DNA of 64,000 bases from Chryseobacterium ginsenosidimutans (lineage in GTDB: Bacteria > Bacteroidota > Bacteroidia > Flavobacteriales > Weeksellaceae), in assembly GCF_030823405.1 (NCBI RefSeq), contig NZ_JAUSXC010000001.1:1037001-1101000 (forward strand), read 5' to 3'. The notes below the pieces were generated by a model. It was not told the origin of the DNA and made no database searches. It was given only the letters and a program-made list of their open reading frames with translations. The position numbers and the translations under genes are program-made. Below, in pieces: positions 1 through 64,000 of this stretch; position 1 is the stretch's first letter, and every line of letters starts with the position of its first letter.

Positions 1-99
1 TAATTTTACATCAACACCACTTTCTTCTCCTACTAAAGAACAAGTCTGAAGTTGATCCATCAGTTCTTTGATAGGGAGTTCGAAACTTAAATATTCCAT
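1..99 (-). CDS. accA: Acetyl-CoA carboxylase carboxyltransferase subunit alpha, N-terminal fragment
   Basis: Only the first 33 codons are inside the window; the gene continues past base 1. The peptide opens MEYLSFELPIKELMDQLQ, which matches the start of AccA proteins (a short helix with the 'FE.PI.EL' pattern). AccA with AccD transfers the carboxyl group from biotin to acetyl-CoA to make malonyl-CoA. The gene follows gltX on the same strand after 48 bases. The biotin carboxylase (accC) and carrier (accB) lie elsewhere in the window, so the complex is encoded at separate sites. The call rests on a short peptide. Confidence 0.75.
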   Translation of the reverse strand, partial: MEYLSFELPIKELMDQLQTCSLVGEESGVDVKL

Positions 100-147
100 T
101 TCTTGAAGTAAATTAAATCTTTCAAATTTATGAAAAATTATGAGAAA

Positions 148-1653
148 CTATTTAAAATTATTGATCGCATTGTTTATTCTGGAGATACTTTCCTCTTTTC
201 CAATAAGTTCCAAGATATCTGGAACGTCCGGACCTTTCAGTTCACCAACTAAAGCTAAACGTAAAGGCATCATTACTTTACCCATTCCTAAGCCTTTGTT
301 TTCCGCGAAATCATGTACAACCTGCTTTAAGTTTTCAGCATTGAACTCAGCTCCTTCTAAATTGGAAGCCAGTTCTCCTAAAATGGCAGAAGTCTCTTCA
401 TTCCAAGCTTTTTTAGATGCTTTTTCATCATAAGAAGCTGGTGCTTCGAAGAAAAATTTTCCGTTTTCGTAGATGTCTTTCGGGAAAGTTGCTCTTTCCT
501 TCATCAGATGAATAATCTTTAGCAGTTTTTCATCTTCAATATTTAAACTTAAGTCGGAACCTTTTAAAATTTGAAGCAATTCTTCATCAGATTTCAACTG
601 AATGTATTGATGATTGAACCATTCAGATTTTTCTTTACTGAATCTTGCTCCTGCTTTGTGAACTTTATTTAAATCAAATTCTTTTGCCATTTCGTCCAAA
701 GACAAAATTTCTTTATCGTCTGCAGGCGACCAACCCAATAATGCAACCATATTGATAAATGCTTCAGGAAGATAGCCGCTTTCTCTGTAACCTTTAGAAA
801 TATTTCCTGTTGCAGGATCTGTAAAGTTTAAAGGGAAAACTGGGAATCCGAATTTATCACCGTCTCTTTTGCTTAATTTTCCTTTTCCTTCAGGTTTCAA
901 AATTAAAGAAAGGTGTGCAAATTGTGGAGCTTCCCAACCCATCGCTTCATATAATAAAGTGTGTAACCCTAAAGATGGCAGCCATTCTTCACCACGAATG
1001 ACGTGAGAAATTTCCATTTCGTGATCATCAATAATATTGGCGAAATGGTAAGTTGGCATTCCGTCATTTTTTACTAAAACTTTATCGTCTAACGTATTTG
1101 TATTCACAGAAGAGTTTCCTCTGATGATATCTACAAGATTCAACGTTCTGTCTATCGGCATTTTAAATCTTACAACATATGGAGTTTTTTCATCAAGCAA
1201 TTTTTGAACTTCCTCCTCAGAAAGTGCAAGACTGTTTCTAAGACGGTTTCTGGTTTTGTTATCGTAAGAGAAAACGTCTCCTTTTGCTTCAAATTCGCCA
1301 CGGATTGCATCTAATTCTTCAGCTGTATCAAAAGCTATATAGGCGTAATTTGTTTTTAAGATCTGCTCTGTATATCTGTCGTAAATTTCTCTTCTTTCAG
1401 ATTGTCTGTATGGAGCAAATTTCCCTCCTTTTTTAGGACTTTCATCAGCGATTATTCCGCACCATTCAAGGGCTTCTTCGATGTAATCTTCTGCTCCTTC
1501 CACATATCTTGCAGTGTCTGTGTCTTCAATTCTCAATACAAACTCTCCACCCTGATTTTTAGCAAAAAGATAATCATATAATGCGGTTCTTACGCCTCCC
1601 AAATGCAAAGGTCCAGTAGGACTTGGAGCGAAACGAACTCTTACTTTCTCCAT
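148..1653 (-). CDS. gltX: Glutamate--tRNA ligase
   Basis: Charges tRNA-Glu with glutamate in the cytoplasm; class I synthetase. The 501-residue length is normal for the family. The N-terminal catalytic core holds the HIGH-type motif as HLGG at residues 17-20 after FAPSPTGP, and the KMSKS-type loop appears as KLSKR near residue 260. The C-terminal helical part is the anticodon-binding domain. The ATG at 1653 fits the conserved N-terminus. A TAnnTTTG promoter element reading leftwards lies at 1673-1680. The divergent neighbour is a cupin gene; accA follows downstream. Confidence 0.95.
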   Translation of the reverse strand: MEKVRVRFAPSPTGPLHLGGVRTALYDYLFAKNQGGEFVLRIEDTDTARYVEGAEDYIEEALEWCGIIADESPKKGGKFAPYRQSERREIYDRYTEQILKTNYAYIAFDTAEELDAIRGEFEAKGDVFSYDNKTRNRLRNSLALSEEEVQKLLDEKTPYVVRFKMPIDRTLNLVDIIRGNSSVNTNTLDDKVLVKNDGMPTYHFANIIDDHEMEISHVIRGEEWLPSLGLHTLLYEAMGWEAPQFAHLSLILKPEGKGKLSKRDGDKFGFPVFPLNFTDPATGNISKGYRESGYLPEAFINMVALLGWSPADDKEILSLDEMAKEFDLNKVHKAGARFSKEKSEWFNHQYIQLKSDEELLQILKGSDLSLNIEDEKLLKIIHLMKERATFPKDIYENGKFFFEAPASYDEKASKKAWNEETSAILGELASNLEGAEFNAENLKQVVHDFAENKGLGMGKVMMPLRLALVGELKGPDVPDILELIGKEESISRINNAINNFK

Positions 1654-1721
1654 ATCAATTAAAATTTTGATGCAAATTTACTTAAAATTATGTGTTTTTA
1701 AGGATGATTAATGTTTCCTTA

Positions 1722-1752
1722 TTGGCTTTTCTAATCTTAATATTTACATTTG
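1722..1752 (+). promoter_or_regulatory. Bacteroidota-type promoter for the cupin/glycosyltransferase operon
   Basis: TTG at 1722-1724, a 20-base spacer, then TACATTTG at 1745-1752. This fits the flavobacterial -33 TTG / -7 TAnnTTTG pattern. The start codon follows 25 bases after the -7 box. Confidence 0.6.
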
Positions 1753-1777
1753 TACAAATTATTAAAAAAAGTAAATC

Positions 1778-2122
1778 ATGTTAGAAATAGGGGAAAGACC
1801 TTGGGGAAAGTATTTTGTATTGGCAGATGAACCCAACTATAAACTAAAGAGAATTGAAGTAAACCCGGGACAAAAACTGTCTTACCAATATCACTATAAA
1901 AGGCAAGAGCAATGGACAATCATCGAAGGCGACGCCACTGTTGTTCTTGATGATAAAGAAATTAACCTGAAATATGGTGAAAGCATTTTTATTCCGCTTG
2001 GAGCAAAACACAGAATGATGAATCTTTCTGAAAAACCTGTTGTTTTCATCGAAGTGCAGACAGGAACTTATTTTGGTGAGGATGACATTGTGAGAATTGA
2101 GGATGAATATGATAGAAGTTAA
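1778..2122 (+). CDS. Cupin protein, mannose-6-phosphate isomerase type II-like
   Basis: A 114-residue single-domain cupin. It resembles the C-terminal isomerase domain of bifunctional mannose-1-phosphate guanylyltransferase/phosphomannose isomerase proteins: the N-terminal RPWGKY, then HYKRQEQW and the metal-binding pattern around H-R-M near residue 84. It may interconvert mannose-6-phosphate and fructose-6-phosphate or a related sugar phosphate, supplying precursors for the glycan genes that follow. No guanylyltransferase domain is attached. It is the first gene of the + strand half of the glycan locus. The exact substrate is an inference. Confidence 0.75.
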   Translation: MLEIGERPWGKYFVLADEPNYKLKRIEVNPGQKLSYQYHYKRQEQWTIIEGDATVVLDDKEINLKYGESIFIPLGAKHRMMNLSEKPVVFIEVQTGTYFGEDDIVRIEDEYDRS

Positions 2123-2208
2123 AAAAATAAATTATAAGAGCAGTATGATCATTTATGCAGTCTTATTTTTTTAAATGTATTTTTGTAGTTAAAATATTTA
2201 ATTTATCA

Positions 2209-3006
2209 ATGAAAAAAGCCATCTGTCTTTTTATTGTAGGAGAAAAGTACTGGAAAATATATGATAAAAATAAAGCACAGCTTAAAAATTATGCCAAAAA
2301 ATGTGGAGCAGAAATAAAAATTATTGATAAACCTTTAGATGATCAATTTCACAGACCTCTTTTATCACAAAAATTACTGATTCCAACAGCGACTTTAGAA
2401 TATGATATAGTTCTTTTTCTTGATGTGGATATTATTATTTCAGATATGGCACCATCAATATTTGAATATCTTCCGGAGAATAAGCATTTCGGTGGTATTT
2501 TAGACCCAAGAGGGACTCAAGAATTCAATAAAACATGGAAACATATTCCCAGAATTCTGGAGGAAACGGATGAGGTCTATTTTACTGATCGCAATTTTAA
2601 AAATAATTCTTTGTTGCAGGGTAGCATTAATGGTGGAGTTTTTATTTTTAGGCCTAGAAAAGTAACAGATGTTTTTAAAAATTATTATTTTTCTGAACAT
2701 AATCAAGGAGAATTAAATAGTTTTGAGGAAGCACCTTTTGCCTACATTTCTCAGATTAATAATTGGTTTGAATCTCTACCTATTGAGTTTAATACTCAGG
2801 TATTGTATAAAATAAAAGGAACTGAAAAAGGAATTGAAATAATACGAAAAGAAAAAAAGCTTCCGAAACTTTTCCTGAAATATTACTATAAAAAAACAGG
2901 TTTTTGTTTTTATCCGACGAAGCAGTATAAGGATTATGTAAGACAAATTATTGCTGAAAATTATTTCGTCCATTTTTCAGGAAATTATCCAATAATATAC
3001 AATTAA
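2209..3006 (+). CDS. Putative glycosyltransferase with a DxD motif (GT8-like)
   Basis: About 265 residues from the ATG at 2209. An upstream in-frame start at 2155 would add 18 hydrophobic residues that look like translated leader. The sequence FLDVD at residues 70-74 is a typical metal/nucleotide-sugar binding DxD site, and the fold order (beta strand, DxD, then a conserved INGGVFIFR segment) is that of GT-A enzymes such as family 8. No signal peptide or membrane segment is seen, so it should act on the cytoplasmic side. It ends one base before the next glycosyltransferase start. Donor and acceptor sugars cannot be told. Confidence 0.6.
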   Translation: MKKAICLFIVGEKYWKIYDKNKAQLKNYAKKCGAEIKIIDKPLDDQFHRPLLSQKLLIPTATLEYDIVLFLDVDIIISDMAPSIFEYLPENKHFGGILDPRGTQEFNKTWKHIPRILEETDEVYFTDRNFKNNSLLQGSINGGVFIFRPRKVTDVFKNYYFSEHNQGELNSFEEAPFAYISQINNWFESLPIEFNTQVLYKIKGTEKGIEIIRKEKKLPKLFLKYYYKKTGFCFYPTKQYKDYVRQIIAENYFVHFSGNYPIIYN

Positions 3007-3007
3007 T

Positions 3008-3664
3008 ATGAGCATATTCTCACAAATTTTAAACAAATTTATTACCATATCCTACGGAATTACAGTAAATAATGAAGTTGAAGAAATTACTCAGCTTTTA
3101 AATACTTTACTTCCTTTAATTGATAAAGATGATGAGGTAATTGTTCTTCAGGATGTTACGAATAAAAACCAACAAGTTACAGACATTTTAGATAAATATG
3201 GTGACCAGATTATCAGATTGGAAGCCCGTCTTGATGGTGATTTTGCAACATTCAAAAATAACCTGATAAAAGCTGCGAAAAAGAAATATTTATTTCAAAT
3301 AGATGCAGACGAAATTCCGAAAGACTCTCTCCTGAAGGAAATAAAAATACATCTGTTTAAAAAAAGGAAGAAAGATGTTTTTATGGTTCCGAGAGTAAAT
3401 ATTGTAAACGGAATCACAGATGATCACATAAAACAATGGAATTGGCAGGTTAATGAAGAGGGATATATTAATTTTCCTGATTATCAACATCGGATTTTCC
3501 GACTGAATAAGGGTATCAAGTGGGAAAATAAAGTACACGAAAAGCTGTGTAATTATAAAAGAATTGCAGGTTTACCATCTTCCGATTATTCGATGTGTCT
3601 CCTACACATTAAAGAAATAAAAAAACAGGAAAAACAAAATTCTTTTTATGACACGATTGTATAA
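3008..3664 (+). CDS. Glycosyltransferase family 2-like protein
   Basis: 218 residues. The central QIDADE segment (DAD at residues 99-101) and the later QHRIFRLNKGIKWENKVHE resemble the WaaE/KdtX branch of family 2, which adds a sugar to lipopolysaccharide core in other bacteria. The N-terminal nucleotide-binding strand (ITISYGITVNNE) is weaker than usual. The gene sits one base after the DxD glycosyltransferase and just before a family 4 enzyme, so all three are probably one transcript. Sugar specificity is not visible. Confidence 0.65.
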   Translation: MSIFSQILNKFITISYGITVNNEVEEITQLLNTLLPLIDKDDEVIVLQDVTNKNQQVTDILDKYGDQIIRLEARLDGDFATFKNNLIKAAKKKYLFQIDADEIPKDSLLKEIKIHLFKKRKKDVFMVPRVNIVNGITDDHIKQWNWQVNEEGYINFPDYQHRIFRLNKGIKWENKVHEKLCNYKRIAGLPSSDYSMCLLHIKEIKKQEKQNSFYDTIV

Positions 3665-3671
3665 ATATTTT

Positions 3672-4895
3672 ATGAGCATAAAAGTAATTTTAGATGCCGA
3701 TGTAATTGCGGATTTCTATAAAGATAACCGAACCGGAATTTTTCGGGTTACTTTTGAATTCTTTAAAGAATTAAGTAAAAGTCGTATTATAGAAACATCT
3801 TATGCCCATTTAAGTTTATTTAATAATGAGACGACTACAAAAGAAGTAGATGATTTTTTTGCTGAAAATTCTATAAATATAAAAGGAGCCAATAACAGAA
3901 TTAAAAGAAAATTTTTACCCTTCAGAAAAGAAAAGCTTTTTAGATATTTCTATAACAAAATGGGGATTTTTAATTATAAAAACATACATTTTGAAAATGT
4001 TTTAAAAGAAGCTGATGTCTTTCACTCGTTTTATTTTCCTATTAATGATGAAATCAGAAAATATCCGAGTTTAAAGAAAGTCGTTACAATTCATGATTTG
4101 ATACCGATTTTGTTTCCCGATTTGCACTTCACTTCAGATCTTATAAAAAAAATCATTGCAAGTATTGGAAAAGACGGCTATGCAATTTGTGTTTCCGAAA
4201 ATACAAAAAGAGATTTACTTAAATATGCTCCTCATCTAAATTCTGATCGTGTTTTTGTTAATTTACTGGCAGCTTCAGAATCCCTTTTTTATGTTTGTAA
4301 AGATGAAGAGAAATTTAATTTGATTAAAGAAAAATATAATCTTCCTGATAAATATTTTCTGAGTGTAGGTACTTTGGAACCGCGTAAAAATGTAGATTTT
4401 GTAATTCGGACTTTTTTAAAAGTTATTAAAGAAAACGGAATTGATGATTTAGGATTGGTTCTGGTAGGCGCAAAAGGTTGGGATTATGATAAAATTTTTA
4501 ACGAATATAATAACGCTCAGGAGTTAAAAGATAAAATTATAATTACAGGAAGAGTGCCGGATGAAGATCTTGCAAGCTTATATAGTCATGCGCATTCTTT
4601 TTACTATATGTCTCTTTACGAAGGTTTTGGATTGCCGCCTTTAGAAGCGATGCAATGTGGTATTGCAACTGTTACTTCAAACACTTCATCGCTGCCGGAA
4701 GTTGTAGGAGATTCCGGAATTATGCTGAATCCCAAAGACGAAACGGCATTATCTCAAACCATGCTGAATTTATATTTAAATGAATCCTTAAGAGAAGAAT
4801 ATGCTAAAAAAGGGTTGGAGCGCTCAAAGCTATTTTCCTGGGAAAAAAGTGTAAACGAACTTGTTACTATTTATGAAAAAATCAATAATTCATAA
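3672..4895 (+). CDS. Glycosyltransferase family 4 (GT-B)
   Basis: 407 residues from ATG 3672. An earlier in-frame ATG at 3648 overlaps the preceding gene and adds only eight residues. The C-terminal half shows the family 4 signature: FLSVGTLEPRKN (donor-binding loop), then YEGFGLPPLEAMQCG with the E-x7-E pair near residues 316-330. The family retains anomeric configuration and uses nucleotide-sugar donors. Last gene of the + operon; its stop is 15 bases from the stop of the convergent - operon. Confidence 0.85.
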   Translation: MSIKVILDADVIADFYKDNRTGIFRVTFEFFKELSKSRIIETSYAHLSLFNNETTTKEVDDFFAENSINIKGANNRIKRKFLPFRKEKLFRYFYNKMGIFNYKNIHFENVLKEADVFHSFYFPINDEIRKYPSLKKVVTIHDLIPILFPDLHFTSDLIKKIIASIGKDGYAICVSENTKRDLLKYAPHLNSDRVFVNLLAASESLFYVCKDEEKFNLIKEKYNLPDKYFLSVGTLEPRKNVDFVIRTFLKVIKENGIDDLGLVLVGAKGWDYDKIFNEYNNAQELKDKIIITGRVPDEDLASLYSHAHSFYYMSLYEGFGLPPLEAMQCGIATVTSNTSSLPEVVGDSGIMLNPKDETALSQTMLNLYLNESLREEYAKKGLERSKLFSWEKSVNELVTIYEKINNS

Positions 4896-4910
4896 ATATA
4901 GCTTTCCCAA

Positions 4911-6122
4911 TTACTGCAGCATTTCAAAAATTTCCTCTTTCTGCGCTTCGATAGAAAACGGATAAATCGCTTTTTCGGAATTATTGTGAAGCGTATTCCA
5001 TGTTGATTCGTTGGTGCAGATTTCAATAATATTGTCGGCAAATTTTTGATAATCTTCATTACCTGAAATTAAAGCTGTAGCTCCATTTTCAAGAAACATT
5101 CCTTCTGCGCCAATTTCGGTAGTCAACACAGGAAGAGTATATTCCAAAGCCTGGCCGATCTTGCCTTTCACACCCGCACCAAATCTTAAAGGTGAAACGG
5201 AGGCGAAACATTTTTCATAATAAGGAATAATATTCTCCACAAAACCTGCAATTTCAAACCTGTCAGAATTCATTTTCTCGATAGATTCTGGAGCTTCCGA
5301 ACCGATAATTGTAATTTTTAAATCCGGTAAAACCTTCCAAACCAAAGGCATAATATTATTGTATAAAATTTCTACAGCATCTACATTAGGATCGTGTAAA
5401 AATGTACCTATAAAGAAAATTCCGTCCCGCTTTTCAAAAGGCGGCATATTTTCAGGTTTTACTTTTAAATTATGAACATTACTCACTGCAAATAGTTTTG
5501 ATTTATCTACAAAAGCCGTCATAAATTCTTTTTCCTTATCACTGATTACAGCAATTTTATCGGCTTGCTTACACAATTCGGTTTCAATATATTTATAATG
5601 AATAAGTTCTTTGGCTCTTACTTTATCATATTTAATTTCAAGACCTCTTTCCATTCTCAGATAATGAATATCAACCATATCATAAATGATTTTTGCCTTT
5701 GGAGCTTCTTTTCTGAAAAAGTTTAAATAATGCTCAAAAAGTTCAGGTCTGTGACACCAAACAAAATCAAGTTTCGGAAGAAGAGTATTGATGAAATGTT
5801 TTTTACCTTTCATAATGCCATACTTACCTATGAACGGAGTATAAACGATGACATTGTGCTCATTTAAGTTTTTAATATATTTTTTTGATTCTACTTTTGG
5901 AATTGCTTTTCGCCAATCCATAAGATAGACATTGTAATGTTTTGCTAAAAATTTCGCGATTTCCGTAATTCTATTTGAGGCAGAATCTTTATCAAATGTA
6001 GGGATTTGGCTATCTACAATAAGTATATTTTTTTTATTTTCATCCGTCGTAATGGTCTTTTCAGATAACGGATAATGATTTTTTAAATATATATAATTTT
6101 TTATTTTTCTTTTGATACCCAT
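4911..6122 (-). CDS. Glycosyltransferase family 4-like protein
   Basis: 403 residues from ATG 6122, four bases after the upstream gene stops. A longer start at 6176 would overlap that gene by 50 bases. It opens with a basic stretch, then NILIVDSQIPTFDKDSASNR, the first beta strand and glycine-poor loop of a GT-B enzyme. The C-terminal half carries LRFGAGVKGKIGQALEY and LPVLTTEIGAEG, typical of GT4 enzymes that bind nucleotide sugars. It is the last gene of the five-gene - strand glycan operon. Confidence 0.75.
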   Translation of the reverse strand: MGIKRKIKNYIYLKNHYPLSEKTITTDENKKNILIVDSQIPTFDKDSASNRITEIAKFLAKHYNVYLMDWRKAIPKVESKKYIKNLNEHNVIVYTPFIGKYGIMKGKKHFINTLLPKLDFVWCHRPELFEHYLNFFRKEAPKAKIIYDMVDIHYLRMERGLEIKYDKVRAKELIHYKYIETELCKQADKIAVISDKEKEFMTAFVDKSKLFAVSNVHNLKVKPENMPPFEKRDGIFFIGTFLHDPNVDAVEILYNNIMPLVWKVLPDLKITIIGSEAPESIEKMNSDRFEIAGFVENIIPYYEKCFASVSPLRFGAGVKGKIGQALEYTLPVLTTEIGAEGMFLENGATALISGNEDYQKFADNIIEICTNESTWNTLHNNSEKAIYPFSIEAQKEEIFEMLQ

Positions 6123-6126
6123 ATTT

Positions 6127-7074
6127 TTATAATTTGAATATTTTCTTTGTAAAACTCCTGACAGTATATTTATCAATAATGTCTTGAGAAATTTCTACAT
6201 AATCTAATTCCAGAAATTTTTTAATTCCATCCGGATTTAAATGATCACTATTGATGACCAACATATTGTTCGGATGATAAAAATCGTAATTTTTTACCTC
6301 AATATTGGTTGTTATTAATTTTTTTCGATAGCCTAAGCTTTCGAAAGTCCTGAAAGACAATCCTTTCTGGTCTTTTCTTTGAATGTCTATCATTGCTTTT
6401 GACTGAGAAATCAATTTCTTCGTTTCTTTAAGAGAAAGATATTCTGTAGTCGAAATTAAATGCGGATACACCAATTTTTCAAACCAAAATAATACGAAAT
6501 ATATTTTGAAATCCGCTTCAGACAATTCAGTTGAAACTCTGTTGATTTCATCAATCCTGGAATCATAAGATGAAACGTTGAAAATGTCATATTTTAGGTC
6601 TTCAGTTTCTAATTTTTCATCATAAATAAAATTAGAGGTTTCAATAAAATGATATTTTTCTATATCTTCTTTCTCGTAAGAATAGATTTCGTCAAAGAAA
6701 TGAGCTATTTCGAGCTGTTTTGGATATTTTTTACAGCTGTCGTAAAAATAAGCAATAAAAGTTTTTGTATTTTGTTTTAATTCCTTTAATAAAGAATCAT
6801 CCAGCATATCGGGTCTGATCACAAAAATAATATCTTGTTTTTCTGTGATTTGCTGTAAAATTTGTTTACTGAAATATTTTTTTTTGATGTTGTTTCCAAA
6901 TAATTTTGTGATTCCGTTCCATATTTTCACAAAAATATTTGGGTAAGTATATTTTATTAGATCAGTTTTAATATTTATTACTTCAATATTTTCATTAGAC
7001 TGAAGCTCCTCAACGACAAAATCAATATAACCGTACGCAAAAGGATAAATTAATGTAATTTTCTTTGACGTCAT
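6127..7074 (-). CDS. Glycosyltransferase-like protein, paralogue of the gene at 8099
   Basis: 315 residues with no membrane segment. The C-terminal part holds GLSFRTFESLGYRKKLIT followed by NYDFYHPNNML; almost the same pattern occurs in the protein at 8099-9079, so the two are diverged copies. The arrangement resembles the donor-binding half of GT-B proteins (a CgeB/family 1-like group). It overlaps the upstream gene by four bases (ATGA), which suggests coupled translation. Enzymatic activity is inferred from context and fold pattern only. Confidence 0.5.
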   Translation of the reverse strand: MTSKKITLIYPFAYGYIDFVVEELQSNENIEVINIKTDLIKYTYPNIFVKIWNGITKLFGNNIKKKYFSKQILQQITEKQDIIFVIRPDMLDDSLLKELKQNTKTFIAYFYDSCKKYPKQLEIAHFFDEIYSYEKEDIEKYHFIETSNFIYDEKLETEDLKYDIFNVSSYDSRIDEINRVSTELSEADFKIYFVLFWFEKLVYPHLISTTEYLSLKETKKLISQSKAMIDIQRKDQKGLSFRTFESLGYRKKLITTNIEVKNYDFYHPNNMLVINSDHLNPDGIKKFLELDYVEISQDIIDKYTVRSFTKKIFKL

Positions 7075-8060
7075 TTTTTAAATATTTCTTTCAGTTTTTC
7101 TTCAAATGCAATTTCCTCATTCAAAACCATTTTTTTATAGATTGTAAATTGAGAAATATGGTCTGAATAATTTTCTAAAACATCTTTTATTTTTGCAATA
7201 ATTTCAGCGATTTTATCTTCAATGAAACTGAATTTATAAGCTTCGGGAATCATTAGATCTTCATAAAAAGCAGAAGATCCGTTTTTTCCTGAAATAATAC
7301 AACAATCCTGTGAAACAGATTCGCGAAGCATTTTATCTCTTCCGGGATTTTCACCGAAATCGACATACAATAAAGATTTTGCCATCAAATCCTGTATCTG
7401 GCCGGCATTCATATTCTGAATCGGAACCCAATTGAGCTCTGGTGAAGCTTTAATTAATTGAGAAATTTCCTTTTTCCCTTTTCTGGGATTGTACAATATT
7501 GTTTTGTTGGTAAGATCTTTCTGTATCGCATCTTTATTAGCTAAAAAACGCGGGTTGATATAATCGCATACAAAATCTATCTGATCGGCAGGAATCCCAT
7601 GATCCTTGATGTAGACGGAAGATCTGTAAGATTGCGCCCACTGAAAAACATTTGGTAAATGTTCAAAATGGTATTCTTTATCTTTCTGATTGAAGAATAA
7701 TTTTGTGAAAATATTTTGTCTTCGTATTCTGTGATCCATTAAAACCTTATAGAAATCTACGCTCAACCACCAAATTACTTTTTGGCTTTTGGGATATTCC
7801 TTTACTAAAAAAGTCATCGATTCAGGAATGATCAGAATATTTTCCGCTTTATCTTCAACGGTATCTATTTCTATCGTCTGGTAAACATTATAATTTACAG
7901 GTTTTGCATTTTTCCTTTGAGGAATATAATGCATAAATACATTTTTAACCTCAAGACGGTACAATTTATCAGCTAATTGATGTAAAGCTTCCGGACCTCC
8001 CGTCACACTGTTTGGAGGGCAAAATATAATGACTTTGGATTGATCGGTATATGTAATCAT
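7071..8060 (-). CDS. Putative glycosyltransferase in the glycan operon
   Basis: 329 residues. It starts VIIFCPPNSVTGGPEALHQLA, a GT-B-like first strand and loop with a GGPE motif seen in family 4 N-termini. The middle carries ILYNPRKGKKEIS, like the strand at the start of a second Rossmann domain, and a later VDFGENPGRDKMLRESVSQ stretch sits where the sugar-nucleotide site lies. Sequence is otherwise divergent. It lies between the two paralogous genes and shares an ATGA overlap with the downstream one. Function is inferred. Confidence 0.5.
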   Translation of the reverse strand: MITYTDQSKVIIFCPPNSVTGGPEALHQLADKLYRLEVKNVFMHYIPQRKNAKPVNYNVYQTIEIDTVEDKAENILIIPESMTFLVKEYPKSQKVIWWLSVDFYKVLMDHRIRRQNIFTKLFFNQKDKEYHFEHLPNVFQWAQSYRSSVYIKDHGIPADQIDFVCDYINPRFLANKDAIQKDLTNKTILYNPRKGKKEISQLIKASPELNWVPIQNMNAGQIQDLMAKSLLYVDFGENPGRDKMLRESVSQDCCIISGKNGSSAFYEDLMIPEAYKFSFIEDKIAEIIAKIKDVLENYSDHISQFTIYKKMVLNEEIAFEEKLKEIFKK

Positions 8061-8098
8061 TAGGTTGTAAAATAATTCTAAATATATGATAATGTATT

Positions 8099-9079
8099 TT
8101 AAAGTAATTTAAAAACTACATTTATCCAATTATCCAAAGTGTATTTATAATAAACATCATCGGGAATTGGTTGGTAAGGCAATTCAAAAAAAGACTTATC
8201 AAGATTACTGCAGGTTTCATTTAAAACCAAAATATTGTTTGGATTATAAAAATCATAATTTTTGATGTATTCATTATCAGTGATAATCTTTTTCTCTAAT
8301 GCCATGGCTTCAAATACTCTGAAACTGAGTCCGTGTTGGTTTTCTCGCGTGAGATCCAGCAAAGCTTTTGAATCTTTATAGTAATCAGGAAGCTTTTCGT
8401 GACATATTTTTTTGATGCTGAAGAGGATATGAAGATGTTCCGGAACTGTAATAAATATGTTTTTTAACTGATGTTTCCAGCCTTTTTTTCCGATCACCAT
8501 AATCTGGAATTTCAGTTCTAATTCAATCAGTCTTTTTGCAATTAATTTGATCAGTGAAACTCTTTTATTGTCATAAGATGTAACATAAAAAAGATCCATT
8601 GACGGTTTTTGATCCTCATTTCGAAGGTGAGGAAGATAAATATAATTGGTTAATTTCTCAAAATCATTTTTTTTGCTGTCTGCAATATCAAAAGAGAAAA
8701 TTTTATCAAAAAGATTCAATTTTTCCTTTTCTACAGCGAATCTTTCAAGGCTGTCATAGAGATAAGTGATCAGCCGATCGGTATATTTTCTGATTTTTTC
8801 TAGTGTTGATAAATCGAAAGTATCAGGATTTAGAACCAAAATCTGATCCTGATGGCCTAGATGGTCCAAAGAATCTAAGACAAATTTTTGTCTCTTTTCA
8901 GTTTTCAGATTTTTGTTAAGAAAGATTTTACTTACAGCATTCGTCGCTCTTTCACTAAAATTAGAATGTGTTACATCTCCTATTTTAATGTGATGAGCAT
9001 CAATGCCTTTTGCACGTAATGCTTCTACGATATGCTCGTCATATCCCCAAAAATCAAAACTAATTACACAGATCTTCAT
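8099..9079 (-). CDS. Glycosyltransferase-like protein, paralogue of the gene at 6127
   Basis: 326 residues. N-terminus KICVISFDFWGYDEHIVEAL fits a first Rossmann strand. The C-terminal motif GLSFRVFEAMALEKKIIT with NYDFYNPNNILVLN matches its paralogue at 6127-7074 closely, while the N-terminal halves differ more, as expected if acceptor choice changed and donor choice was kept. It starts four bases after the family 2 gene upstream. It probably works on the same surface glycan; the exact reaction is unknown. Confidence 0.5.
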   Translation of the reverse strand: MKICVISFDFWGYDEHIVEALRAKGIDAHHIKIGDVTHSNFSERATNAVSKIFLNKNLKTEKRQKFVLDSLDHLGHQDQILVLNPDTFDLSTLEKIRKYTDRLITYLYDSLERFAVEKEKLNLFDKIFSFDIADSKKNDFEKLTNYIYLPHLRNEDQKPSMDLFYVTSYDNKRVSLIKLIAKRLIELELKFQIMVIGKKGWKHQLKNIFITVPEHLHILFSIKKICHEKLPDYYKDSKALLDLTRENQHGLSFRVFEAMALEKKIITDNEYIKNYDFYNPNNILVLNETCSNLDKSFFELPYQPIPDDVYYKYTLDNWINVVFKLL

Positions 9080-9083
9080 TCAA

Positions 9084-9830
9084 TCAATTTTGCTCCTTTT
9101 TTAATGATTTATACGTTTCAAAAACACTTAAAGACTGCAAATAAGAAAGTTGGTAACCTTCTTTGCCGTCCAAAATACCTAAACGCAAAATGTATGCCTT
9201 AAAAAATTTGAAAGCAGTTTTAGAATATTGAGTTAAAAGATTGAAGCTTTTTCCTTTCGAAGCCAATTCCTGTCCTTTTAAAACACCATAATGAATCATT
9301 TTCTTTTTATAAGACTCATAATTATTAACAGAAAAATGCAGAAGTTTATTTTTTAATTCCCCTACTGTACCGTGTACTTCTAATGTTTCATGAACTTTTT
9401 TCCCTTCAATATATCTTGCTTTTGACTTCCTGAAAAGCCTGAAGTTTTTATCTGTCTGTGTTCCTGAATAATGAATAGGTTTTTCAGCAAAAAAGAACTT
9501 TCTATAGAAATAATAAGCATCTTTTTGGTCAGGTTTATTTAATTCTTCTGTAATTTCCTTCCTAAGTTCAGGGGTGATTCGTTCATCTCCGTCGAGGAAT
9601 AATACCCAGTCGTTTTTTGCAGCATCTAAAGCCAGGTTTCTTTGCTTTGTAAAATCTTCAAACTTGTTCTGAATAATTTTTACATTAGGAAACTTTTCTG
9701 CAATTTCTATCGTTTTATCAGTACTGAAGGAATCTACTAGAATAATCTCATCACAAAAATCAAAACATTCAAGAACTTCCTGTATGTTTTTTTCTTCATT
9801 ATATGTTATGATTAAGCCACTTACGTTCAT
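9084..9830 (-). CDS. Glycosyltransferase family 2 (WaaE/KdtX-like)
   Basis: 248 residues. Classical family 2 order: SGLIITYNEEKNI at the N-terminus, DEIILVDSFSTDKT around residues 27-40, then VLFLDGDERI with the DGD metal site at residues 80-82. The later NFRLFRK and KVHETLEV segments match the WaaE/KdtX subgroup, which adds a glucose to the inner core in enterobacteria. Here the acceptor is unknown. It is the promoter-proximal gene of the five-gene - operon. Confidence 0.85.
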   Translation of the reverse strand: MNVSGLIITYNEEKNIQEVLECFDFCDEIILVDSFSTDKTIEIAEKFPNVKIIQNKFEDFTKQRNLALDAAKNDWVLFLDGDERITPELRKEITEELNKPDQKDAYYFYRKFFFAEKPIHYSGTQTDKNFRLFRKSKARYIEGKKVHETLEVHGTVGELKNKLLHFSVNNYESYKKKMIHYGVLKGQELASKGKSFNLLTQYSKTAFKFFKAYILRLGILDGKEGYQLSYLQSLSVFETYKSLKKEQN

Positions 9831-10013
9831 TACAGCTTTTTTTGATGTAGAAATACGAATTAATAATATTGCTTATAGATGATTTTCGCTTTCAAAGATA
9901 AGTTTTAATTTGAATTTTCTTTATGAATACTGACGTTTTATATAGGAATTTTAGGGTGAATTTTCAAAATAACAACTTTTAGAATTCTAAAATTAGGTTA
10001 TCAAACAAAAAAT

Positions 10014-10043
10014 ATGGGTATAGCTTTTATAGGCCATACCCAT
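10014..10043 (-). terminator. Rho-independent terminator after rocD
   Basis: The inverted repeat ATGGGTAT...ATACCCAT (10014-10021 with 10036-10043), extended by two more pairs inside, is followed on the - strand by a T run (A run at 10008-10013). It lies about 40 bases past the rocD stop. Confidence 0.75.
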
Positions 10044-10080
10044 TGAATTTCGCTAAATTAATTATGAATATTTTAAAGTT

Positions 10081-11328
10081 TTATCTGAATTCTAAGACAG
10101 TTTTCTCAATAATTCTCACGCAATCCAGCAATTGCTCTTCAGTAATTACCAATGGTGGAGCCAATCTGATGATATTTCCGTGAGTTGGTTTTGCAAGCAG
10201 TCCGTTTTCTTTTAATTTTAAACAAATATTCCATGCTGTTGAACTTTCCGGAGTATCGTTGATTAAAATAGCATTCAATAAACCTTTTCCTCTAACCTTT
10301 GTAATGAGTTCCGATTTTTCAATTACTTTTTCAATTTCAGATCTGAATAGTTTTCCTAATTCTTCAGCTCTTTCAGAAAGCTTTTCTTCTTCAACAACAT
10401 TTAAAGCAGCAATTGCAACAGCGCAGGCAATCGGATTTCCTCCAAATGTAGAGCCATGTTGTCCGGGTTTAATCACATTCATGATTTCATTATTAGCCAG
10501 TACAGCCGAAACCGAATACATTCCGCCGGAAAGGGCTTTTCCTAAAATCAAAACATCGGGTTGTACATCTTCGTGATGACAGGCAATTAGTTTTCCTGTT
10601 CTTGCAATCCCTGTCTGAACTTCATCGGCAATGAAAAGGACATTGTGTTTTTTACACAGTTCAGAAGCATTTTTAAGGAAATTTTCATCCGGAACATACA
10701 CTCCGGCTTCCCCTTGGATAGGTTCTACCAGAAATGCAGCAATATTTTGAGAGTCCTGAGCTAAAATTTCTTCTAAAGCTTTAATATCGTTATAAGGGAT
10801 TTTAATAAATCCGGGCGTAAAAGGGCCATAATTTTGGTTGGCATCAGGATCGTTTGAGAACGAAACGATCGTAGTTGTTCTTCCGTGGAAGTTGTTCTCG
10901 CAAACGATAATTTTCGCTGCGTTTTCCGAAATGCCTTTTACTTCATAGCTCCATTTTCTTGCTAATTTTACTGCAGTTTCTACAGCTTCAGCTCCGGAAT
11001 TCATGGGTAAAACTTTATCAAACCCGAAAAGAGTAGTTATTTTTTGCTCATATTCTCCTAAGTTTGAGTTGTAAAAAGCTCTTGAAGTTAAAGCTAATTT
11101 TTTTGCCTGATTTACCAAAGCTTCCACAATTTTTGGGTGAGAATGCCCTTGGTTTACAGCAGAATAAGCCGAAAGAAAGTCATAATATCTCTTGCCTTCC
11201 ACGTCCCAAACGAACACTCCTTCTCCTTTGTCTAAAACTACTGGAAGAGGGTGGTAGTTGTGTGCTCCGTATTTGTCTTCAAGGTCAATAAAATATTGTG
11301 AACTTTTTGCTGTTTCTACTGTTGACAT
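10081..11328 (-). CDS. rocD: Ornithine--oxo-acid transaminase
   Basis: 415 residues, class III PLP aminotransferase. It moves the delta-amino group of ornithine to 2-oxoglutarate, giving glutamate-5-semialdehyde for proline or glutamate metabolism. Visible motifs: [19 protein letters not shown] at the N-terminus, [11 protein letters not shown] for cofactor phosphate binding, [13 protein letters not shown] with the cofactor-contacting Asp, and [10 protein letters not shown] with the Schiff-base lysine near residue 262. A TACATTTG -7 element lies at 11344-11351. It appears to be a single-gene unit with its own terminator. Acetylornithine aminotransferase is the nearest alternative, but the ornithine-type N-terminus fits better. 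Confidence 0.9.
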
Positions 11329-11525
11329 AAATTTAGGTTTTCACAAATGTAAACATTATTAGCGAGATGCTTAAACAGAAGCCCGGTACTAAAGAAAGGC
11401 TTGATGTAAGTACATTTTGAGTTTAAAAATGTATGCTTTAGAAAATATTGTCCAAATTAACAGTATGATATAGGTATTCTATCTTTCAAAAATAAAATTG
11501 ATTTTCTAATAAAAAATCAGATAAT

Positions 11526-12044
11526 CTATTGGTAAAGATCGTGATCTACGTAAAAAATGCAGTCGGGTAGAAGGACTTCGAGATTAATGATCTCCTCTAA
11601 AATAAGTTCTCTGTCCATTTGCGAACGGTTGTTGTATTCATATCCTAATGAAGAAACATGAAGTTCTTTTAAATTTTTAAGCTGATCCAATTCATGAATA
11701 TCTTTTATGGTGATTTCTGTTCTCCAAATATCCAGATATTCCAAATCAGTCAATTTGTTGAGATAGGGAAGGCTTTTTCTTGTGATATTCGGATGTTTCA
11801 TGAGTGTTAGGCTTTTCAGCTGCTGAACTCCCGAAATGTACCGAACAGTTTCATCGGTAACTCTGGTTTCTTTAAGATAAATGGAATGTATAATTTTAAC
11901 TTTATCAAAAAGTGCGGCAAAATATTCATCATCTTCTACAGAATCAATGCTCGTAAATCCGGAAATTTCAGTCGGGATCTTTCTTGAATCTTTGATATGA
12001 GCAAAATCCCACCAGAAGTTTTTTTCTTTGCCTTTCAGTTTCAT
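11526..12044 (-). CDS. Small leucine-rich-repeat-like protein
   Basis: 172 residues, no signal peptide. Residues about 55-135 show three or four degenerate leucine-rich repeats (patterns such as LKSLTLMKHPNIT, LEYLDIWRTEIT and LKELHVSSLG). Such repeats form a curved protein-binding surface. I do not recognise a specific family. It begins 26 bases after the stop of the unknown secreted protein at 12071 and may share its transcript. Confidence 0.55.
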   Translation of the reverse strand: MKLKGKEKNFWWDFAHIKDSRKIPTEISGFTSIDSVEDDEYFAALFDKVKIIHSIYLKETRVTDETVRYISGVQQLKSLTLMKHPNITRKSLPYLNKLTDLEYLDIWRTEITIKDIHELDQLKNLKELHVSSLGYEYNNRSQMDRELILEEIINLEVLLPDCIFYVDHDLYQ

Positions 12045-12070
12045 TTCAGGTAATTTTAAAATTAATAAGA

Positions 12071-12580
12071 TTAATCATACCAATAATCCTTTTGAATCTC
12101 AAAACCAGCTTTTTGAAAAGCATTTTGTAGTTCAATACCCAAATCATCATTTTCTTTTTCGTTGGAAAGATAGAGGAAAAATAAACTTTCATGCAGTACC
12201 TGTTCTTTTTGACCTTCATCAAATGTTGTGAATCTTGTTTCAACTGCATCTTTTTCTGTTTCTAAAATAATTTGAATGTCTTTTCCTATTTTTTTGATTT
12301 TACTAAGCGGAACTTCTTGCTGTATGATTTGATATCCAGTAATATATGGACTTGTTTTCTTAATAGTGAATGTGAGTTTTTTATCTTTGGTAATGGCAAA
12401 TTCTTTAATAATTTTTATCGTATCTCCATCAAATCGGGAAGATTTCAACTGATTTCTCACCTCTCTTTTCAACTCACGGTTAAGGATCTTGACAATTGTT
12501 TTTTCCTGGGCGAAATTCATAGTCCAAAATCCGAAGATCATAATGGATATCAGAAATATTTTTATGTTACTTTTCTCCAT
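12071..12580 (-). CDS. Secreted protein of unknown function
   Basis: 169 residues. The N-terminus is a signal peptide (basic MEKSNIK, hydrophobic core to about residue 22, then NFAQ as a probable cleavage site), so the mature protein should be periplasmic. The rest is charged, mixed alpha/beta and lysine-rich, with no motif I can name. It follows a possible terminator of the gene upstream and precedes the LRR-like gene, with which it may be cotranscribed. Confidence 0.5.
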   Translation of the reverse strand: MEKSNIKIFLISIMIFGFWTMNFAQEKTIVKILNRELKREVRNQLKSSRFDGDTIKIIKEFAITKDKKLTFTIKKTSPYITGYQIIQQEVPLSKIKKIGKDIQIILETEKDAVETRFTTFDEGQKEQVLHESLFFLYLSNEKENDDLGIELQNAFQKAGFEIQKDYWYD

Positions 12581-12597
12581 TTTTGTATAAATTTTAA

Positions 12598-12627
12598 AAA
12601 TCCCACAATTATAAAATTGCAGGATTT
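12598..12627 (-). terminator. Possible terminator after the gene at 12649
   Basis: The inverted repeat AAATCC..CAATT / AATTG..GGATTT has a two-base internal loop and is followed on the - strand by a T-rich stretch. It lies 22 bases past the stop of the gene at 12649. Confidence 0.5.
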
Positions 12628-12648
12628 AAATTATTAGTAAGTTAATTT

Positions 12649-13128
12649 TTAATCCTCGAATTCGCCGAAACCAAGAAAGCCAATTTTTTCTTTATCATCT
12701 GCATAGGTTACAAAAGAAGTTTTCTCCCCCTTTTTACTCCATTGTTTTCTTTTGAAATTTACTCCTTCAATAACGTTTGCATGTTCTACAAATGTATATC
12801 CTGCATCTCGTATTGCCATTTCTATAAAGGTATTGTTTATTGCTCCTGCGTAAAGCATTACAACACCGGAAGTTATGCCTTTTGGTGTGTATTGTATCTG
12901 TACACGATTGTATTCCGATTTGAAGTTGTAGGCATCGCCATATTCTTCGTCTCCGGGTTCAACATCTACTACAGTATAGCCCTTATCTTTCATAAAAGAG
13001 GAGATATTGTCCTTCGTAGAATTAAAAAAGATGTTCTGAACGGCCATTAATTTTTCATTGTCAAATTTTGTCTGGCCAAAAACGATGTTGGCAAACAGAC
13101 AAAGCAAAAGTAATTGTAAGTTTTTCAT
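12649..13128 (-). CDS. Secreted protein of unknown function
   Basis: 159 residues with a signal peptide (MKNLQLLLLCLFANIVFGQ, probable cleavage after about residue 18). The mature part contains a run of short beta-type segments and no recognised catalytic motif. A two-box promoter sits just upstream and a probable terminator downstream, so it may be a single-gene unit. The opening LLLLCLFA has a cysteine, but the context is not a clear lipobox. Confidence 0.5.
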   Translation of the reverse strand: MKNLQLLLLCLFANIVFGQTKFDNEKLMAVQNIFFNSTKDNISSFMKDKGYTVVDVEPGDEEYGDAYNFKSEYNRVQIQYTPKGITSGVVMLYAGAINNTFIEMAIRDAGYTFVEHANVIEGVNFKRKQWSKKGEKTSFVTYADDKEKIGFLGFGEFED

Positions 13129-13173
13129 GAGTAACAGTTTTTAAGGTTATAAATTTTAATAGAAAGCTTTTAT

Positions 13174-13204
13174 CAAAGTTAATCCCATAAAAAAAATGTC
13201 ACAA
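13174..13204 (-). promoter_or_regulatory. Bacteroidota-type promoter for the secreted protein at 12649
   Basis: On the - strand TTG (13204-13202), a 20-base spacer, then TAACTTTG (13181-13174). The ATG at 13128 lies about 45 bases further on. Confidence 0.55.
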
Positions 13205-13273
13205 TAACACAAAAGGGTTATTTTTAAGAAAATTTTAAGAGTTTGAGTAATATTCTGTTTAAAGACATAAAAA

Positions 13274-13295
13274 AACTGCCTCAAAAGAGGCAGTT
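13274..13295 (-). terminator. Terminator after accC
   Basis: Nine perfect pairs AACTGCCTC / GAGGCAGTT around a four-base loop, followed on the - strand by seven T residues. It lies 24 bases past the accC stop. Confidence 0.9.
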
Positions 13296-13318
13296 CCAAT
13301 ATTTTACTTTAAATAATC

Positions 13319-14674
13319 TTAGTGATTATCATATTTTCTATCCATTACAAAATCTTCCATGAATTTTGTCGTGTAGTTTCCTGCAAGATAATCTTCATTA
13401 TCCATTAGTTGTCTGTGGAAAGGAATCGTAGTTTTTACTCCTTCAATATAGAATTCTTCTAAGGCTCTTCTCATTTTTGCAATCGCTTCTTCACGGGTTT
13501 GAGCCGTCGTGATAAGTTTTGCAATCATTGAATCATAATTAGAAGGAATTGTATATCCAGAATAAACGTGTGTGTCAACTCTTACACCGTGACCGCCAGG
13601 AATATTTAATCCTGTGATTTTCCCAGGAGAAGGTCTGAAATCTGCATAAGGATCTTCAGCGTTGATTCTACATTCAATTGAATGCAATTTTGGATAATAA
13701 TTGATTCCTGAAATTGGAGTTCCTGCTGCCAAAAGAATTTGCTCTCTGATCAAATCGTAATCAATAACCTGTTCAGTAATAGGATGTTCTACCTGGATTC
13801 TTGTATTCATTTCCATGAAATAGAAATTTCTGTGTTTATCCACCAAAAATTCGATAGTTCCTACACCTTCGTAACTGATAAATTCTGCAGCTTTTACAGC
13901 AGCTTCACCCATTTTCTCACGAAGTTCGTCAGTCATGAACGGGGAAGGAGTTTCCTCAGTTAGTTTTTGATTTCTTCTTTGTACAGAACAGTCTCTTTCA
14001 GAAAGGTGACAAGCTTTGCCAAATTGATCTCCTGCTACCTGTATCTCGATGTGTCTAGGCTCTTCGATCAGTTTTTCCATGTACATACCTCCGTTTCCGA
14101 AGGCTGCTACTGCTTCCTGAATTGCAGATTCCCAGTGATCTTTAAGGTCTTCAGCTTTCCAAACGGCTCTCATTCCTTTACCACCACCACCGGCGGTCGC
14201 TTTGATCATTACTGGATATCCTGTTTCTTCAGCTACTTTCACAGCGTGTTCGTAAGATTCTATCAAACCGTCAGAACCAGGTACGCAAGGTACTCCTGCT
14301 GCTTTCATCGTAGCTTTGGCATTTGCTTTATCACCCATCTTTTCAATTTGCTCAGGAGAAGCACCGATAAACTTGATGCCGTTTTTCTGACAAATTCTTG
14401 AGAAGTTAGCATTTTCAGATAAGAACCCGTAACCAGGGTGAATTGCATCGGCATTTGTAATTTCTGCAGCAGCAATAATGTTTGGTATTTTTAGATACGA
14501 GTCTTTACTCATTGCAGGACCAATACAAACAGCCTCGTCAGCAAATCTTACGTGAAGACTGTCTTTGTCGGCAGTAGAGTATACTGCAACAGTTTTGATT
14601 CCCATTTCTTTACAAGTACGTAAAATACGCATTGCAATTTCGCCACGATTGGCAATTAATATTTTTTTGAACAT
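13319..14674 (-). CDS. accC: Acetyl-CoA carboxylase, biotin carboxylase subunit
   Basis: 451 residues, the usual length. ATP-dependent carboxylation of the biotin carried by AccB, the first half-reaction of malonyl-CoA synthesis. The N-terminal [17 protein letters not shown] is the biotin carboxylase Rossmann domain; the ATP-grasp glycine loop is [10 protein letters not shown] near residues 164-173; [14 protein letters not shown] holds the catalytic acidic and arginine residues. It follows accB in the same direction after about 95 bases, and the two likely form one operon. Confidence 0.96.
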
Positions 14675-14768
14675 CTCTCCGAAATTTTAAATTTAAATTT
14701 TGAATTTTAAATTAATTTTAAACGAAATAAGTTTCATCTAAAATTGATCATCTATAATCTAAAATTCT

Positions 14769-15251
14769 TTAAGATGGATCTACTAAGAATAAGGGTTGGT
14801 CATATTCTACAGGAGTAGCGTCATCAACTAAAATCTTAACAATTTTTCCGCTTACTTCAGAATCAATCTGGTTGAATAATTTCATTGCTTCAATTACACA
14901 AACAACTTTTCCGACAGAAACTTCGTCACCAACGTTTACAAATACATCTTTATCAGGAGATGGCTTTCTGTAGAAAGTACCGATCATTGGAGACTTGATC
15001 GTTATATATTTGCTGTCATCAGACGCAGCTTCAGCTTTTTCAGCAGGTGCAGATGCAGTAGCCGGAGCTTGTGCAGGTGCAGCCATTTGTTGTGGAGCAG
15101 TGTGGTAAACTGCAGGTTGAGCATATACAGCGTCGCTTCCAGCTAATGGAGTTTTAATAGTGATTTCGAAATCTTTAGTTTTGTATTTAACTTCAGAAAC
15201 TTCAGCTTTAGATACAAACTTGATAAGATTTTGGATGTCTTTAATGTCCAT
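14769..15251 (-). CDS. accB: Biotin carboxyl carrier protein of acetyl-CoA carboxylase
   Basis: 160 residues from ATG 15251 ([15 protein letters not shown]). A longer in-frame start at 15317 would add 22 residues that include untranslated leader. Domain order: N-terminal AccC-contacting helices, an Ala/Pro-rich hinge around residues 55-85, then the biotinyl domain with the EAMKLF motif; lysine 124 is the expected biotin site. It is upstream of accC. A terminator lies between it and rpmF, so it may have its own promoter. Confidence 0.95.
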
Positions 15252-15305
15252 AAATTTGATATTTGATTTTGCTTCAAAGATACCAAAAAAACATAAAAAA
15301 CAACA

Positions 15306-15342
15306 AAAAACCGCCAAATTTTATAAAAATAGGGCGGTTTTT
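15306..15342 (-). terminator. Terminator after rpmF
   Basis: The stem AAAAACCGCC / GGCGGTTTTT (15306-15315 with 15333-15342) surrounds an A/T-rich loop, with T residues following on the - strand. It separates rpmF from accB. Confidence 0.7.
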
Positions 15343-15378
15343 GTATAAAAACGAGTGTTTTTCGATGAAAAGCGACTC

Positions 15379-15582
15379 TTAGTTTTCTTCAGTAGTTGCT
15401 ACTTCTTTTTCCAATACTACTTTACCTCTGTAGTATAGTTTCCCTTCATGCCAGTGAGCTCTGTGGTATAGGTGAAGTTCTCCTGTTGTTGCATCTTTTG
15501 CCAATTGAGGAACTACAGCTTTATAGTGAGTTCTTCTCTTATCTCTTCTTGTTGACGACTGTCTTCTCTTTGGATGTGCCAT
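15379..15582 (-). CDS. rpmF: 50S ribosomal protein L32
   Basis: 67 residues. The N-terminus [20 protein letters not shown] is the strongly conserved basic start of bacterial L32. There is no zinc-binding CxxC pair, so this is the zinc-free form. It sits directly after the YceD/DUF177 gene, the arrangement found across most bacteria. Confidence 0.97.
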
Positions 15583-15641
15583 TTTGTAATAACTTTTTTA
15601 ATTGATGAGCGATGAGATTCATCATCTCATCATTAAACTAT

Positions 15642-16160
15642 TTAATTTTTATTCTTTAAATTTTTTAGTGCATCCCATCTAGGGTCGCTTTTTTCTTCCT
15701 CTTCAGCTTCTTTTGGACTGAATTTCTCAAGAATTTCCAAATCTTCATTTTTTACATTTGGTGATACTTTTTTCATAGGAATTGAAAGTACCACGTTTTC
15801 GTAAATCAATTGTGCAATATTAAAGGCATGGTCGCTCATAGGAATGGTAATAACATCTTCTTCGCTGTCATCATATTCTTCTCCAAACTTTACCAAAACC
15901 TTGATCTGGTTTTCAATTGGATGATCAAAATCTTCGTTTGTAATATCACAAACCAATTGTGCTGTCCCATTTACTTTTATCTCAAATTCTAAAAAAGTAG
16001 AGTGTTTATCTAATAAAACATCTGCTGTAATTTTAGGATTTGTAAATTCCTGCTCAGTATCAAATAATTGAAAGAACTCTTTATCTATCTCAAATTTGAA
16101 CTGGTATTTCCCGGTTTTCAGTCCGGAAAAGCTTACGTCATAGTTTCTTAACTTGTCCAT
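15642..16160 (-). CDS. YceD family (DUF177) protein
   Basis: 172 residues from ATG 16160 (MDKLRNYDVSFSGLKTGK). An ATG five codons earlier at 16175 lies inside the promoter -7 box. The protein has the DUF177 layout: an N-terminal barrel-like domain, the CDITNEDFDHPI segment, then a charged acidic/lysine tail. Homologues are linked to 23S rRNA metabolism and are nearly always next to rpmF, as here. It is probably cotranscribed with rpmF. Confidence 0.85.
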   Translation of the reverse strand: MDKLRNYDVSFSGLKTGKYQFKFEIDKEFFQLFDTEQEFTNPKITADVLLDKHSTFLEFEIKVNGTAQLVCDITNEDFDHPIENQIKVLVKFGEEYDDSEEDVITIPMSDHAFNIAQLIYENVVLSIPMKKVSPNVKNEDLEILEKFSPKEAEEEEKSDPRWDALKNLKNKN

Positions 16161-16172
16161 AAAATGAGTGTG

Positions 16173-16203
16173 CAAAAATATGCAATTTTTTTATAATAAC
16201 AAA
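16173..16203 (-). promoter_or_regulatory. Bacteroidota-type promoter for the DUF177-rpmF operon
   Basis: On the - strand TTTG (16203-16200), a 19-base spacer, TATTTTTG (16180-16173): a full match to the two-box consensus. The chosen start codon is 12 bases downstream, giving a very short leader. Confidence 0.7.
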
Positions 16204-16244
16204 TAAAATTTCTAACAAATTAATTTAAAATCCTTATTAAAGAT

Positions 16245-17336
16245 TTATGCATCAGTTTCATCCGGTAAATCTTCATCAATTCCGTTGTCTACTGCCATTT
16301 TTCTCGGCTGCATTCTATTGGTCATCAAATCGTTATATTCGCTTCTGTTTTTAAAAATTTTAATAGCAGTGAATATTGCTTCGGTAAAACTCTGCGCGTC
16401 GGCAATATTTTTTCCAGCAATATCGTAGGCAACTCCATGATCGGGAGATGTTCTGATAAATGGAAGTCCGGCTGTGTAATTTACCCCTTCTTCATAAGCT
16501 AAAGTTTTAAATGGTGCTAAACCCTGATCGTGGTACATCGCTAACACTGCGTCAAAACTTTTGTATTTGCTGGGCTGAAAAAAACTGTCAGCAGGGAAAG
16601 GCCCGAAAGCCAAAATTCCGTTGTCTGAAAGTTCTTTGATTGCAGGAGAAATAATTTCAATCTCTTCATTCCCGATTATCCCGCCGTCACCTGAATGAGG
16701 ATTCAGGCCTAAAACAGCAATTTTTGGTCTTGTGATATTGAAATCTTCAATTAAAGTCTGGTTTAAAACCCTGATCTGTTTTTTAATTTTCTCTTTAGAA
16801 ATATTTTCAGCGACCTGGGCGATCGGAATGTGATGGGTAGAAACGGCAACTTTTAAATCATCTGTTACCAAAAACATCAATCCTTTTTTATTGAATTTTT
16901 CTTCAAAATATCCTGTATGACCCGGATGTTTGAAGCCCATTTTCACCATTTCGTCTTTATTGATCGGTGCGGTTACCAAAACATCAATCTCTCCTTTCAA
17001 TAAAGCTTCTGTTGCAGCTTCTAAAGAATCAATCGCCATTTTTGTAGATTCTTCCGTGGGAGTACCCAATTCTACTGTCGAATTTTCTTTCACAAGGTTT
17101 ACCATATTCAGTTTTCCTGCCTGTGCCTGTGAAGCTTCATTAATATAATTAAAGTTTAGATTAAGCTTGAAAATATTTTTCTGATAGGTAAATAATTTAC
17201 CCGAACCAAAAATTACTGGCGTGAAAAAATCCGTAATGTTTTTGTCTTCAAGGGACTTCATGATGATTTCGGGGCCGATGCCGTTGAAATCTCCGATTGA
17301 AATTCCTACTCGTACTTTATGGTTTTTTGGGCTCAT
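16245..17336 (-). CDS. pdxA: 4-hydroxythreonine-4-phosphate dehydrogenase
   Basis: 363 residues, slightly longer than the usual 330 because of a short acidic tail. It oxidises 4-phosphohydroxy-L-threonine in the DXP-dependent pyridoxal phosphate pathway; metal-dependent, NAD-linked. Motifs: N-terminal GISIGDFNGIGPEI, TAPINKDEM, FKHPGHTGYFEE and AMYHDQGLAPFK with metal-binding histidines, and RTSPDHGVAYDIAG near the C-terminus. It is divergent from ribE, with 49 bases between the two start codons. Confidence 0.95.
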   Translation of the reverse strand: MSPKNHKVRVGISIGDFNGIGPEIIMKSLEDKNITDFFTPVIFGSGKLFTYQKNIFKLNLNFNYINEASQAQAGKLNMVNLVKENSTVELGTPTEESTKMAIDSLEAATEALLKGEIDVLVTAPINKDEMVKMGFKHPGHTGYFEEKFNKKGLMFLVTDDLKVAVSTHHIPIAQVAENISKEKIKKQIRVLNQTLIEDFNITRPKIAVLGLNPHSGDGGIIGNEEIEIISPAIKELSDNGILAFGPFPADSFFQPSKYKSFDAVLAMYHDQGLAPFKTLAYEEGVNYTAGLPFIRTSPDHGVAYDIAGKNIADAQSFTEAIFTAIKIFKNRSEYNDLMTNRMQPRKMAVDNGIDEDLPDETDA

Positions 17337-17385
17337 TTTGATTATCTTTGAACATTATAATTTTACAAATTTAGCAAAAAATAAT

Positions 17386-17982
17386 ATGTTCACAGGAATT
17401 ATTGAAGCAGTTGGAGTTATTGAGAAAATTGAAACGAACGGAAGTAATATTGATTTTACTCTTACATGTCCTTTTACAGATGAATTGAAGATAGATCAAA
17501 GTTTAGCACACAACGGCTGTTGTTTAACGGTTGTGAAAATTGAACATGATCAATATGTTGTAACTGCAATCAATGAAACACTAGAAAAAACAAATCTTGG
17601 AAAATGGGAAGTAGGATCTGTTGTGAACCTTGAACGTTGCATGAAAATGGATGGGAGATTGGATGGTCATATTGTTCAGGGGCACGTTGATAAAACGGGT
17701 GAGGTGGTAAGTATTGAAAACAAAGACGGAAGTTATTTTATTACCGTAAAGTATGAAGATAACGGAAGTTTTGTTACGGTTCCTCAAGGTTCGATTACAG
17801 TGAATGGGATTAGTTTAACTGTTGCAAAAAGCGAGGATGCTCAGTTTTCTGTGGCAATTATTCCTTACACCTGGGAATTTACAAATATGAAACATTTAAA
17901 ATCCGGAGATAAAGTTAATTTAGAATTTGATATAATTGGTAAGTATATTGCTAGGTTAATTAATAAACAGAATGTCAATTAA
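17386..17982 (+). CDS. ribE: Riboflavin synthase, alpha chain
   Basis: 198 residues from ATG 17386 (MFTGIIEAVG, the conserved start). A longer in-frame GTG start would run into pdxA on the other strand. Two lumazine-binding domains, each with a G-H-V-D/N-G-x-x-L-T-V type pattern (NGCCLTVV near residue 45, then GHVDKTGEV and NGISLTV). It converts two molecules of 6,7-dimethyl-8-ribityllumazine to riboflavin. A TATCTTTG -7 box lies at 17343-17350. It overlaps the next gene by 11 bases. Confidence 0.95.
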   Translation: MFTGIIEAVGVIEKIETNGSNIDFTLTCPFTDELKIDQSLAHNGCCLTVVKIEHDQYVVTAINETLEKTNLGKWEVGSVVNLERCMKMDGRLDGHIVQGHVDKTGEVVSIENKDGSYFITVKYEDNGSFVTVPQGSITVNGISLTVAKSEDAQFSVAIIPYTWEFTNMKHLKSGDKVNLEFDIIGKYIARLINKQNVN

Positions 17983-19426
17983 TATGTACAAAGGATATAG
18001 CTTAAGAAACCGGGTGTTTTTCGGATTTTTACTGGTATGTCTTTTAAGTGTGGTTGCTTCTTCGCTGGTTCCTTATTTTGTTTTGAAGCAAAATTCTGTG
18101 CAGCAGAGTGAGATTGATATGCAGGATAAAACCGGGGCTGTCATACGATATTTGGATTATGCAGTAAGCAGGACGCGTGTTCAAACAGGGGATCTGAAGC
18201 AGGTTTTGGAGAATAAAATTTTCGAAATTGCAGATATTAACAGGCATGATGTTGTTCTTTATGATCTTAAAGGAAATTACCTGATATCTAATAAAGAAGA
18301 GAGTCTCGTTGAGCAGAAAAAAGTTCCTATTAATATTGTTAATAAAATTCTCGCTACCAACGCAAGAGTAGATATTAAAGGCTATGATGCCTCTAAAGAT
18401 GCCGTTCTCACTTCTTCTTTCCTGTTGTTAAAAAATAATGATTTAGAGCCGGTGGCGATTGTGTATATTCCGCTTTACCACAATGAATCTGCCTATTTCG
18501 ACGTTCTTAATATTTATGTAAAGTATATTGTTTTAGTGGATATTTTCTTGATTCTGTTCAGTATTTGGATCAGTTGGATTATGTCTAACAGTCTGGCGAA
18601 AAATATTACTAAATTTTCTGATATGATCACTCGAATCACCTTATTTGAAAACGAGATGCGCCCGATCAGATATTATAAAAATGATGAACTAAATGCTTTG
18701 GCTAGAGCTTACAACAGGATGATTCTTCAAATTCAGGATCAGAAGGAAAGGCTTCGTTTTAAAGCGTCGGAAGAAGCGTGGCGGGAAATGGCAAAACAGG
18801 TTGCTCATGAAGTTAAAAATCCTTTAACGCCAATGAAACTGACCATTCAGAACTTTGAAAGAAAATTTGATCCCGAAGATCCAAATATCCGTGAAAGAGT
18901 AAAACAAATGAGTAAAACAATGGTTGATCAGATTGATTTAATTGCGACTGTTGCATCTGCTTTCTCAGAATTTGCAAAACTTCCTGAAAAAAACAATGAA
19001 GTCATTAATCTGAATACTGAGGTTGAAGATATTCTTCGCGTTTTCAATGATGATAGTATCTTCATGCACTCCAACAAGAGTAATATTATGATCAATATGG
19101 ATAGGATCTATCTGTCCAGAATTATCACAAACCTAGTTACTAACGCGAGACAGGCAGAAAGTGATGAAAGAAAACTGATTATTAATGTTGATGTTGAGCA
19201 GCACCAGAGAAGAGTAATGATTTCCGTTCAGGATAATGGAATCGGAATTGAAGAAAATATATACGAAAGAATTTTTGAGCCTAATTTTACTTCCAAAAAC
19301 AGCGGGATGGGACTTGGATTGTCTATGGTGAGAAAAATGGTAGAAGATTATAAAGGCGAAATTACCGTGAAATCTGAAGTCGGAAAAGGATCTACTTTTA
19401 CGATTACTTTACCGACAAATTTATAG
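17972..19426 (+). CDS. NtrY-like sensor histidine kinase
   Basis: 484 residues. Two membrane segments, near residues 15-33 and 185-205, flank a periplasmic sensor region of about 150 residues. A HAMP-like linker follows, then the dimerisation helix with the phospho-accepting histidine in AHEVKNPLTPMKL (about residue 281), the N box NLVTNARQAES, the G1 box VQDNGIGIEE and the G2 box GMGLGLSMV. The H box with 'EVKNPLTP' is that of the NtrY group. No response regulator gene is adjacent. It overlaps ribE by 11 bases; the start could also be ATG 17984. The signal is unknown. Confidence 0.85.
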   Translation: MSINMYKGYSLRNRVFFGFLLVCLLSVVASSLVPYFVLKQNSVQQSEIDMQDKTGAVIRYLDYAVSRTRVQTGDLKQVLENKIFEIADINRHDVVLYDLKGNYLISNKEESLVEQKKVPINIVNKILATNARVDIKGYDASKDAVLTSSFLLLKNNDLEPVAIVYIPLYHNESAYFDVLNIYVKYIVLVDIFLILFSIWISWIMSNSLAKNITKFSDMITRITLFENEMRPIRYYKNDELNALARAYNRMILQIQDQKERLRFKASEEAWREMAKQVAHEVKNPLTPMKLTIQNFERKFDPEDPNIRERVKQMSKTMVDQIDLIATVASAFSEFAKLPEKNNEVINLNTEVEDILRVFNDDSIFMHSNKSNIMINMDRIYLSRIITNLVTNARQAESDERKLIINVDVEQHQRRVMISVQDNGIGIEENIYERIFEPNFTSKNSGMGLGLSMVRKMVEDYKGEITVKSEVGKGSTFTITLPTNL

Positions 19427-20124
19427 TGAAGCCATTTAAATTTAAACAATTTGAAATTCAGCAGTCTGAAAACGTTTTTCGTGTCGGAACAGACGGTGTT
19501 TTGCTCGGTGCTTTAGCGAATGTAAGTAATGCCTCTAAAGTTCTGGAAATAGGCACAGGAACAGGCTTGATCTCACTAATGTTAGCTCAAAGAAATTCAA
19601 ACGCAGAATTTTTAGGAATTGATATTAATGATGAAACAGTAGATCTTACTCAATTGAATTTTGAAAGCTCTCCTTTTAAATCAAGGTTGAAAAATATTCT
19701 TCATGATTTTAAAACTTTTGAAACAGAAGAAAAATTTGATTTAGTAGTTTCAAATCCTCCATATTTTGAAATTTCACATTCCGATAAAGATAAAATTGCC
19801 AGGCAGACCGTAGAGTTGAATTTCAATCAATTAATTTCAAAATCCTCAAAAGTGCTTTCTAAAAATGGGATATTTTCTGTGATAATTCCAATTGAAGCGG
19901 GAAATGATTTCATTAAAATTTGTAAAGAGAACAAATTGTTTTTAACACGAAAAGTCAACATTAAAGGAATCGAAAACTCAAAAATAAAAAGATTAATTCT
20001 AGAATTTTCTTTAACTGAAAGAGTATTGGAAAAGTCAGAATTTATCATAGAAAAAAGTCCGAGACAATACTCGGACCAATATCTTGAACTCACAAAAGAG
20101 TTTCATATTTTTCGTGAAAAGTAA
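19426..20124 (+). CDS. tRNA1(Val) N6-adenine methyltransferase (TrmN6/YfiC type)
   Basis: 232 residues from a GTG start that overlaps the kinase stop by one base (TAGTG). The N-terminus KQFEIQQSENVFRVGTDGVLLGA is typical of this family; the S-adenosylmethionine site is LEIGTGTGLISL and the N6-methylating NPPY motif is in VVSNPPYFE near residue 111. The enzyme methylates A37 of tRNA-Val. Its stop codon abuts the ftsE stop at 20125 on the other strand. Confidence 0.85.
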   Translation: MKPFKFKQFEIQQSENVFRVGTDGVLLGALANVSNASKVLEIGTGTGLISLMLAQRNSNAEFLGIDINDETVDLTQLNFESSPFKSRLKNILHDFKTFETEEKFDLVVSNPPYFEISHSDKDKIARQTVELNFNQLISKSSKVLSKNGIFSVIIPIEAGNDFIKICKENKLFLTRKVNIKGIENSKIKRLILEFSLTERVLEKSEFIIEKSPRQYSDQYLELTKEFHIFREK

Positions 20125-20835
20125 TTATTCAAATAATTCAGCAGTGTCCAGTACAGAGACTTTTCCGTCCTCGCATCTTATCGCTTCTCCCGGGAAATTT
20201 TGAATCATGTGATAATCGTGTGTTGCCATTACTACTGCGGCTCCGTTTTCAAGGGCAACCTGCTTTAATAATGTCATAATCTCGTTGGAAGTTTCAGGAT
20301 CAAGGTTTCCTGTTGGCTCATCCGCTAAAATTAAATCCGGGTGGTTCAAAAGAGCTCTTGCAATAGCAATACGTTGTTGTTCGCCTCCTGAAAGCTCATG
20401 AGGCATTTTGTGCTTTTTGCTCTTCATATTTACACTTCCCAATACTTCATTGATGCGGTCTTCCATTTTTATTTTATCATTCCAGCCTGTTGCTTCAAGA
20501 ACGAATATTAAGTTTTTTTCAACCGTTCTGTCAGAAAGCAATTGGAAATCCTGAAAGACAATTCCTAATTTTCTTCTCAGATTCGGAACATCTGAAGCTC
20601 TCATTTTTTCCAGATCAAAACCTACAACTGCTCCATGTCCTGCTGCTAAAGGGATATGTCCGTACAAAGTCTTTAAAAGTGAACTTTTTCCTGAACCTGT
20701 TTTTCCGATAAGATAGCAGAATCTTCCTTTTTTGATATTAAGGTTAACATCAGAAAGAACCGTGAAATTTTTTTGCGCAATCTTAGCGTGCTGCAAACTT
20801 ATGATATTATCTCCGGAGATATTTGTATGTGGCAT
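20125..20835 (-). CDS. ftsE: Cell-division ABC transporter ATP-binding protein FtsE
   Basis: 236 residues, one ABC ATPase domain. Walker [10 protein letters not shown] near residue 44, the Q-loop in [12 protein letters not shown], signature LSGGEQQR and Walker [13 protein letters not shown]. FtsE-type proteins pair with the membrane protein FtsX and regulate peptidoglycan hydrolysis at the septum. No ftsX gene is adjacent, which is common in this phylum. The LolD family is the main alternative, but the length and the '[10 protein letters not shown]' segment favour FtsE. Confidence 0.8.
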
Positions 20836-20937
20836 AATTCAATTTTAAAGTGCTATTTCTAAAAATATTTTCAACTTTTAAAAATAGTAAAAAGAACGGT
20901 AAGGAAGATAAATTTTAATAAATTTTAACAACAAAAA

Positions 20938-20964
20938 ATGCTTGAAAAACTTCTTCTCAAGCAT
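20938..20964 (-). terminator. Terminator after rpmH
   Basis: Perfect eight-base arms ATGCTTGA / TCAAGCAT (20938-20945 with 20957-20964), followed on the - strand by six T residues. It lies 24 bases past the rpmH stop. Confidence 0.8.
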
Positions 20965-20988
20965 GATTTGTATATGATAATAAAAAGA

Positions 20989-21147
20989 TTATCTCTTAGC
21001 GCGCGCAGCACTTACAGTTAAACTCTTTCTGCCTTTAGCTCTTCTCGCAGCCAAAACTCTTCTTCCATTTGGCGTAGACATTCTTTCTCTGAAACCGTGT
21101 TTGTTTCTTCTTTTTCTTTCTGATGGCTGGAATGTTCTTTTACTCAT
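20989..21147 (-). CDS. rpmH: 50S ribosomal protein L34
   Basis: A 52-residue gene. It encodes [20 protein letters not shown], continuing through [20 protein letters not shown], the almost invariant L34 sequence, and ends SAARAKR. Start ATG 21147; stop TAA 20989-20991. It has its own strong promoter and terminator. dnaA and rnpA, often near rpmH in other phyla, are not next to it here. Confidence 0.97.
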
Positions 21148-21192
21148 TACTATATGTTTAAATCGTAATTATCTATTATATTTTTCAGGTTG

Positions 21193-21223
21193 CAAAGATA
21201 TAGATTTTTTTATAAGATGCAAA
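21193..21223 (-). promoter_or_regulatory. Strong Bacteroidota-type promoter for rpmH
   Basis: On the - strand TTTG (21223-21220), exactly 19 bases, TATCTTTG (21200-21193) followed by C. This is the closest fit to the TTTG-N19-TAnnTTTG consensus in the window, as expected for a ribosomal protein gene. Confidence 0.8.
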
Positions 21224-21380
21224 TATTACAAATCTTTTTTTTAAATTTTTTGCTTGATTTTTAATAACCTATTTAGAAAGCCGTTTGCTAAGCGAATTTT
21301 CTTTTGTTCTCAAAATAATATTAATGATTTATTTAAAAGCTCTATCTTTGGAGACCCAAAATTAAGAAAAAATAAACATA

Positions 21381-22391
21381 ATGATGTTTACACAAGCAGA
21401 ACTTTCAGAAATAAAGACTTTACTTACTACGGAAAACAAAATTGTAATACTTACACACTATAATCCGGATGGTGATGCTATTGGTTCGAGTCTTGGGTTG
21501 AAGCATTATTTAAAGGCAAAAGGGATTTTTGCTGAGGTAGTTGTGCCGAACGATTTTCCGAAGTTTTTGAAATGGATGCCTGAAGCAAAAAAAGCTTTAG
21601 TTGCCGAATACAAAAGAAAAGTTGCCTTTGATCTTATTAATGAGGCTGATGTTATTTTCTGTCTTGATTTTAATTCTCCTTCAAGAATCGGTTTGTTGGG
21701 AGATTGGCTGACAAAAGCCATGGGAAAGAAAATCCTTATCGATCATCATCAACAGCCGGAACCGTTTGATTATGTTTATTCTGATACGGTAATTCCTGCA
21801 ACCTGCCAGATGATTTATCATTTCATTGAAGCAATGGGCGACGAAAACCTTGTAAATAAAGATATTGCAGAATGTCTTTATACAGGAATCATGACTGATA
21901 CAGGAGGATTTCGTTTCCGTTCTACAAGTGCGACAACGCATAGAATTATTGCTAATTTAATTGAGAACGGTGCAGATCCTGCAATGATCACTTCCAATAC
22001 CTGGGATACGAATACCGTTTCCCGCCTTCATTTATTGGCCCTGATTTTAGGTAGAATCGAGGTTGTAAAAGATGGTAAAGTTGCTGTTTTGTATCTTACC
22101 AGAGAGGAGCTTAAAGAATATGGTTTCCAAAAAGGAGATACAGAAGGTTTTGTAAACTATGGTTTAAGTATTCTTGGTGTGAAAATGGCGGCGTTTTTCA
22201 TGGAAGATTTATATGAAGATTTTATCAAAATTTCTTTCAGAAGTAAAGATGATATGGATGTAAACCAATTTTCCAGAAAATATTTCAGTGGAGGAGGTCA
22301 TATCAATGCGGCCGGTGGAAAATCTAATGAATCTTTACACGAAACAATTGAGACTTTTAAAGGTAAAATAGAAGGGGAGGAGAGTTTATAA
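21381..22391 (+). CDS. DHH-family phosphoesterase (NrnA-like, oligoribonuclease/pAp phosphatase)
   Basis: 336 residues. The N-terminal DHH domain shows HYNPDGDAIGSS (metal-binding Asp residues), a further Asp in VIFCLDFNSP and LIDHHQQP, the DHH motif in its IDHH form. The C-terminal DHHA1 domain ends FSGGGHINAAGG. Such proteins degrade nanoRNA and 3'-phosphoadenosine 5'-phosphate. A TATCTTTG -7 box is at 21343-21350. It is divergent from rpmH and probably transcribed alone. Confidence 0.88.
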   Translation: MMFTQAELSEIKTLLTTENKIVILTHYNPDGDAIGSSLGLKHYLKAKGIFAEVVVPNDFPKFLKWMPEAKKALVAEYKRKVAFDLINEADVIFCLDFNSPSRIGLLGDWLTKAMGKKILIDHHQQPEPFDYVYSDTVIPATCQMIYHFIEAMGDENLVNKDIAECLYTGIMTDTGGFRFRSTSATTHRIIANLIENGADPAMITSNTWDTNTVSRLHLLALILGRIEVVKDGKVAVLYLTREELKEYGFQKGDTEGFVNYGLSILGVKMAAFFMEDLYEDFIKISFRSKDDMDVNQFSRKYFSGGGHINAAGGKSNESLHETIETFKGKIEGEESL

Positions 22392-22467
22392 ATTGCTAAA
22401 TGGTTTGATTTGTGAAGCTGTTTTAAATCTTTACGTTGAATTTGGTCCATATTCTAAACATTATAAC

Positions 22468-23265
22468 TCAAGAAAACCTAGAATATCCCTTTTCTTCTAA
22501 TTCTTTACAGGTATATTCATACACTTCCTGAAACATAATATCCAAAAATTTTTTATTGAATAAACTGAATTTCGTCATTTTCGGGGGGTCTAAAAATATA
22601 TCACAGGATTTTGCTTTAGAGTAAACCGATTTTGCAATGGCTAGGTGTAAGATTCTGTCAAATTCTTTCATTAAACTCATTTTATCGAGACTGTCATAAC
22701 TGATGGAATTGACGTGGGAAGCAATTAAAAAATCACATTTATCAACAATCGGCTCAATGGGTAAATTATCTAAAACGCCGCCATCGACATATACTTTTTC
22801 GCCCATTTTTACAGGTGGAAGAATAAAAGGAACACTCGAAGAAGCCAATAATGGTGCAAAAAGTTCTCCTTCTGAAAAGAAATCAACAATTCCATGAGTC
22901 ATTTCCGTGGCTGCAACATATACAGGAATTTTTAATATTTTAAAATCATCTTCAGGAAAGTAATCGGTAAGCAACTTTAAAATAAACTTTGAACTAAAAA
23001 TCCCGTTTTTGGAAAGTTTTAAATATGATCTTGAAAAAAAAGTAGTCTGTTTTACAATTTCCATCATCTCGTCCGGAGATTTCCCGAAAGAATAAAATGC
23101 TCCCACAATAGATCCTGCACTGGTTCCCGAAATAATATCAGGCTTTAGGTTGTATTCTTCTAAAGCCTTTAGGACAGCGATATGAGCGATTCCGCGCATT
23201 CCTCCGCCTGAAAGTGTCAAGCCGATAATCGGTTTCTTTTTTTTGAAAGAGAAAAAATCCATCAT
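22468..23265 (-). CDS. Patatin-like phospholipase (RssA-like)
   Basis: 265 residues, one patatin domain. The oxyanion loop is LSGGGMRG near residue 19, the nucleophile is the Ser in GTSAGS near residue 45, and the catalytic Asp is in DGGVLDNLP near residue 155. No signal peptide; probably a cytoplasmic or membrane-associated lipid acyl hydrolase. It begins two bases after the alpha/beta hydrolase stop, so it is in the same operon. The substrate is unknown. Confidence 0.88.
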   Translation of the reverse strand: MMDFFSFKKKKPIIGLTLSGGGMRGIAHIAVLKALEEYNLKPDIISGTSAGSIVGAFYSFGKSPDEMMEIVKQTTFFSRSYLKLSKNGIFSSKFILKLLTDYFPEDDFKILKIPVYVAATEMTHGIVDFFSEGELFAPLLASSSVPFILPPVKMGEKVYVDGGVLDNLPIEPIVDKCDFLIASHVNSISYDSLDKMSLMKEFDRILHLAIAKSVYSKAKSCDIFLDPPKMTKFSLFNKKFLDIMFQEVYEYTCKELEEKGYSRFS

Positions 23266-23266
23266 A

Positions 23267-24049
23267 TCATAAAACTAAGTTTTTAGGTAAATGATGGCGT
23301 AGTTCTGTATTGATGATTTCTGCACAGATGCTTGGTTTTTCCCAATGCCCGTTGTGCCCGCAATCTAAAACATACGATTTGATATTGGTTCTGTCCGGAA
23401 GATCGTTAATCATGAGTTCGGTTTTTACAGCGTTGTCATGCTTTCCGGCAATCACTAAAATTTTTATTTCAAGATTTTCAAGAACTTGTTTTTTATTGGT
23501 TCTTTCAACCATACCTTTTACAGAGGCCAAAGCGCCAAGGTTATTTGTAGAAAGAGCAATTTCCAGGGCTGTTTCTATTTTTCCTTCTAAAACATCTCTT
23601 TCATTTGGGTTAAAAAGATTCGGAATTCCCGCCCTTGCGTAATGTGAGAAAGCATCTTTTATAATTCTGTAGCTTTTTATGCGCTGCTCTTTTTTTTCGG
23701 CGTCATCGGCAAAATAAGTGGAGAAAAATAATGTCAAACTTTTTAGATATTCAGGATACTTTTCGGCAAAACCTAAAGAAATATAGCCTCCCATTGAATG
23801 TCCCAACAAGTGAACTTTTTCTAAATGTAAATGATCTAAAACTTTTTTTACCTCTTCCGCTACCAACTCCATTGTCTGAACTTCCGCGATAATGTCCGAC
23901 TGTCCGTGTCCGGGAAGGTCTATTTTTAACAATGAAAAATTTTCAGAAAGATGAGGTTCCATGTCGCTCCAAATGGAAATATTTTCCATAAAGCCGTGTA
24001 GCAGAACCAAAGTTTCTTTTCCGTTTCCTTTTCTCTCGAAGTTTAGCAT
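23267..24049 (-). CDS. Alpha/beta hydrolase
   Basis: 260 residues. It shows the oxyanion strand LVLLHGFMEN, the nucleophile elbow GHSMGG (Ser near residue 93) and the late His in LDCGHNGHWEKP. The family cleaves esters or related bonds; the substrate is not visible. It lies between the lipoprotein gene (11-base gap) and the patatin gene, so a lipid-related role is plausible but inferred. Confidence 0.85.
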   Translation of the reverse strand: MLNFERKGNGKETLVLLHGFMENISIWSDMEPHLSENFSLLKIDLPGHGQSDIIAEVQTMELVAEEVKKVLDHLHLEKVHLLGHSMGGYISLGFAEKYPEYLKSLTLFFSTYFADDAEKKEQRIKSYRIIKDAFSHYARAGIPNLFNPNERDVLEGKIETALEIALSTNNLGALASVKGMVERTNKKQVLENLEIKILVIAGKHDNAVKTELMINDLPDRTNIKSYVLDCGHNGHWEKPSICAEIINTELRHHLPKNLVL

Positions 24050-24060
24050 GATTTCAAAAA

Positions 24061-24570
24061 TTAAAAATGGATATCAATATAGTCAACAAATCCCGAACCA
24101 TTTACCATATCCTGAAGTCTGTACGTTTTTCCGCCGTCTTTAGACATGAAAGTTTTTGTGCCTTTTCTTGTGTAGGATTTTCCATTATCGTTTTCCGAAA
24201 TATTTTGGGTGATTTCTCCCGTGAAGTTCATGTGTTTGTCGGAAACTACAGCCATAAAACCCTTAATTTTAACTGAATTTTTTCCTGATGTGATCTTTCC
24301 TGAAATATCATAGTGGTCACTTTCTCCATCAATTTTTTTGAACTCAACTGATCCCGAAGCTTTAATTAAATTATGAGTGAATTTGTGATTCCCATTGAAA
24401 TCCTTGAAATGATTTTTAGATCTGATGCTGTCATTCATTTTGGTTCTTGCAGTATTAATAGAGTCGACGAGTTTTGTGCTGTCCGTTTGGTTTGATGTAG
24501 AGGTTGCTTCTTTTTTAGAACAAGAAACAAGTAAAGCTGTGATGGCTAAAGTCGTTAAAAAATTTTTCAT
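24061..24570 (-). CDS. Putative lipoprotein of unknown function
   Basis: 169 residues. Lipobox ALLVSC places the lipidated cysteine at residue 17, followed by a Ser/Thr/Lys-rich linker. The mature domain (about residues 50-169) is beta-rich and holds repeated G-K-x-T-S and D-G-x segments. I do not recognise the family. It is the first gene of a three-gene operon with the hydrolase and patatin. A TACATTTG -7 element lies at 24590-24597. Confidence 0.55.
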   Translation of the reverse strand: MKNFLTTLAITALLVSCSKKEATSTSNQTDSTKLVDSINTARTKMNDSIRSKNHFKDFNGNHKFTHNLIKASGSVEFKKIDGESDHYDISGKITSGKNSVKIKGFMAVVSDKHMNFTGEITQNISENDNGKSYTRKGTKTFMSKDGGKTYRLQDMVNGSGFVDYIDIHF

Positions 24571-24604
24571 TAAATGGATAAAATATACTCAAATGTAAAT
24601 AAAA

Positions 24605-24629
24605 AAAGAGCATTTAAAAAATGCCCTTT
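24605..24629 (-). terminator. Terminator after the orphan exbD
   Basis: Arms AAAGAGCATT / AATGCCCTTT pair fully in the - strand RNA with one G-U wobble, followed by T residues. It lies five bases past the exbD stop. Confidence 0.7.
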
Positions 24630-24633
24630 GATG

Positions 24634-25155
24634 TTATTTGGTTAATTCTTCGTAAACTTTCTTTTCCCAAGGTTTTATGTCGGTAACTCCGTAGCGTTCT
24701 TTTTTAGAAATTGCTACATTGTCGAGAACATCTACGAAATTTTTATAGTTCGCGTCATCCGTAGGTTCTATAATAATTGTAAAATTTTCTTTGTTGGGAG
24801 CATTATTGTAAGCCTCAGAAATAGTTTTAGTGATATTGATGCCACTAAAATTAGTTTCTTTTAAATTATTTTTATTTAAATCTCCCGCAGCTTGTTGATG
24901 ATAAAATACTCTATTATCTTTTCCAAGAATAAAAGTAACTTGATTTCTTACATCAATTACTTTATCATTCTGTTTGTGTGTCGGATCTTTTGCGGGTAAT
25001 CCTAAATCCATTACATTAGGTTTTGTGAAATTAGTGGTAAACATAAAAAATGTGATTAATAAAAATCCTAAGTCTACCATAGGAGTCATGTCCACTCTGA
25101 TCAGCTTCTTTTTTTGTTTGCCTCCTGATTTTTCTTGTGCAATTACTTCAGCCAT
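24634..25155 (-). CDS. ExbD/TolR family biopolymer transport protein (orphan copy)
   Basis: 173 residues. It has a cytoplasmic basic N-terminus, one membrane helix with the proton-path Asp in RVDMTPMVDLGFLLITFF, and a periplasmic domain ending TDIKPWEKKVYEELTK. It closely resembles the ExbD at 41491-42066 across its length. No exbB or tonB lies beside it, so it may work with the ExbB and TonB of the main operon or with another ExbB. It is bracketed by terminators on both sides and is probably transcribed alone. Confidence 0.88.
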   Translation of the reverse strand: MAEVIAQEKSGGKQKKKLIRVDMTPMVDLGFLLITFFMFTTNFTKPNVMDLGLPAKDPTHKQNDKVIDVRNQVTFILGKDNRVFYHQQAAGDLNKNNLKETNFSGINITKTISEAYNNAPNKENFTIIIEPTDDANYKNFVDVLDNVAISKKERYGVTDIKPWEKKVYEELTK

Positions 25156-25322
25156 AATTAATAATTTTTAAAATGTTAAACGGTATTTGATAAAATATAA
25201 AAACTCACACGTTGTTTTGTGGAATCTATACAAATTTTATACCTGAATTTAAAAAATGATATTGATTTGTTGTTTTGTTTGAAAAGTTATCCTTAATTAT
25301 TGTTAAAGTCAATGCATTAAAA

Positions 25323-25350
25323 AGCCTTACCAAAATTAATTGATAAGGCT
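25323..25350 (-). terminator. Terminator after the DsbD-type gene
   Basis: Arms AGCCTTA / TAAGGCT (25323-25329 with 25344-25350), with T-rich sequence on the - strand side. It lies 22 bases past the stop codon. Confidence 0.65.
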
Positions 25351-25371
25351 AAGTATATTTTAATGTGAAAA

Positions 25372-27441
25372 TTATTTATTTTTTTTATAGAAATTCACTC
25401 CACATTCTAGGAATTTCTTAAAATCTTCTTTTGGCATATAACCGGAAACGGGAGAATTAATCACTTTTCCGTCCGGCGTTATCAAAACATAGTGCGGTTG
25501 AGAATTATTATTAAAATTCACTTGTTGGAATAAGCTCCATCTGTCACCGATCGTTTTTACTTTTTTCACTTGCCCGTCACCAAGATCAATTTTAGTTTTC
25601 TGATCTTCTGGAAGTTCTTCTTTGTCGTCAACATAAAGTGAAGCCAACACAATATCGTTCTGAAGAATCGGTAGAATATCCGGTTCGCTCCAAACGAATT
25701 CTTCCATTTTTCTACAGTTTTCGCAACCGTAACCTGTAAAGTCAATTAAGATCGGTTTGTCTTCTTTTTTAGCTAATTCAATGGCTTTAAAGAAATCGTG
25801 CTCAGGATGCATTCCCAGAATTCCGTCTTTTTCATCATGGAAGTAACTTACATTTAACGGAGGTAAAATTCCGCTTAATAATTGCAGTTTCGGGCGTTCT
25901 GCAGGAAATAATCCCTGAATCATATATATCACAAATCCAATTCCCAATACTCCCAATACTTTTCTTGTGATAGAAATTTTAGGTTTTTTATCATCATGTG
26001 GGAATCTTATTATTCCGAATAAATATAAAGCTAAACCAATTCCGATAATAATCCAGATGACAATGAAGAGTTCTCTTTTTAATAAGAAAGTTTTAGAAAC
26101 CAAATCTGCTTTTGACAAGAATTTCAATGCTAAAGCTAGTTCGATAAATCCTAAAACAACTTTTACAGTATTCATCCATCCACCAGATTTTGGCAGACTT
26201 TGTAATGCCTGCGGGAATAGAGCCAGCAATCCGAAAATAATTGCCCAAGCCAACCCGAAACCTGTTAACGCTAAAGTTAGAAGCGTCGGAATATGAGATG
26301 AACCAGATAGTGATCCTCCTAACAAACTTCCCAAAATAGGACCTGTACAAGAGAAAGATACGATAACCAATGTTAAAGCCATAAAGAAAATGCCAATAAT
26401 TCCGCCGGCTTCTTCTGCTTTTGAAGATTTGTTTGCGATAGAACTAGGTAACGAAATATCGTAATATCCAAAGAAACTTCCTGCAAAGAAAATAAAAATG
26501 ATAAAGAATACAATATTCAGCCAAATACTGGTAGAAATTTCATTAAAAACATTTCCTGCAATCCCATCAATTAAATGAAAAGGAACACTTAATAAAACAA
26601 AGATCATAAGGATGAAAAATCCGTAAATCAATGCATCTCTTTTGCCTTTTGCCTTATTTTTATTGCCTTTTGTAAAGAATGAAACCGTAAGAGGAATCAT
26701 CGGAAAAACGCACGGAGTCAACAATGCAATCAATCCACCGATAAATCCTAAGAATAAATAGGTCCAGTAATTTTCGCTGTCTTTAACAGCCGCTGTACCG
26801 CAATCTGTCAAAGGTTTTTGGAAATCAATAGATGGTATTTTTAATTGTTTAGGATCAAGTTCAGGCTTTTCTGTAACAGTAACTTTAGCATTTGCAGGAG
26901 CTACCACTGTAACTTCCGCAGTTTTTGCAGAATCTTTTACTGTTTCATCAGTTGTTTCGGCTGCAATTTCTTCTGTTGCTCCTTTTGGCGTAACTTTTTG
27001 ATTAAATTCCAACGTATTGGGAGCCAGGCAAACCCTATCGTCACAGGTTTGATACGTAATTTCAGCAACAACGTCTCCTGGTTTTGCTCCGTCCTTTAAC
27101 TTAAATTTTTGCTTAAATCCGGCTGAATTAGAGTAAAAAATAATCTTTCCACCAAAAGCTTCAGAAAATTCTTCATGTTTTTTACCTGTTTCCGTGAATT
27201 TACCAATCAGCTCGATATTTTTCCCCGAAACTTTATATTCAGTCGGAATTCCTGTATCTTCCGGAATATCTTTGGAATAGATGTGCCAACCGCTTTCCAT
27301 TGTGGCATTCAACACAGCTTCGTATTGATTGTTGCCTAATTCGTTGATTGTAAATTTAAATTTTACAGGATTTTTGATTTGTGCATTAATTCCTGTTGCT
27401 AAAAACAGCAGAATTAATAAAAACCAGTTTCTAAATTTCAT
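25372..27441 (-). CDS. Protein-disulfide reductase, DsbD type
   Basis: 690 residues from ATG 27441, where a signal peptide begins (MKFRNWFLLILLFLATGINAQ). A longer start at 27522 would extend into tilS. Domain order: an N-terminal periplasmic domain with the cysteines of CDDRVCLAP, a charged linker, eight or so membrane helices with conserved cysteines in LLTPCVFPM and VSFSCTGP, then a C-terminal thioredoxin domain with GYGCENCRK. The protein passes electrons from cytoplasmic thioredoxin to periplasmic targets. It overlaps the tilS stop by 11 bases, so translation is likely coupled. Confidence 0.92.
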   Translation of the reverse strand: MKFRNWFLLILLFLATGINAQIKNPVKFKFTINELGNNQYEAVLNATMESGWHIYSKDIPEDTGIPTEYKVSGKNIELIGKFTETGKKHEEFSEAFGGKIIFYSNSAGFKQKFKLKDGAKPGDVVAEITYQTCDDRVCLAPNTLEFNQKVTPKGATEEIAAETTDETVKDSAKTAEVTVVAPANAKVTVTEKPELDPKQLKIPSIDFQKPLTDCGTAAVKDSENYWTYLFLGFIGGLIALLTPCVFPMIPLTVSFFTKGNKNKAKGKRDALIYGFFILMIFVLLSVPFHLIDGIAGNVFNEISTSIWLNIVFFIIFIFFAGSFFGYYDISLPSSIANKSSKAEEAGGIIGIFFMALTLVIVSFSCTGPILGSLLGGSLSGSSHIPTLLTLALTGFGLAWAIIFGLLALFPQALQSLPKSGGWMNTVKVVLGFIELALALKFLSKADLVSKTFLLKRELFIVIWIIIGIGLALYLFGIIRFPHDDKKPKISITRKVLGVLGIGFVIYMIQGLFPAERPKLQLLSGILPPLNVSYFHDEKDGILGMHPEHDFFKAIELAKKEDKPILIDFTGYGCENCRKMEEFVWSEPDILPILQNDIVLASLYVDDKEELPEDQKTKIDLGDGQVKKVKTIGDRWSLFQQVNFNNNSQPHYVLITPDGKVINSPVSGYMPKEDFKKFLECGVNFYKKNK

Positions 27442-28759
27442 TTTTACTTTTATTATAAATTTTGAGAATCTTTTTTGTATTCTCATCCTTAGAATTTCTT
27501 CTGTCTTGTCTGAAAGGAACAATTCCGAGTACAGAATTTTCGCGGTCAGTAAGGATCCAGATTTTTTGCCTCGCTAAAATAGATAATTTTTCGTCCCTAA
27601 AAAACTTAGAAACCTTCTTTTTACCCGAAAAACCGACAGGATAAAATTCGTCGCCATCTTTTTGCCTTCTCAATTGCAATGGAAAGTGAAGTTTTTCAGC
27701 ATCAAAGTCCCATTCTATGTCTTTATTGATTCCTTCGATGTCTTCAATAATATTTTCGAGATTAATTATGATTTGGTTTTCGGAAAAGTCAAATTTTTCC
27801 ATCAGGAGAATTTCTTCTTTGGTTTCCTTCTCTTCGTTTTTATGGATAAAAATTAATTCATCACGATTAATAATCAATTGATAGTCTTTTGAAAAAAAAG
27901 AACTTCCATTTTCAGCTTTAAAAATTTTTGAAATTTCCTCTTTTTGGTTAAAATCATACTTTTTTAATACCTCGAATTTTACAAAATCACTTTCCTGATT
28001 CAGTTTTTCTTTGGATAGGATTTTGTGGTACTTGTTAAATATCGTAATCCGATTTTCTATTTCCTGAATCTGTTGCCGAACAAAATCTTTAGTTTGATTT
28101 AAGTAAGAATTGCTTTTTTTGAAATTGTCTAAAAAATGTTCATTCGTTTCCAATAATTTCGGAACAATTTCATTTCTGATTTTATTCCTTAAATAATCAC
28201 TTTTCTTATTGGAAAGATCTTCACGGTATTCAATATTGTTTTCTTTTGCAAATTCGTAGATTTCTTCTTTTGTAAAATGTAAAAGAGGTCTTAAAATTTT
28301 ATTATCATTCGAAGGAATTCCACTTAACCCATTAATTCCCGATGCTTTGGAAAGATTGATGAGAAAAGTTTCCAGTTGATCATTCAAATGATGAGCGGTT
28401 ACCAAAAATTCTAGGTTTTCCTTTTCCTGAATTTGTTTAAAGAAAGTATATCTTAATTCTCTTGCCCAAAGTTGAATTGAATTTTCAGGCTTTTGATCTT
28501 GCTGAGAAACTTCATATAAATGAAATTTAATATAATTCTTTTCACAGAAATCCTGAACTGTTTTTTGATCCAGATCAGAATCTTCTCCACGAAGTTTATA
28601 ATTGATATGTGCAATTTGAAAATCAATTCCTAAATCCTTAAAAATATGGGCTAAAACCATCGAATCTGCACCGCCGCTCACCGCCAAGAGATAGGTGTAG
28701 TTCTCAGCAGAATGAACAATATTTTCTAATTGATTTTTAAAGTGTAATTTTTTCAACAT
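27431..28759 (-). CDS. tilS: tRNA(Ile)-lysidine synthase
   Basis: 442 residues. The N-terminal PP-loop ATPase domain holds LLAVSGGADSMVLAH near residue 25, and HHLNDQLETFLINL lies further on. The C-terminal part carries the TilS-C domain with the RRQKDGDEFYP segment. The enzyme changes C34 of the CAU-anticodon tRNA-Ile to lysidine, allowing AUA reading. A TATCTTTG -7 element lies at 28783-28790. dsbD follows directly with an 11-base overlap. Confidence 0.93.
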   Translation of the reverse strand: MLKKLHFKNQLENIVHSAENYTYLLAVSGGADSMVLAHIFKDLGIDFQIAHINYKLRGEDSDLDQKTVQDFCEKNYIKFHLYEVSQQDQKPENSIQLWARELRYTFFKQIQEKENLEFLVTAHHLNDQLETFLINLSKASGINGLSGIPSNDNKILRPLLHFTKEEIYEFAKENNIEYREDLSNKKSDYLRNKIRNEIVPKLLETNEHFLDNFKKSNSYLNQTKDFVRQQIQEIENRITIFNKYHKILSKEKLNQESDFVKFEVLKKYDFNQKEEISKIFKAENGSSFFSKDYQLIINRDELIFIHKNEEKETKEEILLMEKFDFSENQIIINLENIIEDIEGINKDIEWDFDAEKLHFPLQLRRQKDGDEFYPVGFSGKKKVSKFFRDEKLSILARQKIWILTDRENSVLGIVPFRQDRRNSKDENTKKILKIYNKSKNEI

Positions 28760-28845
28760 CTGTGTTGAGAATTTCTTTTGTACAAAGATAAGCCATATAA
28801 TTAAAATGAATTTTGTTACCTTTGGACGTCTAAAAATGATTATTT

Positions 28846-29679
28846 ATGAAAGTTTTTAAAATTTTGGCAGTTTCTGCAATGGCGCTGGGAATGACTTCTT
28901 GTATCAGCAAAAAACAGTACGATGCTTTAAGTTCAAATTATAAGCAGTGTATTGAAAATGTAGGGGAAAGACAAAGAGAAATCCAGGATCTGAAATCTCA
29001 GAATTCTGCTTTGTCAAGTGAAAATAATTTACTGAAAAGTCAGCATGATGCTTTAAAATCTTCACTTGATGCTTGTTTGTCAAATACAGGAAAAAGCTCT
29101 GCAAATATTGATAAGTTGGTAGGAGAAATTAATTCTTCTAATTCTTATATCAAACAGTTAATTTCCAGCAATGCGAAAAACGACAGTTTGAATTTAGCGT
29201 TGTCTAACAAGTTAAAAAGATCTTTGGATAATGTTGCAGACGATGATGTTCAGGTGAAAGTATTGAAAGGTGTTGTAATGATCTCACTTTCAGATAAAAT
29301 GTTGTATAAGACAGGCGACTTCAATATTCTTCCTGCAGCCCAGGAGGTATTAGGAAAAGTGGCTAAAGTGATCAACGATTACGATAAATATTCTGTATTA
29401 ATCGAAGGTAACACGGATAACGCTCCTTTAAGCTCTCCAAATTTACCAAGAGACAACTGGGACCTTTCTGCTTTGAGAGGCACTGCAGTTGCTAAAATCT
29501 TACAGACCCAATTTGGTGTTGATCCGGCTAGAATTACGGCAGGTGGACGTTCTGAGTACAATCCTAAAGCAACAAATATGAGTGTTTCAGGAAGAGCTGA
29601 AAACAGAAGAACAGAAATCATCATTATGCCTAAGCTTGATGAATTCATGAAACTGATGGATATTACTCCAAAGAAATAA
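28846..29679 (+). CDS. OmpA-family outer-membrane lipoprotein
   Basis: 277 residues. Signal peptide and lipobox AMALGMTSC give a lipid-bearing cysteine at residue 19. Residues about 30-125 form a coiled coil rich in Gln, Ser and Leu. The C-terminal OmpA domain carries IEGNTDNAPL and the conserved ALRGTAVAKIL and GRAENRRTEI segments, which bind peptidoglycan. It probably links outer membrane and cell wall. A TACCTTTG element at 28817-28824 may be its -7 box. Confidence 0.92.
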   Translation: MKVFKILAVSAMALGMTSCISKKQYDALSSNYKQCIENVGERQREIQDLKSQNSALSSENNLLKSQHDALKSSLDACLSNTGKSSANIDKLVGEINSSNSYIKQLISSNAKNDSLNLALSNKLKRSLDNVADDDVQVKVLKGVVMISLSDKMLYKTGDFNILPAAQEVLGKVAKVINDYDKYSVLIEGNTDNAPLSSPNLPRDNWDLSALRGTAVAKILQTQFGVDPARITAGGRSEYNPKATNMSVSGRAENRRTEIIIMPKLDEFMKLMDITPKK

Positions 29680-29706
29680 TTTTAAACATTATTCAATTAA
29701 TAAAAA

Positions 29707-29730
29707 AAATCCCGAATTGCTTCGGGATTT
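29707..29730. terminator. Bidirectional terminator after the OmpA gene
   Basis: Perfect ten-base arms AAATCCCGAA / TTCGGGATTT around TTGC, flanked by an A run on the left and T run on the right. It can end transcripts from the OmpA gene (+) and from a small reading frame on the - strand. Confidence 0.9.
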
Positions 29731-29735
29731 TTTGA

Positions 29736-29891
29736 TCAAATTAATTCTTCTTTTTTCAATAATGAAATAATTTTTTTCAGTAAAGAATTGGATGTTTTCG
29801 GCTTAATTTCTTTTAAGGAAGAATCCGCCTTACCTTGTGGTACTGCGGTCTTCTGATTCTCGTTGTTAATTAGTTTTTCCTGGACATCCAT
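29736..29891 (-). CDS. Possible 51-residue small protein, unknown
   Basis: The ATG at 29891 opens a frame that ends with TGA at 29736-29738. The product starts MDVQEKLINNENQKTAV and ends KKIISLLKKEELI. It is hydrophilic, with an amphipathic C-terminal helix and no signal peptide. Its stop lies six bases before the bidirectional terminator, the position expected for a real gene. I know no family. The 391-base stretch between the OmpA and methyltransferase genes holds this frame, the terminator and nothing else I can support. Confidence 0.4.
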   Translation of the reverse strand: MDVQEKLINNENQKTAVPQGKADSSLKEIKPKTSNSLLKKIISLLKKEELI

Positions 29892-30070
29892 TTTGATTTT
29901 TTTTCTTGATGTTTTTACCCTTCATTGCAAAGGTAGAGCAATTCGTAAGGATACGCATCCGTATTTTTACGGTAATTGATATGTGGATTTTCCCATGTCT
30001 TAGAATATTTGGTATTTCTCATGATTTTTCCTTATATTTAAGTAAATTTGAATAACAAAAAATTTGTAGA

Positions 30071-30718
30071 ATGAGCTTTTTTGAAGAAACTAATCCTGAA
30101 ATGGACAGGTATCTGGAAACGCATGCTTCCTCGGAACCTGAAATTCTGAGAAAATTGAGAAGGGAAACGTATCAGAAAACAACACAGCCACATATGATTT
30201 CCGGTTATCAGCAGGGAAGATTATTAACGATCATCTCTCAAATGTTACAGCCGAAAAATATTCTGGAAATAGGAACTTTTACAGGATATGCTACACTTTG
30301 CCTTACAGCGGGTTTAGCAAAAGACGGTAAAATAACAACGCTGGATGTAAATGAGGACTTAGCTTATCTACCGAAAAAATATTTTGCAGAAAGTGAATAT
30401 TCAAGCCAGATTGATTTTAAACTTCAGGATGCTAAAGAGTTTTTAAGAGAAACTGATGAAGTCTATGATCTGATTTTTATTGATGCGGATAAGGAAAACT
30501 ATGCTGAATATTTTAAATTAATAAAGCCAAAAACAAAATCAGGATCTGTTGTTATGTTTGATAACGTTCTTTGGTACGGAAAAGTATTGGAGGAAAATCC
30601 AAAACAAAAATCTACTCAGATTATCAAGGAACTAAATGATTTGATCGCAAAAGATAATGATTTTGAAAATCTTATTTTACCTTTGCGGGACGGACTGAAT
30701 TTTCTGAGAAGGATATAA
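30071..30718 (+). CDS. SAM-dependent O-methyltransferase
   Basis: 215 residues, class I methyltransferase of the O-methyltransferase family 3 (catechol/caffeoyl-CoA type). The SAM site is ILEIGTFTGYATLCL near residue 60; YDLIFIDADKENY (near residue 138) holds the metal-binding acidic residues, with the next at FDNVLWYGKV. The acceptor is unknown. A TAAATTTG element at 30043-30050 may be its -7 box. The NlpC/P60 gene follows after 21 bases and may be cotranscribed. Confidence 0.9.
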   Translation: MSFFEETNPEMDRYLETHASSEPEILRKLRRETYQKTTQPHMISGYQQGRLLTIISQMLQPKNILEIGTFTGYATLCLTAGLAKDGKITTLDVNEDLAYLPKKYFAESEYSSQIDFKLQDAKEFLRETDEVYDLIFIDADKENYAEYFKLIKPKTKSGSVVMFDNVLWYGKVLEENPKQKSTQIIKELNDLIAKDNDFENLILPLRDGLNFLRRI

Positions 30719-30739
30719 GAGATCTATCATCTAAGAGTT

Positions 30740-31456
30740 ATGAATAAAGGAATTTGTATTGTTACAGTAGCGCCCGTTCGTGCAGAAGGTTCTGACAAAG
30801 CGGAAATTGTTACGGAAATATTATTTGGAGAAAGCGTTGATATTTTGGAGGTAAATAAAAACTGGACCAAAATAAAAATGCATTACGATGGCTACGAAGG
30901 ATGGATGGATACGAAACAGCTAAAGCCTGTAACAGACGAAGATTTTGCAAAACGAAAAGTTACGGTTGTCACTGAAGATTTTTCTTCTGTGATCATGAAT
31001 GATGGCAAAACATTACTTTCGATGGGTTCGGAAGTAGAGTTTCCTTCTGTAGCTTCCAGAAGAAGTCATGACGTTCGTGAAAGTATTGCTTTGACGGCAA
31101 AAGAATTTCTGAATGTTCCATATTTATGGGGTGGGAAAAGTTTTTTTGCGGTGGATTGTTCCGGTTTCACACAATTGGTTTACAAAATTCATAATATAAA
31201 GTTGCCGCGAGACACTTCTCAACAGGTTGAAGTTGGTGAATCATTAACTTTTGTTGAGGAAAGTCAGCCTGGAGATTTGGCCTTTTTTGAAAATCCGGAA
31301 GGAAAAATTATTCACGTTGGAATTATGCTCGATAATCAAAGAATAATTCATGCTTCGGGAAAAGTAAGGATTGATACATTGGATTCTACAGGGATTTTCA
31401 ATAAAGAATTGAATAAACATACTCATAAATTAAGAGTTATAAAAAACGTTTTGTAA
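30740..31456 (+). CDS. C40 family peptidase (NlpC/P60) with SH3-like domain
   Basis: 238 residues. N-terminal SH3-like domain about 1-75; C-terminal NlpC/P60 domain with the catalytic cysteine in VDCSGFTQLVY (about residue 140), the His in KIIHVGIM (about 191) and a final polar residue near HASGKVR. The family cleaves D-gamma-glutamyl-diaminopimelate bonds in cell-wall peptides. There is no signal peptide, so it may act inside the cell on recycled wall fragments, or need another export route. Confidence 0.9.
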   Translation: MNKGICIVTVAPVRAEGSDKAEIVTEILFGESVDILEVNKNWTKIKMHYDGYEGWMDTKQLKPVTDEDFAKRKVTVVTEDFSSVIMNDGKTLLSMGSEVEFPSVASRRSHDVRESIALTAKEFLNVPYLWGGKSFFAVDCSGFTQLVYKIHNIKLPRDTSQQVEVGESLTFVEESQPGDLAFFENPEGKIIHVGIMLDNQRIIHASGKVRIDTLDSTGIFNKELNKHTHKLRVIKNVL

Positions 31457-31473
31457 TTTTAAATTAATCTGAA

Positions 31474-31941
31474 ATGGAGAATGTTCTCTTCACAATTTTT
31501 GATGTTTTTAATTTTGGATTGCTTATTTTTTTGTGGTGGTTTACCATAAAACATTATAAAACTTTACCTCAGACAATTCCTGTTCATTTTGATTTCGACG
31601 GTAAAGCAGATAATTTTGGAAGCAAAAAATACTCTTTTTTAATGCCTGTTTTAGGGACTGTATTTTTTATTCTTTTTGCTTATACGGTAAGAGATCCGGG
31701 ATCTGCAAATTTTCCTGTAAAAATTACTCCGGAAAATGAATATACACAGTTTCTTATCATGAAAATTTTCATCAGATGGCTATATGTTTTAATTGTGATG
31801 ATTTTTTTTAACAGTCAGGATTATATGTTCAGATATTCTTTTGATGAGAATGTAAAACCAAAAGTTCCGATGACAACAGCTATTTTATCGGTTTTGGGTA
31901 GTGTAATGGCTGTTCTGATAATCACATCGCAGTTCAAATGA
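31474..31941 (+). CDS. DUF1648 membrane protein
   Basis: 155 residues with about four membrane segments (near residues 8-25, 52-70, 88-106, 128-148). The first loop holds LPQTIPVHFDFDGKADNFGSK, the signature of DUF1648, also found at the start of SdpI-like proteins. Function unknown. The end overlaps the next gene by four bases, so they are coupled. Confidence 0.8.
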   Translation: MENVLFTIFDVFNFGLLIFLWWFTIKHYKTLPQTIPVHFDFDGKADNFGSKKYSFLMPVLGTVFFILFAYTVRDPGSANFPVKITPENEYTQFLIMKIFIRWLYVLIVMIFFNSQDYMFRYSFDENVKPKVPMTTAILSVLGSVMAVLIITSQFK

Positions 31942-32276
31942 TACAATCTAAAAATAATTCTGAACATTATATTTGGGGAAACGGCTGTGATAGCTGGATT
32001 CTGAAAGATTCTCAAAGCCTTACAGTCAAACAGGAAATAATGCCTTCGGGAACTTCAGAAAAATTACACTTTCATACAAATGCAGAACAGTTCTTTTATA
32101 TCTTAAAAGGGGAAGCTGTTTTCTATATTAATGAAGAGAAATTCTCTGTGAAAACAGGTGAAAGCATTTCTGTTCTACCAAAATCAAAACATTATATTTC
32201 TAATGAATCAGAAGAAGATCTGGAGTTTCTAGTTGTTTCAACCCCTTCAACTGATAACGACAGAACGGAAATTTAA
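31938..32276 (+). CDS. Cupin domain protein
   Basis: 112 residues, single cupin barrel. The metal-binding set is EKLHFHTNAEQFFYILKG then the later KTGESISVLPKSKHYISN. It overlaps the DUF1648 gene by four bases (ATGA). Its stop lies ten bases before the waaA start. Substrate not known; it could be a small binding or isomerase protein. Confidence 0.8.
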   Translation: MIQSKNNSEHYIWGNGCDSWILKDSQSLTVKQEIMPSGTSEKLHFHTNAEQFFYILKGEAVFYINEEKFSVKTGESISVLPKSKHYISNESEEDLEFLVVSTPSTDNDRTEI

Positions 32277-32286
32277 AATAATTAAA

Positions 32287-33516
32287 ATGGCTTTTCTTTA
32301 TAACATATTCATCAATTTATTCATCTTCGGGATGAAGGTTTTTTCGTTGTTTAATGATAAAACAAAAAAGGGTGTTGAAGGCAGGAAAGAATCTTTGCAA
32401 AAGATAAAATCAGCTTTCTCAAAGTCTGATAAAGTTATCTGGATGCACGCTGCAAGTTTGGGTGAATATGAGCAGGGTTTACCTGTTTTGGAACAGTTAA
32501 AAGAGAAATTGCCGACACATAAAATTCTGGTGACCTTTTTTTCTCCATCAGGTTATGAAAATGTAATTAAAAAGAAAAATATTGCAGATGTGATCTGTTA
32601 TTTGCCCTTTGATAAAGAATCTTCTGTAAAAGAATTTGTCTCACAGTTTTCTGTTGACCTGTTTTTTACGGTGAAGTACGATTATTGGTATAATTTGTTG
32701 GCTGAATTGAAAAAGCAAGGGGCAAAAACATATGTGATTTCGGCTTTATTCTATGATGGTCAATCATTTTTTACTTCTTATGGAAAATGGTTTGTAAAAC
32801 AATTACAGAAAAATATTGACTGGTTTTTTCATCAGACCGAAATGTCTTATGCTTTGGCAAAAAGTGTTGGTTTAACGAAGTCTTCTGTGACCGGAGATAC
32901 AAGATTTGATCGTGTAAAGCAACTTAGGGATCGTAATAACCATGTAGATTTTATTAAAGATTTTATTGGAGAAGATAAAGCGGTTGTTTTTGGAAGCTCA
33001 TGGCAGGCGGAAGAGAAAATTGCGGGAGAAGTTTTGTTGGGTAATCCGTATGATAAGTTAATTATTGCACCCCATGATCTGAAAAGAGTTCAGTATTTAA
33101 AACAAATTTTTCCGGATGCCATTTTATATAGCGAAATCGATGAATCGGTTAAAAAATTTCAGTCAAGAGTTTTAATTATTGACAGTATCGGTTTGCTTTC
33201 AAAATTATATTCTTATGCAGATATTGCCGTTGTTGGCGGAGGCTTCCATGATGCCGGGCTGCATAATATTTTAGAGGCTGCAACTTTTGGCGTTCCGGTG
33301 ATTTTTGGAAATCATTACAGGAAAAACCCAGAGGCAGACGAATTAATTGCCATAGATGGCGGAAGATCTTTTGAAAATGCAGGTTTGGCCACAGATTTTA
33401 TTTTGTTTTTGATTAATAATGAAGAAATGCTTGAAGAAATGTCTAAAAATGCAGCCAAATTCGTTATTGAAAAGCCAAATTCTACAGAATTAATTCTAAA
33501 GAAAATTTTATCTTAA
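32287..33516 (+). CDS. waaA: 3-deoxy-D-manno-octulosonic acid (Kdo) transferase
   Basis: 409 residues from ATG 32287; an upstream in-frame start at 32233 would overlap the cupin gene. Structure: a short N-terminal membrane anchor, then a GT-B pair of domains. Family markers are WMHAASLGEYEQG near residue 45, FGSSWQAEE, IIAPHDLKRV, and GGGFHDAGLHNILEAATFGVPV near the C-terminus. It adds Kdo residues to lipid A precursor. The stop overlaps the end of the convergent gene at 33508 by nine bases. Confidence 0.95.
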   Translation: MAFLYNIFINLFIFGMKVFSLFNDKTKKGVEGRKESLQKIKSAFSKSDKVIWMHAASLGEYEQGLPVLEQLKEKLPTHKILVTFFSPSGYENVIKKKNIADVICYLPFDKESSVKEFVSQFSVDLFFTVKYDYWYNLLAELKKQGAKTYVISALFYDGQSFFTSYGKWFVKQLQKNIDWFFHQTEMSYALAKSVGLTKSSVTGDTRFDRVKQLRDRNNHVDFIKDFIGEDKAVVFGSSWQAEEKIAGEVLLGNPYDKLIIAPHDLKRVQYLKQIFPDAILYSEIDESVKKFQSRVLIIDSIGLLSKLYSYADIAVVGGGFHDAGLHNILEAATFGVPVIFGNHYRKNPEADELIAIDGGRSFENAGLATDFILFLINNEEMLEEMSKNAAKFVIEKPNSTELILKKILS

Positions 33517-34134
33517 AAATCCCTGATTTTTTATTTCTTTTATAATCTGATCAATATTATCGGGAATTTTATCACTTGTAAGCCAGTTAAAATCTATTCC
33601 GTTGTTGGTGAAAAGTTTTGATAAATAGTTGTTTTGCAGTACTTTTTCTTTCAAAATATCCAGTTGTTCATCGATTTCTATCCAATAATCTACCTCTAGC
33701 TTTTTGATTAACGTTAATGCTTTTACAGTTTTGTTTATGAGATAAATATACAGCTTGTATACATTATCAAATCTTTGCCGGCTAAGATCTTCATTGTATT
33801 CTAAAATCTTATTAATCAATAATAAATTAAGCGAAACTTCTCCGAATTTGTCGGTGGTGATTTTTATATGTTCGGTGATTTCTGCACTTATTTTTCTGAC
33901 AATTCCGAGAAAATATTTTTGGTTGCCAATATATTTTGAAGCCATTAATACTTTTTCCTCAATAATTTCTTCCATTGCATCTCGTTTATTATCGGTTGTT
34001 TCCGGATCGATCAGTTCGAAATACAGTTTTTTAGACAAAAGTTTATCTTTTTTCAGTAATCTGAAAATTAAACGGTCTTTTTCTATAGATGAAAAATTAC
34101 TTAATGCTGCTTTAAATTCTTTTGAGTATTCCAT
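33508..34134 (-). CDS. Hypothetical helical protein
   Basis: 208 residues from ATG 34134, which overlaps the stop of the glycosyltransferase upstream by one base (TAATG). A longer start at 34179 is possible. The protein is charged and almost wholly alpha-helical by composition, without membrane segments or a signal peptide. I do not recognise a domain family. Its position in an operon with a glycosyltransferase and an acyltransferase suggests a cell-surface link, but that is only context. Confidence 0.6.
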   Translation of the reverse strand: MEYSKEFKAALSNFSSIEKDRLIFRLLKKDKLLSKKLYFELIDPETTDNKRDAMEEIIEEKVLMASKYIGNQKYFLGIVRKISAEITEHIKITTDKFGEVSLNLLLINKILEYNEDLSRQRFDNVYKLYIYLINKTVKALTLIKKLEVDYWIEIDEQLDILKEKVLQNNYLSKLFTNNGIDFNWLTSDKIPDNIDQIIKEIKNQGFLR

Positions 34135-34892
34135 TAATTGAAAATTTTTGAATATTTTAAAAATCCGTTTACTGCCCAATTTGCAGTATAATACAGAGAT
34201 TTTAAAGTTGAAAACCCCATGAAATCCTTATAAACCAAATATTGGTCTTTAATAATATTTTGCTTTTTTCTTGAAACACTGTTTTCGCGCATTCTGTATT
34301 TTGCTAACGTCTTTTTTACAGGATATCCTTTTGGTATTTCTTTTAATAAATTCAACCACATGACATGATCTTCGCGCTTACTGTTCACAGGAAAGAAGAA
34401 CTTCCCGACTCTTTTGGTGTCATAAATTGTAGAAACGGGAGCCAGTCTGCATGTTTTAAGCAAATTAGAAAAAGTAACAATTTTATCTGCTTCAAAATCT
34501 TTCAAAATCGGTTCCATCGTATGTTCGTCGCATCTGGAATAGTTGCAATATACCAATTCTGCATTGTTTTCCTGCATATAATTGGTCATAGTTTCAAGAT
34601 ATTCGGGATGCCAAGAATCATCAGAATCGAGGAAAGCAATATATCTTCCGGTAGCTCTTTCAAGGCTTTTATTTCTTGCATTTCCTGCACCTCTGTTTTG
34701 CTCTAGAACCTGCAGTTTTATTCTTGGGTCATTGTATTTTTTAATGATGTCAACAGTGTTATCCTTAGAACGGTCATCACTGATCAGCCATTCCCAGTTT
34801 TCATAGGTTTGGTTTAGCACGGATAGTATCGTTTCTTCAATAAATTCTGCAGAATTGTAAGATGGCGTGATGATGGAAACAAGTTCTTTCAT
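34134..34892 (-). CDS. Glycosyltransferase family 2
   Basis: 252 residues from ATG 34892; a start at 34931 would overlap the upstream gene by 20 bases. It shows VSIITPSYNSAEFIEETI at the N-terminus, ISDDRSKDNT, the DSDDSW metal motif near residue 93, and the late REDHVMWLNLL, a typical acceptor-side pattern. It resembles glycan-building enzymes using UDP-sugars. It is one base from the next gene downstream and 19 from the acyltransferase upstream. Confidence 0.88.
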   Translation of the reverse strand: MKELVSIITPSYNSAEFIEETILSVLNQTYENWEWLISDDRSKDNTVDIIKKYNDPRIKLQVLEQNRGAGNARNKSLERATGRYIAFLDSDDSWHPEYLETMTNYMQENNAELVYCNYSRCDEHTMEPILKDFEADKIVTFSNLLKTCRLAPVSTIYDTKRVGKFFFPVNSKREDHVMWLNLLKEIPKGYPVKKTLAKYRMRENSVSRKKQNIIKDQYLVYKDFMGFSTLKSLYYTANWAVNGFLKYSKIFN

Positions 34893-34911
34893 TATGTCTA
34901 AATCATTAAAG

Positions 34912-35895
34912 TTATAAAAATCTTTTTTCATAAAAATGCCAGGAACTCACGCCAACAGCTATTACAACAAGCATGCAAACAAATGCCATGAAGAAAGGAT
35001 TATAATCTTCAAAAAGTCCTAAAGTTGTAAAAGTCCTGATAATAGGGAAGTGGAAGATATAAATGCCGTATGTGAAATCTCCATATTTCCCGAAATTATT
35101 CAAAAACTTAAACGAATATGCTATATAAAGTACAATGATGCCGATCATCATTGGAGAGAATAATTGTATTTTTAAAAATAAATCAATCCAAACGGTAATA
35201 ATAGCAATGATAAATAATAGGTTTTTATGTTTAATGAATTTATCAAAATTAAAATAAATCAGCATTCCCGGAATAAAATAAGATAATGTCCCCGGAAGTT
35301 GTTTTGCAACTGAGATTTTATTTAATGATTCAAAATAATTCAGGTAAACCAGTGATATAAAATACAAGATAATTAAACTGATATTCCTGTATTTATTGTT
35401 TTTGCCAAAAAGTAAGAATAGCAATGGGACACAGAAGTAATAAGACATCTCTATTTTAAGAGTCCAGAGAGCTCCGTTCACCGCCTGATTTCCAAAAACT
35501 CCGGGCAACCAAGGTGCTTTAAAATTTAAAAATATAGAATTCCAAAAAAGATATTTGTAAACCTGTGTGTTGCTGAAATATTCTGAAAAAGGAAGTGTAC
35601 TGACCAAACTTAGTAATATTGCACATAAAAAAACCACCAGTAAATAGGCAGGGACAATTCTTTTAATTCTCTTTTTTAAATAGCTTTTTAAACTGGATGA
35701 TCTGTCGTAGCTTCTTGCTATAAGAAATCCACTGACAACAAAGAATCCGAAAACGGCAATTTCTATGGGACTGTGTTCAAAAATCTTAAGTTCTTTAGAG
35801 GCACTTAACGCTCCTAAATGTCCGACGAAAACGATAAAAGCGAGGAGAACACGGATAAAGTCAAAATTATTTTTCGTTATGTCTTGCATTTGCAT
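34912..35895 (-). CDS. Membrane acyltransferase (OafA/YrhL family)
   Basis: 327 residues from ATG 35895. A TTG start at 35907 would place the first codons inside the promoter box. About ten membrane helices. The N-terminal part includes NNFDFIRVLLAFIVFVGH, with the catalytic-type His, and SYDRSSSLKSYLKKRIKRIVPAY, both conserved in acyltransferase family 3. The family adds acetyl or other acyl groups to surface sugars. A TATTTTTG element at 35905-35912 sits nine bases before the start, so the leader would be very short. Confidence 0.88.
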   Translation of the reverse strand: MQMQDITKNNFDFIRVLLAFIVFVGHLGALSASKELKIFEHSPIEIAVFGFFVVSGFLIARSYDRSSSLKSYLKKRIKRIVPAYLLVVFLCAILLSLVSTLPFSEYFSNTQVYKYLFWNSIFLNFKAPWLPGVFGNQAVNGALWTLKIEMSYYFCVPLLFLLFGKNNKYRNISLIILYFISLVYLNYFESLNKISVAKQLPGTLSYFIPGMLIYFNFDKFIKHKNLLFIIAIITVWIDLFLKIQLFSPMMIGIIVLYIAYSFKFLNNFGKYGDFTYGIYIFHFPIIRTFTTLGLFEDYNPFFMAFVCMLVVIAVGVSSWHFYEKRFL

Positions 35896-36087
35896 TTGTT
35901 TGTGCAAAAATAGTTTTTTTCGTAGAATAGAGGATGTTTCATATAAATGAATGTTTGTTAATAAGGGTAATTTTAATCGATTGTAAAACCAATAAAGAGG
36001 AAATATTAAAATTTAATAATATTTTTCCAAAAAAATTGTATAATAATATAAATAAATCATAATTTTAGCGCTTGAAAAATTTGATAT

Positions 36088-36561
36088 ATGAAGAAATTAG
36101 CATTATTATTTGCAGGTTTATCATTATTTGTAGCAACAGGATGTAATAACGACGAGGATGAAGTTATGGAAGCTCCACTTGTTGGGGTTTGGCAGCCGAT
36201 AAAAAAAGTAGTAACTACTGTTGCAGTAGGGCAGCCTCCTGTTTCAGATGGTATTTCTTTTGATACTGACTGCCAGAAAACATCAAGATGGACATTTGCT
36301 TCAGAAATAGCAGGAAAAAGAGTAGACATGGGAGATAGTTCGAATCCTGGAACTTGTGCAGCAACTTTTGATAGAGTTTTTACATATACTTATGATAAAG
36401 ACAGCAAAGCTGTTTCAATAAAATATCAGGGAATTGTACAGCCGGATCAGGGGAAGATAATAAGCATCAGTGATACGACGCTAAATATTATGTTCGAAGA
36501 TAAAACAGATCCTACTGAATTTCATTCTGAGACTTATACACTTAAGAGAATTCCTCAATAA
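36088..36561 (+). CDS. Lipoprotein of unknown function
   Basis: 157 residues. Lipobox FVATGC with the lipid-bearing cysteine at residue 19, then an acidic stretch NNDEDEVMEAP and the start GVWQPIKKVV. The beta-rich body and 'GVW' opening resemble lipocalin-like lipoproteins common in flavobacteria. Three mature cysteines may form a disulfide. The gene has its own terminator. No partner gene is adjacent. Confidence 0.6.
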   Translation: MKKLALLFAGLSLFVATGCNNDEDEVMEAPLVGVWQPIKKVVTTVAVGQPPVSDGISFDTDCQKTSRWTFASEIAGKRVDMGDSSNPGTCAATFDRVFTYTYDKDSKAVSIKYQGIVQPDQGKIISISDTTLNIMFEDKTDPTEFHSETYTLKRIPQ

Positions 36562-36590
36562 TAAGCTGAATTTATCACTACAATATAAAG

Positions 36591-36608
36591 TCTCATCTTC
36601 GGATGGGA
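36591..36608 (+). terminator. Terminator after the lipoprotein gene
   Basis: Arms TCTCATC / GATGGGA around TTCG pair with one G-U wobble, followed by a T run. It lies 30 bases past the stop. Confidence 0.75.
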
Positions 36609-36751
36609 TTTTTTTGTTTTTACTATATTTAATTTAAAATTAAATTTCCATTTCTTTTAAAATCGTTATTTTTGTGAAAACTAGATTTGGAATTAAGTAT
36701 AAAAATTAAATCTAATATCTAAAGTCTAACATCTAACATCTATTATAAAAA

Positions 36752-39706
36752 GTGTTTTACGATCATCAGCAGATAGAAAAAAAGTGGCAGAAATACTGGG
36801 AAGAAAACCAAACGTATAAAACTTCCGATAACACAGACAAACCGAAATTTTATGTTCTCGATATGTTTCCATATCCATCCGGAGCAGGGCTTCACGTAGG
36901 TCATCCTCTGGGATATATTGCATCAGATATTTATGCGAGATATAAAAGACATCAGGGTTTCAATGTTCTCCATCCCGTTGGTTATGACAGTTTCGGGCTT
37001 CCTGCTGAGCAGTATGCAATTCAGACAGGGCAACATCCTGCAATTACAACTGAGCAAAACATTACGAGATATGAAGAGCAATTAAGAAAAATAGGTTTTT
37101 CATTTGACTGGAGCAGAGAAGTTAGAACTTCTGACGCTTCTTATTATAAATGGACACAATGGATTTTTATTGAATTGTTCCATTCCTGGTATAATAAAGA
37201 TACAGACAAGGCAGAATCGATCTCAACTTTGATTAAACATTTTGAAGAAAAAGGAACAGCAGATTTAAATGCCAATCAAAACGAAGAATTAAATTTCACT
37301 GCAGAAGAATGGAAAGAAGCTTCTGAAATTGATAAAGAAGATATTTTATTAAATTATCGTTTGGCGTACAGAGCTGAAACGACTGTCAACTGGTGTCCTG
37401 CTTTAGGAACAGTATTGGCAAATGATGAAGTAAAAGACGGAAAATCCGAAAGAGGAGGTTTTCCTGTTTACCAAAAGAAAATGATGCAGTGGAGCATGAG
37501 AATTTCTGCATATTCCGAAAGATTGTTGCAAGGTCTTAAAACATTAGACTGGCCGCAACCGTTGAAAGATTCTCAGGAATACTGGATCGGAAAATCTCAG
37601 GGAGCGCAGGTGCAATTTACTGTTGAAGGTCATGATGAGATTGTTGAGGTTTTTACCACAAGACCTGATACTATTTTTGGAGCAACATTTATGGTGTTGG
37701 CGCCGGAAAATCCTTTAGTGGAAACAATTACTACAGCAGAACAAAAAGCTGAGGTAGAAAATTATATTGAAGAAACTTCCAAGAAAACCGAAAGAGACAG
37801 AATGTCTGACGTGAAAAATGTTTCAGGTGCTTTCACAGGGACTTACGCGATCAATCCTTTCAGTAATGAAAGAATGCCGATTTATATTTCAGATTATGTG
37901 TTGATGGGTTACGGAACAGGAGCTGTAATGGCTGTTCCGGCACATGATGAGCGTGATCACAGATTTGCAAAGAAATTTAATTTAGAAATTAAAAAAGTTG
38001 TAGAAACTGATGAAGATGTTCAGGAAAAGTCTTTTGATTCTAAAGATTCTGTTTGTGTAAACTCTGATTTCTTAAACGGATTAAATTATAATGATGCAAA
38101 GGCATTAATTATAGATGCTATCGAGAAAAAAAGAATCGGTCACGGAACGACGAACTACAGACAGCGTGATGCGATTTTCTCAAGACAAAGATATTGGGGC
38201 GAGCCGATTCCTATTTATTATAAAGACGGAATGCCGTACACGTTGCCAACTTCTGCATTGCCTTTGGAACTTCCTGAAGTTGAAAAATATTTGCCAACAG
38301 AAGACGGAGATCCACCATTAGGAAATTCAAAAACTTTTGCTTGGGATGAAGCTAATCAAAAAGTGGTTGCCACAGATTTAATTGATGATAAAACTGTATT
38401 TCCGTTAGAATTATCTACAATGCCGGGTTGGGCAGGAAGCTCATGGTATTTCCTGAGATATATGGATCCAAATAATGGTGAGGTTTTTGCTAATAAAAAA
38501 ATGTCGGATTATTGGGGACAGGTAGATTTATATATTGGAGGTAGCGAGCACGCAACCGGTCATTTATTGTATTCCCGTTTCTGGAATATGTTTTTAAAAG
38601 ACAGAGGATATATTAATAATGATGAACCTTTCCAGAAATTGATCAATCAGGGGATGATTTTGGGGATGAGTGCTTTTGTTCATTTTGTTTTTTTCTCTTT
38701 AATTGAAAAAGAAAGCAAAAATGTAATTATTGATAGAAAAATAATTCTAATCTCTAAAAGTTCATACATAAAAGCATTGTCTGGGGATAATAATGAACTA
38801 ATAGATATTTCTAAAAATTACCTTACTGCAGAACAAAATAATGATCTTAATGAAGGTAAGTTTATTTTAATAACCCCAATTCAAAAAGTTCCTGTAGATA
38901 TATCTTTATTAAAAGGAACATCTGATGAATTAGACACGGAAGCCTTCAAAGCTTGGAGGCCAGATTATGCAGATGCAGAATTTATTTTGGAAGACGGAAA
39001 ATATATCACAGATCGTGAAGTAGAAAAAATGTCCAAATCAAAATACAATGTAGTAAATCCTGATGACATCTGTGAAGAATACGGAGCAGACGGATTGAGA
39101 TTGTATGAAATGTTTTTAGGTCCGTTAGAACAATCCAAGCCATGGAATACGCAAGGATTAAGTGGAGTTTACGGTTTCTTGAAAAAATTCTGGAACCTGT
39201 ATTTTAATGAAGGCGTTTTTGAAGTTTCTGATGAAGAACCGACAAAAGCTGAATATAAAGTGTTGCATACATTAATAAAAAAGGTAGTTTATGATATCGA
39301 AAACTTCTCTTTTAATACATCTGTATCGTCATTTATGATTGCTGTAAATGAATTACAAAAAATAAAATGTAATAAACGCAATATTTTAGAACCATTAGCC
39401 GTTATTATTTCCCCTTATGCTCCACACATCTGCGAAGAGCTTTGGAGCTTATTAGGAAACAAGGAGTCTGTCGAATTTGAGAAATTCCCTGTATTGAATG
39501 AAGACTATCTTGTGGAGGACGAAATTCAATATCCGGTAAGTGTAAATGGTAAAATGAAGTTTAAAATTTCACTCTCTGCTCAGTTTTCTGCCAAAGAAGT
39601 GGAAGATGTAGTGCTTCAGGATGAAAAAATGCAGCAGATTTTGGAAGGTAAAACACCAAAAAAAATCATTGTAGTGCATCACAGAATTGTGAATATAGTA
39701 ATTTAA
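36752..39706 (+). CDS. leuS: Leucine--tRNA ligase
   Basis: 984 residues, long for the family. It starts with GTG at 36752 (MFYDHQQIEKKWQKYW); no ATG is available until residue 38. The HIGH motif is HVGHPLGYIASD near residue 48, the editing domain occupies about 250-420, the KMSKS loop (EKMSKSKYNV) is near residue 761, and the C-terminal anticodon domain has ISPYAPHICEELW. A long AT-rich insertion lies between GMSAFVHFV and FKAWRPDYA (about residues 640-730). TATTTTTG at 36667-36674 may be the -7 box. Confidence 0.95.
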   Translation: MFYDHQQIEKKWQKYWEENQTYKTSDNTDKPKFYVLDMFPYPSGAGLHVGHPLGYIASDIYARYKRHQGFNVLHPVGYDSFGLPAEQYAIQTGQHPAITTEQNITRYEEQLRKIGFSFDWSREVRTSDASYYKWTQWIFIELFHSWYNKDTDKAESISTLIKHFEEKGTADLNANQNEELNFTAEEWKEASEIDKEDILLNYRLAYRAETTVNWCPALGTVLANDEVKDGKSERGGFPVYQKKMMQWSMRISAYSERLLQGLKTLDWPQPLKDSQEYWIGKSQGAQVQFTVEGHDEIVEVFTTRPDTIFGATFMVLAPENPLVETITTAEQKAEVENYIEETSKKTERDRMSDVKNVSGAFTGTYAINPFSNERMPIYISDYVLMGYGTGAVMAVPAHDERDHRFAKKFNLEIKKVVETDEDVQEKSFDSKDSVCVNSDFLNGLNYNDAKALIIDAIEKKRIGHGTTNYRQRDAIFSRQRYWGEPIPIYYKDGMPYTLPTSALPLELPEVEKYLPTEDGDPPLGNSKTFAWDEANQKVVATDLIDDKTVFPLELSTMPGWAGSSWYFLRYMDPNNGEVFANKKMSDYWGQVDLYIGGSEHATGHLLYSRFWNMFLKDRGYINNDEPFQKLINQGMILGMSAFVHFVFFSLIEKESKNVIIDRKIILISKSSYIKALSGDNNELIDISKNYLTAEQNNDLNEGKFILITPIQKVPVDISLLKGTSDELDTEAFKAWRPDYADAEFILEDGKYITDREVEKMSKSKYNVVNPDDICEEYGADGLRLYEMFLGPLEQSKPWNTQGLSGVYGFLKKFWNLYFNEGVFEVSDEEPTKAEYKVLHTLIKKVVYDIENFSFNTSVSSFMIAVNELQKIKCNKRNILEPLAVIISPYAPHICEELWSLLGNKESVEFEKFPVLNEDYLVEDEIQYPVSVNGKMKFKISLSAQFSAKEVEDVVLQDEKMQQILEGKTPKKIIVVHHRIVNIVI

Positions 39707-39866
39707 AAAAAAATTAACATTGGCAAATTTAAAAAAATGCGGGCTTAATTTTTGTAAATTTTTAACGTAATTGTTAAAATTAAGGAATATTGCCAAAAAA
39801 AGAGAATATAATTATAATATCGAAATCGTATTAAAATTTCTTTGTCGAAAAAAACCGAAATGTTTA

Positions 39867-39896
39867 TTTGAGACTATTGTATTTTAATTAATTTTG
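39867..39896 (+). promoter_or_regulatory. Bacteroidota-type promoter of the ExbB-ExbD-ExbD-TonB operon
   Basis: TTTG at 39867-39870, an 18-base spacer, TAATTTTG at 39889-39896 followed by C. The exbB start is 50 bases further on. The leader contains a 15-base palindrome-like sequence at 39904-39918. Confidence 0.65.
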
Positions 39897-39946
39897 CCTT
39901 TAATTTACAACTTGTAAAATTTTAAAACAATATAATTTAGTTAAAT

Positions 39947-40810
39947 ATGGAAATGAATGTTTCAAAAAATGATGAGCAAGTAGTTGCTAGAAAAGCGGGA
40001 GGTTTAAACCCAGCTATTATTATTCCTATCATCTTAGCTATAGGAGTTTGTATTTATTTATTCGTTTTAGGTAATCCTGGAAATTTTAAAGATGCCGAAA
40101 AACTTGGTGGAGCGTCTGTAGCTTTCTCGGATGTTGAAGGAAAAGACATTCACCCAGATTCTTTCTTAGGAATTATCTACAAAGGAGGTGTAATCGTACC
40201 AATCTTGATTACTTTCATGATTACGGTAATCGTTTTCTCTTTTGAAAGATATTTCGTTCTTAGCCAGGCTGCAGGAAAAGGAAACTTAGACAATTTTGTT
40301 GTACAGGTAAGAAGCTTACTAAACCAAAACAAAGTTGACGAAGCTTTAGAAGAGTGCGACAGACAACAAGGTTCTGTAGGAAACGTAGTAAAAGAAGGTC
40401 TTACTACTTACAAAGCTTTATCTCACGATACGACTCTAAACAAAGAGCAAAAAATGGTAGCACTTAACAAAGCTATCGAAGAGGCTACAACTCTTGAAAT
40501 GCCAATGCTTGAGAAAAACATGATGATCCTTTCTACTCTAGGTACAGTTGCTACTCTAATTGCACTACTTGGAACAGTAATCGGGATGATCAAAGCATTC
40601 TTCGCATTAGGTTCAGGTGGAGGTACACCAGATGCTGCTGCACTTTCTACAGGTATTTCTGAAGCCTTGATCAACACGGCATTAGGTATTGGTACTTCAG
40701 CTATCGCGATTATGCTTTATAACTTCTTTACTTCTAAAATTGACGGATTAACTTACAAGATTGACGAAATCGCGATGAGTATCCAACAGTCTTTCGCTGA
40801 ATTCAACTAA
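39947..40810 (+). CDS. exbB: MotA/TolQ/ExbB proton channel family protein
   Basis: 287 residues. Three membrane helices: near residues 20-40, 80-97 and a long pair between about 180 and 270 that carries the conserved small and polar residues of the channel (TLGTVATLIALLGTVIGMIKAF, broken here as TLGTVATLIALL and GTVIGMIKAF). With ExbD it uses the proton gradient to drive TonB-dependent uptake. First gene of the energy-transduction operon, with a two-box promoter upstream. Confidence 0.93.
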   Translation: MEMNVSKNDEQVVARKAGGLNPAIIIPIILAIGVCIYLFVLGNPGNFKDAEKLGGASVAFSDVEGKDIHPDSFLGIIYKGGVIVPILITFMITVIVFSFERYFVLSQAAGKGNLDNFVVQVRSLLNQNKVDEALEECDRQQGSVGNVVKEGLTTYKALSHDTTLNKEQKMVALNKAIEEATTLEMPMLEKNMMILSTLGTVATLIALLGTVIGMIKAFFALGSGGGTPDAAALSTGISEALINTALGIGTSAIAIMLYNFFTSKIDGLTYKIDEIAMSIQQSFAEFN

Positions 40811-40869
40811 GAATTAGCAAGGTATTTGCATTAAGTAAAAAGAAGTTTAATTAAAAATCATTAATAATA

Positions 40870-41478
40870 ATGGCGAGAGTCAAACCAAAAAGACATGGAG
40901 TAGTGACGGATATGACGGCAATGTGTGACGTTGCCTTCCTACTGCTTACATTCTTTATCTTGACCACTCAGTTTAAAAAACCTGACGTGGAGCAGATCAA
41001 ACCGCCATCTTCAATATCAGAGAAGTTACTTCCTGATGCAAGTTTGATGACAATCAACGCTACTCCGGATGGGAAATTCTATTTCCAACCGGTAGAAAAT
41101 GCATCTGAAAGATTACAGCTTTTAGACAATATGGGTAAAAAGTACGGAATTACTTTTGACAATAATGAAAAAGTTGCATTCCAGAAAGTACAAGCAATTG
41201 GGGTTCCTATGAACCAGCTAAAAAGCTATCTTGATATGCCGGGTGACGAGCAGAAGAACTTTAAGAGTCCTACAGGGATTCCTATGGATAGTACAAATAA
41301 GCAGTTAGTAGACTGGGTAAAAGAAAGTTTAAACGTAAATCCTGAATACAAATTAGCGATTAAGGGTGATGTTACTACTGAATATCCAAAAGTTAAAAGC
41401 CTATTTGAAGGTTTAAGAGATATCGATTTTCTTAAATTTTGGTTGATTACATCACAAGAAGGTAAACCTAATGAATAA
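40870..41478 (+). CDS. exbD: ExbD/TolR family protein, first copy
   Basis: 202 residues. One membrane helix near residues 15-40 with the proton-carrying Asp in TDMTAMCDVAFLLLTFFI. The periplasmic part contains GVPMNQLKSYLDMPGDEQ and is longer than in the second copy. It differs clearly from the copy at 41491. The gap to exbB is 59 bases and to the next gene 12 bases. Confidence 0.9.
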   Translation: MARVKPKRHGVVTDMTAMCDVAFLLLTFFILTTQFKKPDVEQIKPPSSISEKLLPDASLMTINATPDGKFYFQPVENASERLQLLDNMGKKYGITFDNNEKVAFQKVQAIGVPMNQLKSYLDMPGDEQKNFKSPTGIPMDSTNKQLVDWVKESLNVNPEYKLAIKGDVTTEYPKVKSLFEGLRDIDFLKFWLITSQEGKPNE

Positions 41479-41490
41479 TATCATTTAGAA

Positions 41491-42066
41491 ATGGCAGAAG
41501 TACAAGTACAGGAAAAAGGCGGGAAAGGCGGAAAGGTTCGATCCAAGAAGCAGAATACCCGCGTAGATATGACTCCGATGGTGGACTTAGGGTTTCTTTT
41601 GATTACCTTCTTTATGTTCACGACAACATTCTCTAAACCGAATGTAATGGATTTAGGACTTCCGGCAAAACCGAAAGAAGATCAACCAAAACCACCTCCA
41701 ACAGAAATTAAACTTTCTAACTCAATTTCTTTATTATTAGGAAAGAACAATAAGATTTTTTGGCACCAACAGGATAATACATCTTTGACGGACCAGAATC
41801 TTAATGAAACTTCTTTTGACAGAGAAGGAATTAGAAAAGTAATAGCGCAGGCAAAAGCAAATGCGGCAGATAAGACAAAATTTACTGTTATTATCAAGCC
41901 AACTGACGATGCTGTATATAAGAACTTTGTTGATATTCTTGACGAAATGGCAATTACGAAGAGTGAGCAGTACGGTGTTACTGATCTTAAGCCTTGGGAA
42001 AAAGCTATTTATGACAGAAAAGTAGGTAATTCAGGATCTCCTGCAGCAGCACCTGCTACAAAGTAA
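41491..42066 (+). CDS. exbD: ExbD/TolR family protein, second copy
   Basis: 191 residues. A basic N-terminus, then the membrane helix with the Asp in RVDMTPMVDLGFLLITFF. The C-terminal periplasmic part ends TDLKPWEKAIYDRKV with an Ala/Pro-rich tail. It is much closer to the orphan ExbD at 24634-25155 than to its neighbour at 40870. Two different ExbD proteins with one ExbB is the usual arrangement in this phylum. Confidence 0.9.
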   Translation: MAEVQVQEKGGKGGKVRSKKQNTRVDMTPMVDLGFLLITFFMFTTTFSKPNVMDLGLPAKPKEDQPKPPPTEIKLSNSISLLLGKNNKIFWHQQDNTSLTDQNLNETSFDREGIRKVIAQAKANAADKTKFTVIIKPTDDAVYKNFVDILDEMAITKSEQYGVTDLKPWEKAIYDRKVGNSGSPAAAPATK

Positions 42067-42089
42067 TTTAACCATAAAATTGTAAATCT

Positions 42090-42932
42090 ATGGCAAACGA
42101 AAATACATATGATCCTACTCTTACTTTAGACGAGATCGTATTTGAAAATAGAAACAAGGAGTATGGTGCATATGATTTGAGACATCAGTATCCTAGATTA
42201 CTGACAAAATCTTTTATCGTAGGAACTACATTATTCCTTATTGCGGCTTTGTCTCCTTTTATATATCTTACAATTAAGAGACTTACTGAACCACCTAAAC
42301 AAGAAGTGAAGGCTGATTTGGTAGAAATTCTTCAGGAAGATAAAATTATTGAGCAGCCTAAAGAAGAAGAACCACCTCCACCACCTCCACCAAAGGAAGA
42401 GGAGAAAATTGAAGTTATTCAAAACGTGGTTCCGGAGCCTGTAAAAGCTCCGAAAATTGAAACTCCACCACCGCCAATTTCTAAGCAATTAGAAACTCAA
42501 ACAGGTTTGGTAGCTCAGGAGGGTGTAAAGGCTCCGGCTTATACTCCGCCGCCGCCACCACCATCAAATGGTAATAAAGCTTCAACAGCTGAAGTTAAGC
42601 CTCAGGTAAGTGATACTCAAGTATATACTGAAGTTGAGCAAACTGCAGAATTCCCTGGAGGGATTAATGCCTTCAGAAACAAAGTATCTAGTAACTTTGA
42701 TGGTTCTGCAATGAATGGTGATGAAGGTACGGTAAAAGCTGAAGTTACTTTCGTAGTAGAAAGAGATGGAAGTATTACTGATGTTAAAGCTAGCGGAGGA
42801 AATTCGGATTTCAATTCTGAAGCGATCAGAACGATAAAGTCTATTAAAAACAAATGGACTCCTGCTAAGATTAACGGTCAATCTGTTCGTTACCGATTCA
42901 GATTACCTTTAACAATGAATTTTGAAGGATAA
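42090..42932 (+). CDS. tonB: Energy transducer TonB
   Basis: 280 residues. Cytoplasmic N-terminus, one membrane helix near residues 38-60 (SFIVGTTLFLIAAL), a long periplasmic Pro/Glu/Lys-rich spacer (residues about 65-165 with PPPPPP blocks), then the TonB C-terminal domain starting AEFPGGINAFRNKVS and ending RFRLPLTMNFEG. It transfers proton-motive energy to outer-membrane receptors. Last gene of the operon, followed at once by a strong palindromic terminator. Confidence 0.95.
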   Translation: MANENTYDPTLTLDEIVFENRNKEYGAYDLRHQYPRLLTKSFIVGTTLFLIAALSPFIYLTIKRLTEPPKQEVKADLVEILQEDKIIEQPKEEEPPPPPPPKEEEKIEVIQNVVPEPVKAPKIETPPPPISKQLETQTGLVAQEGVKAPAYTPPPPPPSNGNKASTAEVKPQVSDTQVYTEVEQTAEFPGGINAFRNKVSSNFDGSAMNGDEGTVKAEVTFVVERDGSITDVKASGGNSDFNSEAIRTIKSIKNKWTPAKINGQSVRYRFRLPLTMNFEG

Positions 42933-42958
42933 TATTATTTATCTTTAAATAATAATTA

Positions 42959-42986
42959 AAAAAGAGAAGCATATGCTTCTCTTTTT
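42959..42986. terminator. Perfect palindromic terminator after tonB
   Basis: Fully self-complementary AAAGAGAAGCAT / ATGCTTCTCTTT without a loop at 42961-42984, with A residues before and T residues after. It could end transcription from either strand. Confidence 0.85.
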
Positions 42987-43009
42987 ATTTTTTTTGGTAT
43001 TTTTGTTAT

Positions 43010-43207
43010 ATGATGTTCAATTGGTTATCCCTGGTTACGGGATTGTTTTATATTGTGTTGGGAATTGTAGTTATTTACTACAAGTTCTTTTTTACGATTC
43101 TGGAGCCCGGCGTAGCTTACGCAATGGGTGGACTTCTTATTCTGTATGGTATATTCAGGATTTACAGAGCGATTTCAAAAATTAAAAGCTCAGGAAATGA
43201 AGAATAG
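43010..43207 (+). CDS. Small membrane protein
   Basis: 65 residues with two membrane helices (about 5-25 and 36-55) and a short basic/acidic tail (SKIKSSGNEE). Another + frame over the same bases (42973-43185) is rejected because it starts inside the terminator. The gene overlaps the next by 11 bases (its stop lies inside the PstS-like start), so the two are coupled. Function unknown. Confidence 0.6.
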   Translation: MMFNWLSLVTGLFYIVLGIVVIYYKFFFTILEPGVAYAMGGLLILYGIFRIYRAISKIKSSGNEE

Positions 43208-44069
43208 TATTAAAATTGTAATGCTATTTTTTCTTGGTGTTATAGTGGTTAGCTGCAAAAAGGAAGATATATCTCCGTCTTATCACAAAGGTGAAATGAC
43301 AATTCTTACAGATGAATCTTTTAAAAGTGTTACAGAAGCCTTAGCAGAAGGATATATGATCAATTATCCTGAAACCAAGATTAAAGTAGTTACAAAAAAA
43401 GAAGATTTAGGCTTTCTTGATTTGTTACATGATAAAGCAAGAATAGTTGTAATGTCCAAAGACTTATCTCCAGAAGAAGTCAAAACGTATGAAGAACAGG
43501 TTGATCTCAAGTTTTTACCTGCAAAATTTGCCGCAGATGCTGTTATTTTTATCGTTCCTAAAGACTCTCCTAAAGAAAGTATTTCCATGGAAGAAATTTC
43601 ACAAGGCATGAAGTCTGAAAACAAAGAGTTTATATTTGACGGAGCAAATTCCAGTAATTTGAATTTCGTTGCCCAAAAGCTTAAAAAACAACCAAAAGAT
43701 TTGAAGTTTTCAATAATTCCCGGGAGTAAAAGTATTATTGAAGAATTAGATAAATACCCTAATAAAATTGGAGTTATTGGTCTCAATACATTCAGCCGTC
43801 CTTATGATAAGGAATCTGAAAAATTAAAAAGTATGGTGAAAATTCTTCCTGTAGAATATAAAGGGAAAATATATAATACAGATTTCGAAAACCTTCGTAA
43901 GATGGATTATCCTTTTACAAGAGTTCTTTATTTTTTAACAAATGAAGGGAATTTTAATATTGCCAACGGTTTTATAAGATATTCATGTACACAGTTGGGA
44001 CAAATGATTGTCCAAAAAGAAGGACTACAGCCTTACAATATGTACAGAAGAGAAGTGCAAATGCGTTAA
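43197..44069 (+). CDS. PstS-like substrate-binding lipoprotein
   Basis: 290 residues from ATG 43197, which gives the signal peptide and lipobox VIVVSC (Cys 20). A longer start at 43128 reads through the preceding gene. The fold pattern (TILTDESFKSVTEALAEGY, then DAVIFIVPKDSP and IGVIGLNTFSR) matches phosphate-type periplasmic binding proteins. No pstCAB genes are nearby. Its place after the TonB operon and before a TPR gene suggests an envelope role other than classic phosphate uptake; that is an inference. Confidence 0.75.
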   Translation: MKNSIKIVMLFFLGVIVVSCKKEDISPSYHKGEMTILTDESFKSVTEALAEGYMINYPETKIKVVTKKEDLGFLDLLHDKARIVVMSKDLSPEEVKTYEEQVDLKFLPAKFAADAVIFIVPKDSPKESISMEEISQGMKSENKEFIFDGANSSNLNFVAQKLKKQPKDLKFSIIPGSKSIIEELDKYPNKIGVIGLNTFSRPYDKESEKLKSMVKILPVEYKGKIYNTDFENLRKMDYPFTRVLYFLTNEGNFNIANGFIRYSCTQLGQMIVQKEGLQPYNMYRREVQMR

Positions 44070-44164
44070 AAAGTATTAAATTAACCTTTTACCCAAAATA
44101 AAAATATTATTTTGGTCTGAAAATTGTGTATAGTATAAATCGAATTTAGATTAGAAAATATAAA

Positions 44165-45814
44165 ATGAAAGATATAATGAATATGAATGTAAAGAAGATT
44201 GCTTTTGGAGCAGCAGTGGTATTTTTTACCAACTTTGCGTTTGCGCAAACAGTACAGGATGGTATTAATAGTATTGATAGCGATAAATTTGCTCAAGCAA
44301 AAACTAATTTTACGAACATGATTGCTGCGGCACCTACTGCAGAAAACTATTTCTATTTAGGAAATACATTTTTAAAGCAAGGGGAGCCTGATTTTGCAGC
44401 CGCAACAGATAATTTTAACAAAGGCCTTGCTGCAGATAGCAAAAGCTATTTGAATAAATTAGGTTTGGCAACTGTAAAACTTGGAAAAGGTGATAAAAAT
44501 GCAATTGCTGAAATTCAAAAGATTGTAACAGATTCAAGAGAAAAAGATGCTGAAGTATTGTTCAGAGCTGCTGAAGCTTTAACATTATTTGAGAAAAATA
44601 ATTCTCCTGATTTAGCGATTCAATTTTTAAATAAAGCGATTGAGAGAGCTGCGAAAAAAGAGGTTCCTGCTCACTATTATTATACATTAGGTGATGCTTA
44701 CAGATTGAAAAAAATGCCTGGAGATGCCATGTCAGCTTATGATAAAGCACTTCCTTTAGCTAAAAATAAAGCGTCTGTTTATACAAGAATCGGTACTTTA
44801 TGGATGGCCGCTCAACAGTGGCAACAAGCTAAAACAAGTATTGAAAAAGCGATCGCAACAGATCCGTCTTATGCACCTGCTTACAAGGCATTGGCAGCAT
44901 ATGACATCAGATATCAACAGAACTCGAAAGCGACTCAGGATCTTATCAACTATACAAAATATGCTGATGAAGATCCATATACGCAGTTAGAAATTGCTAA
45001 ACTTTATTTTACAAACGAAGATTACGCAAATTCTAAGCAGGTTTTAGATAAGATTTTTGATAAAATTAATGATCCTATTAAATTTAAATTAAGAGCTTAT
45101 CAATTATTCGCTGACGGAAAATATGCTGAGGCTAAACAAAATATGGATAATTTTGTTTCTCAGGCTGAAAAATCAAGAATACAACCTGCAGATCAAGGTC
45201 TTCAAGGTTTGATCGCAGCTGGATTGGCTAAAACTGAAACTGATGCAGCTAAGAAATCTGCTTTGACAGCTGAAGCTCAACAAAAAATAGCAATTGCTAA
45301 AGGAGCTAAGGATGAAACGATGAAATGGGATATGGAGTTAGCTAAAATTGCAGGCGGAGGAGCTTCTCAGGCTGGTGCTGATGCCGGACCTACAAATCCT
45401 ACAATTGAAGGTTTAAAACAGAAAGTTGCTGCAAATGCTCAGGATACAGATTCTTTATTTAAGTTGGCAACTGCTTACCAGGATATTAAAAACTGGAACG
45501 GAGCAATCCTGACATGGCAGAAAATGAGTACAATTCTTCCGGATTGGGCTCCTGCTTACTACAGTTTAGGATATTCTTATCAGCAGGCAGGAAACAATGA
45601 TGCTGCAAAAATTGCTTACGAAAAGTATATTACTACTGTTAAGCCTGCGGAAGTTGAAGCAAACAAACAAACTTTGGCATATGCCTACTTTGCAGTAGCT
45701 TATCTTTCCAAAGATTCTGATGTAGCTAAAGCTAAGGATTATGTTGCTAAATCTCTTCAATTGGATCCTACATATCAGGATGCTGTAAAATTGAATACAG
45801 AAATCAATAAGTAA
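44165..45814 (+). CDS. Tetratricopeptide-repeat protein, periplasmic
   Basis: 549 residues. Signal peptide ending about ANFAFAQ (residues 5-28), so it is exported. About ten TPR units follow (patterns such as AENYFYLGNTFLKQG, VPAHYYYTLGDAYRLKK, APAYYSLGYSYQQAG), giving a helical scaffold for protein contacts. A Gly/Ala-rich break (GGGASQAGADAGPT) lies near residue 410. It probably scaffolds an envelope complex. The start could be ATG 44165, 44177 or 44183. Terminator follows the stop. Confidence 0.85.
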   Translation: MKDIMNMNVKKIAFGAAVVFFTNFAFAQTVQDGINSIDSDKFAQAKTNFTNMIAAAPTAENYFYLGNTFLKQGEPDFAAATDNFNKGLAADSKSYLNKLGLATVKLGKGDKNAIAEIQKIVTDSREKDAEVLFRAAEALTLFEKNNSPDLAIQFLNKAIERAAKKEVPAHYYYTLGDAYRLKKMPGDAMSAYDKALPLAKNKASVYTRIGTLWMAAQQWQQAKTSIEKAIATDPSYAPAYKALAAYDIRYQQNSKATQDLINYTKYADEDPYTQLEIAKLYFTNEDYANSKQVLDKIFDKINDPIKFKLRAYQLFADGKYAEAKQNMDNFVSQAEKSRIQPADQGLQGLIAAGLAKTETDAAKKSALTAEAQQKIAIAKGAKDETMKWDMELAKIAGGGASQAGADAGPTNPTIEGLKQKVAANAQDTDSLFKLATAYQDIKNWNGAILTWQKMSTILPDWAPAYYSLGYSYQQAGNNDAAKIAYEKYITTVKPAEVEANKQTLAYAYFAVAYLSKDSDVAKAKDYVAKSLQLDPTYQDAVKLNTEINK

Positions 45815-45838
45815 TTTAAAATTTAAATTATACATATT

Positions 45839-45871
45839 AAAACTTCCCATTCGTAATGTTTGGGAAGTTTT
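45839..45871 (+). terminator. Terminator after the TPR gene
   Basis: Eleven-base perfect arms AAAACTTCCCA / TGGGAAGTTTT around an 11-base loop, then TTG. Its 3' arm overlaps the -33 box of the next gene's promoter. Confidence 0.85.
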
Positions 45872-45890
45872 TGTTTAAATCTTATCTTTG
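45859..45890 (+). promoter_or_regulatory. Promoter of bshB1, nearly leaderless
   Basis: TTTG at 45859-45862, a 20-base spacer, TATCTTTG at 45883-45890. The ATG at 45896 begins six bases after the end of the -7 box, where transcription should start, so the mRNA may lack a leader. Confidence 0.65.
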
Positions 45891-45895
45891 AAAAT

Positions 45896-46615
45896 ATGAA
45901 AACAGATATACTTGCTTTTGGCGCCCATCCGGATGATGTGGAACTAGGGTGTGGTGGAACAATTGCCAAAATGGTTTCGGAAGGAAAAATATGTGCGATC
46001 GTTGATCTTACAAAAGGAGAACTCGGAACCAGGGGAACTGACGAAACCAGAAAAGCAGAAGCAGGAGATTCTGCAAAAATTTTAGGTATTATTGCAAGAG
46101 AAAATCTTGGTATGAAAGATGGTTTTTTAGAGAACTCTGAAGAATATCAAATGAGGATTGTAAAAACGATTCGCAAATATAGGCCAGAAATCGTCTTGGC
46201 TAATGCAACCGAGGATAGACATCCAGACCATGCAAAAGGCGCAAAATTAGTATCGGATGCGTGCTTTTTGGCTGGGCTAAGGAAAATAGAAACTGTTTTA
46301 GATGGAGAGAATCAGGAAGTGTGGAGACCGAAACAAATTTTCCATTATATTCAGTGGAAAAATATTGAACCGGAATTTGTAATTGATATATCAGAACATC
46401 TCGATAAGAAAATTGCAGCTTGTATGGCTTTCAAAACTCAGTTTTATGACCCGACTTCTAAAGAGCCGGAAACTCCAATTACTTCAAAAGACTTTTATGA
46501 GAGCTTAACGTATCGTGCCCAAGATTTAGGGAGACTTTCTGGAGTGACTTATGCTGAGGGATTTACGTCTGAGAAGTTAATTGCGTTGAAAAATTTTGAT
46601 GGAATTATTTTGTAA
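45896..46615 (+). CDS. bshB1: Bacillithiol biosynthesis deacetylase BshB1
   Basis: 239 residues from ATG 45896 (MKTDILAFGAHPDDVELGCG). A longer start at 45860 would lie in the terminator and promoter. The LmbE-type zinc site is AHPDDVE near residue 10 and the later HPDHAKG near residue 108; ELGTRGTDETRKAEA is also conserved. It removes the acetyl group from GlcNAc-malate in bacillithiol synthesis. No other bsh gene is in the window. Confidence 0.92.
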   Translation: MKTDILAFGAHPDDVELGCGGTIAKMVSEGKICAIVDLTKGELGTRGTDETRKAEAGDSAKILGIIARENLGMKDGFLENSEEYQMRIVKTIRKYRPEIVLANATEDRHPDHAKGAKLVSDACFLAGLRKIETVLDGENQEVWRPKQIFHYIQWKNIEPEFVIDISEHLDKKIAACMAFKTQFYDPTSKEPETPITSKDFYESLTYRAQDLGRLSGVTYAEGFTSEKLIALKNFDGIIL

Positions 46616-46638
46616 TTAAAAAATCTTTCTTATATTTG
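46609..46638 (+). promoter_or_regulatory. Promoter of tRNA-His
   Basis: TTTG at 46609-46612, an 18-base spacer, TATATTTG at 46631-46638 followed by C. The mature tRNA begins 13 bases after the box. The -33 element overlaps the bshB1 stop region. Confidence 0.7.
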
Positions 46639-46650
46639 CACCACCAAAAC

Positions 46651-46725
46651 GGTGATTGTAGCTCAGTTGGTTAGAGCGCCGGATTGTGGTTCCGGAGGTC
46701 GGGGGTTCGAGACCCCTCATTCACC
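46651..46725 (+). tRNA. tRNA-His (anticodon GTG)
   Basis: Cloverleaf read from sequence: G-1 at 46651, acceptor GTGATTG, D-arm with AGTTGGTTA, anticodon stem CCGGA/TCCGG with loop TTGTGGT (anticodon GTG), variable AGGTC, T-arm GGGGG/CCCCT with loop TTCGAGA, acceptor CATTCAC, then C73. G-1 opposite C73 is the histidine identity element. The 3' CCA is not encoded. One acceptor pair (5-68) is a U-U mismatch. Confidence 0.96.
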
Positions 46726-46732
46726 CACAGAT

Positions 46733-46762
46733 AAACACATTTTCATATTTGAGAATGTGTTT
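46733..46762 (+). terminator. Terminator after tRNA-His
   Basis: Arms AAACACATTTTC / GAGAATGTGTTT with one wobble, followed by a T run (46763-46767). It lies eight bases after the tRNA. Confidence 0.8.
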
Positions 46763-46822
46763 TTTTATTGTTGTAAACACTATTTTATTTTTAAAATTTT
46801 ATCAAAAGTTTAGACATAAAAA

Positions 46823-46844
46823 AAGCATCCTTTTCCAGATGCTT
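46823..46844 (-). terminator. Terminator after the DUF3276 gene
   Basis: Arms AAGCATC / GATGCTT (46823-46829 with 46838-46844), followed on the - strand by T residues (A run at 46818-46824). It lies 22 bases past the stop. Confidence 0.75.
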
Positions 46845-46865
46845 GTGTTTTTAGAATTATTCTTT

Positions 46866-47201
46866 TTAAACTTCGTCGTCAGAATCTATTGTAAAAGATT
46901 TGCTTTTGAAGTCTTTATCGTGCTTTTCTGATATTACATCCTCACCCTTTTCGTTAATGATGAAATCTGTGGATTCATTAAACATCTCCTGAAAACTTTT
47001 AAAATCTTCCTTATAAAGGTAAATTTTGTGCTTCTCGAATGTAGCTTCTCCATTCTCTCCGAAATTTTTCTTACTTTCTGTAATTGTAAGATAATAATCT
47101 CCTGCTTTCGTCTCGCGCACATCAAAGAAATAAGTTCTTCTCCCTGCTTTTAACACCTTCGTGAAAATTTCATTTTCATGGCGTTCCTTGTATTCACTCA
47201 T
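46866..47201 (-). CDS. PUR-alpha-like DUF3276 protein
   Basis: About 111 residues from ATG 47201 (MSEYKERHENEIFTKVLKAG). A longer start at 47258 adds 19 residues of likely leader. It has the DUF3276 pattern: GRRTYFFDVRETKAGDYYLTI, then KHKIYLYKEDFKSFQE and an acidic tail ending in DSDDEV. Related proteins fold like PUR-alpha and bind single-stranded nucleic acid; this is a family inference. It stands alone with its own terminator. Confidence 0.85.
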   Translation of the reverse strand: MSEYKERHENEIFTKVLKAGRRTYFFDVRETKAGDYYLTITESKKNFGENGEATFEKHKIYLYKEDFKSFQEMFNESTDFIINEKGEDVISEKHDKDFKSKSFTIDSDDEV

Positions 47202-47301
47202 TGTTAGATAATTTTTTAATCTTGTTAAGAACAAATATAAAAGTTTTCTTTTAATCACAAAATTTTTTTTATGATTTATTTAACATTTGTGAACGAATCT
47301 G

Positions 47302-48963
47302 CTATGCGGTTACGGAATTGGTAATTTCAGTAAGGTTAAGTATTTTATTAGCCCTTTGAGCGCTAGACTCTCTGTGCGTGATGATTATAGAGGTTGAGTT
47401 ATGGATTTTCCTATCGATATTTTCTAAAATATTCTGCTCTGTTTCGGTATCCAAAGCCGACAGAGAATCGTCGAAAATGATGATGTTCGGGTCTTTAATT
47501 AAGGCTCTTGCGATACATATTCTTTGCTTCTGACCTCCCGAAAGCATCACCCCGCGTTCACCAACCATTGTATTGTACTGTTCTTTAAACTCAACAATGT
47601 TTTTATCAACGTCTGCAATTTTGGCATATTCAACTACTTTTCCGTGAGTTGGGCTGTCAATAGCAAAGCCTATATTATTTTCGATAGAATCAGAAAAAAG
47701 ATAACTTTCCTGAGGGATATATCCGATGAAGTTTCTGTAATTTTCGAGATTATGTTCTTTAAGATTTACTCCGTCAATTAAAATTTCTCCCTCAGTAGGA
47801 TCAATTAAGCGGCATAAAAGAAGAGCAATTGTTGATTTTCCGCTTCCGGTTTTCCCCATAATTGCCAGAGATTCCCCTGCTTTTAATTTAAAGCTTAAAT
47901 TATCCAAAGCCTTTATTCCTGTATTTGGATAAACATAAGAAACGTTTCTGAACTCGATATCACCTTTAATAGGATATTTCTCAAAATTTTTATTAATGAC
48001 CTCAGATTTTTTATCCATGAATTCATTAATTCTTTGCATAGAAGCCTCTGCTCTTTGATTAACAGAAGTTACCCAACCCACCATTGAGAAAGGGAAAATT
48101 AATGTGTTGATGTACATGAAGAAATCGGCAATTTTACCGATACTTAATTGTCCGTTAATATATTTTTGACCACCAATCCAAATGATGGCAACATTCAATA
48201 ATCCGATTACAAATATAATAATGGTAAAGAAATATGCTTCGGTTTTTGCTAAATCAAGAGCCTTGTTCTGATAATCGGTTACTTTGGCTCCGTAATTCTT
48301 TTTAATATAATTTTCTTTAGCAAAAAACTTGACCACACGAATCCCTGAAAAGCTGTCTTGTACAAAAGTTGAAATCGCAGACTGGCTTTTCTGCATAATT
48401 TTCGACTTTTTATTGATAATTGAACTTACCTTATATATAGCATATGACAGAATTGGTAAAGGCAATAACGTCCAAAGTGTCATTGATGCATCTGTTTTTA
48501 TCATATAAATTGCAGTGATAATTACCAGAACAATTAGATTGGCAACATACATGACTCCGGGTCCCAAATACATTCTGACCGCCACAACATCTTCACTTAA
48601 TCTGTTCATTAAATCTCCGATTGTTGTCTGCTTGTAATCGGTTAATGATAGATCCTGATAATGTCTGTAGATTTTATTTTTAAGTTCATATTCAATTCTC
48701 CGCGATGCTACTATTATTGTCTGACGCATCATGAATGTGAAAAATCCTGTTAGTAATGAACAGCCTACAATAATGGCAACATATATTAAAACCTGCTTAT
48801 TGAAACCCAGATTTCCGTTCTTTGTGAGTTCATCGACAGACTTTCCTACAAACTGAACTTTATATATATTGAAAAAATTGCTCGTAATGATGAATAGTAC
48901 CCCCCAAAATAATAATATTTTGTGCTTCCAAAAGTAGGGGTTTAGGGTTTTTAGCGCTTTCAT
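47302..48963 (-). CDS. ABC transporter, fused membrane and ATP-binding domains
   Basis: 553 residues from ATG 48963 (a start four codons earlier at 48975 is also open). Six membrane helices in the first 310 residues, then one ATPase domain: Walker [12 protein letters not shown]-loop IGYIPQESYLFSDS, signature LSGGQKQR, Walker B NIIIFDDSLSALD and switch ITHRESS. Such half-size exporters act as dimers and move lipids, peptides or drugs outward. The substrate cannot be told. It is divergent from nusB. Confidence 0.93.
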   Translation of the reverse strand: MKALKTLNPYFWKHKILLFWGVLFIITSNFFNIYKVQFVGKSVDELTKNGNLGFNKQVLIYVAIIVGCSLLTGFFTFMMRQTIIVASRRIEYELKNKIYRHYQDLSLTDYKQTTIGDLMNRLSEDVVAVRMYLGPGVMYVANLIVLVIITAIYMIKTDASMTLWTLLPLPILSYAIYKVSSIINKKSKIMQKSQSAISTFVQDSFSGIRVVKFFAKENYIKKNYGAKVTDYQNKALDLAKTEAYFFTIIIFVIGLLNVAIIWIGGQKYINGQLSIGKIADFFMYINTLIFPFSMVGWVTSVNQRAEASMQRINEFMDKKSEVINKNFEKYPIKGDIEFRNVSYVYPNTGIKALDNLSFKLKAGESLAIMGKTGSGKSTIALLLCRLIDPTEGEILIDGVNLKEHNLENYRNFIGYIPQESYLFSDSIENNIGFAIDSPTHGKVVEYAKIADVDKNIVEFKEQYNTMVGERGVMLSGGQKQRICIARALIKDPNIIIFDDSLSALDTETEQNILENIDRKIHNSTSIIITHRESSAQRANKILNLTEITNSVTA

Positions 48964-49054
48964 AAAGTTTTGCAAAATTACAAAAATGTGAGCACATTAC
49001 GAATTTCATCAATTTTAAATTTTGTATCTTTGCAGCCATAAAAAAGCTCTTTGA

Positions 49055-49960
49055 ATGTTAGGAAGACGACAAATCCGTGAAAAAGTGGTGCAGACTGTGT
49101 ATTCGTATTACCAGAACCCTGTGAAATTTGATGTGTTAGAGAAAAATATGTTTTCTGGAATAGAAAAAATCTATCATCTCTACATTTATCAGCTTAATTT
49201 TTTAGTATCTCTGAAAGAATTGGCAGAAAACCAAATTGAGATTGGTAAGAATAAATATATTAAAACCGATGCCAATACTAATCCTAACCAAAAATTCATC
49301 AACAATCAAGTTTTAATTAAGCTGCAGGAAAACCCTGAAAGATTATTTTTTACAGGTCAGCACAAGGAATTAAAATGGGATCTGCATGATGATTTATTGG
49401 TGAAAACTTTTCAGCGGATCACTGCAGGAAAACGTTATCAGGATTTTATGAAGGAAGAAGAGTATTCTTTTGAAGAAGATCAGAAATTCATTGGAAAATT
49501 ATTCTTAAGATATATTGCCGAAAATGATGATTTCCATGATTATCTTAGTGATAAAGAACTTTCCTGGGATGATGATATGCACATTGCAAATTCAATGGTT
49601 CAAAAAACGATTGGTTTCTTTAAAGAAGATGAAGAAAGCAGAACTTTAATTAAAATGATTAAAGATGAAGAGGATAAAACCTTTGCCATGAAGCTTTTGA
49701 GAAATACTTTAAACAGTTGGGAAAACAACGAGAAAAAACTTTCAGAAAGACTTGAAAATTGGGATCTTGAAAGAGTTTCATTAATGGATAAAGTGATTTT
49801 ATCGGCATCAATCACAGAGCTGGACAACTTTCCTCTTACACCTTCCAGAGTTATTATTAATGAATATATCGAAATTGCAAAAGTTTTTGCAACCGACAGG
49901 TCAAATATCTTCATTAACGGAATATTAGATAAATATTGTAAAGATCAAAATAGAATTTAA
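49055..49960 (+). CDS. nusB: Transcription antitermination factor NusB, long form
   Basis: 301 residues, about twice the E. coli length because of an extended N-terminal part. The C-terminal half is NusB proper: LERVSLMDKVILSASITELDNFP, then SRVIINEYIEIAKVFATDRSNIFINGILDK, a conserved run split here at SRVIINEYIEIAK and VFATDRSNIFINGI. NusB binds boxA RNA with NusE to prevent early termination of rRNA synthesis. TATCTTTG at 49025-49032 is a likely -7 box. The next gene starts two bases after its stop. Confidence 0.9.
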   Translation: MLGRRQIREKVVQTVYSYYQNPVKFDVLEKNMFSGIEKIYHLYIYQLNFLVSLKELAENQIEIGKNKYIKTDANTNPNQKFINNQVLIKLQENPERLFFTGQHKELKWDLHDDLLVKTFQRITAGKRYQDFMKEEEYSFEEDQKFIGKLFLRYIAENDDFHDYLSDKELSWDDDMHIANSMVQKTIGFFKEDEESRTLIKMIKDEEDKTFAMKLLRNTLNSWENNEKKLSERLENWDLERVSLMDKVILSASITELDNFPLTPSRVIINEYIEIAKVFATDRSNIFINGILDKYCKDQNRI

Positions 49961-49961
49961 C

Positions 49962-50477
49962 ATGAAAAAGACATTATCAATTATCGCTTTGTCTATCATA
50001 GGCTTTGGTTTGGTTTCTTGTAAAAAAGAAAGCAAAACGGTTCCTGGTACAGAAACTGCTACAACAGGTTCTACAGCCGTTGCAACTGCAACTCCTGCCG
50101 AATCTCCTGCAGCTACGGTTTCAGGTGAAACAACTGCTGTTGCAACTCCAGCTTCAAACCAGCCATTAACAACAATTGCACTTTCTGAAAGTAACTTTGA
50201 TTTCGGAAACATCAAAAAAGGAAACAAAGTAGAACACGTTTATGAAGTTACAAACACAGGTACAAATCCTTTGGTAATTTCTGAAGTAAAACCGGGATGC
50301 GGATGTACTGTTCCTGATTTTTCTAAAGAACCGATTATGCCGGGTAAAAAAGGAAAAGTAACATTACATTTCGATTCTTCAAACTTTGACGGAAATGTAA
50401 ATAAATATGCTGATGTTTTTGCTAATGTAGAAAAAGCTCCTATTAAATTAACATTCACAGCAAACATTCAACCTTAA
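49962..50477 (+). CDS. DUF1573 lipoprotein
   Basis: 171 residues. Lipobox GFGLVSC puts the lipid-bearing cysteine at residue 20; a Thr/Ala/Pro-rich linker covers residues 28-70. The DUF1573 domain follows, with FDFGNIKKGNKVEHVY, VKPGCGCTVPDFS and LHFDSSNFDG, an immunoglobulin-like fold common in Bacteroidota. Function unknown; probably anchored to a membrane facing the periplasm. It is in an operon with nusB and yajC. Confidence 0.88.
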   Translation: MKKTLSIIALSIIGFGLVSCKKESKTVPGTETATTGSTAVATATPAESPAATVSGETTAVATPASNQPLTTIALSESNFDFGNIKKGNKVEHVYEVTNTGTNPLVISEVKPGCGCTVPDFSKEPIMPGKKGKVTLHFDSSNFDGNVNKYADVFANVEKAPIKLTFTANIQP

Positions 50478-50481
50478 TATC

Positions 50482-50853
50482 ATGAATATATTATCAATAT
50501 TTTTACAGGCTGCTCCTGGAGGAGGATCTTCTCCGGTGATGCTTATCATGATGGGAGTAATGTTTGTAGGGTTTTATTTCTTAATGATAAGACCTCAAAT
50601 GAGAAAACAAAAGCAGGAAAAAAACTTCCAGGAAACTTTGAAAGTAGGAACCAGAGTCGTGCTTACTTCAGGTCTTCACGGAAGAATTGCTCAGGTTCAG
50701 GATGACGGATTCATTATCGAAACATTGTCTGGAAAGCTAAAATTCGAAAAAGCGGCTGTTTCGAGAGAATTTACAGAAAACCGTTTCGGAGATAAAGCTA
50801 AAGCTGCTGAAAAAACTGCAGACAAAAAAGAAATAGAGACTGAAAGTAAATAA
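50482..50853 (+). CDS. yajC: Preprotein translocase subunit YajC
   Basis: 123 residues. A single membrane helix near residues 15-35 (MLIMMGVMFVGFYFLMIRPQ), broken as MLIMMGVMFVGF and YFLMIRPQMRKQKQ, then the YajC domain with KVGTRVVLTSGLHGRI. A lysine-rich tail follows. It is an accessory part of the SecDF-YajC complex. It is the last gene of the nusB operon and lies four bases after the DUF1573 gene. Confidence 0.95.
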   Translation: MNILSIFLQAAPGGGSSPVMLIMMGVMFVGFYFLMIRPQMRKQKQEKNFQETLKVGTRVVLTSGLHGRIAQVQDDGFIIETLSGKLKFEKAAVSREFTENRFGDKAKAAEKTADKKEIETESK

Positions 50854-50877
50854 TTTTTAGTTTTTAAGATATTTTAA

Positions 50878-50910
50878 TTCGGCGCGGTGAGCAAAGCTCA
50901 CCGCGCCGAA
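50878..50910. terminator. GC-rich perfect hairpin terminator after yajC
   Basis: Fifteen-base arms TTCGGCGCGGTGAGC / GCTCACCGCGCCGAA around AAA, followed by seven T residues. The arms are about 73% G+C in an AT-rich genome. Confidence 0.85.
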
Positions 50911-51007
50911 TTTTTTTGTAATTAACCATAATTGTTTAAATTCCTACGAAATAACAAGCGAAATATTCAATTTAACCTATTAAGAATTTGTGTTATTCGT
51001 AACTGCA

Positions 51008-51041
51008 TTGTGAAATTAATGTTTAAGAAAAATTATCTTTG
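51008..51041 (+). promoter_or_regulatory. Promoter of the short-chain dehydrogenase gene, nearly leaderless
   Basis: TTG at 51008-51010, a 23-base spacer, TATCTTTG at 51034-51041. The ATG at 51046 starts four bases after the -7 box. Confidence 0.55.
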
Positions 51042-51045
51042 TCAA

Positions 51046-51780
51046 ATGGCTCAAAACACAAACAGAACTGTTCTCATCCTAGGTGCAAATTCCGATGTTG
51101 CCAAACAATGCATTAAACAATATCTAGCAAAAGGATTTTCAATCATTGCAGCTTCTCGAAATACTGCATCTTTGGATAATTTTATAGAAGTAAATCATTT
51201 AGATCAATCAAAAATTACGATTTTAAGTTTTGATGCAGAAAATTTTGATTCGCACCAGAAATTCTATCACGAACTTCCAATAAAGCCTCACGTTGTAATT
51301 TATGCTGCGGGCTTTTTAGTGGACAACGAAAGAGCATTGAGAGACTTTAAAGGAACCCAGCAAATGATGATGATCAATTATATGGGTGCCGTTTCTATTC
51401 TGAATATTGTTGCAATGGACGAAAGCAATAAGAATTTAGAAAGAATCATCGGATTATCTTCTCTTTCTAGCGTAAGAGGTCGAAAAAGTAATTTTGTTTA
51501 CGGCAGTACAAAAGCAGCTTTTACAACTTATTTAGCTGGCTTGAGACAAGAATTAGCTTCAAGAAATGTAATAGTTAATGTTTTAGTCAGTGGATATATT
51601 AACACCAAAATTAATGAAGGTTTAGAACTTAACAAAAATCTTTTGATGCAACCTGATTATGTGGCAGAACACATCGTTAATGCCGGAAATTCTTTCACAA
51701 TTGTTCCGAATTTTAAATGGAAACTGATTTATTTGATTTTAAAAATATTGCCGGAAAGTTTGGTGGCGAAATTACCGTAG
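51046..51780 (+). CDS. Short-chain dehydrogenase/reductase
   Basis: 244 residues from ATG 51046 (MAQNTNRTVLILGANSDVAK). A longer start at 50932 would cover the promoter. Classical SDR layout: nucleotide-binding glycine-type loop LGANSDVAK near residue 13, then VVIYAAGF, the catalytic Ser in IGLSSLSSVRG and the YxxxK pair in FVYGSTKAAF. The C-terminal tail is hydrophobic. The substrate is unknown; it oxidises or reduces a carbonyl using NAD(P). It stands alone. Confidence 0.88.
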   Translation: MAQNTNRTVLILGANSDVAKQCIKQYLAKGFSIIAASRNTASLDNFIEVNHLDQSKITILSFDAENFDSHQKFYHELPIKPHVVIYAAGFLVDNERALRDFKGTQQMMMINYMGAVSILNIVAMDESNKNLERIIGLSSLSSVRGRKSNFVYGSTKAAFTTYLAGLRQELASRNVIVNVLVSGYINTKINEGLELNKNLLMQPDYVAEHIVNAGNSFTIVPNFKWKLIYLILKILPESLVAKLP

Positions 51781-52317
51781 TTATTTTGATCTTGAAAAAT
51801 TTTCAAGATATCTTATAATAGTTTCAAAATCACGGTATTCTAATTCACTTTTATTAAAAACATAATTCAAATTAGAAATTGTATGTATAATCAAATAATC
51901 CTCAATTAAACTATATGAAGTTTTGTCCCAAACGCATTTAATAGTATAGAGAGGGTTCGAAAATTCTACTTCTTCTGACGATAATTTTATATACGATGAG
52001 CCATGTTTTTGTTGTAATTCTTGTATGACTTTCTCAATTTCTATTTTAAATTTCTTTTTAGAATTAAAGTATTGATATATTAGAATAAAACAATAGCCAC
52101 AAAGGAATATACCCATATATTTTATTAAATAGTACAATAAATTTGTATCAAAATTTTTAATAGGATAAAAGCCTAAGAATAAAAATATCGCTGTAAGAAT
52201 GATAATTCTTATCCAACCTTTGAACACTTTTTTCCAGATATATTTAAAATAAAAGTTTTGATTACCTCTCTCAATTTTTTCATTGAAAGGAAATTCGATT
52301 ATAACATTATCGTTCAT
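51781..52317 (-). CDS. YcxB-like membrane protein
   Basis: 178 residues with two membrane helices (about 37-57 and 62-82) and a C-terminal cytoplasmic domain with the pattern KLSSEEVEFSNPLYTIKCVW, like YcxB-type proteins. Function unknown. It sits between the dehydrogenase gene (stop codons adjacent) and the ligD region. Confidence 0.55.
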   Translation of the reverse strand: MNDNVIIEFPFNEKIERGNQNFYFKYIWKKVFKGWIRIIILTAIFLFLGFYPIKNFDTNLLYYLIKYMGIFLCGYCFILIYQYFNSKKKFKIEIEKVIQELQQKHGSSYIKLSSEEVEFSNPLYTIKCVWDKTSYSLIEDYLIIHTISNLNYVFNKSELEYRDFETIIRYLENFSRSK

Positions 52318-52334
52318 TGCGCAAAAATATCAAA

Positions 52335-54191
52335 CTATTCGAAATTCTGCAACAATTCCAACGCCTTCATCATATCGATTCCTTTTCCTAGAACGGGTTT
52401 AAACAAATCTCCTTTTTCTTTAATCCTCTCCAACGTATTATGAATGTTAAAATCAGTTGGTTTTAAGCCAGGTTTCAATTCATCCCATTCCAAAGGCATA
52501 GAAATAGAAGCACCTTCTTTTGGCCTTAAACTGTAAGCACTTGCCAATGTTTGTCCGGTTCTGTTTTGAAGATAATCAAGATAGATTTTCTTCTCATCCC
52601 TTTTCTGTAAACTTCTTTCTAACGTTGTGATTTTGGGAAGCTTTTTATTGACCTGTTTCATTAAAATATGTGCAAAATCTTTGACTTGGTCAAAATCATA
52701 TTTCCCACCCATCGGAATGTAAACATGAATTCCTGTACTTCCGGAAGTCTTGCAATAGCCTTTAATTTTAATTGATTCCAATACTTCATTCACTTGTAGG
52801 GCAGTTTCAATCACATCATCAAATGTATTTTTCTTCGAAGGATCGAGATCTAAAACCATAAAATCCGGATGTTCTAAATCAGGCAATGCACTGTTCCACG
52901 GATTCATATCAATACAACCCAAATTATTTAAATAAGCCAGAGTTGCCTTATCGTTACAGTAAATATAATCGATGTATTTATCGTTTGATTCGGAGTAAAC
53001 CTGTGTCGTTTTTATCCAGTCAGGAATATTATCACTTGCATCTTTCTGATAGAAGTTTTGTTCTTCAATTCCGTTTGGAAAACGGTTTAATGATAAAGGG
53101 CGATTTTTTAAATGAGGAAGAATATAATCCGCAACAGACTGGTAATATTCGATCACATCGCCTTTTGTTACTTCGTCTTTCGGAAAATAAATTTTATCCT
53201 GATTGGTTAATTTTAGTTTATGCCTGTTCAGAGTAATTTCTTGATCTTTTTCAGAAATTTCAATTTTCTTTGATGGAGTTTTAGCTTTCATTTCTTTAGG
53301 TTTTTCGTTGATTTCTTCGGGGTTTTTATCTTCTCGGATTGCCACAAAAACAGGATGCCGGAAAATTCCGTCTTCTGTAATTTCGGAATATTTTATCTCA
53401 CAAACCAGTTCGGGTTTTATCCAGGTTACAGGCATATTTGTTTTAGGTTTATCTTCAAAAGGAGAACTTTTTACAACTAATTTTAATAGCCGTTGATGAA
53501 GTAAATCCAACGATTCTTTATTAAAACCTGTTCCTGTATGTCCGGAATAAATCAATTTGCCATCAATGTATTTTCCTAAAATAAGTGCTCCGAAACCTTT
53601 TCTCGAACCTCTTGGTTTTGTAAATCCACAGATTATCGCTTCTTCAGTATTGGTGAATTTTATTTTCAGCCAATCCGAACTTCTGCTGTTTTCAATGTAT
53701 AAGCTGTCGGCTTTTTTTGCGATCATCCCTTCCAGTTCCATTTTTTTCATTTGATTGAAAAAATCAATGCCTTTTTCCGGAATATGGTCACAGTATTTAA
53801 TAACATCTGTTTCAATTAAGGCTTCTTTTAAAAGCTCTTTTCGTTGAATTAAAGGAATTTCTTCTGTAGAATGACCATTGAGCCACAACAGATCAAAAAC
53901 CTGATAAGCTAAGGCTAAATTTGGATTATCTCCAATTTGCTGTAACAATTGGAAGCTGGGTTTTCCGTTTTCGTCATATGCTACAATTTCCCCATCAAGA
54001 ATCATTTTATGCTTCTGATTCTCAAAATCTTTTGAAACTTTATCAAATTTTGACAGAAAAGAAATCCCATTTCGAGAGTAGAAGAGTGGTTCGTCGTTGC
54101 TGAGATCTGCAATAGCGCGGTAACCGTCCCATTTTATTTCGAAAATCCAGTCTTTATCATCAAATGCATCTTCAGTTAATTTTGCCAGCAT
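52335..54191 (-). CDS. ligD: DNA ligase D, ligase and polymerase domains (downstream part of a split ligD)
   Basis: 618 residues from ATG 54191, but the same frame stays open further upstream to the A9 run at 54298-54306. The ligase domain holds EIKWDGYRAIADL with the AMP-accepting lysine near residue 24, and later EGMIAKKADSLY and the oligonucleotide-binding fold. The C-terminal polymerase/primase domain shows LSLNRFPNGIEEQNFYQKD, VLDLDPSKKNTF with catalytic Asp residues, and SGSTGIHVYIPMGG. It repairs double-strand breaks with Ku. With the phosphoesterase part it would form an 845-residue protein. Confidence 0.9.
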   Translation of the reverse strand: MLAKLTEDAFDDKDWIFEIKWDGYRAIADLSNDEPLFYSRNGISFLSKFDKVSKDFENQKHKMILDGEIVAYDENGKPSFQLLQQIGDNPNLALAYQVFDLLWLNGHSTEEIPLIQRKELLKEALIETDVIKYCDHIPEKGIDFFNQMKKMELEGMIAKKADSLYIENSRSSDWLKIKFTNTEEAIICGFTKPRGSRKGFGALILGKYIDGKLIYSGHTGTGFNKESLDLLHQRLLKLVVKSSPFEDKPKTNMPVTWIKPELVCEIKYSEITEDGIFRHPVFVAIREDKNPEEINEKPKEMKAKTPSKKIEISEKDQEITLNRHKLKLTNQDKIYFPKDEVTKGDVIEYYQSVADYILPHLKNRPLSLNRFPNGIEEQNFYQKDASDNIPDWIKTTQVYSESNDKYIDYIYCNDKATLAYLNNLGCIDMNPWNSALPDLEHPDFMVLDLDPSKKNTFDDVIETALQVNEVLESIKIKGYCKTSGSTGIHVYIPMGGKYDFDQVKDFAHILMKQVNKKLPKITTLERSLQKRDEKKIYLDYLQNRTGQTLASAYSLRPKEGASISMPLEWDELKPGLKPTDFNIHNTLERIKEKGDLFKPVLGKGIDMMKALELLQNFE

Positions 54192-54274
54192 GGGTTTGAT
54201 GAAATTTTCTAATTTTTTTTCATCAACTAAAGAATTAAATCTTTGAAATCTTGGCTTTGTTTCTGGTGTTGTAA

Positions 54275-54871
54275 CTACTTTTTGCTGTTTTTTAGGCTTT
54301 TTTTTTCCTCTAAAAATTGTGTTACCAAAGATTTTGGAGAAATATTTTCTTCGGCATCATAATTTTCTTCAGCAAATTCATCTTTATGTTTAATTAAAAG
54401 CCATGCATTGTTTTCTGCATTTTTCATTTTAACTAGCGCAAATTCGCCTTTCAGTTTTTTTCCGTGAAGAATAAATTTTAATGAACCCGCTTTTAATTCT
54501 TTCAACAGTTCTTTTTCGTCGGAAAGCTTACTTGTATCATCCAAAGGTTCATAAGTCCCACTGTCCCAGACTTCGACTTGTCCCGCTCCATAATTTCCTT
54601 CGGGAATATTTCCTTCAAAATCTTTGTAATCATAAGGATGATCTTCAACTTCCATCGCCAGACGTTTGTCTTTGGGATCTAAAGACGGACCTTTTGGAAC
54701 TGCCCAGCTTTTCAGAACACCTTCCATTTCTAACCTGAAATCATAATGAAGTCGTGATGCAGCATGCCTTTGAATCACAAAAATAAGTTTGTCTTTGCTC
54801 TTTTTTGTTTTTCCTTCGGGTTCGCTCGTTTCGTCGAATTTCCGTTTTTCGTTGTAATCTTTTAGAGCCAT
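54275..54871 (-). CDS. ligD: DNA ligase D, 3'-phosphoesterase domain (upstream part of a split ligD)
   Basis: 198 residues. The phosphoesterase domain is complete: FVIQRHAASRLHYDFRLEM with catalytic His and Asp, then WAVPKGPSLDPKDKRLAMEVEDHPYDY, broken here as WAVPKGPSLDPKD and MEVEDHPYDYKDFEG. After residue 191 the frame shifts at an A9 run and stops seven codons later (TAG at 54275-54277). It starts with ATG 54871, overlapping the Ku stop by one base. It trims 3' ends before ligation. See the finding on the split. Confidence 0.9.
   Translation of the reverse strand: MALKDYNEKRKFDETSEPEGKTKKSKDKLIFVIQRHAASRLHYDFRLEMEGVLKSWAVPKGPSLDPKDKRLAMEVEDHPYDYKDFEGNIPEGNYGAGQVEVWDSGTYEPLDDTSKLSDEKELLKELKAGSLKFILHGKKLKGEFALVKMKNAENNAWLLIKHKDEFAEENYDAEENISPKSLVTQFLEEKKSLKNSKK
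54298..54306 (-). other. A9 homopolymer at the junction of the ligD frames
   Basis: Nine T residues on + (nine A on the coding strand) following GAGG. A one-base gain here, or a -1 slip on the A AAA AAA heptamer, joins the two ligD frames. Confidence 0.85.
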
Positions 54872-55656
54872 TATGATGCGTTTTTAGATTTTGGACTTTG
54901 TAAACTGGCTTTTAACTGTGCCATGAGATCAATCACTTTACCTTCTCTGGCAGGCGCAGCTTTTTTGGCTTTCACCGTCTTACCTTTTGCTTTTCTCTTA
55001 ATGATTTTGAGCAGTTCTTCGGAATAGTTATCTTCATACATTTCAGGATCAAACTCTTGTGAAAGCTGTTCGATAAGGCTTACTGCCATCTTTAATTCGG
55101 CTGGTTTCGGAGCTTTTTTTGCAGGAATTTTTAAATCTTTATAATCTCTTATTTCCTGAGCAAAACGCAATCGGTTTAAAACCAAAACCTCATCATTATA
55201 AGGCCGAATCATTCCGATTGCCTCACTTTCACGGAGAACAAAAGTACCGACACCGACCATTTTTGTTTGAGATAAAGCCTTTAATAGAAGTCTGTAAGCA
55301 TTTTCCCCGTTCTTTTGAGGTTCAAGAAAATAGGGGTTTTCGAAGTAAACGCTGTCAACTTCAATTTCTTTTACAAACTGATCGATAGAAAGTATTTTAC
55401 TCTTTTCAGGGCTTGCAGCTTCGTAATCTTCATCTTCAAGAATAATGTACTGATCGTCCATGAGATAACCTTTTACAATGTTTTCCCATTTTACTTCTTT
55501 GCCTGTTTTTTCGTTGACTCTTTTGAATTTAATATTGGAAAAATCAGATTTATCAAGCATGTCCAAATCCAATTTGCTGGTTTCTACAGCCGAATAAATT
55601 TTTACAGGAATATTGACTAATCCAAAGCCAATGGCACCGTTCCAGATTGCTTTCAT
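54871..55656 (-). CDS. ku: DNA end-binding protein Ku
   Basis: 261 residues. It opens MKAIWNGAIGFGLVNIPVKIY, broken as MKAIWNGAIGFG and LVNIPVKIYSAVET, which is the invariant start of bacterial Ku. The middle has YIILEDEDYEAASPEKSK and SVYFENPYFLEP; the end is a basic tail. Ku dimers encircle DNA ends and recruit LigD. It is the first gene of a two-gene unit with ligD, sharing a one-base overlap. Paired palindromes lie upstream at 55704-55733. Confidence 0.95.
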   Translation of the reverse strand: MKAIWNGAIGFGLVNIPVKIYSAVETSKLDLDMLDKSDFSNIKFKRVNEKTGKEVKWENIVKGYLMDDQYIILEDEDYEAASPEKSKILSIDQFVKEIEVDSVYFENPYFLEPQKNGENAYRLLLKALSQTKMVGVGTFVLRESEAIGMIRPYNDEVLVLNRLRFAQEIRDYKDLKIPAKKAPKPAELKMAVSLIEQLSQEFDPEMYEDNYSEELLKIIKRKAKGKTVKAKKAAPAREGKVIDLMAQLKASLQSPKSKNAS

Positions 55657-55703
55657 TGTCTTACTTTTGCTGTGAAAAGTACAAGGATTGTGCCGTGAAA
55701 AAA

Positions 55704-55733
55704 TATTTAATTAAATGTGGTATTTAATTAAAT
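55704..55733 (-). repeat. Two direct repeats of a palindromic 13-mer upstream of ku
   Basis: TATTTAATTAAAT occurs at 55704-55716 and 55721-55733, a period of 17. Each contains TTTAATTAAA, which is its own reverse complement. They lie 48-77 bases upstream of the ku start. The rest of 55657-55911 holds the aspS terminator and nothing else I can support. Confidence 0.55.
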
Positions 55734-55884
55734 CTCTTTGAAATGAGATTTTATCTCTATATTGAATGGTTGTATTCAGATTAATTTCAATATTAGCTTT
55801 ATAAGATAGAACTCTCTGTTTGAAGTTTTTCATCGCAGGGAATGTTGTAGATAATATTCTCTGTTCATGGTTCTTTATAAAAAA

Positions 55885-55906
55885 AAGCGGAGAAAAATCT
55901 CCGCTT
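55885..55906 (-). terminator. Terminator after aspS
   Basis: Arms AAGCGGAGA / TCTCCGCTT around AAAA, with T residues following on the - strand. It lies six bases past the aspS stop. Confidence 0.85.
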
Positions 55907-55911
55907 CTAAT

Positions 55912-57666
55912 TTATGCTTTTAAATTTAATTTCAATTCCAATTCATCGAGCTGTTCGTTGGCAATTGCAGCAGGCGCATCAATCATCACATCACGTCCTG
56001 AATTATTCTTAGGGAAAGCGATGTAATCTCTGATCACTTCGTTTCCGTCAAGAATAGCGACCAAACGGTCAAATCCGAAAGCTAAACCACCGTGAGGCGG
56101 TGCTCCATATTTGAAGGCGTTCATTAAGAATCCGAACTGTGCTTCTGCTTCTTCTTTGGTGAATCCTAACAGATCAAACATTTTTGACTGTAAATCTCTA
56201 TCGAAAATTCTTATAGAACCACCACCGATTTCGTTTCCGTTCAACACCATGTCGTAAGCGTTGGCTCTTGCTTTTCCGGGATCTGTTTCCAATAAATGAA
56301 TATCTTCCGGTTTTGGAGAGGTAAAAGGGTGGTGCATCGCGTGGTAACGTCCGCTCTCTTCATCAAATTCCAATAACGGGAAGTCAACAACCCAAAGTGG
56401 TGCAAATACATTTCCTTTTCTTAATCCCAAACGGTTTCCAAGCTCCATTCTCAATGCAGAAAGCTGAGTTCTTACTTTGTGCTCGTTTCCTGAAAGGATT
56501 AACATTAAATCGCCTTTTTTCGCTCCGAATTTTTCGATAATTTTCGCTAAATCTTCTTCGTTGTAGAATTTATTTACAGAAGAAGTTTTTACACCATCAT
56601 TCTGGAATTTAGCCCAAATTAATCCTGTTGCGCCAATTTGTGGACGTTTTACCCAATCAACAAGCTCGTCGATTTGCTTTCTCGTATAATCTGCACATCC
56701 TTCAACATTGATTCCGACAACCAATTCAGCATCATCAAATATTTTGAAATCTTTTCCTTTTACTAATTCATTCAACTCAACGAATTCCATTCCGAAACGG
56801 ATATCTGGTTTGTCGTTTCCGTATTTCTGCATCGCATCAGCGAACGTCATTCTTGGGAAAGTTCCGAATTCCTGACCGGTAATATCTTTGATCAGCGTTT
56901 TCGTCATTCCTTCAAAAACATTCATCACGTCTTCCTGATCAACAAATGCCATTTCGCAGTCGATTTGTGTAAATTCCGGCTGTCTGTCGGCTCTCAAATC
57001 CTCATCACGGAAACACTTCACAATCTGGAAATATTTATCCATTCCTCCAACCATTAATAATTGTTTGAAAGTTTGCGGAGATTGTGGTAATGCGTAAAAT
57101 TGTCCAGGATTCATTCTGCTCGGTACAACGAAATCTCTCGCTCCTTCCGGAGTAGATTTGATTAAAACCGGAGTTTCAACCTCAATAAATCCTTCGTCTG
57201 AAAGATAATTTCTCACTTTCTGCGCCATTTTGTGACGGAAAATCAGTTTATCTCTTACCGGAGCTCTTCTGATATCCAGATAACGGTATTTCATTCTCAA
57301 TTCTTCACCACCGTCCGTTTCATCTTCAATCGTGAAAGGTGGAAGTTGAGATTCATTAAGAACTTCTAATTTTTCAACTAAAATTTCAATTTCTCCTGTT
57401 GGAATATTTGGATTTTTGCTCACTCTTTCAATTACTTTTCCTGTAACCTGAATCACGAATTCACGTCCCAATTTTTTTGCATTTTCCATCAATTCCGCTG
57501 AAGAACGGTCCTGATCGAAAACCAACTGAGTAATTCCGTAACGATCTCGAAGATCTATCCAAATCATAAATCCTTTATCACGAATGGTTTGTACCCATCC
57601 TGAAAGTGTAACTTCTTCATTAAGATTCTTTAGAGATAATTCTCCGTTTGTGTGCGATCGAAACAT
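55912..57666 (-). CDS. aspS: Aspartate--tRNA ligase
   Basis: 584 residues from ATG 57666 ([19 protein letters not shown]). A start at 57687 adds seven residues. N-terminal OB-fold ([25 protein letters not shown], split as [13 protein letters not shown] and [14 protein letters not shown]), then the class II core: motif 2 [18 protein letters not shown], a bacterial insertion, and motif 3 [13 protein letters not shown]. Bacterial-type length. It has a two-box promoter just upstream and a terminator downstream. Confidence 0.96.
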
Positions 57667-57727
57667 AATTATTTGTTTAAAGTTCAATGTTTAAGACCCA
57701 ATATTTTGAGTCTTTAATTTTCGTTTG

Positions 57728-57761
57728 CAAAGATAAGATTTTTGAAGGTTTTAGAAACAAA
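57728..57761 (-). promoter_or_regulatory. Bacteroidota-type promoter of aspS
   Basis: On the - strand TTTG (57761-57758), a 22-base spacer, TATCTTTG (57735-57728) followed by C. The aspS ATG is about 60 bases downstream. Confidence 0.55.
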
Positions 57762-57762
57762 A

Positions 57763-57783
57763 AAACTCCCTTTCGGAAGTTTT
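57763..57783 (-). terminator. Terminator after the S41 peptidase gene
   Basis: Arms AAACTCCC / GGAAGTTT pair with one wobble on the - strand RNA, flanked by a T run. It lies 36 bases past the stop codon at 57819. Confidence 0.6.
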
Positions 57784-57818
57784 TGAGATAATTGTATATA
57801 AAATGAATGAATATGATA

Positions 57819-59996
57819 TTAACTTTTAATCCAATCAACAGCTTTGTCTAAAACTTCGTCTTTGTTGTTTTTAATTCCGTCCACAGTCGGTTTTACTTCA
57901 ACATCCGGAACAATTCCTACTCTCTGTGTTTCTGTTCCATCGGGATAATAAACGCCAATTCCGCTGATCATGGTTGAAATATTTCCGGGAAGTTTTATAT
58001 CAGAAACATTTCCGTCTGCTCCTGCGGTTGTCGAACCGAAAACTTTTGCATTAGGTGCTGTCCTGAAAGCCATTGTATGAAATTCTGCACTGCTTTGAGT
58101 AGTTTCGTTTATTAAAATTGCAATTTTCCCCGGATAAAAGCTTTTTCCTTCCCCGGGAATTTTTTGGGTTTGAGTAAAGGTGAAAAGCCCTGGCTGACTG
58201 CTATCAGTATTTGTAAATTTTACAAATTCAGTTAAGCTGGGTTTTAATAATCTTCCCATTTTAATAATGACAAAATCTGAAGGATAACTTCTGAAATCAA
58301 TGACAAGTCCTTTTGTATTTCTAATTTGATTAAAAGTTTCATCAAGCTTTTTAGAATCAACACTTCCCATGTAAAAATAAGCTACATTATTATCGAGCAT
58401 TTTGAAGAAATCTTTTTCTTCTTTTTTATAATTAAGCTGAGGAAATGTATATGTTTTTATCGTTTTACTTTCTTCTTTTCCGTTTCTTGAAAACTTAATG
58501 TCTATCGTTTCAGAATTGCTGTTTAAAAGATTGTAAGAAATATTTCTTAACTGGGTCGGATAATTTGAAGCTGGAGTATATTTTAGTCTGTTTTTGATAA
58601 TATTCTCGATGCTTTCACCATTAATCTCTGTAATGACATCTCCTTTTTGAAGTCCGCTTTCCCTACCTAAGTCATTATTATAAAAATTATTGACAACCGC
58701 TTTGTTTTCTGCAAAAGTTAATTTTACCGGAGAATATCTTTCACCAAAATATTTTGTAAGAGCTTTGTTGTTCCCCCAGACTCCGGCGTGAGTGTCATGA
58801 ATTCTTGCGATAATTTCCAGTGAGGCAAGAGTGTATTCCGTTTCGTCTTTTGCATTGATAAATTTTGGAATAAATTCTGTTAGAACTCCTTTCCAGTCTT
58901 CATCGATAAGGTTTTTATAAGGGAAATAATACTGAATGATATTCCAATATCTGTACAATGATAACAGACGGAAGCCTTCATCCGGATAGCTCATGTTTTT
59001 GTAGGCATTTTCATTCTTAAAATCAGGATTTTTGACACCTTCGAAGAAGTCTGCATAATAATTTTTTTTCGGTCTTTTGGCATCTTTAAGTTTTAAAAGC
59101 TGTCCTGTCAGTTCTTTTGAGAAACCTGAATCTGTTATCCAGTCAAGATCCGGTTTTATTTTTACGTCTTTTGGGTCAGAATTTTTTACAGTTTGAAATT
59201 CTCCTAAACCTTTGATCCAATCTGATAGAATTTTATCTCTTTGATCTGCGGAAACCTCTGTAATTTTAGGATAAACTCTGAACAGTTCGTAATCCCAATT
59301 GTAGTTCCCTTCTGCAACATTTGGATGATAATATTTAAGATAACCCCAAATTAAACCAAGTTTTTTAATGTTTTCTACATTATTTTTATCGAGACTAATA
59401 TTTGTAATCTTAGAACCGTTATCAAATTCTTTATCTGAATTTACTTTGGTTAATTTTTGTTCAAAAATTTTAGCATTTTCAATATCTTTTCCGTCAACAG
59501 TGATTTTCAGGTTGTCAACCCACATTTTTCCTTTTCCTGTTAACAATGCTCCAAAAACAATTTTATCTGTTTTTTGCGGAGACATTTCTAGTGTTACCTC
59601 ATACTTTTTCCATTCATTTGTACCTTTCAATCCTTGCTTATTCATATTTTCAAAGCCAATTTCGGGATCAATTCTCAGCCAAAGTCCTGCAAAACCGTCT
59701 GTAATATTTTCAGTTTTGATGTAACCGGAAAGTGTAATTTTTTCACCTGCATAATTTGCGGGAAGAGTGTACATTAATCCTTTGAAACCATTTTCTGGGG
59801 CATCGATTAGAATTGATGTTGTTCCTTCCTGTTTTTCTTTGGTGTCAGCAAATACTTTTGCAGAGCTGTCTCCGATGATTTTCCAGATTTTTGGAAGATT
59901 ATTTTCTGTACTCTCGAAATTAAGATTTTCGATTTTGTTTTGAGCAAAAGAAGTCATGCCCAAAAGTGCTAGTGGGATAATGAAATAACTTTTCAT
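57819..59996 (-). CDS. S41 family peptidase (tail-specific protease-like)
   Basis: 725 residues. Signal peptide MKSYFIIPLALLGMTSFAQ. Domain order: an N-terminal carbohydrate-binding-like beta domain (about 20-185), a helical domain, a PDZ domain with SGLQKGDVITEINGESIENI (about 455-475, split as SGLQKGDVITEING and ESIENIIKN), then the S41 protease core with the Ser in TTQSSAEFHTMAF. Probably periplasmic or outer-membrane linked; substrates unknown. It has its own terminator. Confidence 0.88.
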   Translation of the reverse strand: MKSYFIIPLALLGMTSFAQNKIENLNFESTENNLPKIWKIIGDSSAKVFADTKEKQEGTTSILIDAPENGFKGLMYTLPANYAGEKITLSGYIKTENITDGFAGLWLRIDPEIGFENMNKQGLKGTNEWKKYEVTLEMSPQKTDKIVFGALLTGKGKMWVDNLKITVDGKDIENAKIFEQKLTKVNSDKEFDNGSKITNISLDKNNVENIKKLGLIWGYLKYYHPNVAEGNYNWDYELFRVYPKITEVSADQRDKILSDWIKGLGEFQTVKNSDPKDVKIKPDLDWITDSGFSKELTGQLLKLKDAKRPKKNYYADFFEGVKNPDFKNENAYKNMSYPDEGFRLLSLYRYWNIIQYYFPYKNLIDEDWKGVLTEFIPKFINAKDETEYTLASLEIIARIHDTHAGVWGNNKALTKYFGERYSPVKLTFAENKAVVNNFYNNDLGRESGLQKGDVITEINGESIENIIKNRLKYTPASNYPTQLRNISYNLLNSNSETIDIKFSRNGKEESKTIKTYTFPQLNYKKEEKDFFKMLDNNVAYFYMGSVDSKKLDETFNQIRNTKGLVIDFRSYPSDFVIIKMGRLLKPSLTEFVKFTNTDSSQPGLFTFTQTQKIPGEGKSFYPGKIAILINETTQSSAEFHTMAFRTAPNAKVFGSTTAGADGNVSDIKLPGNISTMISGIGVYYPDGTETQRVGIVPDVEVKPTVDGIKNNKDEVLDKAVDWIKS

Positions 59997-60128
59997 GATT
60001 GATTAAATTTTTTCCAAATCTAATGAGCTAGATCTGTTGTTTATGGTATATGATTTTGGTTTTAAGGTAATTTATAATGTTGGCACGTGATTTTAACAAA
60101 TAATTTTAAGTAAAATTCTTAAAGAATC

Positions 60129-60335
60129 TTAATCTTTTACATACTCTAAGATGTCTCCGGGCTGACAATCGAGTGCTTTGCATATTGCTTCCAGTGTTGA
60201 AAGTTTAACTGCTTTTGCTTTTCCTGTTTTTAAAATGGAAAGATTGGCCTGGGTGATGCCTATTTTTTCAGCGAGTTCCTGTGACTGCATTTTGCGTCTG
60301 GCGAGCATGACGTCTACATTGATGATTATCGGCAT
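60129..60335 (-). CDS. XRE-family transcriptional regulator (YozG-like)
   Basis: 68 residues, one helix-turn-helix domain: SQELAEKIGITQANLSILKTGKAKAVKLST, split as SQELAEKIGITQANLS and ILKTGKAKAVKL. The C-terminal LEAICKALDCQPGDILEYV is typical of YozG-type regulators. It follows the DUF2975 membrane protein after two bases; this pairing recurs in many bacteria. The promoter of the pair carries two palindromes, so it may repress itself. Confidence 0.9.
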   Translation of the reverse strand: MPIIINVDVMLARRKMQSQELAEKIGITQANLSILKTGKAKAVKLSTLEAICKALDCQPGDILEYVKD

Positions 60336-60337
60336 AA

Positions 60338-60934
60338 TTAAATGGTTAAGTCAGCCTGATTTTGAAGTTCCAGTCCTTTTTTGAAAAATTCGACAACGAA
60401 TAATAGTAAGCCTCCAAAAAACAGGAATGATATTCCGGAGTAAGTGAATGCATACAATTCTTTTACATTAATAAAGTTGATAATGACCATCATTACTGTA
60501 AAAATAATATTAAGCCAGCCAAATCTTTTTAACCAAACTAAGGCTTTTAAATTAAAAACATTCTCTTTGCTGATCTCCTTAAATATTTTGTAACTGCTGT
60601 AAAAAAATAGTACTATAAATAAACCGCTCAATATATTTCTTAAAACACTACCTGTATTAAATATTCCTGTAATAAGATTTTGCTGAGTAAAAGGAACATA
60701 AAATTTGAATTTAAGTACATTATCCATCGGAATCGTCCATTGGTTTCTAGACCATCCGACATCTTTTCCTGTGATAAACAAATCTGGAAGAATATGATTT
60801 CCTGTCTTAACATTATAATATGAAACTGAATAGCCTATAAGTTCATACGTATATTTTATTGTCAACAGAACGAACAGTACAAAAAGCAGATAACTGATGT
60901 ACTGGGACAGAGAATTTTTGCCGATAATTTTCAT
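60338..60934 (-). CDS. DUF2975 membrane protein
   Basis: 198 residues with four membrane helices (about 13-32, 95-113, 132-152, 163-183). It has the DUF2975 layout: a short first helix, an extracellular segment with NQWTIPMDN, then three helices. Such proteins are almost always next to a small XRE regulator, as here; they may sense a membrane signal and control it. Function otherwise unknown. Confidence 0.8.
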   Translation of the reverse strand: MKIIGKNSLSQYISYLLFVLFVLLTIKYTYELIGYSVSYYNVKTGNHILPDLFITGKDVGWSRNQWTIPMDNVLKFKFYVPFTQQNLITGIFNTGSVLRNILSGLFIVLFFYSSYKIFKEISKENVFNLKALVWLKRFGWLNIIFTVMMVIINFINVKELYAFTYSGISFLFFGGLLLFVVEFFKKGLELQNQADLTI

Positions 60935-60955
60935 GAGTTTTATTTTTTATTATTA

Positions 60956-60995
60956 CAAATATATAAATATTTATTGTTTTACGATAAATATTTAT
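60956..60995 (-). promoter_or_regulatory. Promoter and candidate operator of the DUF2975-XRE operon
   Basis: A TATATTTG -7 box reading leftwards lies at 60963-60956. Two identical palindromes ATAAATATTTAT lie at 60963-60974 and 60984-60995, 21 bases apart (two helical turns) and on one face of the DNA. They cover the -7 to -40 region, the expected place for a repressor site. Confidence 0.55.
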
Positions 60996-61085
60996 TGCAA
61001 TTTTTCATTTTTATAAAACTTTCCATATGCCAAGTTCCAATCATTTTTGAATTAATACTTTTGTTGAAAACTAAAATGATAACAA

Positions 61086-62480
61086 ATGTCTAAGTACATA
61101 AACTTTATTAGGAAAGCATTAAGTGGTGAAGAAGTAGATTATACGAAAGCAAGTATCAGAAGTGCTGTGCTTCTTCTTGCGATTCCGATGATGCTGGAAA
61201 TGGCAATGGAATCTGTTTTTGCTTTGGTAGATCTGTATTTTGTAGGACATTTGAAAGAAAGCGGCTATGCCATCCAGACTGTTGGTTTAACGGAGTCTGT
61301 ACTTTCCATCATGTATTCTATTGCCATCGGAATGAGTATGGCAGCAACAGCTTTGGTGGCTCGAAGAATCGGAGAGAAAAATCCCGAACAGGCTTCCAGA
61401 AGTGCAGCGCAGGTTTTATTGGTTTCTTTTGCCGTGACTTTTATTTTAAGTTTATTCGGAGTAATTTATGCTGAAGAGATTTTAATTCTGATGGGCTCCA
61501 AGCCTGAAGCAGCAGCTTACGGTAAAGATTTTACAAGAATTATGATGGGAAGCAGTGTTGTGATTATGCTTTTATTCTTAATCAACGGGATCTTCAGGGG
61601 AGCAGGAAATGCTGCAATTGCCATGAAATCTCTTTGGATCGCCAATATTGCAAATATTATTTTGTGTCCGGTTTTAATAAAAGGTTTCGGACCGATTCCG
61701 GCAATGGGTTTAACGGGTGCGGCTTTAGCAACAACTATTGGTAGAAGTATTGGAGTAATTTATCAATTGTACCATATTCTTATTGCAGATACGCAGGTGA
61801 GAATTCGTTTAGATTATTTTAAACCGAAATTCGATTTAATACAATCAATCATAAAAATTGCAACTCCCGGGATCTTTCAATTTGTAATCGCTTCATGCAG
61901 CTGGATTTTTCTTGCTCAATTGGTGGCAACAACAGGCGGTGAAAATGCTTCTGCGGGATATCAGACAGCGTTGCGACTAATGATGTTCTTTATGCTTCCT
62001 GCTTGGGGACTCAGCAATGCGGCATCAACATTAGTAGGGCAGAATATGGGTGCTAACGAAATGTTGAGAGCTGAAAACTCTGTTATGAAAACTGTAAAAT
62101 ATAATGTGATTTTTATGGTTGCAGTAAGTGTAATTTTCTTTTTCCTGGGTGATTTTCTGGTTGGCTTTTTTACAAATGAACCTGAAATTAAGAATATTGC
62201 AACCAATGCGTTACACATAATAGCTGTTGGATTTATTTTCTATGGAATCGGGATGGTAATGATTAATGCTTTCAACGGTGCAGGAGATACATGGACACCA
62301 ACCTGGGTGAATCTTTGTGGCTTTTGGCTGTTCCAGATTCCGTTGGCATATTTTCTTTCAAAGTACTTGGAAATGGGACCGAAAGGTGTTTTTATATCAA
62401 TTCCGGTTGCGGAAACATTAATTACAATAGTTGCTTTTATTTTGTTTAAAAAAGGAAAATGGAAAACGGTGAAAGTTTAG
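61086..62480 (+). CDS. MATE family efflux transporter
   Basis: 464 residues with twelve membrane helices in two six-helix bundles. It begins with a short cytoplasmic part (to about residue 20), then AVLLLAIPMMLEMAMESVF, which is split here as LLLAIPMMLEMA and MESVFALVDLYFVG, typical of MATE proteins. The symmetrical second half starts near residue 250. It exports cationic drugs or other compounds using Na+ or H+. The substrate is not known. TACTTTTG at 61056-61063 is a possible -7 box. Confidence 0.92.
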   Translation: MSKYINFIRKALSGEEVDYTKASIRSAVLLLAIPMMLEMAMESVFALVDLYFVGHLKESGYAIQTVGLTESVLSIMYSIAIGMSMAATALVARRIGEKNPEQASRSAAQVLLVSFAVTFILSLFGVIYAEEILILMGSKPEAAAYGKDFTRIMMGSSVVIMLLFLINGIFRGAGNAAIAMKSLWIANIANIILCPVLIKGFGPIPAMGLTGAALATTIGRSIGVIYQLYHILIADTQVRIRLDYFKPKFDLIQSIIKIATPGIFQFVIASCSWIFLAQLVATTGGENASAGYQTALRLMMFFMLPAWGLSNAASTLVGQNMGANEMLRAENSVMKTVKYNVIFMVAVSVIFFFLGDFLVGFFTNEPEIKNIATNALHIIAVGFIFYGIGMVMINAFNGAGDTWTPTWVNLCGFWLFQIPLAYFLSKYLEMGPKGVFISIPVAETLITIVAFILFKKGKWKTVKV

Positions 62481-62557
62481 TTTTATAAAATTTTAACAGC
62501 GTCGATATTGATTTTTTAAACCGTATTATTTAAATTCGTATAACAAAATTTATTACT

Positions 62558-62677
62558 ATGGGAAAAGGAGACAAAAAATCAAGAAGAGGTAAAATCAACT
62601 CAGGAAGCTACGGTAAAAGGAGGCCGAGAAAAACATCAAAATCTTTGACACCGTCTGAGGAGAAATCTAAACAGTAA
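62558..62677 (+). CDS. 30S ribosomal protein THX
   Basis: 39 residues: MGKGDKKSRRGKINSGSYGK, then RRPRKTSKS and a short tail. It matches the THX protein of Thermus 30S subunits (MGKGD..TRRGKI..GTYGK.RPRK), known in many Bacteroidota as well. Start ATG 62558, stop TAA 62675-62677. It has its own terminator directly after. Too short for most gene finders. Confidence 0.9.
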   Translation: MGKGDKKSRRGKINSGSYGKRRPRKTSKSLTPSEEKSKQ

Positions 62678-62683
62678 CAAAAT

Positions 62684-62719
62684 AAAAAAGACCGGAGAAA
62701 CTAATCTTCGGTCTTTTTT
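62684..62719 (+). terminator. Terminator after the THX gene
   Basis: Arms GACCGGAGA / TCTTCGGTC with one wobble, flanked by an A run before and a T run after. It lies about ten bases past the stop. Confidence 0.8.
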
Positions 62720-62734
62720 TTATACAAAATTAAA

Positions 62735-63388
62735 TTATTTTCCTCCTAAAAAGCTTCCCAGGATATCTCCCAGTCCGCCTCCGCCTTGCTGCTTTTGCTG
62801 ACCTCCTCCAAGAACACTTCCCAGAATTTCATTCAACGGATTGCCTGAAGATTGTCCGCCGCCGCCAAAAACACTTCCTAAAATATCATTTAAAGGACTG
62901 GATTGCTGAGATTGAGCCTGATTGGATGCGTTTCCGAGAATTCCTCCCAAAAGATCTCCCAAACCTCCTGCTCCTACATTATTCTGTTGCTTTTCTTTTC
63001 CGATATATCCCATAATTACCGGAGCCAACATTGATAGAATCGGACCGATCTTGTCAATAGAAATTCCTGTATTTTGAGATAATTGGTTTTCTACATTTTG
63101 CTTGTCACCACCAAAAATGTGACTAAGAATTGATCCTCCTTCTGTCTGTCTTGCATCTGCCTGAGATACATCATCAAGAATACTTCCATCGTGATCTTTA
63201 TCCAAAGCATTATTCAGTGCTTCAGCTTCGTTGGAATCCTGTGATTTGTTTCTAAGATACGAAATAATCAATGGTGCAGCTACAGCAAGTAATGCTATAA
63301 CCTGATTTTTACTGATCCCGAATTTGTTTTCAGCTTGCTCGGCAACCTGATTTCCGGTGTTCCCTGTAAGTAGGTCAATTAAACTCAT
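62735..63388 (-). CDS. DUF937 family protein
   Basis: 217 residues. The N-terminal 140 residues match DUF937 (GNQVAEQAENKFGISKNQVIALLAVAAPL, split as GNQVAEQAENKFGIS and KNQVIALLAVAAPLI). The C-terminal 75 residues hold four copies of a Gly-rich unit (GLGDLLGGIL, PLNDILGSVF, PLNEILGSVL, GLGDILGSFL) separated by Gln/Ser/Gly linkers. Function unknown. TAACTTTG at 63428-63421 on the - strand may be its -7 box. Confidence 0.85.
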   Translation of the reverse strand: MSLIDLLTGNTGNQVAEQAENKFGISKNQVIALLAVAAPLIISYLRNKSQDSNEAEALNNALDKDHDGSILDDVSQADARQTEGGSILSHIFGGDKQNVENQLSQNTGISIDKIGPILSMLAPVIMGYIGKEKQQNNVGAGGLGDLLGGILGNASNQAQSQQSSPLNDILGSVFGGGGQSSGNPLNEILGSVLGGGQQKQQGGGGLGDILGSFLGGK

Positions 63389-63512
63389 AGTTTGTGTTTA
63401 TTTTAATTGTTAAAGTAGACCAAAGTTATCAAAAAATATTCCCCAATGATTTTTTTTAATTAAAAATTGACACAAATTTTATAGTTTCCTATAAGTTATT
63501 GATTATTAGTTG

Positions 63513-64000
63513 CTAATTTTTTAAAATAGGAACATTAGAGCACGCCTCACCAAACATTAAAGACTTTACAATCGGCTGTAGTTGTTCTACCAGCTCGATA
63601 TAGGCATTTTCCGGAATTTCTTTATCTGAACAGCCTTTTACAAGAACTCTTTTACCTCTCATTTCCTCAAAATCATGCGTTTGAACGGCGTTATGCATTA
63701 AAATAACTTCCAAATCTTCTTTGTTTCCGAAAACTATCTTTTTAGTTACTCCGGTAAGTCTGGCGGTGATTAAAAAATACGCCCACAACGGAACGATTGC
63801 ATCCGCAGAATTATAAATGTAAACATAAGTATCGCGGTATTCTTCGACATCAATTGCTGCTACTTTTTCGCGGAAATCTTTCTCTTTTAAAATCATTTCC
63901 ATAAAAAGAAAATCTTTAAGGTCGATCCCTTTTCTTACGCCTTTCGGAATAAGGTCTGTAAGATCAAAATTAATAAGACCGCTTTCTGCAACTTTATTTC
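63513..64000 (-). CDS. DUF2480 family protein (start outside the window)
   Basis: The frame runs from the stop at 63513 past the window edge, so the N-terminus is missing; 162 codons are visible. The ATG at 63902 is internal, since the upstream in-frame sequence NKVAESGLINFDLTDLIPKG matches DUF2480 proteins. The rest has FREKVAAIDVEEYRDTYVYIYNS and ends NVPILKN. DUF2480 is a Bacteroidota-specific family of unknown function. Confidence 0.85.
   Translation of the reverse strand, partial: NKVAESGLINFDLTDLIPKGVRKGIDLKDFLFMEMILKEKDFREKVAAIDVEEYRDTYVYIYNSADAIVPLWAYFLITARLTGVTKKIVFGNKEDLEVILMHNAVQTHDFEEMRGKRVLVKGCSDKEIPENAYIELVEQLQPIVKSLMFGEACSNVPILKN

What the first reader, a model, noticed from the sequence alone, without database searches (positions are those of the whole stretch)
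54190..54871. LigD is split in two reading frames at an A9 run, with the -1 frame open right through
The phosphoesterase frame (54871-54275) and the ligase-polymerase frame (starting at 54191 as a gene call) are separate, but on the coding strand GAGG is followed by nine A residues. Reading the heptamer A AAA AAA with a -1 slip, or adding one A, gives K-P-K-K-Q-Q then an open frame of 36 residues into the ligase start, with no stop. The result is an 845-residue protein in the normal PE-Lig-Pol order. Three explanations: a real frameshift mutation or a sequencing error in the run; a phase-variable switch of end joining; or programmed -1 frameshifting or transcription slippage making both a free phosphoesterase and full LigD. 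Nine or more A is long enough for polymerase slippage in known cases such as dnaX of Thermus.
Basis: partly seen in the sequence, partly recalled or inferred. Interest (0 to 1): 0.72.

Follow-up and report, generated by a model that had tools for sequence, protein, structure and literature searches.

The report
Conserved slippery A-run splits ligD
A DNA-repair gene in Chryseobacterium is written in two reading frames joined at a run of nine A's that has been kept almost unchanged across most of the genus, so the cell very probably shifts frame there on purpose to make both a short end-cleaning enzyme and the full repair enzyme.

Summary
The split is real and is not an error. ku-ligD lies on the minus strand. 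The phosphoesterase (PE) frame stops just past GAGG-A9-GCC and the ligase-polymerase lies in the -1 frame. The exact 16-mer occurs in 119 of 173 Chryseobacterium genomes; in the 108 of those whose locus I hold it sits between PE and ligase. Of 201 distinct family loci, 154 are split with the ligase in the -1 frame, each with an A9 or A10 run in the shift window. In 117 Chryseobacterium loci GAG GAA AAA AAA are the only codons without a synonymous change among 160 near-invariant columns. The linker after the run is open in the ligase frame in all, stopped in both other frames in all, and under purifying selection (dN/dS 0.13; 0.14 in the loci with no ordinary start codon). So the frame boundary is crossed. 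RNA polymerase slippage is my favoured mechanism: long pure A-runs, otherwise avoided. Ribosomal -1 frameshifting is a serious rival: A_AAA_AAA is in phase in 154 of 154, and 56 of 126 Chryseobacterium loci have a second site, A_AAA_AAG, before the PE stop. There is no direct RNA or protein evidence.

The parts
54871..55656 (-). ku, the Ku end-binding protein, directly upstream; its stop overlaps the ligD start
   Evidence: coordinates; Ku PF02735 and TIGR02772 above cut-off
54275..54871 (-). PE (3'-phosphoesterase) frame of ligD, 198 aa, ending 8 codons past the run
   Evidence: PF13298 at residues 34-148; the sequences of solved PE domains align within residues 3-185, so the frame boundary lies just after the folded domain
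54295..54310 (-). GAGG-A9-GCC, the recoding element; the A-run itself is 54298-54306
   Evidence: exact 16-mer in 119 of 173 Chryseobacterium genomes, between the PE and ligase motifs in all 108 of those genomes whose locus I hold
54275..54298 (-). zero-frame tail SLKNSKK and stop that end the short PE form; the last codons are AAA AAG TAG, a possible second slip site (here C_AAA_AAG, not a perfect heptamer)
   Evidence: the commonest tails in the type-1 set are 7-11 codons (25 commonest listed); second site
54192..54299 (-). linker read in the ligase (-1) frame, 36 codons, no ATG/GTG/TTG
   Evidence: one search lists the ligase ORF as starting only at 54191; no stop in the ligase frame in 118 of 118 rows and dN/dS 0.13; no start codon in 92 of 118 rows
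52335..54191 (-). ligase and primase-polymerase domains of LigD, 618 codons in the -1 frame
   Evidence: PF01068, PF04679, PF21686; TIGR02776 above cut-off

Best explanation
ligD of Chryseobacterium is a programmed two-product gene. Shown by comparison: the PE frame and the ligase-polymerase frame are one coding unit, and the junction GAGG-A9-GCC is under nucleotide-level selection. Inferred: RNA polymerase slips on the A-run, a fraction of transcripts carry a run one A longer, and the same operon yields a free PE protein of about 200 residues as the default product and a smaller share of full PE-Lig-Pol LigD. The run lies just after the folded PE domain, so the short form is a complete end-processing enzyme. 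The conserved flanking G's hold the run at nine, about the length of the RNA-DNA hybrid (recalled), and may favour a pause there. That the frame boundary is crossed is near certain (about 0.95); that RNA polymerase rather than the ribosome does most of it is the uncertain step.
For: (1) Conservation: 124 of 148 Chryseobacterium genomes have a PE match, nearly all with an open frame of about 204 aa. Of 201 distinct family loci 154 are split with the ligase in the -1 frame, each with an A9 or A10 run in the window where the shift must happen; 45 are fused, 1 is split in the other frame (A8), 1 has stops in a poor assembly. (2) Nucleotide-level selection counted on a tree: GAG, GAA, AAA, AAA have 0 synonymous changes, against a median of 9 for Glu/Lys columns and 23 for all 160 columns; Glu is GAG in 115 of 115 where the background is 15%, and the next ligase-frame codon is AAG in 115 of 117 where the background is 15%. 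(3) The linker is coding in the ligase frame: stops in 0 of 118 rows against 118 of 118 in each other frame, dN/dS 0.131 against 1.22 and 1.06; 0.144 in the 92 rows with no ATG/GTG/TTG ahead of the ligase Met. (4) For RNA polymerase: the only feature common to all 154 loci is the pure run of nine or ten. Runs of nine or more are depleted in ORFs of this genome (5 against 48.5) and in the Lig-Pol part of the same loci (4 against 27.7), as expected where polymerase slips at nine (PMC1088944, passages). Epilithonimonas and a second ligD type use another place in the linker, AGT or GGT then A10. No consensus RNA fold was found on 60 loci. (5) In eight naturally fused alleles, changing the run by one either way meets a stop within about 20 codons, so they too could give both products.
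Against: No transcript or protein was seen. A_AAA_AAA is in phase in the shift window of 154 of 154 loci, and E. coli data place A_AAA_AAA among the efficient -1 class V_VV.A_AA.R (PMC4066793, passages). A better heptamer, A_AAA_AAG, is in phase in 57 of 154: 56 of 126 in Chryseobacterium, nearly all 17 nt after the run and just before the PE stop, and 1 of 3 in g5; AAA AAG is in phase after the run in 101 of 154. Downstream stretches are somewhat more stable than shuffles (z below -2 in 11 of 40 and 8 of 40), and in a subset a small hairpin falls right at that second site. The invariant third-position G of GAG is not explained by run length and makes a Shine-Dalgarno-like core. In fused species the excess of A9+ over codon-shuffled expectation is modest unless avoidance is allowed for (25 against 17.5 of 37). 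G272 has A8 with the ligase in the other frame.
Confidence: 0.62

Rival explanations
1. Programmed -1 ribosomal frameshifting, on A_AAA_AAA in the run, on the A_AAA_AAG before the PE stop where there is one, or on both, makes the full LigD from an unaltered mRNA.
For: A_AAA_AAA in phase in 154 of 154 split loci; A_AAA_AAG in phase in 57 of 154, mostly 17 nt past the run and close to the PE stop. The ligase is in the -1 frame in 154 of 156 split loci. GAGG is invariant at the nucleotide level. Some downstream stability.
Against: The second site is imperfect or absent in the window itself and in 70 of 126 Chryseobacterium loci, and absent from all 19 split Epilithonimonas and 5 split Kaistella loci. 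The columns without synonymous change are at the run, not there. The heptamer in the run needs fewer A's than are kept. GAGG abuts the run, whereas stimulators of -1 shifts lie about 10 nt upstream (recalled), and other lineages lack it. Flavobacterium johnsoniae rarely uses Shine-Dalgarno sequences and shifts poorly at prfB (PMC12421855, passages). No consensus fold.
Confidence: 0.28
2. DNA-level phase variation: replication slippage of the run switches full LigD on and off between cells.
For: Run length differs between alleles: A9 split and A10 fused in the main Chryseobacterium type, A10 split and A11 fused in the second type and in Epilithonimonas. The tree needs at least 16 split/fused changes, though many of its branches are weakly supported.
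Against: States are far from balanced: 126 split in the -1 frame to 4 fused by run length in Chryseobacterium, 19 to 2 in Epilithonimonas. Phase variation does not require the invariant GAG and AAG codons.
Confidence: 0.05
3. The gene is permanently divided: PE and ligase-polymerase are separate proteins, the second started at its own Met.
For: True two-gene PE/ligase arrangements occur in Flavobacteriaceae (L254, L255, L257), and the ligase Met is present in the type-1 loci.
Against: Those three have no A-run of six or more at the junction. In Chryseobacterium the linker ahead of the Met is under purifying selection in the ligase frame even where no ATG, GTG or TTG precedes it, and the same Met is in the middle of fused alleles.
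Confidence: 0.04
4. Sequencing or assembly error, or a decayed gene.
For: Homopolymers are error-prone; one poor assembly (G062, 75% complete) does have stops, and NCBI labels one joined form LOW QUALITY PROTEIN.
Against: The same 16-mer in 119 of 173 genomes; dN/dS about 0.04 in PE and in ligase.
Confidence: 0.01

Closest known systems
Citrobacter rodentium tssM1 (A11 transcriptional slippage; PMC4256274, abstract and outline)
   Same: A chromosomal gene stopped just after an A-run; slippage restores a full-length protein; both forms and their ratio matter there.
   Different: A secretion gene; here a DNA-repair gene across a genus, with an A9 bounded by conserved G's and no slippage yet measured.
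Thermus thermophilus dnaX (A9; PMC1088944 and PMC5009743, passages)
   Same: A run of nine A's in a DNA-metabolism gene gives a long and a short product by RNA polymerase slippage.
   Different: There the unslipped message gives the long form; in most loci here it would give the short form. The fused A10/A11 alleles resemble the Thermus arrangement.
Shigella mxiE and spa13 (PMC1088944 and PMC5009743, passages)
   Same: Slippage is needed for the longer product.
   Different: Genes of a secretion system and its regulation.
E. coli dnaX -1 ribosomal frameshifting (recalled)
   Same: A-rich heptamer, shift into -1, two products; A_AAA_AAG is present near the PE stop in 56 of 126 Chryseobacterium loci.
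   Different: An upstream Shine-Dalgarno-like element about 10 nt away and a downstream stem; here GAGG abuts the run and no consensus stem was found.
Conventional fused LigD with Ku (PMC8656161 and PMC7719229, passages)
   Same: PE, ligase and polymerase domains, ku neighbour.
   Different: Coding is divided at the PE-ligase linker; the word 'frameshift' does not occur in either main text.

Membership tests
LigD of bacterial NHEJ | PE, ligase and primase-polymerase domains | tested here: met
   in two frames; NHEJ_ligase_prk above cut-off for the second ORF
LigD of bacterial NHEJ | ku partner gene | tested here: met
   Ku directly upstream in the window; not tabulated for the relatives
Programmed transcriptional slippage gene | Homopolymer of about nine or more A/T in the coding strand where such runs are otherwise avoided | tested here: met
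   A9/A10 in 154 of 154 -1-frame split loci; avoidance
Programmed transcriptional slippage gene | Conserved second-frame coding after the run | tested here: met
Programmed transcriptional slippage gene | Heterogeneous mRNA length at the run | not testable with these tools
   needs cDNA sequencing
Programmed -1 ribosomal frameshifting | X_XXY_YYZ heptamer in phase | tested here: met
   A_AAA_AAA in 154 of 154, A_AAA_AAG in 57 of 154
Programmed -1 ribosomal frameshifting | Downstream structure or properly spaced upstream Shine-Dalgarno-like stimulator | tested here: inconclusive
   no RNAalifold consensus on 60 loci; z below -2 in 11 of 40 and 8 of 40 downstream, 3 of 40 and 2 of 40 upstream; GAGG is adjacent to the run
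Phase-variable gene | Several run lengths with both states common among isolates | tested here: not met
   (one genome per species); within-species evidence is from capped lists
Phase-variable gene | Length mosaicism within one culture's DNA | not testable with these tools
   needs raw reads

The most novel reading that the evidence does not exclude
The PE-ligase linker of LigD is a recurrent slippage switch in Bacteroidota: an A-tract is kept there against genome-wide avoidance, its phase flips between default-split and default-fused alleles, it has arisen at different places in the linker in different lineages, and in Chryseobacterium it has matured into a fixed GG-A9-G element whose run length matches the RNA-DNA hybrid and whose flanking G's recall the elemental-pause consensus, in many species with a second, ribosomal slip site before the PE stop as a back-up. 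The ratio of free PE to LigD, hence the balance between cleaning and sealing broken ends, would then be set by the slipping machinery itself.
Probability: 0.35. Interest if true: 0.85.

Novelty: new member of a known kind. Interest (0 to 1): 0.74.

Why it matters
If true, it would be a very widely conserved, nucleotide-invariant recoding site in a bacterial DNA-repair gene, showing that end joining can be tuned by the making of two products from one frame-shifted gene and that free phosphoesterase has a job of its own. Databases list the Chryseobacterium product as a lone 3'-phosphoesterase or N-terminal domain protein (names). The natural alleles (A8 to A12, split and fused, with and without a second heptamer) are a ready series for separating polymerase slippage from ribosomal frameshifting in Bacteroidota, where internal Shine-Dalgarno signals seem to be little used.

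Tried and rejected
Error and pseudogene: rejected. Separate-gene model: tested through linker selection in loci without a start codon and against real two-gene loci; rejected. Conserved RNA stimulator: no RNAalifold consensus on 60 loci; the weak, lineage-specific downstream stability is left open. The claim that A-runs in fused species are strong evidence by themselves is weakened: lysine-rich linkers and A-rich codon use predict 17.5 of 37 with A9+ and 25 are seen. Plasmid collection: no match. Rfam: only a tRNA in the window.

Rows dropped or counted twice: L129, L130, L132, L182 and L224 gave no usable PE-ligase pair in the script and were left out before the tally. The window's own locus was held twice (L001, L002), so 118 rows are 117 distinct loci, and the 202 are 201; searches count it once. 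L020, L035 and L077 (GTC after the run) were missed by the type-1 pattern and are not among the 118. The genus, family and order genome sets overlap with one another and with the named loci. One search is a capped list and lacks the fused proteins of L017, L038, L088 and L110 as far as its contig lengths and names show, so its count of fused forms is a lower bound.
Full report
WHAT IS THERE. The window lies in a single-contig 4.3-Mb genome of the Chryseobacterium group: the 28 named loci with 84% identity or more to its PE are all labelled Chryseobacterium. On the minus strand ku (55656-54871) is followed with overlap by ligD. The PE frame runs 54871-54275 and the ligase-polymerase frame is listed from 54191 to 52335. 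Pfam and NCBIfam identify Ku, LigD_N, ligase and primase-polymerase domains. The two ligD frames overlap around GAGG-A9-GCC; the run is 54298-54306. In the zero frame the run is followed by seven residues and a stop. In the -1 frame it is followed by 36 open codons and then the ligase Met, with no ATG, GTG or TTG between (the ORF lister's first start is 54191). The full -1 reading is 845 residues.

IT IS NOT AN ERROR. In a draw of 148 genomes of the genus 124 carry a PE match, nearly all with an open frame of about 204 aa rather than 850. The exact 16-mer GAGGAAAAAAAAAGCC was sought in the 173 held genomes of the genus: 119 have it, 117 of them once and two twice, and those two have two ligD copies; the reversed control pattern has one hit in all. 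I hold the locus for 108 of the 119, and there it lies between the PE and ligase motifs (110 places); the other 11 were not read. Elsewhere in the family the same division recurs. The 201 distinct loci divide into 154 split with the ligase in the -1 frame, 45 fused, 1 split in the other frame with A8 (G272) and 1 with stops in a 75%-complete genome (G062). Five fused rows form a separate clade of LigD paralogs. By group: g1, Chryseobacterium, 126 split in the -1 frame of 135; g9, with Epilithonimonas names, 19 of 21; g26, with Kaistella names, 5 of 33; g5 3 of 5; g23 1 of 1; five further genera 0 of 6. Names for g9 and g26 come from matching contig lengths, where some members are labelled Chryseobacterium sp.

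IT IS UNDER SELECTION AT THE NUCLEOTIDE LEVEL. For 117 type-1 Chryseobacterium loci I counted synonymous changes on a tree in 160 near-invariant codon columns. GAG GAA AAA AAA have none, and no other column has none. The median is 9 for Glu and Lys columns and 23 for all. The next ligase-frame codon, AAG, has two changes. Glu is GAG in 115 of 115 although GAG is 15% of Glu codons in the ligase part of the same genes, and AAG is used in 115 of 117 although AAG is 15%. In the two loci with Gln or Lys in place of that Glu the codon still ends in G. Protein constraint alone does not explain these choices.

THE SECOND FRAME IS READ AS A CONTINUATION. From the run to the ligase Met the ligase frame has no stop in 118 of 118 rows, and both other frames have stops in 118 of 118 (117 distinct loci). 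dN/dS (a counting method with near-saturated synonymous sites, so rough) is 0.131 in the ligase frame and 1.22 and 1.06 in the other two; PE is 0.040 and ligase 0.041. In the 92 rows with no ATG, GTG or TTG between the last stop and the ligase Met, the linker without its first two codons gives 0.144. An independently started ligase would not put selection on codons ahead of its start, unless an unusual start codon is used. Three Flavobacteriaceae loci with real separate genes show no A-run of six or more there (L254, L255, L257). The short PE form is a complete domain by sequence: solved PE domains align within residues 3-185.

WHICH MACHINE SLIPS. For RNA polymerase: the feature shared by all 154 loci is a pure run of nine or ten A's in the window where the shift must happen. 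Runs of nine or more are about ten times rarer than expected in ORFs of this genome (5 against 48.5 in 464 kb) and about seven times rarer in the Lig-Pol part of these loci (4 against 27.7), the pattern that Baranov et al. read as avoidance of slippage at nine (PMC1088944, passages). Epilithonimonas and a second Chryseobacterium ligD type use another place in the linker, AGT, GGT or once AAT followed by A10 (25 split; 4 fused with A11, sites). Outside the family, of 31 loci, 8 are split at a run of eight or more (six in the -1 frame, two in the other), 18 are fused, 4 show PE without a ligase motif and 1 is split without a run; in all 8 a frame open from the run reaches the ligase motif. No consensus RNA fold was found on 60 loci.

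For the ribosome: A_AAA_AAA is in phase in 154 of 154 and belongs to the efficient class V_VV.A_AA.R of E. coli (PMC4066793, passages). A_AAA_AAG, one of the best E. coli motifs in the same passages, is in phase in 57 of 154: 56 of 126 in g1 and 1 of 3 in g5, 54 of them at the same place 17 nt past the run, just before the PE stop, and 1 at the end of the run itself; adjacent AAA AAG codons follow the run in phase in 101 of 154. In the window itself the site reads C_AAA_AAG TAG. It is absent from the 19 split g9 and 5 split g26 loci. Downstream stretches are somewhat more stable than shuffles, and in a subset a small hairpin, seen by eye in the consensus, starts at the second site. GAGG resembles a Shine-Dalgarno core, but it abuts the run, other lineages lack it, and F. 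johnsoniae makes little use of such signals and shifts poorly at prfB (PMC12421855, passages). I keep RNA polymerase first because the invariant columns lie at the run and not at the second site, but only at 0.62 to 0.28. My reading of GG-A9-G as a pause-and-slip element rests on recalled consensus details; PMC6336406 (passages) supports only that the pause signal includes the upstream fork, hybrid and downstream fork.

WHY PROBABLY NOT A PHASE SWITCH. Replication slippage does happen: fused A10 alleles are 2 of 135 Chryseobacterium loci, fused A11 alleles 2 more, and 2 of 21 in g9. The split/fused label needs at least 16 changes on a tree many of whose branches are weak. Two further fused loci keep A9 and are in frame with a shorter linker (L038, L088). 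But the 126-row Chryseobacterium clade holds four fused rows, one poor row and one other-frame row, the rest split in the -1 frame. In the protein collection the 120 listed short forms are all 89% or more identical to the window's PE; six entries named C. indologenes add up to 80 contigs, which may repeat between sources.

WHAT IT PROBABLY DOES. In NHEJ the PE domain prepares 3' ends, the polymerase fills and the ligase seals (PMC8656161 and PMC7719229, abstract text and passages). A default short product would give an excess of free PE over LigD. Fused alleles could reach a mixture from the other side: in the eight examined, a run one longer or shorter meets a stop within about 20 codons. Thermus dnaX (long by default) and Citrobacter tssM1 (short by default) are the two known models. 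That the ratio matters here is inferred from conservation alone.

NOVELTY. I found no paper that describes it. Searches, all in the held open-access library and read as capped listings: LigD, frameshift, Chryseobacterium (no listed paper holds all three); slippage and GeneTack terms; LigD, phosphoesterase, Bacteroidetes, slippage; slippage with Bacteroidetes; LigD with recoding terms (30 of 305 listed); LigD, phosphoesterase, stand-alone. PMC3711429 has no 'LigD' in its main text, nor have the first 300,000 characters of PMC5009743; supplements could not be opened. It is a new member of a known kind, programmed recoding at an A-run, in a gene where none was known to me.

Noticed in passing
window 6877-6885 (-), inside ORF 6127-7074: A second in-frame A9 run in a 315-aa ORF with no Pfam match at E 0.001; a third A9 lies at 39705-39713 (+).
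   Followed up: partly
54275-54297 and the same place in 56 of 126 split Chryseobacterium loci: A possible second slip site before the PE stop: A_AAA_AAG in 56, C_AAA_AAG in the window.
   Followed up: partly
L120-L127 and g9 loci L161-L181: A second ligD type in some Chryseobacterium groups with Epilithonimonas on the tree and uses another slippery site (AGT/GGT-A10), suggesting transfer or an old paralog.
   Followed up: partly
L233, L234, L240, L256: Flavobacteriaceae (g35) with a PE gene and no ligase motif in the stretch held downstream.
   Followed up: no
L254, L255, L257: Flavobacteriaceae with PE and ligase as separate overlapping genes and no long A-run.
   Followed up: partly
L131, L133, L139, L146, L152: A LigD paralog clade, mostly about 900 aa where the frame is whole, fused.
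   Followed up: no
L359 (Candidatus Methylobacter favarea record): A gammaproteobacterial record holds a ligD split at A9 that was found by its likeness to the Chryseobacterium PE (61%); transfer or contamination.
   Followed up: no
L326 (Paenimyroides, A12), L329 (Niabella, A8), L136/L231 (G272, A8): Splits at an A-run with the ligase in the other frame; broken alleles or slippage of another size.
   Followed up: no
just before the PE stop in a subset of Chryseobacterium loci: A small hairpin-like stretch (AGAAGU-CAUA-ACUUCU, by eye in the consensus), absent from the window's own sequence.
   Followed up: no
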